A stretch of 64,000 nucleotides of DNA from Methylopila sp. 73B. GTDB lineage: Bacteria; Pseudomonadota; Alphaproteobacteria; Rhizobiales; Methylopilaceae. Each line of letters opens with the position of its first letter. The stretch's first letter is position 1. Below are positions 1 to 64,000 of the stretch, one piece after another. The stretch spans positions 4,094,501-4,158,500 of the forward strand of contig NZ_JAFV01000001.1 of the NCBI RefSeq assembly GCF_000526315.1, in the 5' to 3' direction. Position numbers and translations under genes: made by a program. The notes under the pieces are model-generated. The model searched no databases. It saw nothing but the letters and a program-made list of their open reading frames with translations, and was not told where the DNA came from.

Positions 1-347
1 ACCCGCAGCACCTCGCCGGTGAGGAACGGCACCGCGAAGCCCAGCGTCAGCAGCAGCTTGTAGCGGCCGCCGTAGAGCGTGATGCCGTAGGCGACCGGCC
101 AGGCGATGGCGGTGCAGATCACCGAGACCGCGGTCGCCATCGCGAGCGAGCGGAGGAGGAAGGTGGCGTAGGCCCCGTCGGTCGCCAGCACCCAGTAGTT
201 CCTGAGGTTCCAGTCCTGGACGATGTGGTAGTTCTCGGTCCGCCAGACGCTGAGCACGAGCATCGACAGCAGAGGCAGGACGAACAGCGCGATCAGGAAG
301 ACGGTCGGAACGCCGAGCGTCAGCCAGGGGGCGAGGCGGCTCCTCAC
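1..347 (-). CDS. ABC transporter permease (polyamine/spermidine type), partial
   Basis: This is the N-terminal part of an inner-membrane permease; the gene runs off the left edge of the window. The reading frame starts at a GTG whose last two bases belong to the TGA of the upstream ATPase gene (GTGA overlap), so the two are translationally coupled. The first residues (MRSRLAPWLTLGVPTVFLIA) lead into a hydrophobic segment, followed by a periplasmic loop and at least two more hydrophobic segments in about 115 visible residues. This layout fits the PotB/PotC family that transports spermidine/putrescine-like substrates. The order binding protein, ATPase, permease supports the family call; the substrate is inferred only. 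Confidence 0.8.
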   Translation of the reverse strand, partial: MRSRLAPWLTLGVPTVFLIALFVLPLLSMLVLSVWRTENYHIVQDWNLRNYWVLATDGAYATFLLRSLAMATAVSVICTAIAWPVAYGITLYGGRYKLLLTLGFAVPFLTGEVLR

Positions 348-1423
348 GCGGCGGCCTCCTTTTCGGGGAAGAGGTCGACGTCTTCCGGGTCCCAATGCGC
401 GACCACGGCGTCTCCGGCGGAGAACTCTACCTCCGCGCGGGGCCGGCTCGCGATCATCTCGCCGGCGGCCCAGGTCAGGACATACTCGGCGTAGGCGCCG
501 CGCAGGATGACGTGCTTGACCGTCGCCGCCAGCGCGTTCGCGCCGAGGGCGCGAAGCGTCTCCGGGGTCCGCAGCCGGACCTTCTCGTTCTTCACATAGG
601 CCGCGACCGAGCCCTCCTTGAGCCCCGGCCGGTCGGCGGTCGCGAGCGCGACGGCGCCGGCGTCGATCGCCGCGGTCGCGCCCTCGCGCTTCAGCACGCC
701 GACGAAGCGGTTCGAGCGCCCCACGAACTGGGCGATGAAAGCGGTCTTCGGCCGATCGTAGATCTCGGCGCGCGGCGCGAAGTCTTCGATCCGGCCGTTC
801 CGCACCACCGCGATCCGGTCGCTCATGGAGAGCGCCTCCTCCTGGTTGTGCGTGACGTAGATGAAGGGGATGCCGAGCGCCGTCTGGTGCTTGCGGATCT
901 CGACCTCCATCTCCTGCCGCAGCTCGCGGTCGAGGTTGGCGAGCGGTTCGTCGAGCAGCAGCGCCTTCGGCCGGCCGACGAGCCCACGGCCGAGCGCGAC
1001 GCGCTGCTGCTGGCCGCCGGACAGCTGGTTGGGGTAGCGGCCCTCGAGCCCGCGCAGCGAGAGGATGCCGAGCACCCAGTCGATGCGCTCGTCCATCTCC
1101 GTCTTCGGCAGCTTCAGCATGCGCAGCGGGAAGGCGAGGTTTTCACGCACGGTCCGGTGCGGGAACAGCAGGAACTCCTGGAACACCATCGCGACGCCCC
1201 GCTTGTGCGGGGCTAAGTCGGTGACGTCCTCGCCGCCGATCAGCACGCGGCCGTTGGTCGGCTTTTCCAGCCCGGCGATGATGCGCAGCAGGGTGGTCTT
1301 GCCGGAGCCGCTCGGGCCCAGCAGCGAGACGAACTCGTTCTTCTCGATCGCCATCGCCACGCGGTCGACGGCCCATGCGGCGCCGTACTGCTTCGAGACG
1401 CCGTCGAGGGAGATGTAGGACAC
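344..1423 (-). CDS. ABC transporter ATP-binding protein, PotA/CysA-like
   Basis: This is the ATPase subunit of an importer, acting on the cytoplasmic face of the inner membrane. It has all nucleotide-binding motifs: Walker A GPSGSGKT (residues 36-43), signature LSGGQ (134-138), Walker B ALLLDEP (154-160) and the switch histidine in YVTHNQEEA (H192). After about residue 235 comes a C-terminal TOBE/OB-type regulatory domain, typical of PotA, UgpC and CysA relatives; 359 residues is normal for them. The start is a GTG with AGGAG 8 bases upstream. It lies between the binding-protein gene and the permease gene in one operon. Polyamine specificity is inferred from the binding-protein type. Confidence 0.88.
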   Translation of the reverse strand: MSYISLDGVSKQYGAAWAVDRVAMAIEKNEFVSLLGPSGSGKTTLLRIIAGLEKPTNGRVLIGGEDVTDLAPHKRGVAMVFQEFLLFPHRTVRENLAFPLRMLKLPKTEMDERIDWVLGILSLRGLEGRYPNQLSGGQQQRVALGRGLVGRPKALLLDEPLANLDRELRQEMEVEIRKHQTALGIPFIYVTHNQEEALSMSDRIAVVRNGRIEDFAPRAEIYDRPKTAFIAQFVGRSNRFVGVLKREGATAAIDAGAVALATADRPGLKEGSVAAYVKNEKVRLRTPETLRALGANALAATVKHVILRGAYAEYVLTWAAGEMIASRPRAEVEFSAGDAVVAHWDPEDVDLFPEKEAAA

Positions 1424-1465
1424 GCGCTGGGAACTCCTGCGGACGACGCGGATCGGAAAAGGCTC

Positions 1466-1547
1466 GCGCGCCGGCGTTCGTGGGCGAGACGGACGCCGGC
1501 GCGCTGCTTGAGCGCGCGCGGCCCGCGAAGGAGCCGCGCGCGCTCAA
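1466..1547 (-). terminator. Two strong hairpins between binding-protein and ATPase genes
   Basis: Two perfect inverted repeats lie back to back in the gap. One pairs 1466-1477 with 1493-1504 (12 bp). The other pairs 1508-1522 with 1533-1547 (15 bp). On the minus strand the second hairpin in transcription order (1466-1504) is followed by CTTTTCC, so it may act as a partial terminator. The first follows the stop codon of the binding-protein gene by a few bases and may protect the 3' end of its mRNA. This would allow more binding protein than ATPase and permease, a common pattern in ABC operons. Confidence 0.5.
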
Positions 1548-1552
1548 ACGGC

Positions 1553-2749
1553 TCAGGCGGCCTGCATGCGCGACCAGACCCGCTCCCACTTCTCCGTCGA
1601 GGACGGCTGGTCGAACATGTACATGTCCGACAGCTCCTCGGTGCGGTCCATGAGGTAGAGCTTCTGCTCCTCGGGCGTCGCGATCGAACGGATGTCGATG
1701 GTGGTCGAGGCGCCGCCGATCAGCGCCTGCTGCTTCATGATCTCGGGCGCGAGCATCATGTCCATGAACTGCTCGCAGAGCGTGAGCATGGGGCCGTCCG
1801 CGACGCCGGAGGTCACGAGCCAGGTGTCGACCCAGCCGAGGCCGCCTTCCTTCGGGATGAGCTGGTGGGCGAAGTCGGCGTCGATCTCGCCCTTGGCCTT
1901 CTTGGCGAGCAGCACGCGGTAGGACTGCGCGAACTCCGGCGCCGCGGCGATCGCGCCGCTCTCGAGCAGCTGCTGCAGCGTGTTGTTGTCGTTGTAGCGG
2001 GTGAGCAGCAGCTTCTTCTGCTCGATCAGGAGCTTCTCGACGCCTGCCAGCTCTTCGTCGGTGAGGACGTAGGGGTTGAATGGCTTGCCGTCCGGGCGCG
2101 GCTTGTCCTTGGTGCCCATGCGGGTCGCGACCAGGATGCCGGCGAGCGCGATGTTCTCCTCGAAGCGCGCGCTGGTGGCGAGCCGGCCGGAGAACTCGGG
2201 GTCGAACAGGCACTCGATGCTCTGGACCTTGTCCTTCGGCATCATCGCGGTGTTGTAGGTCGTGCCGTAGCTGCCCCAGCACCAGGTGACGCCGAAGTGC
2301 TTGCCGGTGGCCTCGTCGGTCAGCAGCTTGAAGCGATCCGGCTTGAACACTGGGAACACCTTGGCCGTGTTCGGGATCTTGGCGTAGTCGATCGCGCGGA
2401 TCAGCTTCTCGCGGTAGTACAGCCCCGGCCAGAAGCCGTCGGCCTGCACCAGGTCGAAGTCCCGCGTGCCGCCGACGCGCAGCTTGTTGTAGGCCTCGGA
2501 GTTGCCGTCGAAGAAGGTCGGCGAGAACTTGACGTTGTGCTTGTCCTCGAAGGCCTTGATGACCTCGGGGATGGCGTAGACCTCCCACATCAGGGCGCGC
2601 AGCGTGGTCGGCGCGGCGGAGGCCGGGCGGACGTAGGGCGTCGCCAGCGCGGCGGCGGCGCCAGCGGCGATCGTCTTCAGCGCCTTGCGGCGGTCGAAGC
2701 CCGCGGGCGAGGCCGCAGACCCAAGCGGTAGGCTGTCGTTCGTCGTCAT
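1553..2749 (-). CDS. ABC transporter periplasmic substrate-binding protein, PotD-like, probable Tat substrate
   Basis: This is an extracellular solute-binding protein of about 398 residues, first gene of the transporter operon. The N-terminus carries a twin-arginine-like motif (DRRKALKTI) followed by an alanine-rich hydrophobic stretch ending near ASAAPTT, suggesting Tat export to the periplasm. The mature part (TTLRALMWEVYAIPEVIKAF and onward) reads like the PotD/family 1 binding proteins that close around polyamines or related cations. ATG at 2749 is preferred over the TTG two codons upstream because AAGGG lies about 7 bases before it. The binding specificity cannot be read from the sequence. 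Confidence 0.85.
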   Translation of the reverse strand: MTTNDSLPLGSAASPAGFDRRKALKTIAAGAAAALATPYVRPASAAPTTLRALMWEVYAIPEVIKAFEDKHNVKFSPTFFDGNSEAYNKLRVGGTRDFDLVQADGFWPGLYYREKLIRAIDYAKIPNTAKVFPVFKPDRFKLLTDEATGKHFGVTWCWGSYGTTYNTAMMPKDKVQSIECLFDPEFSGRLATSARFEENIALAGILVATRMGTKDKPRPDGKPFNPYVLTDEELAGVEKLLIEQKKLLLTRYNDNNTLQQLLESGAIAAAPEFAQSYRVLLAKKAKGEIDADFAHQLIPKEGGLGWVDTWLVTSGVADGPMLTLCEQFMDMMLAPEIMKQQALIGGASTTIDIRSIATPEEQKLYLMDRTEELSDMYMFDQPSSTEKWERVWSRMQAA

Positions 2750-2867
2750 GGCCAAGCCCTTGTCACGAGGTGTGTGAGCGTCTGAGCCTGCCTTGGTCGT
2801 TCCCCGATTTTTTAGCGCGGGCCTCGGCCGCAGGCGGCAGCCGGGCCCGCTTCGCAGTCCGGTCCGT

Positions 2868-3809
2868 TCAGGCCGCGGCCTTGAACGGGTTTTCGGCGTC
2901 GTCGTAGTTGACCGGCGTCATGTGCCAGCCCTCCACATGCTTCCGCCAATAGGTGTCCTTGAGCTTCTGGCTGATCGGCCCCGGCCGGTCGTTGCCGTAG
3001 ATCCGGTCGTTGACGCGCGAGCAGGGCATGACGCCGCCGGCGGTCGTCGCGGTGAACACCTCGTCGGCGTCCATCAGGTCCTCGAAGGTGATCGGGCCGA
3101 TGACCGGCTCCAGCCCCAGCTCCGGGCAGAGGTCGAGCACGGACAGGCGGGTGACGCCCTCGAGCGCGCCGCGGTCCGGCGTGATCACCTTGTCGCCTTT
3201 GACGATGAAGACGTTGAAGCCGGCGCCCTCGGTCAGGTAGCCTTCCTGGTCGAGCAGGATGGCCGTGTCGAAGCCCTTGTCCTTCGCCTCGAACATGCCG
3301 CGGGTGAAGTCGCGCCACATGTAATTCTTGAGCGTCGGGTCGAGCGACTTCGGCGAGATGCGCGGCACGGAGGCGACCAGCAGATGCGCGCCGCGCTCCT
3401 GCACCTCGGGCTTGATCACGTCCACCCACGGCACCGCATAGGCGATGAAGGTGTTGTCGCAGTCCATCGGGTCGCGCGAGCCGTAGACGCGCGGGACGCC
3501 GCGGGTTGACAGCATGGCGACGAAGGCGCGCTTCAGGCCGGAGAGCGCCACGACCTTGCCGAGTATCTCGCGCATCTCGTCGCGTGTGACGCCCGGGTCG
3601 AGCCGGTAGCCGCCGAGCGACTTGTGGAAGCGGGTGAGGTGGTCTTCGAGGCGGAAGAAGGCGCCGTCGGTGACGTGCACGACGTCGTAGGTGACGTCGG
3701 AATGGGTGAAGCCCCAGTCGCCGACCGGGATCTTGGCTTCCGCGATCGGCACGTACACGCCGTTCATGTAGGCGGCGCCCATCGAGAAGTCCGGCGCAGT
3801 GTCGCTCAT
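2868..3809 (-). CDS. Class IV (BCAT-fold) aminotransferase, resembling (R)-selective amine transaminases
   Basis: This is a PLP-dependent aminotransferase of fold type IV, 313 residues. The PLP lysine is K161 in DPTLKNYMW. Other family blocks are GFTHSDVTYDVVHV (33-46), LTEGAGFNVFIV and the phosphate-binding TATTAGGVMP. HSDVTY, DPxxKNxxW and TTAGGV occur in the same positions in characterised (R)-amine transaminases as I recall them, so an amine or D-amino-acid substrate is more likely than branched-chain amino acids. ATG at 3809 is chosen because AGGAGCG lies 8 bases upstream; the frame stays open 34 codons further. The gene lies upstream of a polyamine-type importer on the same strand, so the two may handle the same amine (inference). 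Confidence 0.82.
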   Translation of the reverse strand: MSDTAPDFSMGAAYMNGVYVPIAEAKIPVGDWGFTHSDVTYDVVHVTDGAFFRLEDHLTRFHKSLGGYRLDPGVTRDEMREILGKVVALSGLKRAFVAMLSTRGVPRVYGSRDPMDCDNTFIAYAVPWVDVIKPEVQERGAHLLVASVPRISPKSLDPTLKNYMWRDFTRGMFEAKDKGFDTAILLDQEGYLTEGAGFNVFIVKGDKVITPDRGALEGVTRLSVLDLCPELGLEPVIGPITFEDLMDADEVFTATTAGGVMPCSRVNDRIYGNDRPGPISQKLKDTYWRKHVEGWHMTPVNYDDAENPFKAAA

Positions 3810-3963
3810 GTGGTTCGCTCCTGAAAGCGGGATCGCTCGCGTTCGGACGCCACGTTCGCGCTCAAGCGGTCTGGCCAAAAGCGCCGCTTGGGCAAGAAAC
3901 GACAGGGCCACTTTTTAAGCGCGCTCATTTTCGAGGCTGTGACGCGCGCGACCGCAGCCGGCC

Positions 3964-4794
3964 TCACGACGGCATGTTCCCGGCGCGCGCGGCGACCACC
4001 TCGACCCCGGCCGCAACCAGCGCGTCGGCGATTGGGCCCACCGGGACCGCGTCCGTGACGATGCGGCTGATCGCCTCCAGCGGCGCGACGACGAACGGCG
4101 CGCTGCGGTCGAACTTCGAGGCGTCGGCCAGCACCGTGACGGCGCGCGCCTGCGCCACCATCGCGCGGGCGATCTCGGCCTCGCGGGCGTCGTAGTCGAG
4201 CACGCCCGCCTCATGCACGGCGCCGACGGTCAGCACCGCGTGGACCGCGTGGAAGCGGCGGATCTGGTCGATCGCCATGGCGCCGAGGCATTCGGCGCCG
4301 CCGTCGCGGTACTCGCCGCCGAGCAGAAATGCCTGAGCGTCCTCGCCGCGGGAGGCGAGGGCTGCGATCGCCGCCGAATTGGTGATGACGGTGAGCCCGC
4401 GCGCCCGCGACAGCTCCTCGGCGAACAGCAGCGTGGTGGTGCCGGTGTCGACGAACAGCGTGTCGCCGGGCCGGAACAGCCCGATCGCCGCGCGCGCGAC
4501 GGCGCGCTTGGCGGCGGCGTTCTCCGCGAGCCGCGCCTGGAACGGGCCTTCGCGGTCCGGCTCGTACAGGCTCAGGCCCGGCAGCGTGGCGCCGCCGTGC
4601 AGCTTGCGGAGCCGGCCCTGGCCGTCGAGTTCGGCGAGATCGCGGCGGATGGTCTCGCGGGAGGCGTCGAGCGCGTCGGCGAGAGCGTCGACCGACACCC
4701 TCTCCCGCTCCAGCACCATCGCCACGATCCGCTCGCGCCGCTCGTCCGGCCTCATGCCGCGCCTCTCCCCTGCGATGTGAGAACGGTCATTCAT
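3964..4794 (-). CDS. DeoR/GlpR-family transcriptional repressor
   Basis: This is a DeoR-family regulator of 276 residues. An N-terminal winged helix (ERRERIVAMVLERERVSV, then the recognition helix around SRETIRRDLAEL and the wing RLRKLHGGA) is followed by a sugar-phosphate-sensing domain with FVDTGTTT, VLTVGAV and LADASKFDR, the usual effector-pocket signatures. It is divergently transcribed from the FAD dehydrogenase/FAD protein/kinase operon starting near 4.87 kb and most likely represses that operon. A sugar phosphate or glycerol 3-phosphate is the expected inducer. A shorter start at MRPDERRER (4755) is possible. The gap to the aminotransferase gene downstream is about 150 bases. Confidence 0.87.
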   Translation of the reverse strand: MNDRSHIAGERRGMRPDERRERIVAMVLERERVSVDALADALDASRETIRRDLAELDGQGRLRKLHGGATLPGLSLYEPDREGPFQARLAENAAAKRAVARAAIGLFRPGDTLFVDTGTTTLLFAEELSRARGLTVITNSAAIAALASRGEDAQAFLLGGEYRDGGAECLGAMAIDQIRRFHAVHAVLTVGAVHEAGVLDYDAREAEIARAMVAQARAVTVLADASKFDRSAPFVVAPLEAISRIVTDAVPVGPIADALVAAGVEVVAARAGNMPS

Positions 4795-4795
4795 G

Positions 4796-4816
4796 TTGAC
4801 CGAACAGTCAAGTTGA
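4796..4816. promoter_or_regulatory. Candidate DeoR operator in divergent promoter region
   Basis: TTGAC (4796-4800) is repeated inverted as GTCAA (4807-4811). The right arm overlaps a second small palindrome, TCAAGTTGA (4808-4816). The site touches the start codon of the DeoR gene and lies about 60 bases before the probable start of the divergent operon, as expected for autoregulation plus operon repression. The arms are short, so this is a suggestion. Confidence 0.35.
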
Positions 4817-4874
4817 GAGTTTCATGCTGTGGAAACGAGGCCACGGGGCGTCGAAACCGGGAGCAGCGAGCGGG

Positions 4875-6257
4875 ATGCCCGTCGCGGACGTCGCGATCAT
4901 CGGAGCGGGCGTGGTCGGCTGCGCCATGGCCCGGCGCTTCGCTCTCGAAGGCGCGAAGGTGCTGGTGCTGGAGCGCGGCGCCGATCTGCTGTCGGGCGCG
5001 AGCAAGGCCAACAGCGCCATCCTGCACACCGGCTTCGACGCCCCGCCCGGGAGCCTCGAGCACGCGTGCGTGCAGGCGGGCTACGCCGAGTACATGGCGA
5101 TCCGCGGGCGCCTCAACCTGCCGGTGCTCGAGACGGGCGCCATGGTCGTGGCCTGGACGGAGGCGGAGCAGGCCGCGCTCGACGGCGTCGAGGCGCAGGC
5201 GCGGGCGAACGGCGTCGACGACGTGCGGCGGCTCGGCCCCGCCGAGATCCGGGCGCGCGAGCCCCATCTCGGCGCGGGCGCGCGCGAGGCGCTGCTGGTC
5301 CCGCGCGAGCATGTCATCGACCCCTGGTCGCCCTTCCTCGCCTATCTCCTGCAGGCGAAGGCGCTTGGCGCGGAGATCCTGTTCGGCGCCGAGGTCGCCT
5401 CCGCGCGGTTCGAGGGCGAACACTGGGCGCTCCAGACCCCCCGTGGGCGCCGCCGCGCCCGCGTCGTGATCAACTGCGCGGGGCTGCACGGCGACCTCGT
5501 CGATCGCCGTCTGCTGGGCGCGAGCGCCTTCGAGATCCGCCCGCGCAAGGGCCAGTTCGTGGTGTTCGACAAGGCCGCCGCCAGCCTGCTCCGCACCATC
5601 GTGTTGCCGGTGCCGACCGAGCGGACCAAGGGCGTCGTGCTCTGCCGCACGGCGTTCGGCAACGTGCTGGTGGGGCCGACAGCCGAGGAGCAGCAGGACC
5701 GCGATTGCGCGGCGACCGACGAGGCCGCGCTCAAGTCTCTGATCGCGCGCGCGGTCGAGATGCTGCCGGCGCTCGAGGGCATGCCCGTCACCGCGACCTA
5801 CGCCGGCCTGCGCCCCGCGACCGAGGAGAAGGGCTACCGGATCGCCGCGACGCCGGAGCGGAACTGGATCACCGTGGGCGGGATCCGCTCCACCGGCATG
5901 ACCGCGGCGCTCGGGATCGCCCGCCATGTCTACGGGCTCTACGAGGGCATGGGCCATTCCCATGCGGCGGTCTCAGCGCCCGAATGCCGGCCCATGCCCA
6001 ACCTCGCCGAGCACCTGCCGCGCGACTGGAGCAAAGCCGGCCACGGCGGCGTCGTCTGCCACTGCGAGCTTGTCACCCGACGCGAGATCGAGCGGGCGCT
6101 GGCCGGTCCGCTGCCGGCGGGCGATTTCGGCGGCCTGAGGCGCCGCACCCGCTGCGCCATGGGGCGCTGCCAGGGTTTTCATTGTCTCGCCCGCATCGCG
6201 GCCCTGACCGAGGGCCGTCTTGCCGCGCCGCTCGCAAGCCCGCCCGAGGCCGCGTGA
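4875..6257 (+). CDS. FAD-dependent glycerol-3-phosphate dehydrogenase-like oxidoreductase with BFD [2Fe-2S] tail
   Basis: This is a DAO-type FAD oxidoreductase of about 460 residues, like GlpA or LhgO. The N-terminal dinucleotide-binding motif is VAIIGAGVVGCAMARRFALE and the FAD-domain end is VGGIRSTGMTAALGIA. The last 70 residues form a BFD-like [2Fe-2S] domain with cysteines in VVCHCELVTRREIE and TRCAMGRCQGFHC, as in GlpA of anaerobic glycerol-3-phosphate dehydrogenases. It probably oxidises glycerol 3-phosphate or a related hydroxy acid and passes electrons through the iron-sulfur cluster. ATG 4875 is preferred because the FAD motif follows at once and space remains for a promoter. An ATG at 4824 adds 17 unconvincing residues. 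It is the first gene of a three-gene operon. Confidence 0.82.
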   Translation: MPVADVAIIGAGVVGCAMARRFALEGAKVLVLERGADLLSGASKANSAILHTGFDAPPGSLEHACVQAGYAEYMAIRGRLNLPVLETGAMVVAWTEAEQAALDGVEAQARANGVDDVRRLGPAEIRAREPHLGAGAREALLVPREHVIDPWSPFLAYLLQAKALGAEILFGAEVASARFEGEHWALQTPRGRRRARVVINCAGLHGDLVDRRLLGASAFEIRPRKGQFVVFDKAAASLLRTIVLPVPTERTKGVVLCRTAFGNVLVGPTAEEQQDRDCAATDEAALKSLIARAVEMLPALEGMPVTATYAGLRPATEEKGYRIAATPERNWITVGGIRSTGMTAALGIARHVYGLYEGMGHSHAAVSAPECRPMPNLAEHLPRDWSKAGHGGVVCHCELVTRREIERALAGPLPAGDFGGLRRRTRCAMGRCQGFHCLARIAALTEGRLAAPLASPPEAA

Positions 6258-7240
6258 GCGCCGCGGCCATCGACGTCGCAGTCGACGCGCTGGTCGTCGG
6301 CGCCGGACCCGCGGGGCTCGGTCTCGCGACGCGGCTGAAGGCGTCGGGCGTCGCGTCGGTGCTGGTCGTCGACCGGGAGGCGGACGCCGGCGGCAACCCA
6401 CGTCACTGCGGCCACCCGCCGTTCGGCCTCCGCGAGTTCGGCCGCGTGCTGACCGGGCCGGCCTACGCCCGGCGGCTGGCGGCGCGAGCGGTCCGCGCGG
6501 GCGTCGCCTTCCGGCTCGCGACCAACGTGGTGGAGATCGCCCGCGAGGGCGAGGCGATCGTCGTCACGACCACCGGCGACGACGGCGTCCGCCGCATCGC
6601 CGCGCGGCGGCTGGCGCTCGCGACCGGCGTGCGCGAGACCCCCCGCGCGGCCCGCCTAGTCTCGGGCGAGCGGCCGCTCGGCGTGCTCACCACGGGCGCG
6701 CTGCAGGCTTTCGTGTATCTGCACGGCATAGCGCCGTTCCGCCGGCCTGTGGTGGTCGGCACGGAGCTCGTCGCGCTGTCGAGCCTGCTCACCTGCCGAA
6801 AGATCGGCGCGGCGCCGGTCGCCATGGTGGAGGAGCAGGCCGGGCCGCAGTGTTTCCCGCTGTTCATGGCGCTGCCGCGCCTGCTCGGCGTGCCGCTGCA
6901 TTACGGCGCCAAGGTCGTCGACATCGCCGGGAGCCCGCGGGTGCGGCGGGCGACGCTCGCCCATGCCGACGGCGCGAGCTCGGAGGTCGCCTGCGACGGC
7001 GTGCTATTCACCGGCCGCTTCACGCCCGAAGCGAGCCTCGCCCGCGCCGCAGGCCTGACCATGGACCTCGAGCGCGGGCGGCCCGTCCTCGACGCCTTCG
7101 GCCGATCGAGCGATCCGCGGATCTTCGCGGCCTGCGTGCTCGACCGAAGCGTCGAGACCGCGGGTTGGTGCTGGTCTCGCGGACGGGCGATCGCCGATCA
7201 TATCGCCGCCGACCTCGCCGGCCGGCTGGCCGCCCCGTAA
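6254..7240 (+). CDS. FAD/NAD(P)-binding oxidoreductase, partner subunit of the G3P dehydrogenase-like protein
   Basis: This is a 328-residue flavoprotein of the pyridine-nucleotide-disulfide-oxidoreductase fold. The N-terminus has DALVVGAGPAGLGLATRLK and the motif GGNPRHCGHPPFGLREF, the counterpart of the GGI-xxCxHxGFGL segment seen in flavoproteins that sit beside GlpA/LhgO-like dehydrogenases. A second dinucleotide site lies around VVVGTELVALSSLL. The start is GTG 6254, overlapping the stop of the preceding gene (GTGA), so the two proteins are probably made in equal amounts and form a complex. It likely transfers electrons between the dehydrogenase and a pyridine nucleotide or the quinone pool (inference). 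The small DUF1667 protein often seen with this pair is absent. Confidence 0.77.
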   Translation: MSAAAIDVAVDALVVGAGPAGLGLATRLKASGVASVLVVDREADAGGNPRHCGHPPFGLREFGRVLTGPAYARRLAARAVRAGVAFRLATNVVEIAREGEAIVVTTTGDDGVRRIAARRLALATGVRETPRAARLVSGERPLGVLTTGALQAFVYLHGIAPFRRPVVVGTELVALSSLLTCRKIGAAPVAMVEEQAGPQCFPLFMALPRLLGVPLHYGAKVVDIAGSPRVRRATLAHADGASSEVACDGVLFTGRFTPEASLARAAGLTMDLERGRPVLDAFGRSSDPRIFAACVLDRSVETAGWCWSRGRAIADHIAADLAGRLAAP

Positions 7241-7250
7241 CGTGGCCGCC

Positions 7251-8663
7251 ATGAGGATCGCGGCGATCGACCAGGGCACCACCTCCACCCGCGCGCTCGT
7301 GGTCGACACGGGCGACGGGACCGCCGTGATCGCGCACGCCGTGCGCCACGCGCAGAGCCACCCCGCCCCCGGCTGGGTGGAGCACGACGCCGAGGAACTG
7401 CTCGCCAACGTCCGCGCCTGCATTGCGGCGGCCGGCCCTGTCGACGCGCTGGCGCTCGCGAACCAAGGCGAGAGCTGCCTCGCCTGGGACGCCGTCACCG
7501 GCGAGGCGCTGTCGCCGGTGATCGTGTGGCAGGACAACCGGACCACTGACGCGGTGGCCGGACTGGCCGATCACGCGGCGCTGGTCGAGGCTCGCGCCGG
7601 CCTTCCGCTCGACGCCTACTTCTCGGCCTCCAAGCTCGGCTGGCTGCTCCGTCATCTCCCGCGCGTGCGGGCGGCGCGGGAGGCCGGGCGGCTGCGGCTC
7701 GGCACGACCGACGCCTTCTTTCTCGATCGGCTCGCGGGCGTCTTCGCGACCGACGCCGCCACCGCTTCGCGCACGTCCCTCATGCGGCTCGCGACCGGCC
7801 GCTGGGACCCGGAGCTCTGCGCACTGTTCGGCGTTCCCATCGACTGCCTGCCGGAGATCCGCCCGACCGTGGGCGGCTTCGGCCGCATCGAAGGCGTCCC
7901 GGTCGTCGCCTCCGTCGTGGACCAGCAGGCGGCGCTCTACGGCCACGGCTGCCGCGCGCCGGGCGACGCCAAGATCACCTTCGGCACGGGCGCCTTCGCG
8001 CTGGCGGTGACCGGCGGCGAGATCGTGCGGGCGGCGGGGGAGGGGTTGCTGCCGACCGTCGCCTGGGCGATCGGCAAGGCGACCACATACGCCGTGGACG
8101 GCGGCGTCTACGATGCGGGCTCCGCCGTCGAATGGGCGATGCGCGTCGGGATCGTCGACGATTTTTCACAGCTCGACGGCTTCACGGAGCCGCCCGCGAT
8201 CGACCGCGGGCTGGTCTTCGTTCCCGCGCTGTCGGGCCTCGCCTGCCCGCACTGGGACCGCTCGGCCGCCGCGCTGTTTCTCGGCATGTCCGCCGCCACC
8301 ACCCGCGTCGATCTCCGCCAGGCGCTGCTGGAGGGGATCGCGCTCCGGACCGCGGAAGTAGTCGCGGCGATCCATGCGCGCGTCGCCCTCGCGCCGTCGA
8401 TCTCCATCGACGGCGGCCTCAGCCGCAGCGGCTACTTCGCGCAGTTCCTCGCCGACAGCCTCGGGCGGGAAGTCGTGGTCGGCGCCTTCGACGAGCGCAC
8501 GGCCTTCGGCGCCGCGGCGCTCGCCGCCTCCGCCTTCGGGATCGACCTCGCGGCCCCTGCGGAGGCCCGCCGCCATGCGCCCCGCGGACCCGAGACGCGC
8601 GACGCCCGCCGCGCGCGCTTCGCGGAGGCCGTGGCTCGCACCCGCGGCTGGCGCGCCGTGTGA
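7251..8663 (+). CDS. FGGY-family carbohydrate kinase, glycerol kinase-like
   Basis: This is an actin-fold sugar/polyol kinase of 470 residues, the usual FGGY length. The N-terminal phosphate loop is AIDQGTTSTRALVVD. NQGESCLAWD and VIVWQDNRT match the substrate region of glycerol kinases. FGTGAFALAVTGG and SIDGGLSRSGYFAQFLADS are the ATP-domain motifs. It follows the FAD protein by 10 bases in an operon with a glycerol-3-phosphate dehydrogenase-like enzyme, so glycerol is the simplest substrate; another triose or polyol is possible. An ATG at 7251 is chosen over the in-frame GTG at 7242. No glycerol facilitator gene is seen nearby. Confidence 0.83.
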   Translation: MRIAAIDQGTTSTRALVVDTGDGTAVIAHAVRHAQSHPAPGWVEHDAEELLANVRACIAAAGPVDALALANQGESCLAWDAVTGEALSPVIVWQDNRTTDAVAGLADHAALVEARAGLPLDAYFSASKLGWLLRHLPRVRAAREAGRLRLGTTDAFFLDRLAGVFATDAATASRTSLMRLATGRWDPELCALFGVPIDCLPEIRPTVGGFGRIEGVPVVASVVDQQAALYGHGCRAPGDAKITFGTGAFALAVTGGEIVRAAGEGLLPTVAWAIGKATTYAVDGGVYDAGSAVEWAMRVGIVDDFSQLDGFTEPPAIDRGLVFVPALSGLACPHWDRSAAALFLGMSAATTRVDLRQALLEGIALRTAEVVAAIHARVALAPSISIDGGLSRSGYFAQFLADSLGREVVVGAFDERTAFGAAALAASAFGIDLAAPAEARRHAPRGPETRDARRARFAEAVARTRGWRAV

Positions 8664-8677
8664 CGGTTGGCTTGGAT

Positions 8678-8824
8678 GGCGTGCGTGCTTCGAGACGCCC
8701 GCCGAATGGCGGGCTCCTCAGCATGAGGAGGTCTTGGGTCCCAGCAAGGTCTTGGGTTCCAGAAAGCAAACCTCCTCATGCTGAGGAGCCTCGCGTTAGC
8801 GAGGCGTCTCGAAGCACGCACGCC
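8678..8824. repeat. Long inverted repeat (dispersed REP-like element), copy 1
   Basis: The left arm 8678-8731 and right arm 8771-8824 (54 bases each) are inverted copies. Conserved outer parts (GGCGTGCGTGCTTCGAGACG) and inner parts (CTCCTCAGCATGAGGAGG) flank a small stem whose sequence differs between arms but which itself can pair. The 39-base middle holds two tandem versions of AGGTCTTGGGTCC. The same arm sequence recurs at 57110-57234, so this is a dispersed element. It lies between the kinase gene and selO and could fold into a very stable RNA hairpin that ends or separates their transcripts. Confidence 0.85.
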
Positions 8825-8900
8825 CTGAGCGCGGCCTTCAATCCGCGCGACGCGAAGCCCATATGGCGAGGACGCCCGCCTCCGGACCGCCAGGACCCTC

Positions 8901-10376
8901 GTGACCCTCAGCATCCCCTTCGACAACAGCTACGCCCGCCTGCCCGACGCGTTCCATCGCCGGACGCCGCCGACGCCGGTGGCCGCGCCGCGCCTCGTCG
9001 CGCTGAACCGGGGGCTCGCCGATGAGCTGGGGCTCGATCCCGAGGCGCTGTCGGGCGAGGCGGGGGCGCAGGCCTTCGCCGGCAACGCCGTGCTCCCGGG
9101 GTCCGATCCGATCGCCGCGGCCTACGCCGGGCACCAGTTCGGCCAGTTCGTGCCGCAGCTCGGCGACGGGCGGGCGATCCTGCTGGGCGAGGTCGTGGAC
9201 CGGGCCGGCGTCCGCCGCGACATCCAGCTCAAGGGCTCGGGCCCGACGCCGTTCTCGCGCAACGGCGACGGGCGGGCGGCGCTGGGGCCGGTGCTGCGGG
9301 AGTACCTCGTGAGCGAGGCGATGGCCGCGCTCGGCGTGCCGACCACGCGCGCGCTTGCGGCGGTGACGACCGGCGAGGCCGTGCATCGGGAGCGCAAGCT
9401 GCCGGGCGCCGTGTTGACGCGCGTGGCCGCGAGCCACATCCGCGTCGGCACCTTCCAGTTCTTCGCCGCCCGGCGGAACCTCGAGGCGCTGACCGCGCTG
9501 GTCGATCACGTCGTCGCCCGGCACTATCCCGAGAGCGCCACGCGGCCCGACCGGGCGCTCGCGCTGCTCGAGGGCGTCGTCGCGCAGCAGGCCGCCCTCG
9601 TCGCGCAGTGGATGCACGTCGGCTTCGTGCACGGCGTCATGAACACCGACAACTGCTCGATCGCCGGCGAGACCATCGACTACGGCCCCTGCGCCTTCCT
9701 CGACGCCTACGATCCCAAGGCGGTGTTCAGCTCGATCGACCGCCACGGCCGCTACGCCTTCGCCAACCAGCCTGCGATCGCGCACTGGAACCTGACGCGG
9801 CTGGCCGAATGCCTGCTGCCGCTGATCTCCGACGACGAGGACCGCGCCATCGCGCAGGCGAGCGAGGCGCTCGACGGCTTCGCCCCCGCCTTCGAGGCCG
9901 CCTATCTCGCCGGCTACCGCGGCAAGCTCGGCCTGCGGACGGAGGAGGCGGACGACGCGGAGCTGGTCCAGGACCTGCTCGACCGCATGGCGGAGGGCCT
10001 CGCGGACTACACCCTGACCTTCCGCAGGCTCGGAGCGGTCGCGGAGGGCGACCCCGCGGCGGCCGCCCGCGACCTGTTCGTCGATCCGACGGCTTTCGAC
10101 GCCTGGGCGGAGCGCTACCGCGACCGGCTCGCACGCGAGCCCGATGACGCTGGCGCGCGCCGCGGGCGAATGGCCCGCGCGAACCCCGCGCTCATCCCCC
10201 GCAACCACCTTGTGGAGGCCGCGCTCGCCGCAGCGGTCGAGGACGGCGACTTCGCGCCCTTCGACGCGCTTCGGGCCGCGCTATCCGACCCCTATGGCCC
10301 GGAGGCCGACGCCTCGCCCTACGCCGACGCGCCGCCGGTCGCGGAGGCGCCCTACCGGACGTTTTGCGGCACCTGA
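8901..10376 (+). CDS. selO: Protein adenylyltransferase SelO (YdiU/UPF0061 family)
   Basis: This is a pseudokinase-fold enzyme that transfers AMP from ATP to protein serine, threonine or tyrosine; the E. coli enzyme acts in redox stress. All hallmark blocks are present in 491 residues: [55 protein letters not shown] and IDYGPCAF (metal and catalytic region), and FANQP. The C-terminus YRTFCGT keeps the cysteine that corresponds to the redox Cys/Sec of the family. The start is GTG with AGGA about 6 bases upstream. It appears to be a single gene between a long inverted repeat and a set of very small genes. Confidence 0.95.
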
Positions 10377-10457
10377 GCGGGCGCGGGGGCGGACAGGGCG
10401 CGGCCCTTGGGCTAGGAAGCCGAAGCTTCCGCGTTCGAAACTGACGGAGATGGACCC

Positions 10458-10697
10458 ATGTCGCCTGCCGAGTACCGCGCCGCGCTAACCGAAGTCGGGC
10501 TCTCGCTGTCGAGCGCGAACAAGTTCTTCCAGGCCGACGAGCGCACCACGCGGCGCTGGGCGGCGGACGACAACGGCAAGGACGTGCCCCGCGCCGTGGC
10601 GATCACGCTCCGGCTGATGGCGAAGTACAAGCTGACGCCCGAAGACGTCACGGTGCTGATGAACGAGGCCGAAGACGGGCGCGACGCCTCGGCTTGA
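10458..10697 (+). CDS. Small HTH-like protein, unknown function
   Basis: This is a 79-residue soluble protein starting MSPAEYRAALTEVGLSLSSA. The pattern of two helices with FFQADERTTRRWA suggests a phage-Cro/XRE-like helix-turn-helix, where TTRRWA would be the recognition helix. The tail LTPEDVTVLMNEAED is acidic. GGAG precedes the ATG by about 8 bases. I cannot assign a partner or regulon. It lies convergent to a small Arg-rich lipoprotein gene, with a strong hairpin between them. Confidence 0.72.
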   Translation: MSPAEYRAALTEVGLSLSSANKFFQADERTTRRWAADDNGKDVPRAVAITLRLMAKYKLTPEDVTVLMNEAEDGRDASA

Positions 10698-10699
10698 GA

Positions 10700-10735
10700 G
10701 ACGCCGGCGGCCGCACAGGAGCGGTCGCCGGCGTC
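10700..10735. terminator. Bidirectional hairpin between convergent genes
   Basis: GACGCCGGCG (10700-10709) pairs with CGCCGGCGTC (10726-10735), a 10-bp GC stem between two convergent stop codons. There is no clear T run on either side, so it may be a transcript-end stabiliser or a weak terminator. Confidence 0.4.
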
Positions 10736-10745
10736 CGGTCGGCGA

Positions 10746-11054
10746 TCAGCGCCAGTCGTTGCGACGCTCGCGCCGGTCGTCGCGCCGGTCCTCTTGACGC
10801 TCGCGCTGAGCGCGGCGGCGGTCCTTCGCGTCGTCGCGGCGGTCGTCGATGCGCTGAGCGCGTCGGTCGGCGTCGCGACGCGCCTCCCACGCCCGCCGCG
10901 CGCGGTAATCGTCCCGCCGTCCACGGTAGTCCTCGCCCACCACGATGGTGCTGCGCTCGTAGCCGTACCCGCCGCCGTAGCCGCGCCGTTCGCCGTTGCA
11001 GCCGGCGAGCGCCAGAGCGCAGGCGCCGACGGCGAGCAAGATCATCGGTTTCAT
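10746..11054 (-). CDS. Small Arg/Asp-rich lipoprotein, unknown function
   Basis: This protein of 102 residues begins MKPMILLAVGACALALAGCN, a signal peptide with lipobox LAGC, so the mature protein should be lipid-anchored in the cell envelope. The rest is a short Gly/Tyr segment (RRGYGGGYGYE) and then an unusually basic, repetitive region of RRDD/RRxxR motifs to the C-terminus. The ATG at 11054 gives a proper signal peptide; an upstream in-frame ATG at 11078 adds 8 residues before it. No homologous function is recognised. Confidence 0.7.
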   Translation of the reverse strand: MKPMILLAVGACALALAGCNGERRGYGGGYGYERSTIVVGEDYRGRRDDYRARRAWEARRDADRRAQRIDDRRDDAKDRRRAQRERQEDRRDDRRERRNDWR

Positions 11055-11268
11055 CGGTCGTTCTCCCATTGCGCCCATCGGTCTGAGCTCGATGGACGGT
11101 TCGCGACGCCGCGACCGCGTCCGGTCCCTCGGCGAGGGCGCGGACGCGGTCCGGCGCGCGTTCGAATCCCGCGCGTCGCGCGGGGGGCCTCTTCTTACCC
11201 CATCCCGGGCGATCTGGCTCAGGCGGACCCGCCGCTGCGGCGCATGCGCGCGGAAAACGTAAAATAGT

Positions 11269-11296
11269 TTGACAAATTGCCGGCTTGTTCCAACAT
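11269..11296 (+). promoter_or_regulatory. Candidate sigma-70 promoter for small basic protein gene
   Basis: TTGACA (11269-11274) is a perfect -35 box in a locally AT-rich patch. A poor -10 (CAACAT, 11291-11296) follows after 16 bases. It lies 34 bases before the start codon of the basic protein at 11330. Confidence 0.4.
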
Positions 11297-11329
11297 GCGG
11301 CCCGTAACGCCACCGCTGAGGAGCGACAC

Positions 11330-11527
11330 ATGGCTGATGAGACCGCGCCCGCGACCGACGAGAAGAAGACCGCCGCGCGCGAGGCGAAGCGAGCCGCGCG
11401 CGTGGCCGCGGGCGCCGAAGCGAAGACCACGAAGCGCGAGGCCACGAAGGCCGCGCGCATCGCCGCCAAGCGCAAGGAGCGCCGCGCCGCGAAGCCCAAG
11501 GCGGCCCCGGCTGCTGAGCCGGCTTGA
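11330..11527 (+). CDS. Small Lys/Ala-rich basic protein, histone H1-like composition
   Basis: This is a 65-residue protein made almost only of Ala, Lys, Arg, Glu and Thr (MADETAPATDEKKTAAREAK at the start, ending AAKPKAAPAAEPA). It has no signal peptide or hydrophobic core. The composition resembles the lysine/alanine-rich C-tails of bacterial histone H1-like or nucleoid proteins; DNA or RNA binding is only a guess. GAGGAG lies 6 bases before the ATG and a good -35 box lies upstream. An ATG-like start 15 codons earlier is not supported by a ribosome site. Confidence 0.68.
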   Translation: MADETAPATDEKKTAAREAKRAARVAAGAEAKTTKREATKAARIAAKRKERRAAKPKAAPAAEPA

Positions 11528-11676
11528 GCTAAGCCGCGCCGCCTAGCGGGAGGCCGCCCCGGCGGGCGGCTTCCCCACGACCTCCGCGCGCAACGCGTCG
11601 CCGCTATTGCGCTGCGGTATGTTGACTCGCCGCCCGCGTTTTTCCACACTCCTCGCCAGGTGCTGAGGGGTGCGGC

Positions 11677-11856
11677 ATGAACGATTTCGAGAGTGATTTC
11701 GGAAATCGGGAGACGGCTTCCGAAGAGGCGGGCTGGGACTTCCGCTCGCTGAGATGCGAGCCCGCCGCGGCGCACCGCGTCGCCGAGCAGGAACGGCGCG
11801 AGGTCAACGAGGGCCGGCAGCGCTGCCTGCAGACCGCCGCGCAGGAGCCTCGCTGA
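11677..11856 (+). CDS. Hypothetical 59-residue protein
   Basis: This short frame starts ATG with GAGGGG about 7 bases upstream and ends at TGA 11856, 40 bases before a clear Rho-independent terminator. The protein begins MNDFESDFGNRETASEEAGW; it is charged and soluble, with two cysteines (LRCEP, QRCLQ) and a helix-forming second half (RVAEQERREVNEGRQ). The ribosome site and terminator support a real gene; the function is unknown. Confidence 0.5.
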   Translation: MNDFESDFGNRETASEEAGWDFRSLRCEPAAAHRVAEQERREVNEGRQRCLQTAAQEPR

Positions 11857-11896
11857 ACAGGGTCGCTGAGCCGGCGACACCTCCGATCACGCCCGC

Positions 11897-11922
11897 AAGC
11901 CGCCCCCTCAGGCGGCTTTTTT
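11897..11922 (+). terminator. Rho-independent terminator
   Basis: AAGCCGCC (11897-11904) pairs with GGCGGCTT (11911-11918) across a 6-base loop, and the run TTTTTT follows directly. It ends the transcript of the 59-residue ORF. Confidence 0.85.
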
Positions 11923-12083
11923 CATGCCCGGGCCCGGTCGCCGCCCAGGCGCTCTCCACCTTTGGTCACGAATTGCTCGCTTCGGACGATCGTCGCCCTA
12001 GCCTTGGACGGGCAGGGATGCGAACCGTTCCAACGTGCGCCGCAGCGCACCCAAAGCGTTCGAGTTGAGGAGCCAGGGCTGAG

Positions 12084-13760
12084 ATGAGCGATGGAGCGGC
12101 GGGCGCGGCGGATCTTCCCGAGCGCGAGGGCATGGACTTCGACGTGGTCGTGGTCGGCGGCGGCCCGGCGGGCCTCGCAACCGCGATCCGCCTGAAGCAG
12201 CTCGACCCCGAGCTCTCCGTCGTCCTGCTGGAAAAGGGTTCTGAAGTTGGCGCCCATATCCTGTCGGGCGCAGTGGTCGACCCCATCGGCCTCGACGCGC
12301 TGCTGCCGGACTGGCGCCAGGATGAGACGGCCTTCGCCAAGACCGAGGTCTCCGACGACCGCTTCCTCTATCTCACTGAAAAAGGCGCGATCCGGCTGCC
12401 GGGCTTCGGCATGCCGAAAATCCTGTCGAACCATGGCGCCTTCGTCGTCTCGCTCGGCGACGTCACCCGCTGGCTGGGCGCGCAGGCCGAGGCGCTCGGC
12501 GTCGAGATCTACCCCGGCTTCGCGGCGAACGAGATCCTGTTCGACGCCTCGGGCGCCGTCACCGGCGTCGCCACGGGCGACATGGGGATCGCGAAATCCG
12601 GCGAGCCCGGCCCGAACTACACCCGCGGCATGGAGCTGCGCGGCAAATACGTGATCTTCGCGGAGGGCGCCCGCGGCCAGCTCTCGAAGCAGCTCATCAA
12701 CCGCTTCAAGCTCGACGCGGCCTCCGAGCCGCAGAAATACGGCCTCGGCCTGAAGGAGCTGTGGCAGGTCGATCCGGCCAAGCACAAGCCCGGCCTCGTC
12801 CAGCACTCCTTCGGCTGGCCGCTCGACGACAAGACCGGCGGCGGCTCGTTCCTCTACCACTTCGGCGACGGGCTGGTCTCCGTCGGCTTCGTGGTGCACC
12901 TGAACTACGCCAACCCCTACCTCTCGCCCTTCGACGAGTTCCAGCGCTTCAAGACGCACCCGGCGATCCGCGACACCTTCGAGGGCGGCAAACGTCTCTC
13001 GTACGGCGCCCGCGCCATCACCGAGGGCGGCTTCCAGTCCGTGCCGAAGCTCGCCTTCCCCGGCGGCGCCCTGGTCGGCTGCGCGGCCGGCTTCGTCAAC
13101 GTCCCCCGCATCAAGGGCAGCCACAACGCGATCCTCTCCGGAAAACTCTGCGCCGAGCATGTGGTGGAGGCGCTGAAAGCCGGCCGCGCCCAGGACGAGC
13201 TGTCGGCCTACGACGCCGCCTGGCGCGACAGCGCGATCGGGCGGGACCTCAAGCCCGTCCGCAACGTCAAACCGCTGTGGTCGAAGTTCGGCACCCGCCT
13301 CGGTGTGGTGCTTGGCGGTCTCTCCATGTGGGCGGAGCAGTTCGGGCTCTCGCTGTTCGGCACGCTGCCCCACGGCAAGCCGGACTACGCCGCGACGGGC
13401 GAGGCAAAGGACTTCGCGCGCATCGCCTACCCCAAGCCCGACGGCAAGATCAGCTTCGACAAGCTGTCCTCGGTGTTCCTGTCCAACACCAACCACGAGG
13501 AGGACCAGCCCCCGCACCTCAAGGTCAAGGACATCTCCCTCCAGAAGACCTCGGAGCACGACGTCTACGCAGGGCTGTCGCAGCGCTACTGCCCGGCCGG
13601 CGTCTACGAGTGGGTGGAGGAGGGCGCCGACGCGCCGCGCTACCAGATCAACGCCCAGAACTGCGTCCACTGCAAGACGTGCGACATCAAGGACCCTAAC
13701 CAGAACATCGTCTGGGTCGCGCCGGAAGGCGCGGGCGGGCCGAACTATTCGGGGATGTGA
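12084..13760 (+). CDS. Electron-transfer flavoprotein:ubiquinone oxidoreductase (ETF-QO)
   Basis: This inner-membrane-associated iron-sulfur flavoprotein takes electrons from reduced ETF (from acyl-CoA and N-methyl amine or sarcosine-type dehydrogenases) and passes them to ubiquinone. The 558 residues match the family length. The FAD motif is VVVVGGGPAGLATAIRLK near residue 20. A central GGSFLYHFGD region and the C-terminal ferredoxin-like [4Fe-4S] segment with cysteines in QRYCPAGVYEW and NCVHCKTCDIKDPNQN complete the family set. The ATG has GGAG upstream. The ETF alpha/beta genes are not in the window. It is the last core-like gene before the reverse-transcriptase island. Confidence 0.95.
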   Translation: MSDGAAGAADLPEREGMDFDVVVVGGGPAGLATAIRLKQLDPELSVVLLEKGSEVGAHILSGAVVDPIGLDALLPDWRQDETAFAKTEVSDDRFLYLTEKGAIRLPGFGMPKILSNHGAFVVSLGDVTRWLGAQAEALGVEIYPGFAANEILFDASGAVTGVATGDMGIAKSGEPGPNYTRGMELRGKYVIFAEGARGQLSKQLINRFKLDAASEPQKYGLGLKELWQVDPAKHKPGLVQHSFGWPLDDKTGGGSFLYHFGDGLVSVGFVVHLNYANPYLSPFDEFQRFKTHPAIRDTFEGGKRLSYGARAITEGGFQSVPKLAFPGGALVGCAAGFVNVPRIKGSHNAILSGKLCAEHVVEALKAGRAQDELSAYDAAWRDSAIGRDLKPVRNVKPLWSKFGTRLGVVLGGLSMWAEQFGLSLFGTLPHGKPDYAATGEAKDFARIAYPKPDGKISFDKLSSVFLSNTNHEEDQPPHLKVKDISLQKTSEHDVYAGLSQRYCPAGVYEWVEEGADAPRYQINAQNCVHCKTCDIKDPNQNIVWVAPEGAGGPNYSGM

Positions 13761-13786
13761 AGAACTCCAAGTACCCCTTTCAGAAT

Positions 13787-13805
13787 CGCTAACGTTTCTT
13801 TAGCG
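13787..13805 (+). terminator. Short hairpin after ETF-QO gene
   Basis: CGCTAA (13787-13792) pairs with TTAGCG (13800-13805) around a 7-base T-rich loop, 27 bases after the ETF-QO stop, followed by TCATTT. It may be a weak terminator. It also marks the point where base composition begins to drop toward the reverse-transcriptase island. Confidence 0.4.
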
Positions 13806-13858
13806 TCATTTGCATGACCCGGCGCCATGCCTACGTCGCGGTCTTCGTCCCTTGTTAG

Positions 13859-13951
13859 TTGCCGGTTGGTCGCGTGTTGAGCGGGGCCGCGGGCGAGCAA
13901 GACGTCACCGAGCATCGGACAAGTTGTCCGTCATTGTTTGGACCGTCGCGC
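13859..13951 (+). repeat. 93-bp direct repeat, copy 1 (upstream of small ORF)
   Basis: The stretch begins TTGCCGGTTGGTCGCG and ends GGACCGTCGCGC. It is identical to 14192-14284 except for G13917 versus A14250. It ends 15 bases before the start codon of the small ORF, so it occupies that gene's leader. It contains a perfect 15-base palindrome, CGGACAAGTTGTCCG (13916-13930). Read in the frame of the small ORF it has no stop codon. Confidence 0.95.
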
Positions 13952-13966
13952 AAACGAGGAGCCGAA

Positions 13967-14332
13967 ATGCCTGATAAGCGTATCCAGGATCGGAGCATCA
14001 GCTTAAAAGACGAAGGCCGGGCGGGCGAAGCATCCGTTCGCGTTAAGATCACGGCTCGTTCACGGTTTGTTCTTTCGACCGGGATTGTGATCGCCGGGCT
14101 GCTTGGCTTAAGCTTGACAAGCGGCGAGAGTGGGAAGGTGTTGGCGGGGTTCTCGCTGGAAGCCTTCGCAAGCTCTCAACCGGACATAAGCTTGCCGGTT
14201 GGTCGCGTGTTGAGCGGGGCCGCGGGCGAGCAAGACGTCACCGAGCATCAGACAAGTTGTCCGTCATTGTTTGGACCGTCGCGCTACCGAGCCCCCCAAG
14301 GAGCTTCCTGGTACTTGGGGGTAAGAGCTTGA
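13967..14332 (+). CDS. Small single-pass membrane protein upstream of reverse transcriptase, unknown function
   Basis: This 121-residue protein starts at an ATG preceded by GAGGAG (7 bases). Residues 1-32 are charged, 34-52 (FVLSTGIVIAGLLGLSLTS) form one likely membrane segment, and 76-106 (LPVGRVLSGAAGEQDVTEHQ and on) are encoded by copy 2 of the 93-bp repeat. The TGA stop overlaps the probable TTG start of the reverse transcriptase (TTGA), implying coupled translation. The frame is also open upstream through copy 1 to 13859. I recognise no family. It could be an accessory protein of the RT system, or the region could be mainly a non-coding RNA that happens to stay open. Confidence 0.5.
   Translation: MPDKRIQDRSISLKDEGRAGEASVRVKITARSRFVLSTGIVIAGLLGLSLTSGESGKVLAGFSLEAFASSQPDISLPVGRVLSGAAGEQDVTEHQTSCPSLFGPSRYRAPQGASWYLGVRA
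14192..14284 (+). repeat. 93-bp direct repeat, copy 2 (inside small ORF, just before RT)
   Basis: This is the second copy of the repeat at 13859-13951, offset by exactly 333 bp, with a single mismatch (A14250). The mismatch lies in the palindrome and changes it to CAGACAAGTTGTCCG. It ends 45 bases before the likely start of the reverse transcriptase gene. Confidence 0.95.
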
Positions 14333-15546
14333 GCCGTTTTGTCGTTAGGCGACTGCCGGCCTCTTTGTCGGAGGCGGCAATCAAAGCGGTTTGGCGTGCC
14401 AGCCGCGACGCTAAGCGCAATAAGAGTGGAGCACCTGGTTTGGATGGCGAGAACGCTTCATCCTTTCAGGGCCAGTTGTCTGAGAACATAAAGAACGTCC
14501 GGCGAGATATTCAGCTCTCTCGTTTTACTTTCGGACGTCTACGCGGTGCGCCGGTTGTGAAAGCCTCAGGGGGCATGCGCTTAATCGCGATTCCTAATGT
14601 GCGGGCGCGATTAGTTCAAAGATGTCTTCTCGCGCATCTCGAGAGTGACAAAAAATTTCCGCAGATGTCAAGCATCGCCTATGGATTTACAAAAGCGCGC
14701 ACGTTGAAATGCGCGCAGCTTAAAATGCTTGAACTACGCAATTCGTACCCTTGGGTTTTGCAAGTCGATATTATCAAATTTTTCGACGAAATTCAGAGAT
14801 CTGACGTCAAGAAATTGGTTAGAAGGCACGTAAGGTCAAAGATAGTCTCAGAACTGCTGTGCTCGGCTGTTGATTGTGAGATTGATGATCGCATCGACAG
14901 AATTCGGATTTATGCGCAGGATAGTGGTGTCCGAAGAGGAGCGGGGTTGCGACAGGGTATGCCGGTGTCCCCCCTTCTATCGAATCTTCTACTTCGTGAG
15001 TTCGACGCGGCCTTGGTAAAGAGGGGCTTGCAAGCCGTTAGATACGCGGATGACATCGCAATATTTGCGAACTCGAAGCAAGAGTGCAGAGATAATTTAG
15101 ATTTCGTCAAGGCAGAACTTGGAAAGTTAAAATTACGCATTTCGGATATTGAAGACTTGAAAAAAACAATTATCTCAGGTCCAGAAACGACAGTGTACAT
15201 ATTGGGAGTTGATATTAAGAAAGTGGGGCATACATACGAACTGAGGGCTCCCAATAAAAAAATCGAGAATATTAAAGCCCATATGAAGTCGGCATCCAGC
15301 CTCGACGAATGCATCAAAAAGAGGTATTCCCTAGCAAAGGTATCAAGTATATTGGATTCTTTTGTCGTAGGTCACTTTGCTGCGTTGTCGGTTGTTGCTG
15401 ATCGCGAGCAGTTTCTTAACCGTATAAGCGCCGAGAAAGAAAACTGTATAAAGGGACTTCTCGTTGAATTGTTCGGTCAATCTGTTGTTGATAATCTAGA
15501 CAATAATAAACGAGCAGTTCTTGGGCTGGGGGAGTTTACGACCTAG
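14329..15546 (+). CDS. Reverse transcriptase, stand-alone, group II-like/unknown-group
   Basis: This is an RNA-directed DNA polymerase domain of about 405 residues. RT blocks in order are SGAPGLDG (34-41), RLIAIPNVRARLVQRCLLAHL (RT2 region), AYGFTKART (RT2a), VLQVDIIKFFDEI (RT3, catalytic D147), GLRQGMPVSPLLSNLLL (RT4) and VRYADDIAIF (RT5, YADD at 239-242). About 65 thumb-like residues follow the last blocks. There is no maturase DNA-binding or HNH domain, no retron VTG motif, and RT4 reads SP rather than the SQ of diversity-generating RTs. TTG 14329 is chosen for GGGGGTAAG 7 bases upstream and its overlap with the small ORF stop; TTG 14257 would start inside the repeat. The gene is much richer in A/T codons than its neighbours, a sign of transfer. 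A defence role is possible. Confidence 0.88.
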   Translation: MSRFVVRRLPASLSEAAIKAVWRASRDAKRNKSGAPGLDGENASSFQGQLSENIKNVRRDIQLSRFTFGRLRGAPVVKASGGMRLIAIPNVRARLVQRCLLAHLESDKKFPQMSSIAYGFTKARTLKCAQLKMLELRNSYPWVLQVDIIKFFDEIQRSDVKKLVRRHVRSKIVSELLCSAVDCEIDDRIDRIRIYAQDSGVRRGAGLRQGMPVSPLLSNLLLREFDAALVKRGLQAVRYADDIAIFANSKQECRDNLDFVKAELGKLKLRISDIEDLKKTIISGPETTVYILGVDIKKVGHTYELRAPNKKIENIKAHMKSASSLDECIKKRYSLAKVSSILDSFVVGHFAALSVVADREQFLNRISAEKENCIKGLLVELFGQSVVDNLDNNKRAVLGLGEFTT

Positions 15547-15584
15547 GCTGCGCAGATGTCCTTTAGTTCAAATCAAACGTTTCG

Positions 15585-16223
15585 TCATCCCGCCCGCCCC
15601 ATAGCCTGTCCCACATAGACCACCGCGGCGCAGCCGATGGGAAAGACGATCTCGTTGACGGCGAGCGCCGCGATCTCGGGCGCTGTGGCGAGCGCGGCTG
15701 ACAGGCGCAAGGCGAGCGCCGCGCCGCCGAAGACGAGGCCCACAGTGAGACCCGTCGCGGCGTAGGGCGGCAATCTCTGGACGCCGCGCTGGACAAGGGT
15801 CGCGAGGACGAAGCCGAGCACGGCGTATTCGACCGCCTTCAGCCCGGCGAGCGCGATCAGGGGGAGGGCGGCCGGCTTTGCGCTCAGGCCGATCGCGGCG
15901 CTCAAGGTCTGGTTCGCGGCCTTGGCGGCGGCGACGCCGAGCGGCGCGAACAGCGCGGCGACGAGGCCCGCAAGCGCGGCCTTCGCCCGGAACGCCGACA
16001 CCCCGATCGAGGCCCCGAGGCACACCACCGCCGACCAGGCGACGCCCGCCGCGAGATCGACCGCGAAGGCCGCGGCCGGCACGGAGGAGCCGAAGCTGAG
16101 CTTCGCCCCGAGCACCAGCCCCTGCACCACGAACCCCAGCAGCACGGCCAGCGCCGCCAGCGTTCCGATGCGCCGGAGCGGGTCGGCGGTCTCTGGGGCG
16201 GGCTCGTCTGCCATGGGGCTCAT
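15585..16223 (-). CDS. Hypothetical multi-pass membrane protein
   Basis: This is an Ala/Leu/Gly-rich protein of 212 residues starting MSPMADEPAPETADPLRR, with about five hydrophobic segments (for example TLAALAVLLGFVVQGLVLGA and AALAGLVAALFAPLGVAAAK). I do not recognise the family. The start at 16223 or the ATG at 16214 is preferred, because the long in-frame extension upstream is the translated form of the palindromic repeat at 16285-16440 (it encodes TPTPNPSPQGGGG), a known annotation artefact. It lies downstream of and opposite to the reverse transcriptase gene. Confidence 0.6.
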   Translation of the reverse strand: MSPMADEPAPETADPLRRIGTLAALAVLLGFVVQGLVLGAKLSFGSSVPAAAFAVDLAAGVAWSAVVCLGASIGVSAFRAKAALAGLVAALFAPLGVAAAKAANQTLSAAIGLSAKPAALPLIALAGLKAVEYAVLGFVLATLVQRGVQRLPPYAATGLTVGLVFGGAALALRLSAALATAPEIAALAVNEIVFPIGCAAVVYVGQAMGRAG

Positions 16224-16284
16224 TTCCCGCACCCGCCGCGCGGCGTCAATGGCGGGGCGGGCCGGCGCTGGATGCGAGCCGCTC

Positions 16285-16440
16285 CGTCCCCCTCCCCCTT
16301 GCGGGGAGGGGTTAGGGGTGGGGGTGGCGCAGGATGGCGCGCGACGGCAAGGAGCGCTCGAAGCGGGCGCGGCGTCGGCGGAGGGAACTCTTTTCTGAAC
16401 TACCCCCACCCCCACCCCTCCCCGCAAGGGGGAGGGGAGA
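16285..16440. repeat. Palindromic G/C-run repeat unit 1
   Basis: The left end CCCCCTCCCCCTTGCGGGGA followed by GGGGTTAGGGGTGGGGGT is mirrored at the right end by ACCCCCACCCCCACCCCTCC then CCGCAAGGGGGAGGGG. Between them lies a spacer with GGCGCAGGATGGCGCGCGAC and GAGCGCTCGAAGCGGGCGCG. A second unit with the same ends and a very similar spacer follows at 16507. Confidence 0.85.
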
Positions 16441-16506
16441 AGAGCCAGCCCGATCGGCGCGCGGCAGCGTCTAGGACATCGACTTGGCCGATGACGGCGC
16501 CGCTGC

Positions 16507-16662
16507 CTCCCCCTCCCCCTTGCGGGGAGGGATTAGGGGTGGGGGTGGCGCAGGACGGGGCGCGACGGCTGGGAGCGCTCGGAGCGGGCGCGGCGTCGGC
16601 GGACGATATTTCATTCGGAACCACCCCCACCCCCGGCCCCTCCCCACAAGGGGGAGGGGAGA
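16507..16662. repeat. Palindromic G/C-run repeat unit 2
   Basis: Same architecture as the unit at 16285-16440: inverted G/C-run ends around a spacer with GGCGCAGGACGGGGCGCGAC and GAGCGCTCGGAGCGGGCGCG. The two units are tandem with about 66 unrelated bases between them and differ by scattered substitutions. Such units are common, dispersed non-coding elements in Rhizobiales genomes. Confidence 0.85.
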
Positions 16663-16701
16663 CCACGCGCGGCCTCCGACGCGGGGGGGCCACCCGCTTC
16701 G

Positions 16702-16783
16702 TCGTCCTCCGGCTTGACCGGAGGACCCGTCTTGAACGTCGAGCGCCACGCCGGACATGGATGGTCCGGTCAAGCCGGACCAT
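16702..16783. repeat. Paired palindrome (CCGG-TTGAC/GTCAA-CCGG element)
   Basis: TCCTCCGGCTTGACCGGAGGA and, about 45 bases later, ATGGTCCGG-TCAAG-CCGGACCAT are each self-complementary, and their cores are inverted copies of each other (CCGGCTTGACCGG versus CCGGTCAAGCCGG). This is typical of a small dispersed repeat, not of a coding region. Confidence 0.65.
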
Positions 16784-17415
16784 ACGGCCCGCGGAAGGGA
16801 GCGAGGCGAGGAGGGACTCCCGCAAAGTATCTTGACTTTATTCCTATTGTCCCGCACCTTTTCCTCGCCACTCCCCGTCACGGGAGGCGTGTCCGGACCG
16901 GCCGGCCATGCGGGGAGGGCGCGGCGCCTGCGGCGGGGATGACCGGATGTCACCGCCCCGGGACGCTCAGCTGCGGGGCCTTCCCGGCGCGCGCGTTCCT
17001 CATGAGGGCGCAAGGGCCGAGAAGCGTTGCGAGGCCCGCCCGCACTACGACGGGCGCCCTAACCCAGGGTCAGGACCCGCCTGAACGCGGCGGCTTGGCC
17101 TCCGGCCCCAAAGGCCGAAGGCTTCAGCCCACCGCGAGGGAGCCACATACACGCCGAGGGGTCTCCCCGCGGCTGGAAAGGCCTCCCGGCAGGAGCGCCC
17201 CGGAGCCGTCTGCAGCCAGGCGCAAAATCGCCGCGCGCGGAACGTCGGGCGACCGACATCTGCTTTCTACAGAACAGGGTGGCCCGGCGTTCCGCGCCTT
17301 CCCGGTTTCGAGTTGCGTGGGGTTGTCATCGCTGGGGTTAGGACGGCCGCGGGGCGAACAAGTCCCGGCGGACGGATTTTCGCGCGCCAATCCCCAGGCT
17401 TCAAACACAAGCGCG

Positions 17416-17584
17416 GGACTCCCTCCCTCGAAGAGGGGAGGGTGGACGGGCGAAGCCCGGCCGGGTGGGGTGGCGCCAGGATGAAGCTTCCGGCCGCCCC
17501 GCTTATCCGTCCAAAGGGCCCCACCCGACCTCGGCTGGCGCCGAGGCCACCCTCCCCACGCCTGCGGCGCGAGGAGGGATCCCC
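17416..17584. repeat. Dispersed imperfect inverted repeat
   Basis: The left part CCCTCCCTCGAAGAGGGGAG...GTGGACGGGCGAAGCCCGGC...GGGTGGGG is mirrored by CCCCACCCGACCTCGGCTGG...CCACCCTCCCCACGCC...GGAGGG on the right, with small internal stems (GGGCGAAGCCC, GGCGCCGAGG). It is another non-coding element of the type scattered through Rhizobiales intergenic regions. Confidence 0.65.
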
Positions 17585-17774
17585 GCGCCGGGCTGCGGAC
17601 AGGGGCGATCGTGGAGACGGATGCGGATGGTCGGAAGAGGCGGGATCGGTGGGGATGACGGACCAACGGGCGATGGACGAACGCCGCGCGGCGGGCCAGC
17701 ATCGCGGCCGATCCGGCGCGCGACAGAACGCCGGACGCGTCCGTTCGAGGACAGCCTATCTTGAGGACCGCTAT

Positions 17775-18263
17775 ATGCACGCCGCCCGTCTCGCCCTGAT
17801 CGCCGCATCGCTCGCGCTGAGCGGCGCGGCGCTCGCCGCCTCGCCGCCGTCGCGCGCGCCGGGCCTGTGGGAGACCGCGACCATCACCGACGCCGGGCGC
17901 ACGGTCGCGAAGGAATGCGTGGGGGCGGGAACGGACCGGCTAGTGCGCCAGGCCATGACGGGGCTGACCTGCCGCAACGACGATTTCAAGCGCACCGAGG
18001 ACGGCGGCTACGCGGCCGGCGCGATCTGCCGGTCGGGGCCGACCTCGATCGACAACAAAATCGTCGTGTCGGGGGATTTCGAGAGCTTCGCGCGAGCCGA
18101 GGCCACCACCGTGATGACGGGGCTCGCGGGCGAAGTGGGCGGCGAACGCCGCTTCCGCACCACCATCGAGGCGCGGAAGCTCGGGGAGTGCGCGCCCGGC
18201 CAGCGGCCGGGCGACGTCATTCTGTCCAACGGCACGGTGATCAACGTGCCGGCGGGCAAGTGA
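17775..18263 (+). CDS. Periplasmic DUF3617-type protein
   Basis: This 162-residue protein has a signal peptide (MHAARLALIAASLALSGAAL, cleavage near ALAAS). The mature start PPSRAPGLWETATITDAG and later cysteines in TGLTCRND, AICRSG and LGECAPGQRPGDV fit the DUF3617 pattern (PGLWE..., with a conserved ECxPGxxPGD-like end). Function is unknown; members are exported and stabilised by disulfides. It is a single gene, following the repeat-rich stretch and convergent with rpsU. Confidence 0.72.
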   Translation: MHAARLALIAASLALSGAALAASPPSRAPGLWETATITDAGRTVAKECVGAGTDRLVRQAMTGLTCRNDDFKRTEDGGYAAGAICRSGPTSIDNKIVVSGDFESFARAEATTVMTGLAGEVGGERRFRTTIEARKLGECAPGQRPGDVILSNGTVINVPAGK

Positions 18264-18300
18264 GCGGGCAGGTGAGCGAGGCTTGGGGCCTTGCTTCGCC

Positions 18301-18621
18301 TCAGGTCCGGTCGAAGCCGCCGGTCGCGGGGGCCGCGCCGCCGGCGCTGGGCGCGCCTGCGCCGAAGCGCGGCGAACGGGCGCCGCCGACGGGACGGGGC
18401 TTCTTCTTCGGGCCTGGGATCAGGCCTTCGCGCTGGGCGGCCTTGCGGGCGGCCTTGCGGGTGCGGCGGACGGCCTCGGCCTTCTCGCGGGCGCGCTTCT
18501 CGGAGGGCTTCTCGTAGGCCTTCCGCTGGCGCATCTCGCGGAACACGCCTTCGCGCTGCATCTTCTTCTTCAGGACCTTGAGGGCCTGGTCGATGTTGTT
18601 GTCGCGTACGAGAACCTGCAC
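18301..18621 (-). CDS. rpsU: 30S ribosomal protein S21
   Basis: This is the small-subunit protein that helps translation initiation. The N-terminus [20 protein letters not shown] and the block [20 protein letters not shown] are the family core, followed by the basic helix [15 protein letters not shown]. After residue 70 there is a Pro/Gly/Ala-rich tail to residue 106, longer than in enterobacteria but usual in Rhizobiales. GGAGACGAC precedes the ATG. It stands alone here. Confidence 0.96.
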
Positions 18622-18936
18622 GTCGTCTCCTTCAAGCTCGATGTGTGCGGCGCGGGGCCGGGAGCGATAGCGCTTGAGAACGCGGAGACGTTCCGGCGCA
18701 CGCCGTCAAAAGGAACAAGTCGCGCCCGAGTGGCGCGAGGCCTTCGTGGGTACGGCTTAGGCGAACAAAGGGCCGGACACGCGAAACCGCATCAGTCCGG
18801 CGCGGCCGCGGACGCGACGCCGGCCCACGGGAGACGCTTCAATTGGGGGCGGAGGCCCGGATGTCAAGTGCGCAAGGTCCGCGGCGCCCGTAAAGAGCGC
18901 GCTGTCGCCGACGCGCGCGGCATGGTATCAAGACGG
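18622..18936. other. Divergent intergenic region upstream of rpsU
   Basis: 315 bases without a gene between rpsU and the following small ORF. It should hold the rpsU leader and promoter. GGGCCGGACACGCG and CGACGCCGGCCC near 18770-18825 could form a hairpin. I see no clear -35/-10 pair. Confidence 0.4.
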
Positions 18937-19152
18937 ATGTCAGACCGCATCCATCGTTACAAAGTCGGCCAGCACGTTTCGCTCGCCGCGTCCGCCTACG
19001 GCCGCACGGCCGCCGAGGTCGAGATCGTCCGGCTCATGCCGGCCGAGCGCGACGACCTCGAGCCGCAGTACCGCGTCAAGAGCCGCGGCGAAAGCCACGA
19101 GCGCGTCGTCGGCGAGGGCATGATCGCCTCGCCCTTCGGCGCCGGCGCCTGA
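18937..19152 (+). CDS. Small conserved-looking protein, unknown function
   Basis: This is a 71-residue soluble protein, [20 protein letters not shown] and onward, ending [17 protein letters not shown]. The pattern YKVGQxVxL ... [16 protein letters not shown] is a short beta-rich arrangement seen in many small Rhizobiales proteins of unknown role. A start 5 codons earlier (ATG 18922) is possible. It is followed after 31 bases by the FKBP isomerase gene on the same strand. Confidence 0.65.
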
Positions 19153-19183
19153 TCCCAACTCCCCGGGAGCTCGACCCATCCCC

Positions 19184-19606
19184 ATGACGCTTCTACGCAT
19201 TCTTTCGACCGGAGCCTTCGTTCTCGCCATGACCCTCAGCGCCGCCGCCGCCGAAACCAAGACCCTGCCTTCGGGCCTCGCCTATGTGGACGAAGCCGTC
19301 GGCTCCGGCGCCGAAGCCGTGCCCGGCAAGACCGTGCAGGTGCATTACACCGGCTGGCTCGACAAGGGCGGCGAGAAGGGCGCGAAGTTCGATTCGTCCC
19401 GCGACCGCGGCCAGCCCTTCGCGTTCGGGCTGGGCGGCGGCCAGGTGATCAAGGGGTGGGACGAGGGCGTCGCCGGCATGAAGGTCGGCGGCAAGCGCAC
19501 GCTGACGATCCCGGCCGAGCTCGGCTACGGCGCGCGCGGCGCGGGCGGGGTGATCCCTCCGAACGCCACGCTGATCTTCGACGTGGAGCTGCTCGGCGTC
19601 CGCTGA
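19184..19606 (+). CDS. Exported FKBP-type peptidyl-prolyl cis-trans isomerase
   Basis: This 140-residue protein has a signal peptide ([20 protein letters not shown], cleavage near AAAAE), so the enzyme works in the periplasm and speeds proline isomerisation during folding. The FKBP domain fills the rest: [69 protein letters not shown] and ELLGV, all active-site segments intact. It follows a small unknown gene on the same strand and ends at a hairpin shared with the convergent gntP-like gene. Confidence 0.94.
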
Positions 19607-19636
19607 GCGGCCCAAGTCGCATCGACCTGACGTGAC

Positions 19637-19667
19637 GACGGGCGGGATCCCACGGGTCCCGCCCGTC
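19637..19667. terminator. Bidirectional terminator-like hairpin
   Basis: GACGGGCGGGA (19637-19647) pairs perfectly with TCCCGCCCGTC (19657-19667) over a 9-base loop, midway between the convergent isomerase and gluconate-permease genes. T runs are short on both sides. Confidence 0.5.
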
Positions 19668-19674
19668 TCGCGTT

Positions 19675-21063
19675 TCACGCCAGCACGAAGATCAGGCCCG
19701 CGAGCGCGAAACCCATGACGCCGATCAGCGTCTCGAGCACGGTCCAGGTCTTCAGCGTGGTCTTGACGTCCATCTCGTAGAACCGCCCGACCAGCCAGAA
19801 CCCGCTGTCGTTGACGTGGCTCAGCGTCACGGAGCCCGCCGCAAGCGCCAGCACCACGGCCGCGAGCTGCACGCCCTCGTAGCCGGCGGCCGAGACCGCG
19901 GGCTGGACGAGGCCCGCCGCGGTGATCAGCGCGACCGTCGCCGAGCCCTGCGCGACGCGGAGCGCGGTCGCGATCACATAGGCCGCGATGAAGATGTGGA
20001 GACCCATGTCGTTGAGCGCGCCGGCGAGCGCGTCGCCGATCCCGCTCGCCCGCAGCACCGCGCCGAACATGCCGCCGGCGCCGGTGATCAGGATGACGGC
20101 GCAGACCGGCCCGAGCGCGCCGTCGATCAGCTTCTCGATGGTCTGGGCGCTCTCGCCGCGGCGCACGCCCAGGACGTAGGAGGCGACGAGCACGGCGACC
20201 AGCAGCGCGACCGGCGTCGCCCCGAGCGCCCGGGCCACCTGGAACCAGGTCGCGCCGCCGTCGGCGAGGCCCATGGAGCGCAGGCCGTTGAGGCCGGTGT
20301 TGACGAAGATGATGGCGAGCGGCAGCAGCAGCAGCCACACCACCGTCGAGGACTTCGGCGGGTTGGCCTTCCGCTCCTCCTGCGGGCCTCCCGCGAGCAG
20401 GTCCGGCACCGGCAGCACGATCCGCCGGCCGATCCAGACGCCGTAGAGGTAGCTGGTCACGTACCAGGTCGGGATCGCGATCGCGAGGCCGAGCAAGGTG
20501 ACGAGGCCGACGTCGGCCTTCAGCAATTCGGTGGAGGCGACGGGACCGGGGTGCGGCGGCACGAAGACGTGCATGACGGAGAAGGCGCCGGCGACCGGGA
20601 TGCCGTAACGCAGCAGCCCGCCGCCGAGACGGCGCGCGACCGAGAACACGATCGGCAGCATCACCACGAGGCCGGCGTCGAAGAAGATAGGGAAGCCGAA
20701 GATCAGCGAGGCGACGCCGAGCGCGAGCGGCGCGCGTTTCTCGCCGAAGAAGCGGATGAGGTCGTCGGCGAGCGCCTGAGCGCCGCCGGACACCTCGACG
20801 AGGCGTCCCAGCATGGCGCCGAAGCCAACGAGCAGCGCCACAGGTCCGAGCGTCGCGCCGAAGCCGTTCACCAGGGTGTCGATGACCTTGCCCGGCGCCA
20901 CGCCGGTCGCGAAGGCGGTCACCAGACTGACCAGCACCAGCGCGACGAAGGCGTGGACCCGCATGGAGATGATGAGGACCAGCAGCGCGACGATCGCGAC
21001 GGCGGCGATGATCAGAAGGGGTCCTGCGCCGAGGGCGGGCGCGACGGCGGCGGCTGCGTTCAT
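19675..21063 (-). CDS. GntP-family gluconate:H+ symporter
   Basis: This inner-membrane permease of 462 residues has about 12-14 hydrophobic segments. Family blocks include GFGATLGPVALLVGFGAMLG, IFGFPIFFDAGLVVMLPIVF, VFVPPHPGPVAST and SVTLSHVNDSGFWLVGRFY (VNDSGFW is diagnostic). It imports gluconate or a related sugar acid with protons. AGGAG precedes the ATG. It follows the gluconokinase gene by 39 bases in the same direction, giving an uptake-plus-phosphorylation operon. Confidence 0.92.
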   Translation of the reverse strand: MNAAAAVAPALGAGPLLIIAAVAIVALLVLIISMRVHAFVALVLVSLVTAFATGVAPGKVIDTLVNGFGATLGPVALLVGFGAMLGRLVEVSGGAQALADDLIRFFGEKRAPLALGVASLIFGFPIFFDAGLVVMLPIVFSVARRLGGGLLRYGIPVAGAFSVMHVFVPPHPGPVASTELLKADVGLVTLLGLAIAIPTWYVTSYLYGVWIGRRIVLPVPDLLAGGPQEERKANPPKSSTVVWLLLLPLAIIFVNTGLNGLRSMGLADGGATWFQVARALGATPVALLVAVLVASYVLGVRRGESAQTIEKLIDGALGPVCAVILITGAGGMFGAVLRASGIGDALAGALNDMGLHIFIAAYVIATALRVAQGSATVALITAAGLVQPAVSAAGYEGVQLAAVVLALAAGSVTLSHVNDSGFWLVGRFYEMDVKTTLKTWTVLETLIGVMGFALAGLIFVLA

Positions 21064-21102
21064 GGCGGCTCCTGGGGGGCGTTTGGAAAGAGGCGAGAGA
21101 GA

Positions 21103-21633
21103 TCAGCCGCGGGCGAGGCGAAGCTTCTCGACCCCGGCCGAAATCACCTCCTCCGGCGGGACCGAGACGTCGACGATCGCGCCGTCCTCGTCGGCCTGGA
21201 GGGGTTCGAGGTCGGCGAACTGGGAGGCGAGCAGCGACGTCGGCATGTAATGGCCCTTCCGCGACGACATGCGGCTCTGGATCGCGTCGACCTCGCCCGA
21301 GAGCTGGAGAAAGCGGACGCGGGCGTCGGCGCCGCGCAGCACGTCGCGGTAGCGCCGCTTCAGCGCCGAGCAGGTGACGACGGTGCTCTCGCCCGCCCGG
21401 GCCTTCTCGCTGATCCAGTCCCGGATCAGCGCAAGCCAGGGCGCGCGGTCGGCGTCGTCGAGCGGGACGCCGGCCGTCATCTTGTCGATGTTGGCCTTCG
21501 GGTGAAACCTGTCGGCTTCGGCGAAGCTCCAGCCGAGCCGCGCCGCTAGGCCTTCGGCGGTCGTCGTCTTGCCGACGCCGGAGGGGCCCATCACGACCAC
21601 GCAGGTGATGCCGTTTTGTCGGTTGGCCGTCAT
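21103..21633 (-). CDS. gntK: Gluconokinase
   Basis: This enzyme phosphorylates D-gluconate to 6-phosphogluconate with ATP, feeding the Entner-Doudoroff or pentose phosphate route. Of 176 residues, the P-loop GPSGVGKTTTAEGLAARLGW is near the N-terminus. EADRFHPKANIDKMTAGVPL, CSALKRRYRDVLRG and SRKGHYMPTSLLASQF are gluconokinase signatures. ATG 21633 is preferred because GAGGAG lies 8 bases upstream; an upstream in-frame start adds 6 residues. It is the first gene of the gntK-gntP pair. No GntR-type regulator is beside it. Confidence 0.95.
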   Translation of the reverse strand: MTANRQNGITCVVVMGPSGVGKTTTAEGLAARLGWSFAEADRFHPKANIDKMTAGVPLDDADRAPWLALIRDWISEKARAGESTVVTCSALKRRYRDVLRGADARVRFLQLSGEVDAIQSRMSSRKGHYMPTSLLASQFADLEPLQADEDGAIVDVSVPPEEVISAGVEKLRLARG

Positions 21634-21751
21634 GTCACGTCTCCTCGCCAAGTCGGCGAAACATTACGCGCTGCGGCGCCGCGGCAAGGGGCGGCGCGCG
21701 GGTCGCCGTCGAACCTGACCGCCAGCCCGGGCCGCGCGAGGCAAGCCGCCG

Positions 21752-21970
21752 TCAGTAATGCGGCGGCGGGCGGTCGACGGGCGCGACGCCGTTCGCGGCG
21801 TCGTCGAGCCGCTCGCCGAGCGCGGCGGTCTGGCGCTGGAGCGCGTCGATCAGCGCCCATTGCTGGGTGATCGTCTGGTTCAGGCTTTCGATCGCCTCGT
21901 CCTGATAGGCGATCCGGATCTCGAGCGCCTCCAGGCGCTCCATCAGCTTCGTCTCGCTGCTCATCGTCAT
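21752..21970 (-). CDS. slyX: SlyX family protein
   Basis: This short coiled-coil protein of 72 residues consists of one long heptad helix (MERLEALEIRIAYQDEAIES and on through LNQTITQQWALIDALQRQT) and the characteristic C-terminal PPPHY. The exact function of SlyX is not known. GGAGGAG lies 8 bases before ATG 21970. The start overlaps the stop of the preceding trhO gene by 4 bases (ATGA), so it is translated as the second gene of that operon. Confidence 0.9.
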   Translation of the reverse strand: MTMSSETKLMERLEALEIRIAYQDEAIESLNQTITQQWALIDALQRQTAALGERLDDAANGVAPVDRPPPHY

Positions 21971-22716
21971 GGCGTCGTCTCCTCCGGAGGAATCTCGGCC
22001 AGGCCGTGGCCGAGCGCGATCCTGTCGTCGAACACGAAACAGGTGCCCCGCCACAGGCTTTCGGCGGATGGGACCTCCTCGAGATACTTCAGCACGCCGC
22101 CCTTGAGCTGGCGAACGTCGGAGAAACCCTGCGCCAGCAGGTGGGCGCTCGCCTTCTCGCAGCGGATGCCGCCGGTGCAGAACATCGCGATTGTCCGGCC
22201 GCGGGCGTCGCCGAGCCGTTCCGCGGCGAACGCCTTGAAGTCGCTGAAGCGCCGGGTCCGGGGATCGATCGCGCCTTCGAACGATCCCATCTCGACCTCG
22301 AAGGCGTTGCGCACGTCGACCACCACGACGTCGTCGCGGGCGATCAGCGCGTTCCAGTCCGAGGGCGCGACGTGGACGCCGGTCTGCACGGACGGGTCGG
22401 CGGCGGGGTCGCCGAGGGTGACGATTTCGCGCTTCACTTTCACTTTCAGGCGCCCGAAGGGCGCCTTGGCGGCGGTCGAGAGCTTCAGCTCCAGTCCGTC
22501 GAGCCGCCCGGCGAACAGCGGCCCACCACGCAGTTCGGCCAGGAACGCTTCGAGCGACGCCGGCGGCGCGGCCACCGTGCCGTTCACGCCTTCCTGTGCG
22601 AGAAGGATGGTGCCCTTGACGTCATGAGCCTCGCAGAGCGCGCGCAGCGGCGCCTGCAACGCGGCGGCGTCGGGCAGCGACGTGAACCGATAGAGGGCGG
22701 CGACGGCGTAGGACAT
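21967..22716 (-). CDS. trhO: tRNA uridine(34) hydroxylase, rhodanese-related (TrhO/YceA)
   Basis: This 249-residue protein has an N-terminal acylphosphatase-like domain (KGTILLAQEGVNGTVAAPPA) and a rhodanese domain whose loop is MFCTGGIRCEKAS, with the catalytic cysteine in CTGGIRC. VKREIVTLG, DWNALIARDDVVVVDVRNAF and ARRFSDF-like segments (here TRRFSDFKAF) identify the TrhO group, which hydroxylates U34 of some tRNAs toward 5-methoxyuridine-type modifications. It is the first gene of a two-gene operon with slyX and divergent from the TPR/LysM gene. Confidence 0.93.
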   Translation of the reverse strand: MSYAVAALYRFTSLPDAAALQAPLRALCEAHDVKGTILLAQEGVNGTVAAPPASLEAFLAELRGGPLFAGRLDGLELKLSTAAKAPFGRLKVKVKREIVTLGDPAADPSVQTGVHVAPSDWNALIARDDVVVVDVRNAFEVEMGSFEGAIDPRTRRFSDFKAFAAERLGDARGRTIAMFCTGGIRCEKASAHLLAQGFSDVRQLKGGVLKYLEEVPSAESLWRGTCFVFDDRIALGHGLAEIPPEETTP

Positions 22717-22866
22717 GCGCTGCCTCTAGCAGGCCCCGCCGCGCAGGAACAGGCGCAGAGCCGCAGGGCGGCGGACTTGTGGGCGCCCGGCGAACCGGTC
22801 CATGGTGGCGCCGATGCGCGGCCGTCGCGAAGCGACCCTGCGCGGAAGCCTCGGAGGTCCGGACAC

Positions 22867-24915
22867 GTGACGTTCATCGATCGGCGCGCCGCCGCTTTCG
22901 CACTCGTTGCGGCGCTGTCCACGGCGCCTGCGGCCGCGCGCGAGACCTCCTTCGACATCGATTCCCTCGCCGGCCGCTCCTCGCTCGCCGGCGCCTATCT
23001 CGCGGGCCGGGTGGCCGGCGCGCAGCGCGACGTCGACGCGGCGGCGGCGTTCTTCCGCGCGGCGCTGAAAGCCGATCCGCGCAACCCCCAGCTGCTTGAA
23101 CGCGCCTTCCTCCTTAGCCTCGCCGAGGGCGGCGAGGGCGACGCGATGCGCCTGGCCGAGCGGGTGGTCGCCGCCGATCCGACCAACCGGGTCGCGCAGC
23201 TCGCCCTGGCGGTGCGCGCGCTGAAGACCGGGTCCTACGGCTCCGCGCGCTCCGCGCTGGAAAAGGGCGCGCGGGGGCCGCTCGCCGATCTGAGCGTCAG
23301 CCTGCTGTCCGGCTGGTCCTGGGTCGGCTCCAACCAGCCGCAGCGCGCCTTCGCCGCGCTCGACAAGCTTCAGGGCGCGGACTTCTTCGGCGCCTTCCGC
23401 GACTACCACGCGGCGCTGATCGCGGACCTCACGGGCCGGAAGGACGAAGCCGAGAAGCGGTTCGCCGCCGCGCTCTCGGGCGACGGGGCCGCCCTGCGCG
23501 TGGCGCTCGCCGCGGCCTCGTTCCGGGCGCGCAACGGCGACGCGGCGGGCGCGCTGAAGGCGCTCGACGATTTCGAGAAGAACGGGCCACGCCATCCGCT
23601 CGCCCGCGAGATGCGCGAGATGATCGCCCAGGGCCGCGCGCCCGAGCGCGTGGCCTCGAACGCCCAGGAGGGCGTGGCGGAGGTGCTCTACGGCATCGGC
23701 GGCGCGCTCGCCCGGCAGGGGGGCGAGGACCTCGCCACCGTCTATCTCCAACTGGCGCTCTACGTTCAGCCCGAGCATCCGATGGCGCTCGTGACGCTGG
23801 CCGATCTCTACGACCAGCTGAACCAGTACGAAGACGCGATCGCGGTCTACGAGCGCGTGCCCGCCTCCTCGCCGTTGAAGCGCAACGCGGACATCCAGAG
23901 CGCGATCGACCTCGACCGCCTCGACAAGACCGACGAGGCGAAGGCGCGCCTCGCCAAGCTGATCGCCGCGGCGCCGGACGACCAGGAGGCTCTGGTCGCC
24001 CTCGGCAACATCGAGCGCGGGCGCGAACAGTTCAAAGAGGCGGCCGAGACCTACACCAAGGCGATCGACCTGATCTCCGCCGCGAAGACTGCGGAGCCGG
24101 CGGCGGTCGCGCCGGCGCCTGCGGCCGCGCCGCAGGCGGACGGGGCGCCGAAGCCCTACGTCGTCAAGGCCCGCGACAGCCTGTGGACGCTCGCCCGCGA
24201 TCATCTCGGCGACCCGAAGCGCTGGCCGGAGCTCGCGGCGTTCAACCGCGCAAACGGCGTGCGCATCCCGCGGTCCGGCGCGCTCGCGCCGGGACAGACG
24301 ATCGTGCTGCCCGCCCAGGCGCAGGCCGCCGAAGCCGCGGCGCCCGCGACGGCGCCCGTGGCGGCCCCGGCCGCCGCTCAGCCCGCCGCGGCGAGCCGGG
24401 CGGACTGGTCGCTCTATTACGTCCGCGGCATCGCCTACGAGCGCTCCAAGGAATGGGCGAAGTCGGAGGCCGACCTGAAGAAGGCCCTGTCGCTGGTCCC
24501 CGACCAGCCGCTCGTGCTCAACTACCTCGGCTACTCCTGGATCGATCAGGGCATCCACCTCGACGAGGGGATGAAGATGATCCAGCGGGCGGTCGAGCTG
24601 CGGCCGGACGACGGCTACATTGTCGACAGCTTGGGCTGGGCGCACTTTAAACTGGGACAGTTCGACGACGCCGTCCGCGAGCTGGAGCGCGCGGTCGAGC
24701 TTCGGCCGCAGGACCCGGTCATGAACGACCATCTCGGCGACGCCTACTGGAAGGTCGGCCGCAAGCTCGAGGCGGGGTTCCAGTGGAGCCACGCCCGCGA
24801 CCTCAACCCTGAGCCGGCCGAGCTCAAGAAGATCGAAGCCAAGCTCAAAGACGGCCTGCCGGAGACGCCGCCGACCAGCGCCGCCGACGCGCAGGAGAAG
24901 AAGGGCGGCGGCTGA
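22867..24915 (+). CDS. Exported TPR-repeat protein with an internal LysM domain
   Basis: This 682-residue protein starts at GTG with GGAGG 9 bases upstream. Signal peptide: [20 protein letters not shown], cleavage near AAARE. TPR-like helices fill residues about 40-410 (for example [20 protein letters not shown] and [21 protein letters not shown]). A LysM module follows at about 430-480 ([20 protein letters not shown], then [20 protein letters not shown]), then an Ala/Pro linker and a second TPR block ([52 protein letters not shown]). LysM suggests peptidoglycan binding in the periplasm. TPR genes often precede ispE in Rhizobiales; the LysM insertion is unusual to me. ispE follows 19 bases downstream. 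Confidence 0.88.
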
Positions 24916-24934
24916 AGCCGCGCGACCGCGCGCG

Positions 24935-25780
24935 ATGCTGCTTCGCGAACGCGCCCCGGCCAAGGTCAACCTGACGCTCCACGTGCTCGGGCGCCGGGAC
25001 GACGGCTACCATGACCTCGACAGCCTGACGGCCTTCGCCGGCTGCGCCGCGGACGCGCTCACGCTCGATCCCGCATCGCCCTTCGGGCTGACGGTCGACG
25101 GCCCGTTCGCCAGGCCGGCCGGCGACGGAGACGACAATCTCGTGCTGAAGGCCGCCCGCGCCCTCGCGGGGCGCGTCCACGGCCTGACGCTCGGCGCCTT
25201 CGCGCTGACGAAGCGCATCCCGGTGGCGGCGGGCCTCGGCGGCGGCTCCGCGGACGCCGCGGCCGCGCTGCGGCTGCTGGCGCAGCTCAACGGGCTCGCG
25301 AACGACGACCACCGCCTTCTCGACGCGGCGGCCGAGGCCGGCTCCGACGTGCCGGTGTGCCTGCGCTCCCGGGCCGCGCGCATGACCGGGCGCGGCGAGG
25401 TGGTGACCCCCGTCGAGATCGCGCCGACGCCGGCGGTGCTGATGAACCCCATGCGTCCCACGCCGACCGCCGAGGTGTTCCGCGCGCTTGGTCTGGCCCC
25501 CGGCGAGACGCGCGACGGCGACGCGCCGCCGGAAGACGCCGCGGCCTGGATCGCCCGCGGCCGCAACGACCTGGAGGCGGCGGCGGTCCGCATCGCGCCG
25601 GAGATCGCGGCCGGGCTGCTGATGCTCGCCTCCCAGACGGGCTGCCGGACCGCGCGCATGTCCGGCTCCGGCGCGACGGTGTTCGGCCTGTTCGGCACGG
25701 CGCAGGAGGCCCGCCGCGCCGCGCGCGCGCTGGCGAAGGCGGCGCCCGCCTGGTGGGTCCGCTCCACGATGCTGCGCTGA
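24935..25780 (+). CDS. ispE: 4-diphosphocytidyl-2-C-methyl-D-erythritol kinase
   Basis: This is the GHMP kinase of the non-mevalonate isoprenoid pathway; it phosphorylates CDP-ME at the 2-hydroxyl. The 281 residues show [20 protein letters not shown] at the N-terminus, the glycine-rich ATP loop [20 protein letters not shown] and the C-terminal [12 protein letters not shown], all expected. It follows the TPR/LysM gene closely and precedes a YnfA-like gene by 7 bases. A polyprenyl synthase that uses the pathway's products lies about 1 kb downstream on the other strand. Confidence 0.96.
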
Positions 25781-25787
25781 GGAACGC

Positions 25788-26108
25788 ATGACGCCGGTCA
25801 TCTACGTCGCCGCGGCGCTGGCCGAAATCGCCGGCTGCTTCGCCTTCTGGGCGGTGCTCCGTCTCGGCGCGACGCCGGCGTGGCTCGCGGCGGGCGCCGT
25901 CTCGCTCCTGCTCTTCGCCTGGCTCCTCACGCTGGTCGACGCCGCGGCGGCCGGCCGCGCCTACGCGGCCTATGGCGGCGTCTACGTCGCGGCCTCGCTC
26001 GGCTGGCTCTGGGCGGTGGAGGGCGTCCGGCCTGATCGCTGGGACCTCACGGGCTCCGCGATCTGCGTCGCCGGCGCGGCGGTGGTGCTGTTCGGGCCGC
26101 GGGGGTGA
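25788..26108 (+). CDS. YnfA/UPF0060 family small membrane protein
   Basis: This 106-residue protein has four hydrophobic segments. Family motifs are [20 protein letters not shown] at the N-terminus, [20 protein letters not shown] and a C-terminal [11 protein letters not shown]. YnfA proteins are small drug-metabolite-type exporters in the inner membrane; substrates are poorly known. It begins 7 bases after the ispE stop, so it is probably co-transcribed. Confidence 0.92.
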
Positions 26109-26111
26109 GCC

Positions 26112-26396
26112 TCAGCCGATTATCGGTCGGCGTGCGCCGTGACGGATCGTGAGCACGTCCAGGGAGCCTGCGGCGACATCGATGCGGTAGAAGATCAGAT
26201 ACGGAAAACGGGAGACGCTGAATCTGCGAACGCCTCGCTCCTGAAGGCGTCCGGCGTGCGGATGCTCCTCGATGACGCGGATCGCGGCCCAAAGCGCCTG
26301 CTCGACGCGAGCGGCCGCCGATGGATTTTGCGATTTCAGATACCCGCCGATCTCGCGAATGTCGCGCGCCGCGCGGCGCGTGAGGCGAGCGTTCAT
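26112..26396 (-). CDS. Type II toxin, RelE/ParE family
   Basis: This is a 94-residue basic protein with the RelE/ParE fold: MNARLTRRAARDIREIGGYL, a helix pair to about residue 45, then GVRRFSVSRFPYLIFYRIDV and the C-terminal LDVLTIRHGARRP, the usual ParE ending. It would poison gyrase (ParE type) or cleave translated mRNA (RelE type); the C-terminal IRHGARRP favours ParE. Its ATG overlaps the antitoxin stop by 4 bases. Confidence 0.9.
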   Translation of the reverse strand: MNARLTRRAARDIREIGGYLKSQNPSAAARVEQALWAAIRVIEEHPHAGRLQERGVRRFSVSRFPYLIFYRIDVAAGSLDVLTIRHGARRPIIG

Positions 26397-26620
26397 CGCC
26401 GGAAGCTTCGAAACGCCTCCGCGACCTCCTCATGCGAGGCGAACTCGCCCCGCTCGGCCTGCGCGAGCCCTTCGAGTATGGCCTCGCGGTGTTCCGGAGG
26501 CAGAGGCTCGGCCGACGCGTCGTCATTGAACACGTCGAGAATGAAGCGTGCGATCGCGTCCTGCGCGTTAGGGGACATCCGGCGCGCGACGTCGACCGCT
26601 TCGTCCAACAGCTTCGTCAT
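26393..26620 (-). CDS. Antitoxin of the RelE/ParE-type pair
   Basis: This 75-residue acidic protein precedes and overlaps the toxin gene. The N-terminus MTKLLDEAVDVARRMSPNAQ and the middle DAIARFILDVFNDDASAEPL are typical of short antitoxins paired with ParE; the C-terminus GEFASHEEVAEAFRSFRR would wrap the toxin. ATG 26620 is used; an upstream in-frame start adds 21 residues without motif support. The pair is inserted between ynfA and the polyprenyl synthase gene. Confidence 0.85.
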   Translation of the reverse strand: MTKLLDEAVDVARRMSPNAQDAIARFILDVFNDDASAEPLPPEHREAILEGLAQAERGEFASHEEVAEAFRSFRR

Positions 26621-26693
26621 CCGACGACCCGATCCGACTTGAGGCTCCGGTCGGAATGTGACGCCGCAAGCTGCGCTCCGCAAGCGTCGCCCC

Positions 26694-27710
26694 TCAGTGC
26701 GCCCGCGCCGTCACGAAGCCCACCACGTCGAGCAACGGCTTCGCCTGCGGCCGATCCTGGAACAGGGCGAGAGCGTCGCGGGCCATCGCGCCGTAGTGGC
26801 GGGCGCGCTCCAGAGTGGCGTCGATCGCGCCATGCTTCGCGAGCAGGCGGATCGCCTCGGGAAGGTCGCCGTCCTCAATCTTCCCCTCTTCGAGGGTGCG
26901 CTTCCAGAAGGCGCGCTCGTCCTCGGAGCCGCGGCGGTAGGCGAGCACGACGGGCAGGGTGATCTTGCCCTCGCGGAAGTCGTCGCCGACCTTCTTGCCG
27001 AGCTTGGCCTCGCGCCCGCCGTAGTCGAGCGCGTCGTCGACCAGCTGGAAGGCGATGCCGAGGTTCATGCCATAGGACCGGGCGGCGGCCTGCTCCGCCT
27101 TCGGGCGGTTCGCGATCACCGGCCCGACCTCGCAGGCGGCGGCGAACAGGGCGGCGGTCTTGCCGCGCACCACGGCGAGGTAGTCGTCCTCGGTGGTCGC
27201 GGTGTTCTTGGCGGCGGCGAGCTGCATCACCTCGCCCTCGGCGATCACGGCCGCGGCGTCGGCGAGGATGCGGAGCGCCTCGAGCGAGCCGACCTCGACC
27301 ATCATCTTGAAGGCCTGGCCGAGCAGGAAGTCGCCCACCAGCACGCTCGCCTCGTTGCCCCAGAGCATGCGGGCGGCGAGCTTGCCGCGGCGCATCTCGG
27401 AGCCGTCGACCACGTCGTCGTGCAGCAGCGTCGCGGTGTGCATGAACTCGACGGAGGCCGCGAGCTTCACGTCGCCGTCGCCGGAGTAGCCGGAGAGCGC
27501 CGCGGTCGCGAGCGTCAGCATCGGGCGCAGACGCTTGCCGCCGGAGTTGATGAGATGGTTCGCGACCTCGGGGATCATCGCCACGTCCGATCCCGTGCGG
27601 GACAGGATGAAGGCGTTGACGCGCTCCATGCCGGGCGTGACGAGCTCCACGAGCGGGCCGACGCCAGCGGTCTCGCCGCCGTCCTGCCGCTCGTCCAACG
27701 GTACCACCAC
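26694..27710 (-). CDS. Polyprenyl diphosphate synthase (quinone side chain, octa-/decaprenyl)
   Basis: This trans-isoprenyl diphosphate synthase of 338 residues elongates FPP with IPP to the ubiquinone side-chain precursor. The two aspartate-rich motifs are LLHDDVVDGSEMRRG (first, DDxxD) and FQLVDDALDYGG (second). GGKRLRPML and LVGDFLLGQAFKMMVE are further signatures. The start is one of two adjacent GTG codons (27710 or 27707). Since Rhizobiales mostly use ubiquinone-10, decaprenyl synthase is the likely product length, but chain length cannot be read with confidence. Confidence 0.92.
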   Translation of the reverse strand: MVVPLDERQDGGETAGVGPLVELVTPGMERVNAFILSRTGSDVAMIPEVANHLINSGGKRLRPMLTLATAALSGYSGDGDVKLAASVEFMHTATLLHDDVVDGSEMRRGKLAARMLWGNEASVLVGDFLLGQAFKMMVEVGSLEALRILADAAAVIAEGEVMQLAAAKNTATTEDDYLAVVRGKTAALFAAACEVGPVIANRPKAEQAAARSYGMNLGIAFQLVDDALDYGGREAKLGKKVGDDFREGKITLPVVLAYRRGSEDERAFWKRTLEEGKIEDGDLPEAIRLLAKHGAIDATLERARHYGAMARDALALFQDRPQAKPLLDVVGFVTARAH

Positions 27711-27804
27711 GCCCAAACCCGGCGCTCCTCGACAGTTGCGAACGGGCGGGACCCTACCCAGAGGCCTCCAGAGGCACAAGCCGAAACGTCCGGGGGGCTG
27801 ACCG

Positions 27805-27912
27805 TCAGTGCGCGCCGAGCGCCTGCCCGACGGCTTTGGCCGCCATCAGCTGCTGGGAGGCGAGGACCACCAGGAGAATGGCGACGATGAGGGCGGTCAA
27901 CTCGGTACGCAT
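27805..27912 (-). CDS. Possible 35-residue membrane micropeptide
   Basis: A very short frame starts MRTELTALIVAILLVVLASQ and ends QALGAH. One hydrophobic helix covers almost the whole protein. It lies about 95 bases upstream of the polyprenyl synthase start in the same direction. The ribosome site is weak (GAAGAG). Small single-helix proteins like this accompany many Rhizobiales genes but coding is uncertain. Confidence 0.4.
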   Translation of the reverse strand: MRTELTALIVAILLVVLASQQLMAAKAVGQALGAH

Positions 27913-28118
27913 GGCGCTCTTCACTCACGAGGGCGTCGGTCACAGGCCGGGACGATCGAGGGCGGTCGGGGCGCAAGTGGGGCCGGCGTGAGGCCGTCGC
28001 CGCCCAAGATGTAAACGCACGGCAACGTTCGCCCCGCTGTGGCGCCGCCGCCACGTCGCGCGTTGCTCCGGCAAGCTCGGCGGGCCATCATGGCCGCGTC
28101 GAAACCGAACGGAACGCG

Positions 28119-28349
28119 ATGCAGGAAATCCTCAGAAGCAACGACCGGGTGCTGCTCTCCTTCGTGCAGGCCACCCTGACCGACGCCGGCCTGGAGCACA
28201 TCGTGCTCGACGCGAACATGAGCGTGCTCGAGGGCTCGCTGGGCATTCTCGCGGCCCGCGTGCTGGTGGGCGACGAGGACGCGGCGGAGGCCCGGCGCAT
28301 TCTGGCGGACAGCGGCCTGTCGCACGAGCTTCGCCCCGAGCCGCAGTGA
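28119..28349 (+). CDS. DUF2007 domain protein
   Basis: This 76-residue protein begins MQEILRSNDRVLLSFVQATL and has the DUF2007 pattern: a strand for position in sequence, the helix SFVQATLTDAGLEHIVLD, then ARVLVGDEDAAEARRILAD. The family is described as putative signal-transducing and binds nothing known. It overlaps the next gene (GTGA), a methyltransferase, which is a conserved pairing in Rhizobiales as far as I recall. Confidence 0.85.
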   Translation: MQEILRSNDRVLLSFVQATLTDAGLEHIVLDANMSVLEGSLGILAARVLVGDEDAAEARRILADSGLSHELRPEPQ

Positions 28350-29164
28350 GCGGCGACCTTTCCGACGACCTGTTTTTCGGCGGGCGACTGAAGCTGCTGC
28401 AGCCCCGCAAGGGCCACCGCGTCGGCACCGATGCGGCGCTGCTGACGGCGGCTGCGCGGGGCCGGATGGCGGACGGCGGGCTGGTCGCGGATTTCGGGGC
28501 CGGCGTGGGCGCCGTCGGCCTGTCGCTTGCCCTGAGCGGGGCCGGCCGCGCGACGCTGGTGGAGATCGACCCGGCGACGGCGGGAATCGCCGTCGAGAAC
28601 ATCCGGCGCAACGGCCTCGGCGACAAGGTCGAGGTCCGGACCGGCGACGTCGCGGACGTCGGGCGAAGCGATCGCTCGCCCCGCCGCGACTCGCTCGACC
28701 TGGTGGTCGCGAACCCGCCGTTCGACGCGGCGCGCCGGTTCCGCGCCTCGCCGGACGCCGACAAGGCGCGCGCCCATGCGGCGGACGAGGGATTGGTCGA
28801 CATCTGGATGCGCGCCGCCGCCCGGGTGCTGCGGCCCGGTGGATGCCTCGTGATGATTCATCGTCCGGAGGCGATCGGCGACCTGGTCGCGCGGTCGGAG
28901 GGGCGCTTCGGCGGGGCCCGGCTGCGGGCGGTGCACGCGCGCGCCGCCGAGCCGGCCATCCGCATCCTGTTCGCGGCGCGAAAAGGAAGTCGCGGCGCGC
29001 TGGCGCTGCTGCCGCCCCTTGTGCTTCACGGCGAAGGCGACGCCTTCACCCCGGAGGCGATGGACATCCAGCGCGGGGAGGCGACGCTCGCGATGGACGA
29101 CACGAAAACGCCGGCCGCAAGGGCCGGCGTCGTTCGCGTCAGGTCCGACGCTCCGGATCAGTAG
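28346..29164 (+). CDS. tRNA1(Val) (adenine(37)-N6)-methyltransferase-like SAM methyltransferase
   Basis: This Rossmann-type methyltransferase of 272 residues has ADFGAGVGAVGLSLALSGAG as the SAM-binding loop and LVVANPPFDAARRF as the NPPF catalytic motif that marks N6-adenine methyltransferases of the TrmN6/YfiC group. The N-terminal LLQPRKGHRVGTDAALLTAA is typical of that group. GTG start overlapping the DUF2007 stop. The 3' end overlaps the stop of a convergent small gene by 7 bases and also carries that gene's terminator hairpin. Confidence 0.87.
   Translation: MSGDLSDDLFFGGRLKLLQPRKGHRVGTDAALLTAAARGRMADGGLVADFGAGVGAVGLSLALSGAGRATLVEIDPATAGIAVENIRRNGLGDKVEVRTGDVADVGRSDRSPRRDSLDLVVANPPFDAARRFRASPDADKARAHAADEGLVDIWMRAAARVLRPGGCLVMIHRPEAIGDLVARSEGRFGGARLRAVHARAAEPAIRILFAARKGSRGALALLPPLVLHGEGDAFTPEAMDIQRGEATLAMDDTKTPAARAGVVRVRSDAPDQ
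29104..29130 (-). terminator. Terminator for the Tyr-rich secreted protein gene
   Basis: ACGCCGGCC (29108-29116) pairs with GGCCGGCGT (29122-29130); on the minus strand TTTT follows the stem. It lies inside the end of the convergent methyltransferase coding region. Confidence 0.55.
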
Positions 29165-29484
29165 TAGCGGCGGCCGCAGACCTCGCGGGTGCGGGTCACG
29201 TAGCGGTAGCCGTTCCACGACCGCACGGTCGTCACGCGGCAGCGCGGACGCGCCGGGCCATAGCCGTAATAGCGCGGGCGGGGCGCGTAGTAGCCGTAAT
29301 ACGGCCGCTCGCGGTAACGGTGACGATAGCCGCGGTGATAGGCCGGCTCGTAATAGCCGCCGCCGTAGTAGCCGGGGCTGCCCACCCCGACGCGCACCGA
29401 CACATCGCCCGCGGAAGCGGCCGTCGGGACGGCGGCGAAGCCGCCAGCGGCGAGGGCTGCGGCGAGAACGAACTTACGAAACAT
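29158..29484 (-). CDS. Secreted Tyr/Gly/Arg-rich small protein
   Basis: This 108-residue protein has a clear signal peptide (MFRKFVLAAALAAGGFAAVP, cleavage near ASAGD). The mature part starts GDVSVRVGVGSPGYYGGGYY and is full of Tyr, Gly, Arg and Pro (RGYRHRYRERPYYGYYAPRP), ending with two cysteines that could pair (ARPRCRVTT, TREVCGRRYY). Rhizobiales have many such low-complexity exported proteins; some associate with the envelope. Function is unknown. GGAGGACGCC lies before the ATG. Confidence 0.8.
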   Translation of the reverse strand: MFRKFVLAAALAAGGFAAVPTAASAGDVSVRVGVGSPGYYGGGYYEPAYHRGYRHRYRERPYYGYYAPRPRYYGYGPARPRCRVTTVRSWNGYRYVTRTREVCGRRYY

Positions 29485-29686
29485 GGCGTCCTCCTCAGGA
29501 CAGGGGCGGCGCGCGATGCCGCGGAGCGCCCTGAAAGCCGTCGGCTCGCGCCGTCTGCGTCATCGCAGACCAACCAAGCCGTCTTGCTCCTAGAAGTAGG
29601 GCGCACCCCCTGAATTCTCTCTGAGCCCTTCGTTCATCAGGGGTTCATCGACGCCTCCTGCGTTGGCGCCGCAGCCTCGGGCGCCT

Positions 29687-30568
29687 ATGTCTCCGCGCAT
29701 GAGCCTCTTGACCTCCGCCCGCCTCAGGGCCGCCCTTCGCCCCGTTCTGCCGGCCCGCTGGCGAACTCCCTCCACCGTCGTTCCCGTCGTCCGCCTCCAA
29801 GGCGCAATCGGGATCGGCACGCCGTTCCGACCGGCGGTGACCCTGTCGAGCGTCGCGGGGGCTCTCGAAAAGGCCTTCGCGGTCGAGGGCGCCAAGGAGG
29901 TCGCGATCATCGTGAACTCGCCCGGCGGCTCGCCGGTGCAAGCGCACCTCATCTGTCGCCGGATCCGCCAACTCGCGGACGAAACGAGCCTCCCCGTGAC
30001 CATCGTTGTCGAGGACGTCGCCGCGTCCGGAGGCTACATGATCGCCTGCGCCGGCGACGAGATCGTCGCCGATCCCTCGTCGATCGTCGGCTCCATCGGC
30101 GTCGTCTCCGCAGGCTTCGGATTCGACCGCGCGATCGAGCGCCTCGGGATCGACCGGCGCCTCTACACCTCCGGCGAGAACAAGGCGATCCTCGACCCGT
30201 TCCAGCCGGAAAAGGTCGAGGACGTCGAGCGGCTGAAGGAGATTCAGCGCGAGGTTCACGAGCATTTCATCGCGCTCGTGAAGGAGAGGCGCGGGACGTC
30301 GCTCTCGGACGACGCCGAGCTGTTCACCGGGGCGTTCTGGACCGCCTCGTCGGGACTCGCGCTCGGCCTCGTCGATCGCATCGGAGACCTGCGCTCCGTC
30401 ATGCGTGAACGCTGGGGGGACAAGGTCGAACTGCGGCTGATGACGAAGCGAACTCCGCTGCTCAAGCGGATGATGGGCCGCGGCGGCGAAGGCGTGGAGG
30501 CGAGCCTGCCCGACGAGGCGATGGCGGCGATCGAGGCGCGCGCGCTCTGGTCCCGCTTCGGCTTGTGA
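29687..30568 (+). CDS. S49 family (SppA-like) signal-peptide peptidase
   Basis: This serine protease of about 293 residues uses a Ser-Lys dyad. The nucleophile region is VEDVAASGGYMIACAGDEIV and the lysine region is LYTSGENKAILDPFQ. PSSIVGSIGVVSAGFGFD also matches SppA of alphaproteobacteria. It degrades signal peptides left in the membrane or processes small membrane proteins. There is no strong N-terminal membrane segment, as in many SppA-C-like short forms. Starts at ATG 29687 or ATG 29699 are equally possible; a TTG further upstream is less likely. Confidence 0.9.
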   Translation: MSPRMSLLTSARLRAALRPVLPARWRTPSTVVPVVRLQGAIGIGTPFRPAVTLSSVAGALEKAFAVEGAKEVAIIVNSPGGSPVQAHLICRRIRQLADETSLPVTIVVEDVAASGGYMIACAGDEIVADPSSIVGSIGVVSAGFGFDRAIERLGIDRRLYTSGENKAILDPFQPEKVEDVERLKEIQREVHEHFIALVKERRGTSLSDDAELFTGAFWTASSGLALGLVDRIGDLRSVMRERWGDKVELRLMTKRTPLLKRMMGRGGEGVEASLPDEAMAAIEARALWSRFGL

Positions 30569-30669
30569 GCCTCGCGCGACAGGCTCTCTTGCCTGTCGCC
30601 GCAACGGCGTCATGATCGCGGGCGACGCTGGCCGTCCGCCAGTTCGGATGAAATCCTTCGGAGACCGCG

Positions 30670-30864
30670 ATGCCGCCGTTCCTCGTCTTCGCCGCCGCCG
30701 CCGCCGGCGCCGTCTACGGCGCGAAAGCGATCAAGCGCGAATGGCGTCGCATCAACCGCGAGCTCGAGGCCGCGGATCGCAACGCCGTCGACGCGGACAA
30801 GGCGTTGCGTCCCACGCTGCGCCGCGACCCCGCGACCGGCGAATGGCGGCCGGGCGGCCAGTGA
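30670..30864 (+). CDS. Small hypothetical protein with N-terminal hydrophobic segment
   Basis: This 64-residue protein is MPPFLVFAAAAAGAVYGAKA at the N-terminus (short membrane anchor), followed by a charged helix (KREWRRINRELEAADRNAVD) and RDPATGEWRPGGQ. GGAGACCGCG lies before the ATG. It falls between the S49 peptidase and glyQ on the same strand. Similar short proteins are common near peptidase genes in Rhizobiales; no role is known. Confidence 0.7.
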   Translation: MPPFLVFAAAAAGAVYGAKAIKREWRRINRELEAADRNAVDADKALRPTLRRDPATGEWRPGGQ

Positions 30865-30943
30865 CGGCCTGCGCCGCTTGACCCTGGAGGCCGGCCGCGA
30901 CTAGCGTCCGCGCGCTTTCCCGCCCTTCCGGACCGCGACTCCC

Positions 30944-31873
30944 ATGACCCCCGACGACGCCCTGAGCCCCTCCCGCTCGTTCCAGGGGCTTATCCTCACG
31001 CTGCAGCGGTTCTGGGCGGCGCAGGGCTGCGTCGTGCTGCAGCCCTACGACATGGAGGTCGGCGCCGGCACGTTCCACCCGGCGACGACGCTCCGGGCGC
31101 TCGGGCCGCGGCCCTGGAAGGCGGCCTACGTGCAGCCGTCACGGCGCCCGAAGGACGGCCGCTACGGCGAGAACCCTAACCGGTTCCAGCACTACTACCA
31201 GTTTCAGGTGATCCTGAAGCCCTCGCCCGCGAACCTGCAGGAGCTCTACCTCGACAGCCTGAAGGCCATCGGCCTCGACCCCGCGGTTCATGACGTGCGC
31301 TTCGTCGAGGACGACTGGGAAAGCCCGACGCTGGGCGCCTGGGGCCTCGGCTGGGAGTGCTGGTGCGACGGCATGGAGGTGTCGCAGTTCACCTATTTCC
31401 AGCAGGTCGCCGGCGTCGATTGCGATCCGGTTTCGGGCGAGCTGACCTACGGTCTCGAGCGCCTCGCGATGTACATCCAGGGAGTCGACCGCGGCTTCGA
31501 CCTGAACTTCAACGGCCGCGACGGCGACGAGAAGGTCACCTACGGCGACGTGTTCCGGCAGGCCGAGCAGGAGTACTCCCGCTACAACTTCGAGCACGCC
31601 GACGTCGATCTGCTGAAGCGGCATTTCGAGGACGCCGAGGCGGAGTGCCGGGCGCTGCTGAAGGCCGGCGACGCGGGCGAGGGCCGCCACCTGATGGCGA
31701 TGCCCGCCTACGACCAGGCCATCAAGGCGAGCCACGCCTTCAACCTGCTCGACGCGCGCGGCGTCATCTCTGTGACCGAGCGCCAGAGCTACATTCTGCG
31801 GGTGCGCGAGCTGGCGAAAGCCTGCGGCGCGGCCTGGCTGAAGACCGAGGCCGGCGGAGCCAAGGCGGCCTGA
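30944..31873 (+). CDS. glyQ: Glycyl-tRNA synthetase alpha subunit
   Basis: This is the catalytic alpha chain of the heterotetrameric bacterial GlyRS; it activates glycine with ATP for tRNA-Gly. The 309 residues carry [20 protein letters not shown] at the start, [16 protein letters not shown] and [16 protein letters not shown] (class II motifs) and [17 protein letters not shown] near the end. Its partner glyS is not the next gene: a flagellar operon begins on the opposite strand 6 bases after the stop. Confidence 0.97.
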
Positions 31874-31879
31874 CGGGCG

Positions 31880-33415
31880 TCAGAGGTAGTTGACGAGGCT
31901 GAGCGACTTGAGGGTCGCGGCCACGCTGTAGCTCGCCTCGATGCTGGACTGCAGCGCCAGGATCTTCACCGTCACCTCGTCGCTGTCGGCGTCGACGACG
32001 CCGGACAGCGCGTCCTCGGCGAGGGCGCGCGCGGCGTCGTGGCGGTCGCCCGCGGCCTCGATCGAGGTGTTGGCGATGGCGAGATCGGACGCGACCGACT
32101 GCAGCGCGGACGACGTCTCGGTCGAGGACAGGGCCCCCACCGTCCGCTCGCGCAGCGCTTCGTAGCGGGCCTCCGCGTTCGCGTCGCTCGCGGAGAAGGT
32201 GGTGGCCGAGAGCACCGCCAGCGACTTGATGACGTTAGCGAAGGCGCTCTCGTTCGCCTGCGCGCCGTAGGAGACGGTGACGCCGTCGGCGATCTTCGCG
32301 GTCGCGGCGTCGCGCGGATCGGACGTCGCATCGTCGCCCCGGTACCAGGCGACGGTGAGGTCCGCGGTGCCGGTCGTGTCCAGCGACGTCGCGCTCTGGA
32401 GCGCCGCGATGCGCTCCGCGTCCGTCGCATAGGTTCCGTCGAAGCCCGTCACCCGCGCGGGCTCGCCGTCGCTCGTGAAAAAGTCGTTTCCGGCCGCGAC
32501 CGCGGAGGCGGCGGTCAGCGAGGTGTCCGCCAGCGTCTGGAGCGAACTGTCGAACGCGGCCTGCAGGTTGGCGGTGGTCTCCTCGGGCGTCGCGCCGATC
32601 AGGAACTCGCCGTCCTGAAGCTCGGCGCCGTCGTCGGTCCGGGCGGTGAGCGTCAGGTCTTCGGTCGAACCGTCGGGCAGCGTTAGCGTCACCGTGACCG
32701 TCTGGCCGTCGCTGGGCGTTCCGTCGACGCCAAGGGTCAAGGTCGCAGGATCGCCGGTCGGACCCTCGACCACGCCGCCGGTGAGCGACGACGAGGCGGA
32801 GGACAGCTTGAACCCGAAGTCGCCCGACTCCTCCTCCGACACGGTGAAGGAGGCGCCGCTCGCCTCCGAGACGTCGAGCCGCCCGCGGCCGTCGGCGCCG
32901 AGATCGGCGAGGCCGCGCTCGTAGATCACGGTCTTCAGCCCGGCCTTGTCGCCGTCGTCGGACAGGATTTCCTCGGCGCTCAGCACTGGCTCCGTGTCGG
33001 TCGAGGCGCCGGAGAACAGGTAGCGGCCGTCGACGTCCGAGTTCAGGTAGCTGATCGCCTCGTTGAGATAGGCGCCAGCCTGCGATTGCGTTGCGGTCTG
33101 GCCGCCGGAGAGGCTGTAGCTCGCGCTTGAGTCGAAGCTCGCGATCTCCGACGCGATGGTGTCGAGCCCGTCGACCACCGTGTTCATGACGGCGATGCGC
33201 GTCCCGACGGTCGCGCCCACGCCGTCGTAGGAATCGAGCTGCGTCAGCTTCGCCTTCATGGCGAGCGCGACGTCGCGGCCCGTGCCGAGCCCCGCATAGG
33301 TGGAGGAGACCTTGCCGCTCGCGAGTTGCTCCGACAGGTCCTGAAGCTTGGCGTTGTTGTTCGCCATCGCCTTCAGCAGGCTAGGGCTGTAGAGGCTCGA
33401 ACTGATCGTCGTCAT
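31880..33415 (-). CDS. flgL: Flagellar hook-associated protein 3 (FlgL)
   Basis: This is the junction protein between hook and filament. The N-terminal heptad region MTTISSSLYSPSLLKAMANN, with LQDLSEQLASGK, and the C-terminal helix ALQSSIEASYSVAATLKSLS are the flagellin-type D0/D1 ends. The variable middle is Thr/Asp/Ser-rich, giving 511 residues, longer than enterobacterial FlgL (about 317). It is last in the order flgE-flgK-flgL on this strand, 10 bases after flgK. flaF and flbT, often next in Rhizobiales, are absent. Confidence 0.92.
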   Translation of the reverse strand: MTTISSSLYSPSLLKAMANNNAKLQDLSEQLASGKVSSTYAGLGTGRDVALAMKAKLTQLDSYDGVGATVGTRIAVMNTVVDGLDTIASEIASFDSSASYSLSGGQTATQSQAGAYLNEAISYLNSDVDGRYLFSGASTDTEPVLSAEEILSDDGDKAGLKTVIYERGLADLGADGRGRLDVSEASGASFTVSEEESGDFGFKLSSASSSLTGGVVEGPTGDPATLTLGVDGTPSDGQTVTVTLTLPDGSTEDLTLTARTDDGAELQDGEFLIGATPEETTANLQAAFDSSLQTLADTSLTAASAVAAGNDFFTSDGEPARVTGFDGTYATDAERIAALQSATSLDTTGTADLTVAWYRGDDATSDPRDAATAKIADGVTVSYGAQANESAFANVIKSLAVLSATTFSASDANAEARYEALRERTVGALSSTETSSALQSVASDLAIANTSIEAAGDRHDAARALAEDALSGVVDADSDEVTVKILALQSSIEASYSVAATLKSLSLVNYL

Positions 33416-33425
33416 CGTTCGGCCC

Positions 33426-35249
33426 TCACGACTGCAGCAGCATGTCGAGCATCTCCTTGACCGCCGTCATCACGCGCGCGTTGGCGCTGTAGGCGGTCTG
33501 GAGCGTGATCAGGTTGGTCAGCTCGGAGTCGACGTCGACGCCGGATTTCGAGGCGTAGCGGTCCTCCAGCGCCGAGACGACGGCGGATTGGCTCTCCGAG
33601 ACGCGCGTCGCGGTCGCGCTGGCCGAGGCCTGGTAGGACACGATGTCCTGCGCGAACTCCCCGATCGTCCCGCTGTAGCCTGCCGACGCGCCGCCAAGGC
33701 CGGTGTCGGTCCGGAAGCTGCGATCTGTGGCCAGAGCCTCGACCAGGAAGTCAGCGCGGCTGGAGTCGCTTGCGGCCGCCGTTGACGAGTAGGCGGTCAG
33801 CAGCGCCGGATCGTCGACGACGGCCGAGTTCACAGCGATGCGGCTGGCGAAGCCCGTGCGCTGGTCCGTTCCGTCGCGGCTGCCGGAATAGATCGTGTCG
33901 CCGGCGTCGACGAACAGCGGCAGCGCCACCCCGTCGTCGGTCAGGACCGTCGCGGTGATCTTCGACGCGCCGCCCGTAACCGTGACGCTGGCGCCGGACG
34001 CCGTGAAGGCGAAGCCGGTCGCGCTCTCCGTCGCCTCTATGTCGATGCCGGCCGCGGTCAGCGCCGCGTCGATGTCGTCGGCTGCGCTGGCGGACGAGAA
34101 GTCGACGCCGATCACCGTAGCGCTCGGGTCCGCCGTGACGTCGGCGTCGAGCGGAAGGCTGGCGGCGTCCGTGACGTTAATGAGCGTGACGGTCCGGGTC
34201 TTGCCGCCCGACGTGTAGGTGACGGTCATGGTGTCGCCGGGCTGCGCGCCCTCGGTCGACAGGTCGACGCCGCCCGTGACCGTGGTCCCCGCCACCGTCG
34301 TCGCGCCGAAGGCCTGGGCGAGATTCGCCGCCAGCTCGTCGAGCTGGGCCTGCGCCTCCGGCAGCGTCTCGTCGCGCAGGTCGGCGAGCGCGCGCAGCTC
34401 GCCGGACTTGAGCGAGCCGTCCGCCAGCAGGTCCGCGGAGTAGCCTGAGGTGCGCGTCAGCGTGATCGTGCCGAGCGTGCTGTCCGCACGCGTCGAGGAG
34501 TAGGCCTTCTCGGCCGAAACGCTGGACGTCGGTTCGAAGGTCAGCGTCGAGGCTTCGCCCGCGTCGTAGAGCGTGAGGCCGCTGGTCGTGGTGATGCGGA
34601 CGTCGCCGGATCCCGTGTCGCTGACCTTGATGTCCATCAGCGAGGCCAGCTCGTTGATGGCTTGGTCGCGCTGGTCTTCGAGCGAGGCGCGGGCGCTATC
34701 GTTGGTTGAGGCGGCGATCTTCGCCGACAGGCTCGCGATCGACTGCAGCGCCTCGTTCGCGACGTCGACCCCGCTGGCGAGCGCGTCGTCGGCGTCCTGC
34801 CGCAGGCCCTGCACGCCGTTCGAGGCGTCGTTGAGCGCCTGCGCCAGCAGGACGGCCTCCTGCACGGCGGAGCCTTGCGTCGTCCCGTCGTCCGGAGAGG
34901 CCGCCAGCGCGTCGAAGGCCGACGACAGGCTGGAGACCAGGCTGTCGATCGAGGTGTCGCTGTCCACCGTGCTGAACAGCGATTGAAGCTGGTCGAGGTA
35001 GCTCGCCGTCGTGGAGGCGGAGGCGGCGGTCGCGCTTTCCGAGCGGAGTTGGCGTTGCAAATAGAGGTCGATCTGCCGCTGGACCTCGGTGACCTTCACG
35101 CCGCCGGTCGAGCTCTGCTCCGTCGTCAGCGACTTCGCGACATAGCCGGCCGTGCTCGCGTTCGCGACGTTGTTCGCGACGAGGTCGAGCCCGGCCTGGG
35201 TGGTCTTGAGGCCGGAAAGCGCGGTGGAAAGCGAGGCGGAAAGGCCCAT
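33426..35249 (-). CDS. flgK: Flagellar hook-associated protein 1 (FlgK)
   Basis: This protein caps the hook and joins it to FlgL. The N-terminus MGLSASLSTALSGLKTTQAG, then LVANNVANASTAGYVAKS, is the rod/hook/HAP family start; the C-terminus LTNLITLQTAYSANARVMTA is the matching end helix. The centre is Ala/Thr/Asp-rich and holds the variable domains; about 607 residues. ATG 35249 is preferred over the GTG two codons upstream. It is preceded by flgE after about 64 bases. Confidence 0.95.
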   Translation of the reverse strand: MGLSASLSTALSGLKTTQAGLDLVANNVANASTAGYVAKSLTTEQSSTGGVKVTEVQRQIDLYLQRQLRSESATAASASTTASYLDQLQSLFSTVDSDTSIDSLVSSLSSAFDALAASPDDGTTQGSAVQEAVLLAQALNDASNGVQGLRQDADDALASGVDVANEALQSIASLSAKIAASTNDSARASLEDQRDQAINELASLMDIKVSDTGSGDVRITTTSGLTLYDAGEASTLTFEPTSSVSAEKAYSSTRADSTLGTITLTRTSGYSADLLADGSLKSGELRALADLRDETLPEAQAQLDELAANLAQAFGATTVAGTTVTGGVDLSTEGAQPGDTMTVTYTSGGKTRTVTLINVTDAASLPLDADVTADPSATVIGVDFSSASAADDIDAALTAAGIDIEATESATGFAFTASGASVTVTGGASKITATVLTDDGVALPLFVDAGDTIYSGSRDGTDQRTGFASRIAVNSAVVDDPALLTAYSSTAAASDSSRADFLVEALATDRSFRTDTGLGGASAGYSGTIGEFAQDIVSYQASASATATRVSESQSAVVSALEDRYASKSGVDVDSELTNLITLQTAYSANARVMTAVKEMLDMLLQS

Positions 35250-35313
35250 CGTCACGCCTGATCAAAAACGGTCGGCCGGGGCGCCGCCGAACGCGGCGCC
35301 GCCGGAGACGAGG

Positions 35314-36687
35314 TCAACGGAGCATCTGAAGGACGTCGTCCATCATCGAGTTCGCGGTCGTCACCACGCGCGTGTTCGCCGAATAGGCCTGCTGGGTGAC
35401 GATGAGCTTGGTGAACTCGTCCGCGATGTCGACGTTCGACTCCTCGATCGCGCTGCCCACGATCGAGGAGCCGCTGACGAGCGTCGGCGTGCCGGAGGCC
35501 TCCGTCATCGCGAAGGCGCCGCCGTCGAGCTGCTTGAGCTGGTTGTCGGCGGCGAAGGTCGCGACCGGGATCTCATACAGCGTCTTGGTCTTGCCGTTGC
35601 TGTAGGTCGCCACCAGCGCGCCGCCGTCCTCGATGGCGAGCCCGGTCATCTCGCCGGACGCGACGCCGTCCTGGGTGAGCTTGGACGTCGAGACCGTCCC
35701 CTCGCTGTTGGCGTACTGGGTGAGACCCGACCCGTGCTTCAGGGTCACGTCGCCGTAGCTCGTGCCGTCGATGGTCAGGTCCGTCACCGTCGTCGCGCCC
35801 GAGGAGGGGGTGGTGAGCTTGCCGTTTTCGAAGACGTAGCCCTGCGTGCCCGCGGTTCCGCTGTCCGCGTCGATCTGGGTCCAGGCTGTCTCCGTTCCGG
35901 TCGCTGTGGAGTCCGACAGGTAGTAGAGCGACCAGGTGTCGTCCGTGCCGGCGGTCGAGTCGGCGTTGCTGGTCTTGGCCCAGCGCAGCGTCAGGTCCTG
36001 GGCTGTGCCGTTCGCGTCGTAGACCGTCACGGAGCCGCCGCTGACGGAACTCTCCAGGAAGCTGTCGGCGTCGTCGGCGGAGATCGTCGATCCGACGGTG
36101 GACTCGAGCAGATAGGAGCTCGAGTCGGTCGAATCGTAGTTCTCGGTCTGCGGGACGGTGGGAAGGCTCGCCTCGTAGTTGACGGTGGAAGTCGCCTTAG
36201 CCGGATAGATTTCGTCGTCGGAGATGTCGATCACTTCGGCGGTCGACGAGGCGGTGCCGGAATCCGACACGCGGTTGCCCACGAGATAATAGCCGGCGCC
36301 GTTGACGAGGTTGTCGTTCTTGTCCAGCTCGAAGTCGCCGCGTCGCGTGTAGAGATCCGTGCCGGTGAAATTCGTCTCGCCGTTGGTCGCGCCCGAGGAG
36401 TCCTGCACGAGGAAATAGCCGTCGCCGCTGATCGCGATCGAAGTGTCGGACTCCGACGCCGTGACGGTTCCCTGCACGTTGTTCGTCGCCTGCGAATAGG
36501 CGGCGACCGAACCCGAGGTCTGCGTCTTCGCGCCGGAGGAGTCCGTCACCAGATCCTGGAACGCGGTGTCGGTACGCTTGTAGGCGGTCGTCGAAGAGTT
36601 CGCGATGTTCCCCGAGATGTTCTCGAGCGCATAGGATTGAGCGCTGAGGCCGCTCACCGCCGTGGTCAATGCTCCGTAGATGCCCAT
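35314..36687 (-). CDS. flgE: Flagellar hook protein (FlgE)
   Basis: This 457-residue protein is the main hook subunit. The start MGIYGALTTAVSGLSAQSYA and NISGNIANSSTTAYKRTDTAF form the conserved N-terminal rod helix; DGYFLVQD and TRRGDFELDKNDNLVNGAGY belong to the D1 region; the end EFTKLIVTQQAYSANTRVVT closes the coiled rod. It is first in the flgE-flgK-flgL set, with GAGGAGAG upstream. A longer reading frame upstream has no homology and is rejected. It is divergent from the pip gene. Confidence 0.95.
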   Translation of the reverse strand: MGIYGALTTAVSGLSAQSYALENISGNIANSSTTAYKRTDTAFQDLVTDSSGAKTQTSGSVAAYSQATNNVQGTVTASESDTSIAISGDGYFLVQDSSGATNGETNFTGTDLYTRRGDFELDKNDNLVNGAGYYLVGNRVSDSGTASSTAEVIDISDDEIYPAKATSTVNYEASLPTVPQTENYDSTDSSSYLLESTVGSTISADDADSFLESSVSGGSVTVYDANGTAQDLTLRWAKTSNADSTAGTDDTWSLYYLSDSTATGTETAWTQIDADSGTAGTQGYVFENGKLTTPSSGATTVTDLTIDGTSYGDVTLKHGSGLTQYANSEGTVSTSKLTQDGVASGEMTGLAIEDGGALVATYSNGKTKTLYEIPVATFAADNQLKQLDGGAFAMTEASGTPTLVSGSSIVGSAIEESNVDIADEFTKLIVTQQAYSANTRVVTTANSMMDDVLQMLR

Positions 36688-36767
36688 CGTACTCTCCTCG
36701 AACTGGCGGTCCCCGCGCCTGTCGGACGGAGCAAGCGCGAGGCCAAGACGAAAACGCTGAGTTTTGA

Positions 36768-37904
<1,137 letters not shown>

Positions 37905-37963
37905 TTTGAACCGGCGAGGTCCGCGCCTACCTCCCGTCCATGACACAACCGGAGATGCTCCCC

Positions 37964-39154
37964 ATGCGCCAGGCGTCGCTCGCCCGCTCCCTGCTGCTCG
38001 CGACGGCGGTGGTTCTCGCGGCCGCGCCGGCCGCCACCGCTCCCGCCTTCGCGCAGGCCAAGAAGGCCGAGACGGTCAAGTCGGAGAAGCAGAGCTTCTC
38101 CGTTGAGACGGTGGCGACAGGGCTTGAGAATCCGTGGGGCCTCGCCTTCCTGCCCGATGGCCGGATGCTGGTGACGGAAAAGGCCGGACGCCTGAGGCTG
38201 ATCCTGCCCGACGGCAAGGTTTCGCCCGCGGTCACCGGCCTGCCGAAGGTGGACGCGCGCGGGCAGGGCGGCCTGCTCGACGTGGCTGTCTCGCCGGACT
38301 TCGCCAACGGGCGGCTCGTCTACTTCACCTTTTCGGAGGCGGGCGAGGGCGGCGTCAACGGCACGGCGCTGGCGCGCGGCCGACTGGCGGACAACGCCCC
38401 GCGGCTCGAAAACGTCGAGGTGATCTGGCGGCAGGCGCCGAAGTACGCCTCCACCAAGCATTACGGCTCGCGCATCGTGTTCGCGCCCGACGGGAAGACC
38501 ATGTTCGTGACCGTCGGCGAACGCTCGGACAAGGAGTTCCGCGTCAAGTCGCAGGCGCTCGACGAGACGCTCGGGAAGGTCGTGCGGCTCACGCTCGACG
38601 GAAAGCCTGCAGCGGGCAACCCGTTCGAGGGCCGCTCCGACGCCAAGCCCGAGATCTGGTCCTACGGCCACCGCAACCCGCAGGGCGCGGCGATCAATCC
38701 GGCGGACGGCGCGCTCTGGGTGACCGAGCATGGGCCCATGGGCGGCGACGAGCTGAACAAGCCGGAGGCCGGCAAGAACTACGGTTGGCCGGTCATCACC
38801 TACGGCAAGGAGTACTCCGGCGCCGCCCTCGGCGAGGGAACGGAGAAGGCCGGGATGGAGCAGCCGGTCTACAAGTGGGTCCCATCGATCGGGACCTCAG
38901 GCCTCGCCTTCTACGGCGGCGACGCGCTCCCCGGCTGGAAGGGCAGCGTCTTCGTCGGCGGCCTCGCCGTGCCCATGCTGGCGCGGCTGGAGATGAGCGA
39001 CGGCAAAGTGGTGAAGGAGGAGCGGCTGCTCGAGGACATGGGCGAGCGCATCCGCGACGTCCGCCAGGGCCCGGATGGCCTGCTCTATCTGCTCACCGAC
39101 AGCGCCGAGGGCCGGGTGCTCCGCTTGAAGGCGGCGGCGAACGGACGCTCCTGA
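37964..39154 (+). CDS. Periplasmic PQQ-type aldose sugar dehydrogenase (YliI-like)
   Basis: This beta-propeller dehydrogenase of about 396 residues has a signal peptide (MRQASLARSLLLATAVVLAA, cleavage near AFAQA). The core shows VATGLENPWGLAFLPDGRML, KVDARGQGGLLDVAVSPDFA, YFTFSEAG, SYGHRNPQGAAINPADGALW and EHGPMGGDELNKPEAGKNYG, all typical of soluble glucose/aldose dehydrogenases that use PQQ. It would oxidise sugars in the periplasm and pass electrons to the respiratory chain. Methylotrophs make PQQ for methanol dehydrogenase, so the cofactor is at hand. ATG 37964 has GGAG upstream; ATG 37940 is an alternative start. Confidence 0.88.
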   Translation: MRQASLARSLLLATAVVLAAAPAATAPAFAQAKKAETVKSEKQSFSVETVATGLENPWGLAFLPDGRMLVTEKAGRLRLILPDGKVSPAVTGLPKVDARGQGGLLDVAVSPDFANGRLVYFTFSEAGEGGVNGTALARGRLADNAPRLENVEVIWRQAPKYASTKHYGSRIVFAPDGKTMFVTVGERSDKEFRVKSQALDETLGKVVRLTLDGKPAAGNPFEGRSDAKPEIWSYGHRNPQGAAINPADGALWVTEHGPMGGDELNKPEAGKNYGWPVITYGKEYSGAALGEGTEKAGMEQPVYKWVPSIGTSGLAFYGGDALPGWKGSVFVGGLAVPMLARLEMSDGKVVKEERLLEDMGERIRDVRQGPDGLLYLLTDSAEGRVLRLKAAANGRS

Positions 39155-39203
39155 GCCGTCAATGGGGGAGCGGCCGCCGGGGGGAGCCGGCGGCCGCGTC
39201 CAG

Positions 39204-39248
39204 CTTCGCGCGGTTAACTGCGGGTGGACGCAGGGTTAACGCGCGAAG
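39204..39248. terminator. Hairpin between convergent sugar dehydrogenase and flgH genes
   Basis: CTTCGCGCG (from 39204) pairs with CGCGCGAAG (to 39248), and the interior has TTAA and CTGCG/CGCAG matches. It sits between two stop codons. T runs are missing, so termination is uncertain. Confidence 0.4.
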
Positions 39249-39308
39249 CCTTCGCGGACGACTGGCGGGGCGGGCCCTGCCGCGCCGCCGCCCGCAAGGG
39301 GGAAACTC

Positions 39309-40061
39309 TTAGAAGGGCAGCAGCACGTCCATCACCTGCTGGCCGTAGCGCGGCTGCTGCACGTCGGTGATCTGGCCGCGGCCGCCGTAGGCGATGCGGG
39401 CCTGGGCGATCTTCTCGCTCTCGATCGTGTTGTCGCTGTCGATGTCCTCGGTCCGGACGATGCCGGCGACGATCAGCTCCCGGATCTCGAAGTTGACCCG
39501 GATCTCCTGCTTGCCCTCGATCACCAGCGAGCCGTTGGGCAGCACCTGGGTGACGACCGCCGCGACGTTGGTGACCAGCGTCTCCTTGCGGTCGACCGAG
39601 CCCTCGCCTTCGCTCGACGAGGTCGAGCCGGCCTTCACGGCGTTCGACGGGTCGACCCCGCCCGGCAGGATCTTCTTCAGATAACCCTCGTAGCCGAGCA
39701 CATTGTCGAGGTTCGCGGCTTCCGTGTTGGTGCGGCTGCGCTTGGTGGTGTTCTCGAGCTTGGCGCTGTCGGTGATGTCGACCTTCACGGTCAGCAGGTC
39801 GCCGACCTGGCGGGCGCGCGGGTCCTTGAAGAAGCCGCGGGCGCCGGACCTCCACAGCGAGTTCGGCTGGTACGACACCGGCATCGGCTCGGGCATCGGC
39901 ATCTGCACCGGCTTGTAGCCGGCCTGGGTGGTCGGATTCTCGATCGCCGAAAGGGCGGGCTGCTTGCCGATGCCGGCGAGGCGGTCGGCGGCGCCGCAGC
40001 CAGCGAGCAGGCTCGCGAGAACCACGGGGCCGGTCAGGCGGAAGGCGAAGGGAAGACGCAT
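39309..40061 (-). CDS. flgH: Flagellar L-ring protein FlgH
   Basis: This outer-membrane lipoprotein forms the L ring. The signal peptide with lipobox is MRLPFAFRLTGPVVLASLLA then GCGAA. NSLWRSGARGFFKDPRARQV and GDLLTVKVDITDSAKLENTT are FlgH core segments; the end GRGQITDVQQPRYGQQVMDV closes the protein (250 residues). It follows flgA in the flgF-flgG-flgA-flgH order. flgI, the P-ring gene usually nearby, is not in the window. Confidence 0.95.
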   Translation of the reverse strand: MRLPFAFRLTGPVVLASLLAGCGAADRLAGIGKQPALSAIENPTTQAGYKPVQMPMPEPMPVSYQPNSLWRSGARGFFKDPRARQVGDLLTVKVDITDSAKLENTTKRSRTNTEAANLDNVLGYEGYLKKILPGGVDPSNAVKAGSTSSSEGEGSVDRKETLVTNVAAVVTQVLPNGSLVIEGKQEIRVNFEIRELIVAGIVRTEDIDSDNTIESEKIAQARIAYGGRGQITDVQQPRYGQQVMDVLLPF

Positions 40062-40075
40062 CGGACAGGTTCCTT

Positions 40076-41005
40076 TCAGCGTCGGGCGATGGCGGTCGGG
40101 GCCGCGGTCACCGTCACTTCGGACGGCCCCGTGACGACGCCGCTGACGATGCGCTTCGACTGGACGTTCTGGACGTCGATGAGATCGCCTTGCGCGCCGG
40201 ACGCCAGCGCCTTGGCCTTGAGCGACAGCGACATGCCGGAGCCGCCGTAGACGAGCGTGACGAAGCCGCCGCGCTCCACATGCTGGGGACGCATGAGATC
40301 ATTCGCGCGGAACGTCTGGCCCTCGCGCAACGCCCGCCGGGTGGCGAGGCCGCGCGCGCCTTCGAGATCCACCGCGTCGCCGTTGCCCGCCTTCGGGCGG
40401 CGCTCGACCATCAGGTCGGCGTCCCGGAGCACCTCGCCGCGGGCGAGCGGGCGCGCGGTCACCGCCACTTCGACGGTTTCGACGACGGCGCCGGTGACGC
40501 GCGTTCCGCGAGCGCCGCGTTCCGCGCCCAGAACGGCCTCGAAGCGGCCGGACCGGGAGTCGAGCGCGAACTGCGAGACCTCCACGGCGCCACGGTTCTG
40601 CGGCGAGAGATGCACGGTGCGGTCGTCGTCCAGCGTCACCCGCATGGCGGACGGCTGTGCGCCGACGTCGGCTGCGGCGCGGGCGGCGATCGCCTCCATC
40701 ACCTGGTCGCCGCTGACGCTTCGGCCGAGCCGCGTCACCGCAATTTCGGAGACGAGACCGGCCGAGACGCCCTCGACCCCCGCCCGACGCGCGGCGGCGA
40801 TCACGGCGTCGGCCGGCACGGCGCCGGTGAGGCCGTAGTCCGGCGCTCGGAACAGGGCGACGCCCGCCGCGGCGCCGGCGTCGTCGGCGAGGTCGCCGAG
40901 CGTGACGATCTCGGCGGAGACCAGCGCCTCGGCGCGCAGCGTCGGGGCCGCGAAGGCGGCGGAGGAGGCGAGCAGGGCGGCGGCGAAGGCGGCGAGACGG
41001 AACAT
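40076..41005 (-). CDS. flgA: Flagellar P-ring assembly chaperone FlgA
   Basis: This periplasmic chaperone helps FlgI form the P ring. Signal peptide: MFRLAAFAAALLASSAAFAA. The C-terminal SAF domain reads VAVTARPLARGEVLRDADLM, GLATRRALREGQTFRANDLM and VTLVYGGSGMSLSLKAKALA; the last is the FlgA beta-clip signature. About 309 residues, with an N-terminal extension before SAF as in many Rhizobiales. ATG 41005 is preferred to the GTG at 41014 that overlaps the flgG stop. Confidence 0.93.
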   Translation of the reverse strand: MFRLAAFAAALLASSAAFAAPTLRAEALVSAEIVTLGDLADDAGAAAGVALFRAPDYGLTGAVPADAVIAAARRAGVEGVSAGLVSEIAVTRLGRSVSGDQVMEAIAARAAADVGAQPSAMRVTLDDDRTVHLSPQNRGAVEVSQFALDSRSGRFEAVLGAERGARGTRVTGAVVETVEVAVTARPLARGEVLRDADLMVERRPKAGNGDAVDLEGARGLATRRALREGQTFRANDLMRPQHVERGGFVTLVYGGSGMSLSLKAKALASGAQGDLIDVQNVQSKRIVSGVVTGPSEVTVTAAPTAIARR

Positions 41006-41010
41006 GGATC

Positions 41011-41799
41011 TCACCGCAGCATCGACGAGGTGGACTGCAGCATCTGGTCGGCGGACGAGACGACCTTCGAGTTCATCTCGTAGGCCCGCTGGGCCGCGAT
41101 CAGGTCGGAGATCTCGGTGACCGCGTTGACGTTCGACGCTTCGAGGTAGGACTGCAGCGTGGAGCCGAAGCCCTCCGCGCCAGGGTTATCGACCAGCGGC
41201 GTGCCGCTCGCCGGCGTCTCGAGGAACAGGTTGTCGCCCTTGGCCTCGAGGCCCGACTTGTTGATGAAGCGCGCCAGCTCGATCTGCCCCAGCGCCTGGG
41301 GGGCGGTCTGGCCCTGGACGGTGGCCTCGACGCCGCCGGTCGCGCTGATGCTGACGCTGAGCGCGTTGGTGGGAACGGTGATCCCGGGCAGCACCGTGTA
41401 GCCGTCGGCGGTCACGAGCTGGCCGTTGGCGTCGAGCTCGAACGAGCCGTCGCGGGTGTAGGCGGTGCGGCCGTCCGGCAGTTGGACCTGGAAGAAGCCC
41501 TCGCCCTTGATGGCGATGTCGTAGGTCTTCTCCGTCGAGGCCACGGTGCCCTGGCTCATCACCCGCGGCGTCGCCACCAGCTTGACGCCCGAGCCGACGT
41601 CAACGCCCGTGGGCAGCACGGTGCCGGTGTCCGAGCTCGACGAGCCCACCTGACGCATCGACTGATAGAGCAGGTCCTGGAACTCGGCCCGCTGGCGCTT
41701 GAAGCCGGTGGTCCGCATGTTCGCGATGTTGTTCGAGATGATCTCGACGTTGGCCTCCTGGGCGGCCATGCCGGTCGAGGCGATGTTGAGGGCGCGCAT
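41011..41799 (-). CDS. flgG: Flagellar distal rod protein FlgG
   Basis: This 262-residue rod protein shows MRALNIASTGMAAQEANVEI, ISNNIANMRTTGFKRQRAEF, the FlgG-type QVQLPDGRTAYTRDGSFELD, and the C-terminal EISDLIAAQRAYEMNSKVVS. The length and sequence match FlgG rather than FlgF. It follows flgF by 27 bases and its stop overlaps the potential GTG start of flgA. Confidence 0.97.
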   Translation of the reverse strand: MRALNIASTGMAAQEANVEIISNNIANMRTTGFKRQRAEFQDLLYQSMRQVGSSSSDTGTVLPTGVDVGSGVKLVATPRVMSQGTVASTEKTYDIAIKGEGFFQVQLPDGRTAYTRDGSFELDANGQLVTADGYTVLPGITVPTNALSVSISATGGVEATVQGQTAPQALGQIELARFINKSGLEAKGDNLFLETPASGTPLVDNPGAEGFGSTLQSYLEASNVNAVTEISDLIAAQRAYEMNSKVVSSADQMLQSTSSMLR

Positions 41800-41826
41800 G
41801 GTGCGTCTCCGTCCGTCTTCGCCGGC

Positions 41827-42570
41827 TTACGCCGGAACCTCGGCAAGCTTCTCGATCGCCGAACGCCGGATGTCGTTCTGCGCGTCGAGGATCCCGGATA
41901 TCGACGTGTAGGCCCGGTTCACCTCGATCAGGCGGCTCATTTCGACGATCGGCTTGACGTTCGACTTCTCAACCGCGCCCTGCACCACGGCGGTCGTGGC
42001 GGGCGCGTCCTTCGGGTCTTCCGTGGTCGCGTAGAGATTGCTGCCGATCTTATGGACTGCCCGGGGATCGGCGAAGCTGACAAGGCGGAGACGGCCGCGC
42101 ACGCCCTCGCTCGTCGCGATGGTGCCGTCCCGGCCGATCGTCAGCCCGGTCTCGTTGGGCGCGAGCTGAATCGGGCCTGCGGTGGACAGCAGAGGCGCGC
42201 CGTTGGCCGTCACGAGCTGGCCCGAGGCGTTGACCCCGAACGCGCCGCTGCGGGTGTAGCGCTCGCCGGCCTCCGTCTCGACCACGAAGAAACCCTCGCC
42301 GTCGATCGCGAAATCCATCGCGCCGCCGGTCGACTCCACATTGCCCGGGGCGAAGCTGTGCCAGGTTCCGCGCTGCTGCACGAAGGACAGTTTCTGATCC
42401 TGCGTCGGAAACGTGCCGTCGCGGGCGTTCGGCATCATGAATTCGCTGAACACCATCTGTTCGGCCTTGAAGCCGGTGGTGTTCATGTTCGCGACGTTGT
42501 TGGCGATGACGTCGAGTTCGCGGCGCAGGACGACCTGGCGCGACAACCCGACGAGAGACGCGTTTTCCAC
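41827..42570 (-). CDS. flgF: Flagellar proximal rod protein FlgF
   Basis: This 247-residue rod protein begins at GTG (VENASLVGLSRQVVLRRELD), followed by VIANNVANMNTTGFKAEQMV, GEGFFVVETEAGERYTRSGA and the C-terminal EMSRLIEVNRAYTSISGILD. GGGAG lies 7 bases before the GTG. A longer frame upstream has no family match. It is the first gene of the flgF-flgG-flgA-flgH run and divergent from fliL. Confidence 0.94.
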   Translation of the reverse strand: MENASLVGLSRQVVLRRELDVIANNVANMNTTGFKAEQMVFSEFMMPNARDGTFPTQDQKLSFVQQRGTWHSFAPGNVESTGGAMDFAIDGEGFFVVETEAGERYTRSGAFGVNASGQLVTANGAPLLSTAGPIQLAPNETGLTIGRDGTIATSEGVRGRLRLVSFADPRAVHKIGSNLYATTEDPKDAPATTAVVQGAVEKSNVKPIVEMSRLIEVNRAYTSISGILDAQNDIRRSAIEKLAEVPA

Positions 42571-42798
42571 CAAACGCTCCCGTGGTCCGTGTTTGCTTTC
42601 CGCGTGCGCCCCGCTTGTCCTCCCCGACGAGCGGCGCTCACGACGATGGGGTTGCACGCGGCGTGCCAACATCGGAGATCGTTCAGAACTGAGCAGATTG
42701 GCGTCTCGGAGCCGCTCGCCGCCGCCCGGCGCCATCGGGTCGACCGGCGCAAAATGCCCGGCAGAACTTGCCGGGCGAACCGCATTTTCAAGAGTTCA

Positions 42799-42825
42799 TT
42801 AACCTTTGCGACCTATTCGTTAACC
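42799..42825. promoter_or_regulatory. Paired TTAACC sites in flgF-fliL divergent region
   Basis: TTAACC occurs at 42799-42804 and again at 42820-42825, exactly 21 bases (two helical turns) apart, in the otherwise GC-rich gap of about 310 bases between flgF and fliL. TTAAC is a half-site of the CtrA response regulator, which controls motility in Rhizobiales; the spacing is not the standard TTAA-N7-TTAA, so the assignment is tentative. Confidence 0.3.
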
Positions 42826-42881
42826 CTAGCGGACAAACCGCTTGGGCGATGAGGGAGCGCGGCGCGAGCCGCGTGTCGGGG

Positions 42882-43418
42882 ATGGCGGAAGCCGAAGGCG
42901 CCGGCGGCGAGGCGAAGCCGAAGTCCAAGAAGAAGCTGATCATCATCGCGGCCGCGGCGGCGGCGGTCGTGATCGGCGGCGGCGTGGGCGGCTACCTGAT
43001 GTTCGCCAAGGGCGGCGGCGAGCACGGCGCCGCGACCGCAGCGGCCTCCGGTCAGGACGGCGGGGAGCACGGCGGCGAGGGCGAGGCTCAGGCGGCGACG
43101 CCGGCGAAATCCGCGGCGTTCGTCGACCTGCCCGAGATGACGGTGAACCTCGCGACGGTCGACAAGGAGCGGCAGCAGTACGTCCGCATGACCGTGGCGC
43201 TCGAGGTCGGGAGCCCCGAACTCGTGGAGGCGATCAAGCCGCTGCTTCCGCGCGTGATCGACAGCTTCCAGACCCATCTGCGCGAGATGCGCCCGAGCGA
43301 TCTCCGGGGCTCGGCCGGGGCCTACCGCCTCAAGGAAGAGCTTTTGCGCCGGGTGAACGTCGCGATCGCGCCGGCGCGCGCCGACGCGGTGCTGTTCAAG
43401 GACGTCGTCGTCCAGTAG
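42882..43418 (+). CDS. fliL: Flagellar basal-body protein FliL
   Basis: This single-pass membrane protein (178 residues) associates with the stator. The N-terminus is basic (AKPKSKKK), then the membrane helix LIIIAAAAAAVVIGGGVGGY, a Gly/Ala/His linker, and the FliL domain FVDLPEMTVNLATVDKERQQ and YVRMTVALEVGSPELVEAIK, ending LFKDVVVQ. Starts at GTG 42873 and ATG 42849 are possible; none has a strong ribosome site. It is the first gene of a five-gene flagellar run. Confidence 0.9.
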   Translation: MAEAEGAGGEAKPKSKKKLIIIAAAAAAVVIGGGVGGYLMFAKGGGEHGAATAAASGQDGGEHGGEGEAQAATPAKSAAFVDLPEMTVNLATVDKERQQYVRMTVALEVGSPELVEAIKPLLPRVIDSFQTHLREMRPSDLRGSAGAYRLKEELLRRVNVAIAPARADAVLFKDVVVQ

Positions 43419-43443
43419 GGCGCGGACCAGAAAGGTCGGGACG

Positions 43444-44598
43444 ATGGCGGGGGAAGACGACGACGATCTCGCGGCCGAATGGGGCGCCGCGATGGCGGAG
43501 CAGGTCGGCGAGGACGCCGAGGCGATGGCGGCCGAGTGGGCCGCCATGCTTGGCGGTCCGGCCGTCGCCGACGACGGCGGCCGCAAGTCTCCGGACCGGG
43601 TGCTCAATCAGGATGAGGTCGACGGCCTCCTCGGGTTCAACCCGCACGAGCTCGGCCTCAACTCCCAGTCCGGCATCCGGGCGATCATCAATTCGGCGCT
43701 CGTCTCCTACGAGCGTCTGCCGATGCTCGAGATCGTGTTCGACCGGCTGGTCCGGCTGCTCACGACCAGCTTGCGCAACTTCACCTCGGACAACGTCGAG
43801 GTCTCGCTCGACGGCATCCGTTCGGTGCGCTTCGGCGACTACCTCAATTCGATCCCGCTGCCGGCGATCCTCTCGGTGTTCAAGGCCCACCAGTGGGACG
43901 GCTTCGGGCTGATGACGGTCGACAGCGCGCTGATCTACTCGATCATCGACGTGCTGCTCGGCGGCCGACGCGGCGCCGCGACGATGAAGGTCGAGGGCCG
44001 CCCCTACACCACGATCGAGACCAGCCTGGTCCAGCGCATGATCGAGGTGGTGCTGGCCGACGCCGAACAGGCATTCCGCCCGATCACCAACGTTAACTTC
44101 TCGCTCGACCGGCTGGAGACGAACCCCCGCTTCGCCGCCATCACCCGCCCGGCCAACGCCGCGATCCTCGTCAATCTCCGGATCGACATGGAGGACCGCG
44201 GCGGCTTCATCGAGGTGCTGCTGCCCTACGCGACGATCGAGCCGATCCGCGAAATGCTGCTGCAGCAGTTCATGGGCGAGAAGTTCGGCCGCGACGCGAC
44301 CTGGGAGGGCCATCTCGCGACCGAAATCTGGTCCGCCGAAGCCGAGCTCCACGCGGTGCTTTACGACAAGAAACTCCCGCTGCGCACCATCCTCGATCTC
44401 GACATCGGAGACACCCTGATGCTCGATGTCGCGCCCGACGAACTGGTCGAGATTCGGTGCGGCGACCAGGTCTTGACCGAGGCGCGGATGGGCCGTGCAG
44501 GCGATAAGGTCGCGGTCCAGATCGCCCGTCCGCTGCGCCGCTCGCACACCACGCTCGCCGCCTTCGAGGCGGCCGGCGAATCCCGGAAGGACGCCTGA
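43444..44598 (+). CDS. fliM: Flagellar motor switch protein FliM
   Basis: This C-ring protein binds phosphorylated CheY and sets rotation direction. In 384 residues, the N-terminal acidic region leads to RVLNQDEVDGLLGFNPHELG (CheY-binding segment). IVFDRLVRLLTTSLRNFTSD, SIIDVLLGGRRGAATMKVEG and IEPIREMLLQQFMGEKFGRD form the middle CheC-like domain. The end LDIGDTLMLDVAPDELVEIR is the SpoA-type domain. It starts 25 bases after fliL. Confidence 0.97.
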   Translation: MAGEDDDDLAAEWGAAMAEQVGEDAEAMAAEWAAMLGGPAVADDGGRKSPDRVLNQDEVDGLLGFNPHELGLNSQSGIRAIINSALVSYERLPMLEIVFDRLVRLLTTSLRNFTSDNVEVSLDGIRSVRFGDYLNSIPLPAILSVFKAHQWDGFGLMTVDSALIYSIIDVLLGGRRGAATMKVEGRPYTTIETSLVQRMIEVVLADAEQAFRPITNVNFSLDRLETNPRFAAITRPANAAILVNLRIDMEDRGGFIEVLLPYATIEPIREMLLQQFMGEKFGRDATWEGHLATEIWSAEAELHAVLYDKKLPLRTILDLDIGDTLMLDVAPDELVEIRCGDQVLTEARMGRAGDKVAVQIARPLRRSHTTLAAFEAAGESRKDA

Positions 44599-44601
44599 AC
44601 C

Positions 44602-45159
44602 ATGGAGAACGTCGTCGGTTTCGCGATCGAGTCGCTCGTCGCGGTCCTGCTCGTCGCGACCATCGCCTATTGCGCGCTGCTGAACCGCAGGCTCGGCAAG
44701 CTGCGGGCGGACGAAGGCGTGATGCGCGAGACGATCACCGAGCTCGTCGCCTCGACCCACGCGGCCGAGCGCGCGATCGTCGCGCTCCGGGCGGCGCTCG
44801 GCCATTGCGAGGACACCCTGGCCGAACGGCTGGGGCGCGCCGAAACCATGTCCACCGCGATCGCCGGCCAGTTGAGCGCAGGCGAGGAGGTGATCGAGCG
44901 CATCACGCGGATCGCCAAGGCGGCGCGGGACCATGCCGCGCGCGAGGCGAGCCTGGACGAGATTGCGCGACGCGACGCGGATCGCGAAGCCGTCCGGTTG
45001 GCCGCCCGTCGCCGCGCCGAGGAGGAGGAAGAGACGCGCGCGCTCATCCGCCGCGTCGCCGAGGAGGCCGAGCCCGTCAGCCGTTCGGCCGCGACGGCCG
45101 CCGCGGCCGAGCTGTTCGCCTCGCGCATCCGGGCCCTTAGCGCCGGTTCGCCGGCATGA
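44602..45159 (+). CDS. DUF6468 flagellar-locus protein
   Basis: This 185-residue protein has an N-terminal membrane helix (MENVVGFAIESLVAVLLVAT) and a long charged helical remainder with coiled-coil character ([40 protein letters not shown]). DUF6468 proteins occur directly after fliM in Rhizobiales, as here (3 bases apart), so a motor role is likely. It overlaps the next gene by 4 bases (ATGA). Confidence 0.82.
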   Translation: MENVVGFAIESLVAVLLVATIAYCALLNRRLGKLRADEGVMRETITELVASTHAAERAIVALRAALGHCEDTLAERLGRAETMSTAIAGQLSAGEEVIERITRIAKAARDHAAREASLDEIARRDADREAVRLAARRRAEEEEETRALIRRVAEEAEPVSRSAATAAAAELFASRIRALSAGSPA

Positions 45160-45854
45160 CGACGGACCGCATTCGCCTGATGCCGATCGTGATGACCGCG
45201 GCTGCGGCGCTGCTCGCGCTCAAGACCGTCGGTCTCGTCACACAGACGAGCTACCTGTTCGCCAGCCCCGCCGCGGCCGCCGGCGCCCCGAAGGCCGAAG
45301 GGCATGGAGCCGCGCCCGAGGCGGCGGAGCCCGGTGAGGCCGCGGCGCCCGCCGTGCGTCCCAAGGAGGCTCCGACCGAGCCGTCCACCTCCGCTTCGGA
45401 GAAGGCCCTGCTGGAGGCGCTGCAGAAGCGCCGCGAGACGATCGAGGCCAAGGCGAACGATCTCGACGTCCGCGAGAACCTGATCAAGGCGGCCGAGCGC
45501 CGGATGGAGGAGCGCCTCGTCGAGCTCAAGCGGCTCGAGGAGCAGGTCTCGGCGGCGGAGGATCGCCGCCGCGAGGAGGACAAGGCCAAGTTCAAGGAGC
45601 TCATCGTCCTCTACGAGGGCATGAAGGTGAAGGAGGCCGCGCGGATCTTCGAGCGCCTCGACGCCTCCGTGCTGATCGAGGTGGCGAGCCGCATGAACCC
45701 CCGCAAGCTGGCCGAGGTCATGGGCCAGATGTCGCCCGACAGCGCGGAGAGACTGACGGTCGCGATGGCGCGCCGGAGCGACGGCTCGCTCGCCCCGCGC
45801 CCGGTGGCCGCGAGCGACCTGCCGCAGATCGTCGGACGCTCCGCCAATCCCTGA
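45156..45854 (+). CDS. MotE-family flagellar protein (MgtE intracellular-domain type)
   Basis: This 232-residue exported or membrane-anchored protein has an N-terminal hydrophobic helix (LMPIVMTAAAALLALKTVGL), an Ala/Pro/Glu linker, a coiled coil (LQKRRETIEAKANDLDVREN to RRREEDKAKFKE) and the MgtE_N-like module LYEGMKVKEAARIFERLDAS, VLIEVASRMNPRKLAEVMGQ and MSPDSAERLTVAMA. This is the MotE/FliG-like MotC-chaperone group of Rhizobiales; in Sinorhizobium MotE stabilises periplasmic MotC. Its partner motC was not found in the window. Confidence 0.82.
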   Translation: MTTDRIRLMPIVMTAAAALLALKTVGLVTQTSYLFASPAAAAGAPKAEGHGAAPEAAEPGEAAAPAVRPKEAPTEPSTSASEKALLEALQKRRETIEAKANDLDVRENLIKAAERRMEERLVELKRLEEQVSAAEDRRREEDKAKFKELIVLYEGMKVKEAARIFERLDASVLIEVASRMNPRKLAEVMGQMSPDSAERLTVAMARRSDGSLAPRPVAASDLPQIVGRSANP

Positions 45855-45971
45855 CCGCGCGTCGCGCGAATTCCGCCGCGGCGGTAACCTTCCACCAACC
45901 GCTCGTGCTTAAGACTGTTCGGTGCGGCCGTCCGGCCGCAGGCGAGCGCGAGGGCGAGGGACCTGGTCGAC

Positions 45972-48900
45972 GTGTCGGGGGTGAGACTGCGGGCGATCGC
46001 CGCCGCGCTGGCGCTGGGCTGGACCTGCGCCGCGGCCGATTTCGCGCGCGCCGCGACCGCCACGGTGACCGCCGGCATGCAGCCCGAAGGTTACGCCCGG
46101 TTGGTCTTCGCCTTCGACCAGATGCCGAAGATCAGCGCCTCGCTGTCGGGCACGGTGCTGGTCGTCACCTTCGGGGAGCCGACGGAGGTTGATCTCGGGA
46201 CGCTCGGCCGCGATCTGCGCGGCCTGGTCCGGATCGTCCGCAAGGAGGCCGACGACACCGCCATCCGCTTCGCGCTGGAGCGCGGCGTCATCCTGAACGC
46301 GCAGGAGGCGGGTGACTCGTTCTACGTCGATCTGCTGCCGACGACGTGGAAGGGCATGAAGCCCAGCCTGCCGCCCGAGGTCGTGGCCGAGATGAGCCGT
46401 CAGGCGCGCCGAAGCCGGATCGCGGAGCTCGAGGCGCAGGTGCGCAAGGCGGCCGCCGCGACGCCGCTCACGGTCTCCGGCGCCACGCATCCGACCTTCC
46501 GCCGGCTCGTGTTCGGCGTGGACTCCCGCGTGCAGGTCAATCTCGCGCGCAAAGGCGACACGGCGCTTGTGACGTTCGGCGCCGACATGCCGTTCGACTT
46601 CGTCGCCGCCAAGGCGATGCTGCCGACGCCGCTCGCCGGACTTGCGGTCCGCCGCTCCAACGGCGGGGTCACCGTCGTGGTCCCGGCGCCGAAAGACGTC
46701 GCGGTCCGCGGCTTCCGTGAAGACGACACCTATGTGCTGGACGTGGATCGCAAGGACGCCGCGCCCGTCGCCGACGCGGGCGCGGGCGGCGATCCCCATC
46801 ACGCGGAGCCGCGCCCGGAGCTCGCCGAGGCGACGAAGGGCGCCGTGGCGGCCGCAGCTTCTGCCATCGCCACGGAGGCTCACGCGCCGCAGCGTGCTCC
46901 GGCCCCCGCCCCAACTTCGGCCCCAGCCACGCAAAGCGTTCCCGGCGCGGAGACTCGCGCGGCCCCCGCCGCGCCGGCGGCGGCCGGGCGGCCGGAGCTC
47001 AGCCGTTTGGGCCAGTCGCTCCGCATCCGCCTTCCGTTCGACAAGCCGACGCCCGCCGCCGTGTTCGCGCGCGGCCGCACGGCCTGGGCGGTGTTCGACA
47101 CGCCGGATGCGATCCCGCTCGACGACGTCCTGAAGGCCTCGAACGGCGCGATCCTCGCCATCGAACAGAGCGTGGTGGAGCGCGGCCGGGTCATCCGTCT
47201 CAAGCTCGCGGAGCCCCGCGCGGTGACGGCGGCGGCGGAGGGGGCGGCCTGGATCCTCTCGCTCGGCGACGACATCCTCGGCGGCGCCGACCCGATCGAC
47301 TTCGCTTCCAACTTCGGCCGGGACGGCCGCGGCGCGCTGGTCGCGCATATTGAGGGCCTCGGCGGCGTTCGTGAAATCGACGATCCGGAGTTCGGCGACC
47401 GCCTGATGGTGGCGTCGCTGTCCGGTCCGGCCCGCGCGTCGCTTCGGCCGCAGGCCTTCGTGGAGGTCGGGCTCCTGCTTACGGCCCAGGGCGTGGTCGC
47501 CTTGCCGATGGCCGACGACGTGCGGATGACGGCGAAGATGGACGCGCTCACGATCGAACGCGACGCCGGACTGTCGCTCTCGATCGACGGCGGCCCGCGC
47601 GCTGCGGAGGCCGGCGCCGGCGGCCCTGCGTCGGACGTCGTGCTCGATGCCGCAGGCGGCCGCGAGGCGGTCTCGGAACGGTTTTACGCGCGCGAACGCA
47701 AGCTGCTCGACGCGGCCGCCCGCGCGACGCCTGACGAGCGCATCGAAGCGCGCGTCGCCCTGGCGCGGTTCTATGCGTTCCGCCGGATGGCGGCGAACGC
47801 CCGGGCGGTGATCGAGGCGACGGTCGGTGACGATGGGCTCGCCGAACGCGACCCGCGCGTCGCCATCCTGCGCGCGGCAGCCGCGGCGCAGCTCGGGCGC
47901 TACACCACCGCCATCCAGCTGCTCTCGACGCCCCAGCTCGCGGCCAACCCCGAGGCCTCTCTGTGGCGGGCTTTCGCCGAGGCCGGGGAGGGGCGCGTCG
48001 GGCCGGCGCGGGATTACCTGAGCAAGGGCAAATCCGCGATCGGCGCGCTACCGCCCGACTATCAGGCGCTGTTCAGCGAGATGGAGGTGTCGCTCGCGCT
48101 CGAGGCGAAGGATCACGTCGCGGCGGTCAGCGCCTTCGACCGCCTGGAGCTGTTGCCGGCGATCCATGGGCAGAACGCGCGCGAGGTGATACGCGCCCGG
48201 GTCTTCGAGGCGCTTGGCCAGACCGACAAGGCGCTGCAGTCCTATGACGTCGTGCTGAAGGGCTCCGACCCGATCTCCGCCGCCGAGGCGGATCTGCGGG
48301 CGATCGAACTGCGGCTGACGGTCGGAAAGATCTCGATCCCGGACGCCATCGCCGCGCTCGAACGGCTGGTGACGGGCTGGCGCGGCGACTGGATCGAAGC
48401 CGAGGGGCTTGCCCGCCTCTCAGGCCTCTATGCCGACGCCGAGCGCTGGCGCGACGCCTTCACCACGCTGAAGACCTCGGTCGAAGCGTTCCCCGACGTC
48501 GACGCCACGCGCACGCTGCAGGATCGGATGCAGGCGCGGTTTACCGACCTGTTCCTGGGGCCGGCGGTCGATCGCATGCAGAAGGTCGACGCTCTGGCGC
48601 TGTTCTACGATTTCCAGGAGCTCAGTCCGGGCGGCAAGCGCGGCGACGAATTGGTGCGGCGGCTCGCGGACAAGCTGGTCGAGGTCGACCTGCTCGACCA
48701 AGCTTCGGCGCTGCTCGAGTACCAGATCGAAAACCGCCTCACGGGGGCGGGCCGCGCGCAGGTCGCCGCCCGCGCAGCCATGATCTACCTGATGAACGAC
48801 AAGCCTGCGGAGGCGGCCCGGGTGCTTCAGAAGACGCGGCAGGCCGATCTGCCGGCGTCGCTCGTCCGCACCCGCCTGATGCTCGACGCCCGCGCGCTTG

Positions 48901-49364
48901 CGCAGACCGGTCGCACGGAGCTTGCGCTCGAGATGGCGGACGGTCTCGGCCCCGAGGCGGCGCGTCTGAAGGCCGACGTGCTCTGGGCGGCGCGGCGCTG
49001 GAGCGAGGCGGGCGACGCGCTGGAGGTCGCGCTCGGCCCGGTGTGGCGCAAGCCCGAGCCGCTCGACGCGTCCGAACGCGCCGACGTGATGCGGGCCGCG
49101 ATCTCGCTGTCGCTCGCCGACGACGATCTCGGTCTCGACCGCATCCGGCAGAAGTTCGCCTCCAAGATGGCGGACAGCCCGGACGCCCATGCCTTTGAAG
49201 TGGTGACGGCGCCGATCGAGGCGCGCGGCGAGGCCTTCCGCGAAGTCGCGCGCTCGATCGCGACGACGGCCGCCTTCGAAGGTTTCCTGAAGGACTACCG
49301 CAAGCAGACCGATGACGAGGCCGCGAGCAACGCAACTCCGCCGCGCGCGGAAGGCGCGGGCTGA
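45972..49364 (+). CDS. Very long exported TPR protein linked to flagellar genes
   Basis: This 1130-residue protein starts at GTG with a signal peptide (VRLRAIAAALALGWTCAAAD). Two AMIN-like beta segments (YARLVFAFDQMPKISASLSG; TFRRLVFGVDSRVQVNLARK) with a helical spacer fill residues 30-260. An Ala/Pro-rich linker covers about 265-340, then another AMIN-like unit (LGQSLRIRLPFDKPTPAAVF). From about 570 onward helical hairpin repeats of TPR type continue (LARFYAFRRMAANARAVIEA, VFEALGQTDKALQSYDVVLK). It is last in the fliL operon, suggesting a periplasmic scaffold for motor or envelope. I know no named family for the whole protein. Confidence 0.82.
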   Translation: MSGVRLRAIAAALALGWTCAAADFARAATATVTAGMQPEGYARLVFAFDQMPKISASLSGTVLVVTFGEPTEVDLGTLGRDLRGLVRIVRKEADDTAIRFALERGVILNAQEAGDSFYVDLLPTTWKGMKPSLPPEVVAEMSRQARRSRIAELEAQVRKAAAATPLTVSGATHPTFRRLVFGVDSRVQVNLARKGDTALVTFGADMPFDFVAAKAMLPTPLAGLAVRRSNGGVTVVVPAPKDVAVRGFREDDTYVLDVDRKDAAPVADAGAGGDPHHAEPRPELAEATKGAVAAAASAIATEAHAPQRAPAPAPTSAPATQSVPGAETRAAPAAPAAAGRPELSRLGQSLRIRLPFDKPTPAAVFARGRTAWAVFDTPDAIPLDDVLKASNGAILAIEQSVVERGRVIRLKLAEPRAVTAAAEGAAWILSLGDDILGGADPIDFASNFGRDGRGALVAHIEGLGGVREIDDPEFGDRLMVASLSGPARASLRPQAFVEVGLLLTAQGVVALPMADDVRMTAKMDALTIERDAGLSLSIDGGPRAAEAGAGGPASDVVLDAAGGREAVSERFYARERKLLDAAARATPDERIEARVALARFYAFRRMAANARAVIEATVGDDGLAERDPRVAILRAAAAAQLGRYTTAIQLLSTPQLAANPEASLWRAFAEAGEGRVGPARDYLSKGKSAIGALPPDYQALFSEMEVSLALEAKDHVAAVSAFDRLELLPAIHGQNAREVIRARVFEALGQTDKALQSYDVVLKGSDPISAAEADLRAIELRLTVGKISIPDAIAALERLVTGWRGDWIEAEGLARLSGLYADAERWRDAFTTLKTSVEAFPDVDATRTLQDRMQARFTDLFLGPAVDRMQKVDALALFYDFQELSPGGKRGDELVRRLADKLVEVDLLDQASALLEYQIENRLTGAGRAQVAARAAMIYLMNDKPAEAARVLQKTRQADLPASLVRTRLMLDARALAQTGRTELALEMADGLGPEAARLKADVLWAARRWSEAGDALEVALGPVWRKPEPLDASERADVMRAAISLSLADDDLGLDRIRQKFASKMADSPDAHAFEVVTAPIEARGEAFREVARSIATTAAFEGFLKDYRKQTDDEAASNATPPRAEGAG

Positions 49365-49393
49365 CGCCGTCGAGACGGCGAGCTCAAACGAGA

Positions 49394-49418
49394 ACGGCCG
49401 GAGCGAAACCCCGGCCGT
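49394..49418. terminator. Terminator hairpin shared by mclA and TPR protein gene
   Basis: ACGGCCGG (49394-49401) pairs with CCGGCCGT (49411-49418) with a 9-base A-rich loop, between the convergent ends of the long TPR gene and the serine-cycle operon. On the minus strand TTCTCGTTTGAG follows. Confidence 0.5.
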
Positions 49419-49455
49419 CGGGCGCGTGATCGCGATCGCAGTTCGAAACGCCCGA

Positions 49456-50430
49456 TCAGGCGGCCTTCATCGCGTTGGCCTTCTCGATCAGCGCTTCCGC
49501 CATGCGGATGGAGGCGATGTCGATCAGGCGGCCGTCGAGCGCGACGGCGCCGCGGCCGGCCTTGGCGGCCTCTTCCATCGCTTCCAGAATGCGGCGGGCC
49601 TTGGTGACCTCGGCCTCGGACGGGGTGAACACCTCGTTGGCGAGGTCGATCTGCGAGGGATGGATCGCCCATTTGCCTTCATAGCCTGCGGCGGCGCAGC
49701 GGCGGGCGGCGGAGAGGTAGCCGTCGGGGTCGGAGAAGTCGCCGAAGGGGCCGTCGATCGGGCGCAGGCCATAGGCGCGGCAGGCGACGAGCATGCGCTG
49801 CTGGGCGAACAGCCACGGGTCCTGCCAGTGGGTCTCGCGCTTGCCCGCGTCGTCCTTGTCGGTCAGCACTGAATAGTCCGGGTTCACGCCGCCGATGACG
49901 GTCGAGCGGGTCCGGCAGGAGGCCGCGTAGTCGGCGACGCCGAAGGACATCGCCTCGAGCCGCTTGGACGAGGTCGCGATCGCCTCGACGTTCGCCATGC
50001 CGAGCGCGGTCTCGATCAGCACCTCGAAGCCGAGCTTCTTCTCACGCTTCTTGGCCTGCTCGATCTGCGTGACGAGCACGTCGATCGCGTAGACGTCGGC
50101 CGGCACGCCGACCTTGGGGATCAAGATCATGTCGAGGCGCGGGCACTGCTCCACGATGTCGACCACGTCGCGGTACATGTAGTGGGTGTCGAGACCGTTG
50201 ATGCGGATCATCATGGTCTTCGTGCCCCAGTCGATCTCGTTCAGGGCCTGAACGATGTTCTTGCGGGCCTGCTCCTTGTCGTCGGGGGCGACCGCGTCCT
50301 CGAGGTCGAGGAAGATGACGTCGGCCTTCGACTGCGCCGACTTCTCCATGAAGGTCGGGTTCGAGCCCGGCACCGCAAGCTCAGAACGGTGCAGACGCGG
50401 CGTGGCCTGCTGAACCAGAGTGAAGCTCAT
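49456..50430 (-). CDS. mclA: L-malyl-CoA/beta-methylmalyl-CoA lyase
   Basis: This is the last enzyme of the serine cycle. It cleaves malyl-CoA to acetyl-CoA and glyoxylate. The CitE-family barrel (324 residues) shows RLHRSELAVPGSNPTFMEKS, KADVIFLDLEDAVAPDDKEQ (metal-binding region), LIPKVGVPADVYAIDVLVTQ, LIETALGMANVEAIATSSKR and GKWAIHPSQIDLANEVF. ATG 50430 has AGGAGG 8 bases upstream. It is the last gene of the serine-cycle run and may have its own promoter. Confidence 0.95.
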   Translation of the reverse strand: MSFTLVQQATPRLHRSELAVPGSNPTFMEKSAQSKADVIFLDLEDAVAPDDKEQARKNIVQALNEIDWGTKTMMIRINGLDTHYMYRDVVDIVEQCPRLDMILIPKVGVPADVYAIDVLVTQIEQAKKREKKLGFEVLIETALGMANVEAIATSSKRLEAMSFGVADYAASCRTRSTVIGGVNPDYSVLTDKDDAGKRETHWQDPWLFAQQRMLVACRAYGLRPIDGPFGDFSDPDGYLSAARRCAAAGYEGKWAIHPSQIDLANEVFTPSEAEVTKARRILEAMEEAAKAGRGAVALDGRLIDIASIRMAEALIEKANAMKAA

Positions 50431-50483
50431 ACTTTCCTCCTGAAGCAAATTTCAAAGCACGATCGCTGCGGCGGACCGTACTC

Positions 50484-50489
50484 ATTATA
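50484..50489 (-). promoter_or_regulatory. Candidate -10 box of an internal promoter for mclA
   Basis: TATAAT reads perfectly on the minus strand, 54 bases before the mclA start, in an AT-rich ppc-mclA gap unlike the rest of the operon. No good -35 box lies 16-18 bases upstream. Confidence 0.4.
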
Positions 50490-50551
50490 ATTATGGGGGC
50501 AACACATCAGTTCGGATAAACTACGAAAAGCGCATAGGGCGCAGTCTAATC

Positions 50552-53320
50552 TTATCCTGTGGCGCCAAATCCGACTGCGATGCAGTTGATGGACAGAAGA
50601 AGCGCGGATTTCGCTTCCTCGCGCTTGAACTCGTCGGTTTCGCCGCGGTAGCGGCGAAGCAGTTCAACCTGCTCGTGGCTCACCTGGTTGATGACGGGCA
50701 GGCGCTCCGCCAGCCGTTCCCGGAAGGCGGGATAGCGGAACGCGATCTCGCCGCCGCCGGAAACGCGCAGCGCCATCTCGCAGGTGAGCGCGTACTCCTC
50801 CTCGATCATCCGGAAGATGTCCTCCCGGACCGCCTCGTTCGGCACGAGCCCGGAGTACTCGCGCGCGATCGAGAGATCGACCATGCGCAGCGTCTTCTCG
50901 ACCTCGTCGAGGATCAGCCGGAACGGCTTCGACTGTTCGAACATGCGCTTCAGCAGCGCCTCGCCTTCCTCGCCCCGGACGTCGATGAAGTTCTTGAGCG
51001 CCGAGCCGATGCCGTACCAGCCGGTGATGATGTGGCGGTTCTGGGCCCAGGCGAAGACCCACGGGATTGCGCGGAGATCGGAGAGCGAGCGCGCGCCGAA
51101 GCGGCGGGCGGGGCGCGAGCCGATGTTCAGCAGCGCGAGTTCGTCGAGCGGGCTTGCGTTCTGGAAGTACTCGACGAGGCCGGGATGGTTGATAAGGTTG
51201 CTGTAGACCGCGCGTGAGGCGCCCGACAGCGCCTCCATGGCGTCGTCGTACTCCGGCCGCGCCGCCGCGCGCTCCTTCTGCGAGCCAAGCACGTGCTGGA
51301 TCACCGCCGCGGCGGTGAGCTCCATCTGGTAGGCCGCGGTGCCGCGGTTCGAGTACTTGAACGAGACCACCTCGCCCTGGTCCGTCACGCGGTACTGCCG
51401 GCGGATGGAGCCGGGCGGCTGGGCCGCGATCGCGCGCGCGGTCGGCGCGCCGCCACGGGAGACCGAACCGCCGCGGCCGTGGAAGAACGCGATTGGCACG
51501 CCCGCCTGCTCGCCGACCTCGGTGAGCTTGGCCTGCGCCTTGTACAGCTCCCAGTTCGAGGCGAAGTAGCCGCCGTCCTTGTTGCTGTCGGAGTAGCCGA
51601 TCATCACCTCGTGGTAGCCGCCCTGCCACCGCACGGACCGGCGCACCAGCGGGATCGACAACAGCTCCTTCATGATCGCCGGCGCGGCGCGAAGGTCCTC
51701 GATCGTCTCGAACAGCGGGACGATGGGCAACTGGCAGATCTCGACGCCGGGGCTGTCGAGGTAGATTCGTGCTTCTTTGGCGAGAACGTAGACGCCGAGG
51801 ATGTCGTTCACGGAGCGCGTCATCGACAGGACGAAGCAGCCGACGGCCTCGCGGTCGAGCTCCGTGCGCATCTCGGCGACCAGCGCGAAGGTCGCAAGCG
51901 TTTCGCGCGACTCCTCGGACAGCCCGTCCAGCCGGCGCGGCGTCGAGCGCGGCTTGGACAGCTCCGAGGTCAGCCAGGCGCGCCACTCGCGGGACTCGAC
52001 GTCCGGGGCCTGATCGGCGGACTGGCCCTCGATCGCGGCCCACATCTCCCGCAGCGTGTTGGTCGTGCGGGTGGAGTTCTCACGCACGTCGAGATGGACG
52101 GTCGAAAAGCGGAACAGCTCGACCATCCGGCGCACCGGGCGGACCTGGTTGACGGCGAGCGAACGGCAGCCGGCCTCGACGAGACCCTGTTCGAGAGCCT
52201 TGAGGTCGTTGATCAACTCGTCGGCGTCGACATAGAACGGGCCCGGCAGAATGACGGGCTCCTCCTTGTTGCGCTCGATGGTGGCGTCGAGCTTCCGCAG
52301 AATGCAGGTCTGAAACTGCCGGAAGTGCTCGCCGGGATTGCGCGCCTCGATCGCCTGTCCGTCGCCGCTGGCGGCGAGCCGGGCGGTGAGCTCCTTGCGG
52401 AACGAGATCGGGGTCGGCAGCGATCGTTCGGTGATCGACAGCAGCTTGCCGAGATCGACGATGCGGGTGCGGAAGCGCCGCATCGAGGCGCGGCCGTTGC
52501 GCTTGAGGGTCGTCCGGGTGACCGCGGAGGTCACGAACGGGTTGCCGTCCCGGTCGCCGCCGATCCACGAGCCGAACTGGAAGAACGCCGGCACCTCGAA
52601 GGTCTCGTCCGGGTAGTATTCGGCGAGCGAGGCTTCGAGCGAATCCAGCACCTCCGGCAGCGTGTCGAACAGCGATTCGTCGAAGAAGTGCAGGCCCCAC
52701 GAGACCTCGCGCACGACCGTCGCCTTTTCGAGCTGAAGCTCGCCCGTCATCCAGATCAGCTCGATCTGGTCGCGCAGGTCGGCGATCAGCGCGACGCGCT
52801 CGCGCTCGGTCCAGCGCGGCAGCTCGAGCTCGCGCAGGTCGAGATAGATGCGCCGGAGCTTCTCCAGCACCGTCACGCGCTTCGCTTCGGTGGGATGCGC
52901 GGTGAGGGTGGGGCGGATGCGCAGCTCGCGCAGCAGCGTGTGGATCTCGGACGGCTTCACCCCCGCCGCGACGGCGTCGGCGAGGACGCTCGAGAAGGTG
53001 CCCTTGACCTCCGCGCGCCCGAGCGTCCGCTCGGCGTGGCGGCGGCGCCGCATCGCCGTGTTCTCCTCCACGATCGACAGCAGACGGAACCAGATGCCCT
53101 GCACCTGAAGCGCCCGGCCCATCAGCTCCGGGCTGAGGCCCGCGATGTCGGTCTCGCCCTTCAGCACGCCCTCGAGCTCCGGCTGGTGCCGGCGACAGAC
53201 GTCGAGCAGCGACTGGAACAGGATCTCGGTCGCGATGTCCGGCTCGGTGCCGGTGATCATCGGAGCGGCGAAGCCGGCGTCGGGCGTTACGCGGGGAGCA
53301 AGTTGAACGATCGAGGTCAT
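50552..53320 (-). CDS. ppc: Phosphoenolpyruvate carboxylase
   Basis: This enzyme fixes CO2 (as bicarbonate) onto PEP to give oxaloacetate, feeding malate to the serine cycle. In 922 residues, TLTAHPTEAKRVTVLEKLRR carries the first catalytic histidine; IGYSDSNKDGGYFASNWELY and FFHGRGGSVSRGGAPTARAI are the other active-site blocks. NQVSHEQVELLRRYRGE is near the C-terminus. The ATG at 53320 is used; a GTG 4 codons upstream is also possible. It stands between mtkB and mclA as in Methylorubrum extorquens. Confidence 0.97.
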   Translation of the reverse strand: MTSIVQLAPRVTPDAGFAAPMITGTEPDIATEILFQSLLDVCRRHQPELEGVLKGETDIAGLSPELMGRALQVQGIWFRLLSIVEENTAMRRRRHAERTLGRAEVKGTFSSVLADAVAAGVKPSEIHTLLRELRIRPTLTAHPTEAKRVTVLEKLRRIYLDLRELELPRWTERERVALIADLRDQIELIWMTGELQLEKATVVREVSWGLHFFDESLFDTLPEVLDSLEASLAEYYPDETFEVPAFFQFGSWIGGDRDGNPFVTSAVTRTTLKRNGRASMRRFRTRIVDLGKLLSITERSLPTPISFRKELTARLAASGDGQAIEARNPGEHFRQFQTCILRKLDATIERNKEEPVILPGPFYVDADELINDLKALEQGLVEAGCRSLAVNQVRPVRRMVELFRFSTVHLDVRENSTRTTNTLREMWAAIEGQSADQAPDVESREWRAWLTSELSKPRSTPRRLDGLSEESRETLATFALVAEMRTELDREAVGCFVLSMTRSVNDILGVYVLAKEARIYLDSPGVEICQLPIVPLFETIEDLRAAPAIMKELLSIPLVRRSVRWQGGYHEVMIGYSDSNKDGGYFASNWELYKAQAKLTEVGEQAGVPIAFFHGRGGSVSRGGAPTARAIAAQPPGSIRRQYRVTDQGEVVSFKYSNRGTAAYQMELTAAAVIQHVLGSQKERAAARPEYDDAMEALSGASRAVYSNLINHPGLVEYFQNASPLDELALLNIGSRPARRFGARSLSDLRAIPWVFAWAQNRHIITGWYGIGSALKNFIDVRGEEGEALLKRMFEQSKPFRLILDEVEKTLRMVDLSIAREYSGLVPNEAVREDIFRMIEEEYALTCEMALRVSGGGEIAFRYPAFRERLAERLPVINQVSHEQVELLRRYRGETDEFKREEAKSALLLSINCIAVGFGATG

Positions 53321-53422
53321 CGCGAGGTCCACTTCTACCGACGTGCGGAGGCGCGCCGTCTTTGGAGACGGATGACGGCCGGCGTTGGCGCTTATTGAGG
53401 CGCCGACGCCGGCTGCGGCGCG

Positions 53423-54322
53423 TCAGGCCGCGTTCTTGAGCTTCCCCAGGACCTCTGCAACCGTCGTGCCGAAGTCGCCGGGGGACGGAGCCACCGTCAG
53501 CCCGTAGGAGAGCATGATCTCGGCCTTCTCCGCCGCGCTGTCGCCCTGGGCCGAAATGATCGCGCCCGCGTGGCCCATCCGCCGGCCCTTGGGCGCCGTC
53601 AGGCCCGCCACGAAGCCGATCACGGGCTTCGTCATGTTGTCCTTGATCCAGGCCGAGGCCTCGGCCTCCTGCGGGCCGCCGATCTCGCCGATCATCAGCA
53701 CGGCGTCGGTTTCCGGATCCTGCTCGAACAGCGCGAGATGGTCGAGAAAGGACGAGCCGTTGATCGGGTCGCCGCCGATGCCCACCGAGGTCGAGATGCC
53801 GATGCCGAGCGCCATCATCTGCGACGCCGCCTCGTAGCCGAGCGTGCCCGAGCGCGAGATCACGCCGACGTTGCCCTTGAGGTAGATGTGGCCGGGCATG
53901 ATGCCGAGCATCGACTTGCCCGGCGAGATGATGCCGGCGCAGTTCGGGCCGACCACCATGGTCCGCCTGTCCTTCGGGTAGCGGCGCAGGTAGCGCTTCA
54001 CGCGCATCATGTCCTGGGCCGGGATGCCGTCGGTGATCGAGCACACGAGGGCGAGCCCCGCGTCGGCCGCCTCCATGATCGCGTCCGCCGCGAACGGCGG
54101 GGCGACGAAGGTGATCGAGGTGGTGGCGCCGGTCGCGGCCACCGCGTCCTTCACGGTGTTGAACACGGGGAGGCCGAGGTGCGTCTTGCCGCCCTTGCCG
54201 GGCGTCACGCCGCCGACGACGTTGGAGCCGTACTCGACCATCTCCTTGGTGTGGAAGGTGCCTTTGTCGCCCGTGATGCCCTGGACGATGATCGGGGTCT
54301 TCTCGTCGATGAGGATGCTCAT
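53423..54322 (-). CDS. mtkB: Malate-CoA ligase (malate thiokinase) alpha subunit
   Basis: This 299-residue subunit is homologous to SucD. GITGDKGTFHTKEMVEYGSN is the CoA-binding start; GPNCAGIISPGKSMLGIMPG and SRSGTLGYEAASQM follow; GHAGAIIS contains the phosphohistidine (H251). With MtkA it makes malyl-CoA from malate, CoA and ATP. Position between mtkA and ppc/mclA, not next to sdh/suc genes, makes malate the expected acid instead of succinate. It starts 12 bases after mtkA. Confidence 0.95.
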   Translation of the reverse strand: MSILIDEKTPIIVQGITGDKGTFHTKEMVEYGSNVVGGVTPGKGGKTHLGLPVFNTVKDAVAATGATTSITFVAPPFAADAIMEAADAGLALVCSITDGIPAQDMMRVKRYLRRYPKDRRTMVVGPNCAGIISPGKSMLGIMPGHIYLKGNVGVISRSGTLGYEAASQMMALGIGISTSVGIGGDPINGSSFLDHLALFEQDPETDAVLMIGEIGGPQEAEASAWIKDNMTKPVIGFVAGLTAPKGRRMGHAGAIISAQGDSAAEKAEIMLSYGLTVAPSPGDFGTTVAEVLGKLKNAA

Positions 54323-54334
54323 GATCGGGTCTCC

Positions 54335-55504
54335 TCAGGCCGCGGTCTTGTAGGCGGCGACGGCCTTCTGGGCGGCCTCCGACAGGGTGTCCGCGGCGAT
54401 CAGGTCGAGGCCGCTCTCCTCCAGGATCTTCTTGCCGGCCTCCACGTTGGTGCCGGCGAGGCGGACGATCAGCGGCACCTCGATCTTCACCTCCTTCGCG
54501 GCCTGGATCACGCCTTGCGCGACCCAGTCGCAGCGGTTGATGCCGGCGAAGATGTTGACCAGGATCGCCTTGACGTTCTTGTCCGAAAGCACGAGGCGGA
54601 ACGCGGTGGCGACGCGCTCGGGGCTCGCGCCGCCGCCGACGTCGAGGAAGTTCGCGGGGCTGCCGCCGGCGTGCTTGATCATGTCCATGGTCGCCATGGC
54701 GAGGCCCGCCCCGTTGACGATGCAGCCGATCTCGCCGTCGAGCCCGATGTAGTTGAGGTTGTGCTCGGCCGCCTGCGCCTCGCGCGGGTCGCTCTGCGAA
54801 GGGTCGTGCATGTCCGCGACGTTGTGACGACGGAACAGCGCGTTGTCGTCGAACGACATCTTGGCGTCGAGCGCGAGCACGCGGTCGTCGCGGGTCACGA
54901 CGAGCGGGTTGATCTCGAGCATCACGCCGTCGGTGTCGCGGAAGGCGCGGTACGCGCTCATGATAAGGCGGACGGCGGCCGCGACCTGCCGGATGTTGAG
55001 CCCCAGCCGGAACGCGAGCTCGCGCGCCTCGAACTGCTGCAGGCCGACCGCGGGCTCGACGACGATCTGGATCAGCGCCTCGGGGTCGTTCTGGGCGATC
55101 TCCTCGATCTCCATGCCGCCGTGCGTGGAGGCGATGACGACCACGCGCTCGGCCTTACGGTCCAGCACGAAGCCGAGATAGAGTTCGCGCTCGAAGGGGT
55201 CGGCGACCTCGACGTAGACGCGCTGCACCGGCTTGCCCTCGGGCCCAGTCTGGGCCGTGACGAGGCGCTTGCCGAGCATGGACTTCGCCGCGTCGCGCAC
55301 CTCGTTGTAGGTGCGGCAGAGCTTGACGCCGCCGGCCTTGCCGCGGGCGCCGGCGTGGATCTGGGCCTTGACGGCCCAGAACGACCCGCCGAGTTCGGTG
55401 GCGGCGTAGACCGCCTGGTCGGGGCTGAACGCCACCGCCCCCTTGGGGACGGCGACGCCGAAACTCGCGAGCAGTTCTTTAGCTTGGTATTCGTGAACGT
55501 CCAT
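54335..55504 (-). CDS. mtkA: Malate-CoA ligase (malate thiokinase) beta subunit
   Basis: This 389-residue ATP-grasp protein is homologous to Suc[21 protein letters not shown] is the N-terminus; [20 protein letters not shown] and the C-terminal [20 protein letters not shown] plus [20 protein letters not shown] are the nucleotide and CoA-ligase regions. It pairs with MtkB. ATG 55504 has GGGAGGG upstream. The gene order fchA-mtkA-mtkB identifies it as the methylotrophy isozyme. Confidence 0.95.
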
Positions 55505-55556
55505 CACGACCCTCCCTTGCGTTTCAACGTACCGACGCGCGAGCTTTCGTGTGTGG

Positions 55557-56186
55557 TCAGCTCACCTTGTTCTTCACCACGTCGTACGTCTTCTTCGTGA
55601 GCGTCTCGGCTTCGCCGAGCAGCGTCTCGAGTTCCTGGATGCGGGCGTCCGCGAACTCCCGGTCCTTGATCGACTTGGCGTTCACCCGGACGTTGAGGGC
55701 GGCGCTCAGCAGGCCGGCGTAGGCCGACTGCACGGCGACGCCGGCGTCCGAGATCACGTTGAGGTTGCCCTTGTCGGCGGTGATCGCCGCGAGGTCGATC
55801 ACGTCGCGGCAGAGCCGCACCGCTTCAAGCGGCACGTCGGTCGCGACCTTGAGCGCGGCCTGGATCGTCTCGACGCGCGCGGCCTTCTCCTCGTCGGTCC
55901 CGCGCGGGAGCCCGTAGGCTCCCATCACGGCGTCGAAGGCCTTCACGTCGTCGTCGATCGCGTCCGTCAGCTGCGCGCGCAGCGCTTCCGAGCGGACGAG
56001 CACGTCCTTGAGCTCGGCCTCGACCTCGGCGTACTTCGGCTTGCCGACGGTGAGGTTGATCACCATCGACACCAGCGCGGCGCCGGTCGCGCCGTGGATC
56101 GCGGCCGCGCCGCCGCCGCCCGGCGTCGGAGCCTCGCTCGCGAGCTCGTCCAGGAAGACGCCGAGGGTCTGGTCCTTGGCGATCAT
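55557..56186 (-). CDS. fchA: Methenyl-tetrahydrofolate cyclohydrolase
   Basis: This 209-residue enzyme of the FTCD-C/Fch family interconverts methenyl- and formyl-H4F. The sequence [40 protein letters not shown] and [20 protein letters not shown] is characteristic. Its ATG overlaps the mtdA stop by 4 bases, so MtdA and Fch are made together for the H4F branch of C1 transfer. Confidence 0.95.
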
Positions 56187-57049
56187 GCCATTTCCTTTGC
56201 GAGCGCGTAGATCTCGTCCGCGTCGAAGGACTGGTCGGGCGCCTCGAACAGCTTGCCGATGAGCGTGCGGTGAAGCTTCAGCTTCAGGCCGCCGAGGCCG
56301 AGCGCGCCGAGCGCGAGCTTGCCGTGGCGCTCCTTGGCCTTGTCCATGGCGTCGATGCCGCCGATGCCGAGCGGGGGCTGGGCGTTGTAGTCGACCACGA
56401 TCTCGATCGAGGCCTCGGACTTCCAGACGTCCTCGGCCAGCAGCTCCAGCCCGATCGCGCCGGCGGAGAACACGAGGTTCGCGCCCGACACCGCCTTGGC
56501 GCGGTCGTCGCCGCTCTTCGCCTCGACCGCCTCAACCTTGACGCCGAAGCGCTTCTCGATGTTGTCGGCGGCCTTCTGCGCCTTGTCGAGCGCGCGCCCG
56601 ACGATCGCGACCGTCGCGCCTTCCTTGGCCAACATCGCGGCCGAGCGCATGCCGACCGGGCCGGTGCCTGCGAGGATAACAGCCCGCTTGCCCTTCACGT
56701 CGCCGCCGAGCGCCTTCACCGCGAGCGCGACGCCGGCCGCCGCCGTCGTGTTCGATCCGTTCGAGTCGAGCATGGTGGAGACGCGGAACGGGCCGAAGAA
56801 GCGCTTCTGGACGGCGTCGTAAACCGCCTCGCCGGCCGCCATGTCGCCGCCGCCGACGAAGATCGCCGTCGACTTCTTCTCGGAGCCGCCGCGCGTGTAA
56901 ATCGTGCCGTCGACATAGGCGCCGACGTTGTCCGGCGTCACATTGCCGTAGCCGGTGATGTGGTCGGCGCCGCCGTCATAGCCCACGACGACGTCGAAGA
57001 CGCTCGGGGTCGGGTCGGTGTCGAACTGAAACAGCAGTTTCTTGGTCAT
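56183..57049 (-). CDS. mtdA: NADP-dependent methylene-H4F/H4MPT dehydrogenase
   Basis: This 288-residue enzyme links methylene- and methenyl-pterin C1 units with NADP(H). MTKKLLFQFDTDPTPSVFDV is the N-terminus; GGADHITGYGNVTPDNVGAY and DGTIYTRGGSEKKSTAIFVG are substrate-site blocks; the Rossmann motif is VILAGTGPVGMRSAAMLAKE. ATG 57049 has AGGGAAG upstream. It follows hprA with a 208-base gap filled by a large inverted repeat. Confidence 0.95.
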   Translation of the reverse strand: MTKKLLFQFDTDPTPSVFDVVVGYDGGADHITGYGNVTPDNVGAYVDGTIYTRGGSEKKSTAIFVGGGDMAAGEAVYDAVQKRFFGPFRVSTMLDSNGSNTTAAAGVALAVKALGGDVKGKRAVILAGTGPVGMRSAAMLAKEGATVAIVGRALDKAQKAADNIEKRFGVKVEAVEAKSGDDRAKAVSGANLVFSAGAIGLELLAEDVWKSEASIEIVVDYNAQPPLGIGGIDAMDKAKERHGKLALGALGLGGLKLKLHRTLIGKLFEAPDQSFDADEIYALAKEMA

Positions 57050-57109
57050 GGTCTTCCCTGTCACCCTCTTTGGGGCTGATCTTTTAAAGAGCCGCTTGGG
57101 GCGCCGTTG

Positions 57110-57234
57110 TGCGTGCTTCGAGACGCCCGCTTCGCGGGCTCCTCAGCATGAGGACGCTGGAGAATGCTGAAGCGGAAACGGTCCTCATGCTGAGGAGACT
57201 TGGCCGATCAGGCCAAGGCGTCTCGAAGCATGCA
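57110..57234. repeat. Long inverted repeat (dispersed REP-like element), copy 2, inside the serine-cycle operon
   Basis: The left arm starting TGCGTGCTTCGAGACGCCCG and including GGCTCCTCAGCATGAGGAC (57110-57155) is mirrored by 57181-57234 (GTCCTCATGCTGAGGAG then GGCGTCTCGAAGCATGCA). It is the same family as 8678-8824. In the mRNA it would form a long hairpin between the hprA stop and the mtdA start. Confidence 0.85.
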
Positions 57235-57257
57235 GAACGTGTCCGCCAACTCTCCTT

Positions 57258-58199
57258 TTACTCGACGACGTTCGACGGCTTGCCCGCGACGAAGTTCTCG
57301 ACGTTGTCGATCAGCTGGTCCGCCAGGATCTGCATGGCCTGCTTCGACGCCCACGCCACATGCGGGGTGACGATGAGGTTCGGCAGGTCGGCGTCGCACA
57401 GGATGTTGCCGTCCTTCGGGGGCTCCTGCGCCACCACGTCGAAGCCCGCGCCGCCGATCTCGCCGGACTTCAGCGCCTCGAGCAGGGCCGCCTCGTCCAC
57501 CAGCCCGCCGCGGGCGGTGTTGATGAGGATGGCGCTGTTCTTCATCTTCTTGAACTGCTCCGCCCCGAACAGGTTCTTGGTGTCGGGCGTGAGCGGCACG
57601 TGAATCGTGATGATGTCCGACTGGGTCAGCACGGTCTCGAAGTCGACCAGGCCGTCCTGCGGGAAGACGTCGTAGGGCAGGATCTTCATGCCGAGCGCTT
57701 CCGCCCGCTTGCCGATCGACTTGCCGAGGGCGCCGTAGCCGACGATGCCGAGCGTGGAGCCGGCGACGTCGTAGATCGGATAGTCGAAGTAGCAGAACTG
57801 CTGCGACTTGTTCCAGTCGCCGCGCTTCACCGAGTTGGCGTAGGGCACGATCGCGCGTCGCAGCGCGAAGATCAGGCCGATCACGTGCTCGGGCACGGTG
57901 TTGAAGGCGTAGTTCCGGATGTTCGAAACGACGATGCCCTGGGCCTTGGCCTGGGCCTTGTCGACCACGTCGGTGCCGGTGGCGGCGACGGCGATCAGTT
58001 TGAGCTTCGGCAGTTGCTTCAGCACGTCGGCCCGCATCGGCACCTTGTTGATCAGGGCGATGTCGGCGTCCTTCAGGCGCTCGACGATCTCGTCAGGCGT
58101 CCAGGTCGACTGGTATTCGACGTACTCATGCGGAAAGCTCGGCGCACGGACGTTGGCGTCGAGGCTTTCGCGGTCCAGAAAGACGATCTTGTGCGTCAT
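57258..58199 (-). CDS. hprA: Hydroxypyruvate reductase (NAD(P)H-dependent)
   Basis: This D-2-hydroxyacid dehydrogenase of 313 residues reduces hydroxypyruvate to D-glycerate. The nucleotide loop is GIVGYGALGKSIGKRAEALG; NTARGGLVDEAALLEAL holds the catalytic arginine region, and TPHVAWASKQAMQIL holds the histidine. The N-terminal half (TGTDVVDKAQAKAQGIVVSN) is the substrate domain. It is the second gene of the serine-cycle run, after sgaA. Confidence 0.95.
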   Translation of the reverse strand: MTHKIVFLDRESLDANVRAPSFPHEYVEYQSTWTPDEIVERLKDADIALINKVPMRADVLKQLPKLKLIAVAATGTDVVDKAQAKAQGIVVSNIRNYAFNTVPEHVIGLIFALRRAIVPYANSVKRGDWNKSQQFCYFDYPIYDVAGSTLGIVGYGALGKSIGKRAEALGMKILPYDVFPQDGLVDFETVLTQSDIITIHVPLTPDTKNLFGAEQFKKMKNSAILINTARGGLVDEAALLEALKSGEIGGAGFDVVAQEPPKDGNILCDADLPNLIVTPHVAWASKQAMQILADQLIDNVENFVAGKPSNVVE

Positions 58200-58321
58200 T
58201 GCGCTCCCCTTGCGCCGGTCCGCGCGGGAGCGTTCCCCCGTCGGGACTCGGGCGTTTTTGACCGTGGCAGAATGACGACCGGGCGCGCTCTGTCCAGCGC
58301 GCCCGGTCGCTTCACGTCAGG

Positions 58322-59530
58322 TCAGGCCGCCTTGGGAGCCGCGGCCTGGGCCTCGATCGGATTGTCGCGCAGGTAGTCCTGCGCGGCGCCGACGCCGGAG
58401 CCGGCCTTGATCTTCACGCCGTTGTCGAGCATCGACATTTCCGCGCCCGCGATCGCGCCCAGCAGCATGAGCTCGTTCAGGTCGCCGATGTGGCCGATGC
58501 GGAAGACGCGGCCCGCCACCTTCGAAAGGCCCGCGCCGAGCGCCAGGTTGTAGCGGTCATAGGCATGGCGGATGATCTTCGCCGCGTCGATGCCTTCGGG
58601 AGCGAGAATCGCCGACACGGTGTCGGAGTGCCAGCGCGGCGACTTTGCGCAGAGCTTGAGGCCCCACGCGTCGACGGCCTTGCGGGTGGCTTCGGCCAGC
58701 ACGTGATGGCGGCGGAAGATCTGCTCCAGGCCCTCGTCCTCGATGCACTGCAGCGACTCGCGCAGGCCGTGCAGCAGCGGGGTCGCCGGCGTGTAGGGGA
58801 AGTAGCCGGACGGGTTGGTGTTGATCTGGTCCTGGAAGTCGAAATAGACCTTGTTGAGCTTCGAGTTTTTCCGGAGGTTCAGCGCCTGCTGGCTGACGCA
58901 GACGAAGCCGAGGCCGGCCGGCAGCATCAGGCCCTTCTGCGAGCCGGAGACGGCGCAGTCGACCTTCCACTCGTCGAAGCGGAAGTCGATCGAGCCGAGG
59001 CCCGACACCGAGTCGACGAACAGCAGCGCCGGGTGCTTGGCGGCGTCCATCGCCTTGCGGATCGCGCCGATGTTCGAGGTCACGCCCGTGGCGGTCTCGT
59101 TGTGGACGACCATGACGGCCTTAATCTCATGCGCGGTGTCCGCGACGAGGGCCTCCTCGATCTTCTCCTCGTGGGCGCCGGTGCCCCACTCCTCTTCCTG
59201 GATCTGCACGTCCAGGCCGAGGCGCTGGGCCATGTCGGTCCACAGGTGCGAGAACTGGCCGAAGCGGGCCGTCAGCACCTTGTCGCCGGGGGCGAGCGTG
59301 TTGGTGAGCGCCGCTTCCCAGCCGCCGGTGCCGGACGACGGGAAGATGAAGACCTGGCCGTCCTTCGTCTTAAAGACCTTCTTCAGGCCCTCATAGAGCG
59401 GCTTGGTCAGCTCGGGAAAGATCGGCGAGCGGTGGTCTTCCTGCGACACGACCATCGCGCGGAGCACCCGCTCCGGGACGTTCGTCGGGCCGGGGACGAA
59501 CAGGAAGTTCTTGCCGGGGCGTCTCGCCAT
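58322..59530 (-). CDS. sgaA: Serine-glyoxylate aminotransferase
   Basis: This class V aminotransferase of 402 residues converts serine and glyoxylate to hydroxypyruvate and glycine. FVPGPTNVPERVLRAMVVSQ is the start region; VVHNETATGVTSNIGAIRKA and DSVSGLGSIDF lead to the PLP lysine K199 in SGSQKGLMLPAGLGF. It is the first gene of the serine-cycle operon, with AGGAGGAAAC directly before the ATG, one of the best ribosome sites in the window. Confidence 0.96.
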   Translation of the reverse strand: MARRPGKNFLFVPGPTNVPERVLRAMVVSQEDHRSPIFPELTKPLYEGLKKVFKTKDGQVFIFPSSGTGGWEAALTNTLAPGDKVLTARFGQFSHLWTDMAQRLGLDVQIQEEEWGTGAHEEKIEEALVADTAHEIKAVMVVHNETATGVTSNIGAIRKAMDAAKHPALLFVDSVSGLGSIDFRFDEWKVDCAVSGSQKGLMLPAGLGFVCVSQQALNLRKNSKLNKVYFDFQDQINTNPSGYFPYTPATPLLHGLRESLQCIEDEGLEQIFRRHHVLAEATRKAVDAWGLKLCAKSPRWHSDTVSAILAPEGIDAAKIIRHAYDRYNLALGAGLSKVAGRVFRIGHIGDLNELMLLGAIAGAEMSMLDNGVKIKAGSGVGAAQDYLRDNPIEAQAAAPKAA

Positions 59531-60063
59531 TGTTTCCTCCTAAGCGCATTGTTGGCGCGCAGAATAGAGATCAGAGTGAGAAAGAACTATGCGACAGCTG
59601 GTCACGTGGTCGTTTGGACGATGAAACTGCCGCATATTCTGGTGAATTCAGTCAACCTAGTGTTGTCATTCAGAAAAACTTCTAGGCTAACCGCTTGGTC
59701 GTAATCAGCGTTTACGGCGTACAAGCCGGAGGCGCTGAGCGCGCGCAAACGCCTCGGCGTCGCGCGGGCGCAAAACCGATGGCGCAAGATGCCCTTGAAT
59801 CTCTCCAAGGCACGATGCGACTTTCGGCGCACGCCCCCGCAGCAAGCGACGGTAAGCCATCCATATCTTGCGCTGGCATGCCAGGGAAGGCCGCTTCGCG
59901 GGCCGTTCCAACGATTTCGTCGCCGCAGTAATGCTATGATGTCGGAAGGAAATCGATTGATCGACGACGTCGATCGCGCCGCCGTCCGAAGATGTGTTGC
60001 GGGCGACGGCTCGCGGGCGCGCCGCGCGCGGCGTGACCGCCGCGCGGTTCTTACGAGTGGGGG
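59531..60063 (-). promoter_or_regulatory. Leader/promoter region of the serine-cycle operon; no gene seen
   Basis: About 530 bases without a convincing coding frame. The part 59540-59700 is unusually AT-rich and must hold the operon promoter. TTGACTGAATTC and several AT-rich steps are visible on the minus strand but no -35/-10 pair is good enough to call. In M. extorquens the LysR regulator QscR binds before sga; its gene is not in this window. The outer part near 60020 carries a strong GC hairpin behind the dehydrogenase gene. Confidence 0.5.
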
Positions 60064-60942
60064 TCAGATACGCCCGGCGCGGCGGGCGGCGACCTTCGCA
60101 AGCGCGGCCCAATCGAGATCGCCGTCGCCATGCGCGACGCCGTCGATCAGGTTGTCCCGCAGCACGGCGGCGAAGGGCATCGGCGTCCGCGCCGCCTCCG
60201 CGGCTTCAAGCGCCAGCCGGACATCCTTCAGCCCGAACGACAGCTTGAAGCCCGCCGGCTCGAACGTTTTCGAGGCGATCGCCGCCCCGTAGCCCTGATA
60301 GGCGGGCGCCGCGAACACCGTCGAGGTCGCCATCGCGAGGAAATCGGCCCCCGCGACGCCATGGCCTTCGGCGAGCGAGGCGGCCTCGCTCATGGTCTCG
60401 ATGGCGCTGGCCAGCATGAAGTTGACCGCGAGCTTTACCGCGTTCGCCTGTTCGGGCCGCTCGCCGAAGCGCCAGGTCTTGCGGCCCATGATGTCGAACA
60501 GAGGCTGCGCGCGGTCGATCGCGTCGGCGCGGCCACCGGCGAGGATGTTGAGTTCGCCGGCCTCCGCGACGTTCACCCGGCCGAGCACGGGCGCCGCCAC
60601 ATAAGCGACGCCGCGGCTTTCAGCCTGTGCGGCGAGCGACGCGCCGAAGGCGACCGCGACCGTCGCCATGTTCACGAGCAGAGCGCCCGGCGCCAGAGCT
60701 TCAAGCGCGCCGCCGTCGAGCAGGACCGCTTTTGTGGCGGCGTCGTCCGCGAGCATGGCGATCAGCACGTCCGCGCCGCGGGCGGCCTCGGCCGGGCTCG
60801 CCGCAGGCTCCGCGCCGACCTCCGCAAGCCGGGCCGCCGGATCCTCCGAGCGGTTCCACACCCGCAGGGCCACGCCCGCCTTCGCCAGATTGGCCGCCAT
60901 CGGCGCGCCCATCGTGCCGAGCCCGAGAAACGCCGCCTGCAT
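60064..60942 (-). CDS. NAD(P)-dependent beta-hydroxyacid dehydrogenase
   Basis: This 292-residue enzyme belongs to the 3-hydroxyisobutyrate/tartronate semialdehyde reductase family. FLGLGTMGAPMAANLAKAGV is the dinucleotide-binding motif. The conserved catalytic lysine lies in ANAVKLAVNFMLASAIETM, and GFKLSFGLKDVRLALEAAEA is the C-terminal substrate region. The GG-H signature of classical family members (APVSGG) is changed here to VAAPVLGRVNVAEAGEL, which is found in glyoxylate/succinic-semialdehyde reductase relatives. Glyoxylate reduction would fit a serine-cycle neighbour, but this is inference. Confidence 0.85.
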   Translation of the reverse strand: MQAAFLGLGTMGAPMAANLAKAGVALRVWNRSEDPAARLAEVGAEPAASPAEAARGADVLIAMLADDAATKAVLLDGGALEALAPGALLVNMATVAVAFGASLAAQAESRGVAYVAAPVLGRVNVAEAGELNILAGGRADAIDRAQPLFDIMGRKTWRFGERPEQANAVKLAVNFMLASAIETMSEAASLAEGHGVAGADFLAMATSTVFAAPAYQGYGAAIASKTFEPAGFKLSFGLKDVRLALEAAEAARTPMPFAAVLRDNLIDGVAHGDGDLDWAALAKVAARRAGRI

Positions 60943-60991
60943 GGCGACCTCCTTGTCTTTAGAGCTTACGGGATCGCGGACGAGGCGGGCG

Positions 60992-61621
60992 CTACTGGCT
61001 GGCCCACACGATGCGGGCGATCCACGCGACTTCGGACGTCGGAAGAGTGCGGTCGGGATGCGCTGGATTGATCGACCTCAGTTCGACCTGCTTGGCGGTC
61101 GAGCGGGCGAGCTCCTTGGCGAGAACCTCGCCGCCGGTGGTGCGCACGATCACACGGTCGCCCCGCCGCACCGCAGCTCCGGGCGAGACCAGCACGACGT
61201 CGCCGTCGCGATAGACGGGCGACATCGAGTCGCCGGAAATCTCGAGCGCATAGACGTTTTCCCGATCGGCGCCGGGCAGATCGATCTCGTCCCAGCCCTG
61301 GCCGACGGGAAAACCGGCGTCGTCGAAATAGCCGCCTTCGCCGGCTTGGGCGAGGCCTATCAGCGGCACATGCCGGCGCGGCGCGGCGGCGCCGTCGGTC
61401 AGCAGGCCCATGAAGCTGTCGAGATTGGTCGCGGTGGCGTCGAGGGCCTTCGCGATCGACTCGGTGGAGGGCCACCGCGGCCGTCCGTCGGCGGCGATGC
61501 GCTTCGAGCGGTTGAAGGTGGTGGGATCGAGGCCCGATCGTCGCGCAAGTCCGGACGCCGACAGCCCGTTCTTGGCCGCCAACGCGTCTATCGCCGCCCA
61601 GATCTGGCCGTGACCCAGCAT
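60992..61621 (-). CDS. HTH/S24 LexA-like phage-type repressor
   Basis: This 209-residue protein begins MLGHGQIWAAIDALAAKNGL; residues 5-65 form an XRE-like helix-turn-helix (GLSASGLARRSGLDPTTFNR). The C-terminal S24 peptidase domain has the serine in EISGDSMSPVYRDGDVVLVS and the lysine in GGEVLAKELARS, so the repressor may self-cleave. A 29-base inverted repeat lies 20 bases upstream. Many Rhizobiales carry such a single-copy regulator outside prophages; no phage genes are seen here. Confidence 0.88.
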   Translation of the reverse strand: MLGHGQIWAAIDALAAKNGLSASGLARRSGLDPTTFNRSKRIAADGRPRWPSTESIAKALDATATNLDSFMGLLTDGAAAPRRHVPLIGLAQAGEGGYFDDAGFPVGQGWDEIDLPGADRENVYALEISGDSMSPVYRDGDVVLVSPGAAVRRGDRVIVRTTGGEVLAKELARSTAKQVELRSINPAHPDRTLPTSEVAWIARIVWASQ

Positions 61622-61640
61622 GACATCGGACTCCACCGTG

Positions 61641-61669
61641 TCGAAACGGCGTCTCGGACGTCGTTTCGA
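61641..61669. promoter_or_regulatory. Candidate operator of the S24 repressor
   Basis: TCGAAACG (61641-61648) is repeated inverted as CGTTTCGA (61662-61669), perfect 8-base arms with a 13-base spacer, 20 bases before the repressor start codon. The position fits autoregulation. Confidence 0.5.
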
Positions 61670-61832
61670 TAGGAATTAGTACCTTTCACGCCGCGTGTCC
61701 AGCGACATTCTGCGGGCGGCCGGCCTTGCGAGCACGTCCTCGCGGCTTTAATCCACCACAAGGGGTCGTCGTGCCTCAACGCCGCACGTCGGGGTGCGTT
61801 CCGTGTCGGCGCCGTCCAAGGGTCGATCGCTC

Positions 61833-62198
61833 ATGACGCCTGATTTGATCTACAAGATCGCGCCCGCCGCGCTGTGGCGCGAGACGGAGGCGGCCGGCCG
61901 TTTCGACGGCGCGCCGGTCGACGTCGCGGACGGCTACATCCATTTCTCGACCGCCGCCCAGGCGCGGGAGACCGCCGCGAAGCACTTCGCCGGACAGGAT
62001 GACCTGCTGCTGATCGCGGTTGACGCGTGCGCGCTCGGACAGGCTCTCAGGTGGGAGCCGTCCCGCGGCGGGGCGCTGTTTCCGCATCTCTACGCGCCGC
62101 TTGGGCTCGACGCGGTGCGCTGGGTGGTCCCGCTGCCGTTGGGCGCCGACGGTCGTCACGCCTTTCCGCAGCCGTCCTTCGGGGAGACCCCGACGTGA
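61833..62198 (+). CDS. DUF952 domain protein
   Basis: This 121-residue protein covers the DUF952 domain fully: [59 protein letters not shown] and [20 protein letters not shown]. The fold resembles small ADP-ribosyltransferase-like proteins in some descriptions; no activity is established. ATG 61833 is chosen over an upstream in-frame start that adds 13 residues. Its stop overlaps the GTG of pyrD, a pairing seen in many alphaproteobacteria. Confidence 0.9.
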
Positions 62199-63286
62199 TC
62201 GGCCCGCTCTGGCCGCTCGCGCGGGTCGCGCTGCATGCGCTGGACGCCGAGACCGCCCACACGGCGACGCTCGCCGCGCTTGAGCGGATGCCTGCGCGGC
62301 GCGCGCCTGCGAACGATCCCCGGCTTGGCGTCCAGGCGTTCGGCCTGAGTTTCCCGAACCCGGTCGGCCTCGCGGCCGGCCTCGACAAGGACGCCAAGGT
62401 CCCGGACGCGATGCTGGCGCTGGGTTTCGGCTTCGTGGAGATTGGCTCGGTGACGCCGAAGCCCCAGACCGGCAATCCGAAGCCGCGCTTGTTCCGGCTC
62501 AGCGAGGATCGCGCGATCGTCAACCGCATGGGCTTCAACAACGACGGCGCGGCGGCGGCGCTGGACCGGCTGGCGCGGCGGGCGGGTCGCCCTGGGGTCG
62601 TCGGCGTGAACGTCGGCGCCAACAAGGACTCCGCCGACCGCACCGCGGACTACGTCGCCGGCCTCGAGACCTTCGCCGAGGTCGCCTCCTTCTTCGTAAT
62701 CAACGTCTCCTCGCCCAACACGCCGGGCCTGCGCGACCTGCAGGCGAAGGCGGCGCTCGACGACCTCGTGGCGCGCGTTCTCGACGCCCGCGACGCGGCT
62801 GCGGCCCGAACCGGCCGGCGCCGGCCCGTGCTGCTGAAGATCGCGCCCGACCTCGACCTCTACGGCCTCGACGACGTGGCGCAGGTCGCGCTCGACCGCG
62901 GGCTCGACGGACTGGTCGTTTCGAACACCACGCTCGCGCGTCCCGCGACGCTGCGCTCGGCGGCGGCCGGGGAAACCGGAGGGCTGTCCGGCGCGCCGCT
63001 GTTCCGCCGTGCGACCTGGGCGCTCGCCGAAACGTACCTGCGCACCGGCGGGCGCATCCCGCTGGTCGGCGTCGGCGGGGTGGCGTCGGGGGCGGACGCC
63101 CTTGCGAAGATCCGGGCGGGCGCGACGCTGGTCGAGCTCTACAGCGCTCTGATCTATGAGGGTCCTGGCCTGGTTCGGCGCACGCTGTCGGCGCTGACCA
63201 CGGCGATCGAGGCGGCAGGCGCCGGCTCGCTCGCGCCGCTGGTCGGCGTCGACGCGCGCGCCGTGGCGGCGGCCGGACCGGGCTGA
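62195..63286 (+). CDS. pyrD: Dihydroorotate dehydrogenase (quinone)
   Basis: This membrane-associated class 2 enzyme of pyrimidine synthesis oxidises dihydroorotate with ubiquinone. In 363 residues, the N-terminal helix ([20 protein letters not shown]) binds membrane and quinone. [65 protein letters not shown] and VSNTTLARP plus GGLSGAPLF are active-site and FMN-site motifs. GTG start overlapping the DUF952 stop. Confidence 0.96.
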
Positions 63287-63326
63287 CCGCTCGCGCTGTT
63301 CCGTTATCCGGCCCGCTCCCGCAAGC

Positions 63327-63611
63327 TCAAGGCCGGCCGGAGCCGATCTTGAGAACGCGCAGGATGAGCCAGATCGGGATCACCACCATCGCGCCGATGA
63401 TGAGGTAGCGCAGCAGCGTCCGCAGCAGGTCGGCGCTGTTGGCGATCAGGTCGCGGACGACGTCGATCGCGTAGTCGAGCAGGCGGAATACGTCGAGGTC
63501 GAGCTGGTCCAGCACCAGCCCGACGATCACGCACAGCAGCAGCAGCCGCAGGATCACGCCGATCGGCGACCCTCCGAAAAAGCGCGAGGCGCCGGACGAT
63601 CCATAGGACAT
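63327..63611 (-). CDS. Small membrane protein (DUF6460-like)
   Basis: This 94-residue protein starts MSYGSSGASRFFGGSPIGVI and has two hydrophobic helices (LLLLCVIVGLVL; YLIIGAMVVIPIWLILRVL) around a charged linker (DVFRLLDYAIDVVRDLIANS). FGGSPxGVxxRL is typical of the DUF6460 group found in Rhizobiales; function is unknown. It follows the end of the lysyl-tRNA synthetase gene by 13 bases on the same strand. Confidence 0.72.
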   Translation of the reverse strand: MSYGSSGASRFFGGSPIGVILRLLLLCVIVGLVLDQLDLDVFRLLDYAIDVVRDLIANSADLLRTLLRYLIIGAMVVIPIWLILRVLKIGSGRP

Positions 63612-63624
63612 CGTTTGTTTCCTT

Positions 63625-64000
63625 TTACGCCGCCTGGGCGAGTTCGCCGTCGAGCGCGCGCCGGATCAGCGCCCGGGTCTCGTCGACGCCGTAAAGTGCG
63701 ATGAAGGAGCCGAAGCGCGGACCCTTCTCCTGGCCGATCAGCGTCTTGTAGAGCGCCGAGAACCACTCCTGGCTGACGCCGGGGCGTTCCGGCGTGGCGC
63801 CCTTGGCGTTGAAGTCTTGGTAGCGCGGGACGGCGCGCGCCACGTCGTAGAGCGCCGTCTGCACATCCTCGGCCGGCGCGCCGGCGGGGAGGGCGCCGAG
63901 CGCCGCGTCGAGGTCTTCCAGCGCCTGCCGCTCCACCTCGTCCGGCGCCGCGAACCGCTTGGTCGGCTTCACGTGGTCCTCGTAGTAGCGCAGCGCGTAG
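63625..64000 (-). CDS. Class I lysyl-tRNA synthetase, C-terminal part (partial)
   Basis: The gene continues past the right edge of the window; only the last 125 or so residues are visible. They read [40 protein letters not shown] and [20 protein letters not shown], then [20 protein letters not shown]. This is the helical anticodon-binding end of class I LysRS (LysK type), which replaces the class II enzyme in alphaproteobacteria. Any ATG or GTG seen inside this part is internal, not the true start. Confidence 0.9.

What the first reader, a model, noticed from the sequence alone, without database searches (positions are those of the whole stretch)
13859..15546. Reverse-transcriptase island of unknown type with a coupled small membrane protein and a direct repeat
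Seen: an AT-rich segment inserted between ETF-QO and a membrane protein gene carries a 405-aa RT (YADD, QGMPVSP), a 121-aa one-helix protein whose stop overlaps the RT start, and a 93-bp repeat before and inside that small gene. Known: retrons, diversity-generating elements, group II introns and defence-associated RTs each have specific marks; the first three sets are absent here. Inference: a stand-alone RT system, possibly defensive, with the repeat region as its RNA partner.
Basis: partly seen in the sequence, partly recalled or inferred. Interest (0 to 1): 0.85.

Follow-up and report, generated by a model that had tools for sequence, protein, structure and literature searches.

The report
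Reverse transcriptase with repeat-flanked small gene
A bacterial reverse transcriptase sits next to a tiny membrane-protein gene bracketed by two nearly identical repeats; many distant relatives keep this layout, and its reading frame would never end if the repeat unit were copied head to tail, which hints at an undescribed device resembling known phage-defence systems.

Summary
The window has a 100-nt direct repeat (R1 13859-13958, R2 14192-14291, 97%), a 121-aa membrane-protein gene (13967-14332) and an overlapping 405-aa RT (14329-15546). Of 89 entries scanned, 58 have such a repeat pair upstream of the RT; copies are nearly identical within a locus, dissimilar between lineages. R1-R2 spacing is a multiple of three in 50 of 58 (clusters: p 3.5e-11, or 1.3e-5 with broader clusters). 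The small gene's frame is also open through the gap back into R1 in 42 of 42 resolvable loci with such spacing, although its start usually follows R1. So the unit is stop-free only if joined head to tail, the signature reported for DRT2 'neo'. The RT forms its own clade against the references used (99/98), with a group II-like fold. Best reading: the repeats let the RT switch templates and build concatemeric cDNA with a never-ending membrane-protein ORF, probably for abortive phage defence. Mechanism and defence are inferred. Single-repeat relatives whose RT is still under selection argue against it.

The parts
13761..15588 (.).
   Evidence: Homology to two sibling genomes ends at 13760/13766 and resumes at 15587/15589; siblings carry other genes there
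13856..13858 (+). in-frame stop (TAG) immediately upstream of R1
   Evidence: sequence; (in-frame stop 3 nt upstream of R1)
13859..13958 (+). direct repeat copy R1 (100 nt)
   Evidence: 97% to R2; open in the frame of the small gene
13859..14191 (+). repeat unit R1 + gap + small-gene body, 333 nt = 111 codons, no stop in frame
13917..13917 (+). position inside R1 that differs from R2 (G; R2 14250 is A); internal differences at a similar place in many relatives
13957..13961 (+). AGGAG ribosome-binding-site-like sequence
13967..14332 (+). small membrane-protein gene, 121 aa; its C-terminal part is encoded by R2; stop overlaps RT start
   Evidence: no PADLOC or NCBIfam match, and only SPATA25 at E 0.041 below cut-off in Pfam
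14066..14122 (+). hydrophobic segment FVLSTGIVIAGLLGLSLTS
   Evidence: max hydropathy 1.89
14192..14291 (+). direct repeat copy R2 (100 nt), overlapping the 3' part of the small gene
14329..15546 (+). reverse transcriptase, 405 aa, TTG start, YADD, QGMPVSP; group II-like fold, own clade

Best explanation
A stand-alone RT system whose template is an RNA with long direct repeats. SHOWN: a repeat pair around a small ORF upstream of the RT is conserved; the copies stay nearly identical within a locus while diverging between lineages; unit lengths are mostly multiples of three; one frame is stop-free through R1, gap, gene body and R2. INFERRED: the RT copies an R1-to-R2 transcript, and the cDNA end made on R1 pairs with R2 (as the R region of a retrovirus does), so synthesis continues into another unit and gives head-to-tail DNA. 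That DNA, or RNA from it, encodes a nearly endless protein of repeated membrane segments which stops the growth of an infected cell. This resembles DRT2 and its Neo protein, but uses a different RT clade and a template bounded by 63-166-nt repeats (54 in L025, cut by a contig end) rather than ACA motifs.
For: 58 of 89 scanned entries have the repeat pair upstream of the RT. Spacing is a multiple of 3 in 50 of 58; by RT clusters at 60% identity 35 of 42 wholly so and 2 mixed by 1-nt differences, binomial p 3.5e-11; at 45% identity 18 of 23, p 1.3e-5. With the frame fixed from the unit beyond 90 nt after R1 plus R2, 42 of 42 resolvable loci with such spacing are stop-free through the gap and R1 (8 of 58 loci unresolved, the window among them); over 35 resolvable cluster representatives the gap has 2 stops in 505 in-frame codons against 17 of 473 and 23 of 471 in the other frames. 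(R1 being open follows from R2 when spacing divides by three; spacing and gap are the independent facts.) The usual start with ribosome-binding site lies after R1; of 35 stop-free representatives 18 have no ATG or SD-backed start from the upstream stop to the end of R1, and in 5 of the 30 with a hydrophobic segment none lies between R1 and that segment. The DRT2 paper reports the same unit signature (PMC12039810, passages). R folds more stably than the gene body (mean z -1.33 against -0.33, n 42, p 1.7e-4). Hydrophobic segment (mean at least 1.3) in 41 of 49. The nearest solved folds include the group II RT template-switching complex 7k9y.
Against: No transcript, cDNA or phage data were available. 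8 of 58 loci have spacing not divisible by 3, three of them 1 nt away from close relatives; in 7 of these 8 the gap or R1 has stops in the small gene's frame. L031, L037 and L042 have one in-frame stop within the unit. Four relatives carry one R only; the pair L038/L047 has RT dN/dS 0.12, as if the RT were selected without the unit. These loci are drafts or MAGs by title, where assemblers could collapse the repeat; in the three such genomes tested only short stray matches (21-42 nt, E 0.001-0.04) to a relative's gene body were found. Third-codon-position excess is weak in the pooled counts of every part. The promoter test did not place the transcript start at R1. 16 of 42 cluster representatives have no internal R1/R2 difference. 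Neighbours show only scattered defence genes. For the window alone the frame evidence is slight: another frame is also free of stops over most of the unit.
Confidence: 0.5

Rival explanations
1. DRT10-like tripartite system: R is the RT's structured non-coding RNA, present in two copies; the RT copies part of it into DNA, and the ordinary 121-aa membrane protein is the effector, as the SLATT protein is in DRT10. The frame through R1 is a by-product of forced R1/R2 identity.
For: Order RNA - membrane protein - RT matches DRT10 (PMC12632851 section 6); R is more stably folded than the gene body; single-R relatives still have a selected RT.
Against: Does not explain spacing divisible by three or the stop-free gap. 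The RT scores 107 bits on the UG17 model, against 439 and 460 for two UG17 RTs, and falls outside UG17 in the tree. No SLATT or other accepted family match for the small protein.
Confidence: 0.25
2. R1 and R2 are recombination partners: the R-gene unit is excised or amplified by homologous recombination, as a phase switch for the small gene, with the RT only loosely involved.
For: Alignments of single-R relatives show one R between the RT flank and, for L038, L047 and L076, a stretch matching the flank upstream of a relative's R1. L076's single R is R1-like and L017's R2-like at the hotspot, as expected if crossovers fall on either side of it.
Against: Gives no reason for an RT next to it, for the folded repeat or for the open frame. 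All the single-R cases are drafts or MAGs.
Confidence: 0.12
3. DGR-like copying from a template repeat (R1) into a variable repeat (R2) at the 3' end of the small gene.
Against: Differences are few (0-6 per pair) and not confined to template adenines: of 67 internal changes 14 have A in R1 and 28 have A in R2. The RT motif is QGMPVSP, not the SQ-type motif I recall for DGRs. No DGR RT was in the tree.
Confidence: 0.04
4. A small mobile retroelement in which R-gene units are copied and inserted at R sites.
For: Long direct repeats, and relatives on plasmids and on two predicted viral contigs.
Against: No second copy of the region in the host genome, only RVT_1 found in the RT, and a shared chromosomal neighbourhood in several sphingomonads.
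Confidence: 0.06

Closest known systems
DRT2 (RT + pseudoknotted ncRNA, concatemeric cDNA, Neo ORF)
   Same: Unit length divisible by three, a frame open across unit junctions, little amino-acid constraint, hydrophobic product (PMC12039810 passages).
   Different: RT far below the Drt2 cut-off (43 against 390 bits); template bounded by 63-166-nt direct repeats rather than ACA motifs; a membrane-protein gene with its own ribosome-binding site is already encoded; unit 291-453 nt rather than 111-129.
DRT10 (UG17 RT + 137-nt ncRNA + SLATT membrane protein)
   Same: RNA - membrane protein - RT order; second-best PADLOC model.
   Different: RT outside UG17; no SLATT match; two repeat copies; one predicted helix.
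Group II intron RTs and group II-like RTs (GsI-IIC, G2L4)
   Different: 160 bits against a cut-off of 300; no intron RNA found; no maturase-domain Pfam match; separate clade; YADD, not the YIDD reported for G2L4 (PMC4244168 section 12).
Retroviral/LTR terminal redundancy (R region) - recalled, from no call
   Same: Long direct repeats at both ends of a template could serve strand transfer.
   Different: No integrase, RNase H or gag; group II-like RT; repeats bracket only a small gene, with the RT outside.

Membership tests
DRT2 | RT matches the Drt2 family model | tested here: not met
   43 bits against a cut-off of 390
DRT2 | Template unit divisible by three and open across junctions | tested here: met
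   50 of 58 divisible; 42 of 42 resolvable such loci open through gap and R1, 8 of 58 loci unresolved
DRT2 | Phage-triggered concatemeric cDNA from a bound ncRNA | not testable with these tools
   needs RIP-seq and cDNA sequencing
DRT10 / UG17 | RT belongs to UG17 | tested here: not met
   107 bits against 439 and 460 for two UG17 RTs; family is a separate clade with support 99/98
DRT10 / UG17 | Neighbouring SLATT-domain protein | tested here: not met
   small ORF has no SLATT match in Pfam, PADLOC or NCBIfam
Group II intron | RT passes the group II maturase model cut-off | tested here: not met
   160 against 300 bits for the window RT; all 47 family RTs match the model, their bits not listed
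Group II intron | Ribozyme RNA around the RT gene | tested here: not met
   no Rfam match at E <= 1 in 13700-15700
Retron | RT groups with retron RTs / passes retron models | tested here: not met
   89.7 against a cut-off of 235 bits for the best retron model; outside four retron RTs in the tree
DGR | Template/variable repeats differing at template adenines | tested here: not met
   67 internal differences over 42 cluster representatives, 14 with A in R1 and 28 with A in R2
Anti-phage defence system | Protects a host against phage | not testable with these tools
   only context: accessory slot with different genes in siblings and scattered defence neighbours

The most novel reading that the evidence does not exclude
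A previously undescribed class of bacterial RT system in which long direct repeats, acting like a retroviral R region, let a group II-like RT turn a small gene into head-to-tail DNA encoding a never-ending membrane protein: a second, independent origin of gene assembly by reverse transcription.
Probability: 0.42. Interest if true: 0.95.

Novelty: new variant of a known kind. Interest (0 to 1): 0.86.

Why it matters
If right, gene assembly by reverse transcription, which I know of only from DRT2, arose at least twice, once on a group II-like RT with terminal repeats, and an RT family found in alpha-, beta- and gammaproteobacteria gains a testable function. Even if the concatemer model fails, nearly identical repeats flanking a small membrane gene next to a conserved RT are a recognisable anatomy that can be searched for and tested. 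The small gene is missing from the plasmid gene tables that I saw for L003 and L004; those tables are incomplete by design.

Tried and rejected
Single-protein scan of genome contigs found 39 pattern matches and no relative; the alignment-based scan then found 69 loci. Rfam: no match. DGR-type adenine mutagenesis: rejected on the R1/R2 difference spectrum. One longer protein starting upstream of R1: 18 of 35 representatives have no ATG or SD-backed start from the in-frame stop to the end of R1; the other 17 have some such codon, so it is not excluded there. Transcript start exactly at R1: I thought some loci showed -10 boxes there, but the test gave no peak at R1 (mean score 6.38, against 6.14 and 6.54 in the two windows upstream and 5.60 and 5.47 inside), so I dropped the claim. 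Amino-acid constraint: pooled changes at codon positions 1/2/3 are 539/522/605 in R1, 315/307/344 in the gap, 1113/1082/1224 in the body, 530/531/621 in R2, so protein conservation is not the argument. Earlier frame tests were weaker: chose the frame over the whole unit (gap 0 stops in 728 codons against 25 and 39 of 692), picked wrong frames for some loci, W among them, and (47 of 49 open) let the gap influence the choice; one search is the clean one. Assembly collapse as the source of single-R loci: not settled (positive controls L019 and L058 matched at 3.3e-63 and 1.9e-31). Defence neighbours: 89 of 131 listed neighbouring ORFs scanned; methyltransferase and mads models match 2, a type I restriction enzyme, PDC-S06 and PD-T7-1 one each, in a list of 68 families cut at 25, no background rate, so weak support. 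Literature: searches (open-access PMC library) listed no paper that I recognised as describing this anatomy; subscription papers and most preprints are not covered.

Rows: one search scanned 89 entries: 81 of the 95 loci (L095-L108 left out), L003, L004, L005, L007, L010, L011, L013 and the window. L006, L008 and L012 were left out (L012 is the same contig and place as L022). Of the 31 without a repeat pair, 9 (L086-L094) are RTs that I take for other types (7 of them are in the tree, outside the family), 8 have under 330 nt upstream (L034, L039, L040, L062, L063, L069, L078, L084), 4 have one clear R (L017, L038, L047, L076), 3 a partial single R (L018, L021, L052), and 7 none recognised (L005, L043, L064, L079, L081, and L013 and L067, which are one locus counted twice; L064, L079 and L081 have broken or partial RTs). 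Tree labels: L112 (group II) and L122 (retron) rest on motif alone, the other references.

Full report
WHAT IS THERE. It holds a 100-nt direct repeat (R1 13859-13958, R2 14192-14291, 97% identical, spacing 333 nt), a 121-aa ORF with one hydrophobic segment (13967-14332) and a 405-aa RT (14329-15546). R2 encodes the C-terminal part of the small protein; R1 lies just before its ribosome-binding-site-like AGGAG (13957-13961) and ATG. Region and RT each match the genome once. In two sibling species the same slot, with sharp borders, holds AT-rich genes of 491 and 712 aa without Pfam or PADLOC matches, so the slot is an accessory-gene site.

RELATIVES. Close relatives are rare: 1 of 18 genomes of the family (E <= 1e-40), 3 of 397 of the order and 3 of 385 of the class (E <= 1e-60), own genome counted each time. 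Plasmid records of Acinetobacter and Acetobacter gave the first homologues, 28-31% identical, and an alignment-based scan of named genomes gave 69 loci, by their titles mostly alpha-, beta- and gammaproteobacteria. Two predicted viral contigs, L083 and L085, carry the repeat pair and RT.

CONSERVED ANATOMY. Of 89 entries scanned, 58 have a repeat pair upstream of the RT; cores of 54-162 nt, with 0-5 mismatches. As a control, the 1600 nt downstream of the RT gave no repeat, or one scoring at most 15, in all but L053 (27), the window (73, an unrelated GC-rich repeat) and L060 (88). Loci with the pair lie on both sides of the first split of the family tree. Within a locus the copies are nearly identical (median 2 differences); between lineages R is alignable only within subgroups. 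So the identity looks actively kept, not left over from one old duplication. Four relatives have one R next to the RT (L017, L038, L047, L076); for L038, L047 and L076 the stretch upstream of it matches the flank upstream of a relative's R1.

THE READING FRAME. The R1-to-R2 spacing is divisible by three in 50 of 58 loci. By RT clusters at 60% identity, 35 of 42 are wholly so and 2 more are mixed through a 1-nt difference (p 3.5e-11); at 45% identity 18 of 23 (p 1.3e-5). With the frame fixed only from the unit beyond 90 nt after R1 plus R2, 50 of 58 loci can be resolved; all 42 of these with spacing divisible by three are stop-free through the gap and R1, whereas 7 of the 8 others are not. Over 35 resolvable cluster representatives the gap has 2 stops in 505 in-frame codons against 17 of 473 and 23 of 471 in the other frames. 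Unresolved are L031, L037 and L042 (an in-frame stop in the unit) and L024, L030, L070, L075 and the window itself (two frames open there). Where spacing divides by three, an open R1 follows from an open R2; spacing and gap are the independent facts. Yet in the genome R1 is mostly not translated: a stop often lies close upstream (3 nt in the window) and the start with ribosome-binding site follows R1. Of 35 stop-free representatives 18 have no ATG or SD-backed start from that stop to the end of R1; in L044, L045, L056, L068 and L083, 5 of the 30 with a hydrophobic segment, no such start lies between R1 and that segment. An open frame through R1 and the gap makes sense if R is followed by another unit, that is in a head-to-tail or circular product. 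The same signature, unit divisible by three and open across junctions, was reported for the DRT2 concatemer (PMC12039810, passages read). Amino-acid constraint is weak, much as reported for Neo.

REPEAT AS RNA. R folds more stably than matched stretches of the gene body (mean z -1.33 against -0.33 over 42 cluster representatives, p 1.7e-4). When R1 and R2 differ, it is often at one internal hotspot of 1-4 nt (the latter cut in part): 26 of 42 representatives have internal differences, 67 in all, and R2 has A at 28 of these against 14 in R1. In the beta/gamma subgroup the hotspot follows a conserved GTTGC...GGC stretch at a nearly fixed distance. Of ten loci folded singly, the R1 version is the more stable in 7 (W -42.7 against -37.5 kcal/mol), equal in L058 and less stable in L028 and L077. 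I suggest, as inference only, that R2's open A-rich spot is where cDNA starts and that R1's version is shielded.

HOW IT MAY WORK. Transcribe R1 to R2; start cDNA in R2; run to the end in R1; pair with R2 through the repeat; continue. The product is (R-gene)n, whose frame never stops and which strings together membrane segments. In defence this could kill or stall an infected cell, as Neo is reported to do. Shown: anatomy and frame. Not shown: every biochemical step, and defence itself.

AGAINST. Single-R relatives whose RT is still under purifying selection (L038/L047 dN/dS 0.12) suggest that RT plus one R can be useful, unless these drafts and MAGs are misassembled; in the genomes of L017, L038 and L047 only short stray matches to a relative's gene body were found, while controls L019 and L058 matched well. 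Eight loci break the rule of three, and L031, L037 and L042 have an in-frame stop. A promoter test did not place the transcript start at R1. Defence neighbours are only scattered.

LITERATURE. Read: PMC12632851 (abstract and outline, section 6, passages), PMC12039810 (passages), PMC4244168 (passages, section 12), PMC8934634 (passages); all others only as search listings. I saw no description of this layout in them.

Noticed in passing
window 16278-16600: GC-rich 102-nt repeat pair (92%) with inverted partners (CCCCTCCCCCTTGCGGGGAGGGG) beyond the neighbouring ORF; looks like a dispersed intergenic repeat.
   Followed up: no
L151:17910-19385 and L152:17009-19147 (sibling genomes): Same slot as the RT island holds a 491-aa and a 712-aa AT-rich gene without Pfam or PADLOC match; the 491-aa protein has an RTISAH stretch that reminds me (recalled) of HEPN nucleases. 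Candidate unknown defence genes.
   Followed up: partly
L038, L047, L058, L060, L049: These sphingomonad loci share a 1.7-1.8-kb upstream neighbourhood that I read as thiC (Pfam ThiC in 2 of 89 neighbours), as if the element were inherited vertically there.
   Followed up: partly
L066: Contig titled Heimdallarchaeota MAG carries a locus almost identical to Acinetobacter L065; probably contamination.
   Followed up: no
L005:6161-7756: An Acetobacter gene next to the RT has a long tandem RTGQD peptide repeat; its counterpart in L006 is annotated as restriction/modification. A likely slippage-prone phase switch.
   Followed up: no
L060, downstream of the RT: A direct repeat scoring 88 within 1600 nt downstream of the RT, the highest of the scanned set there.
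   Followed up: no
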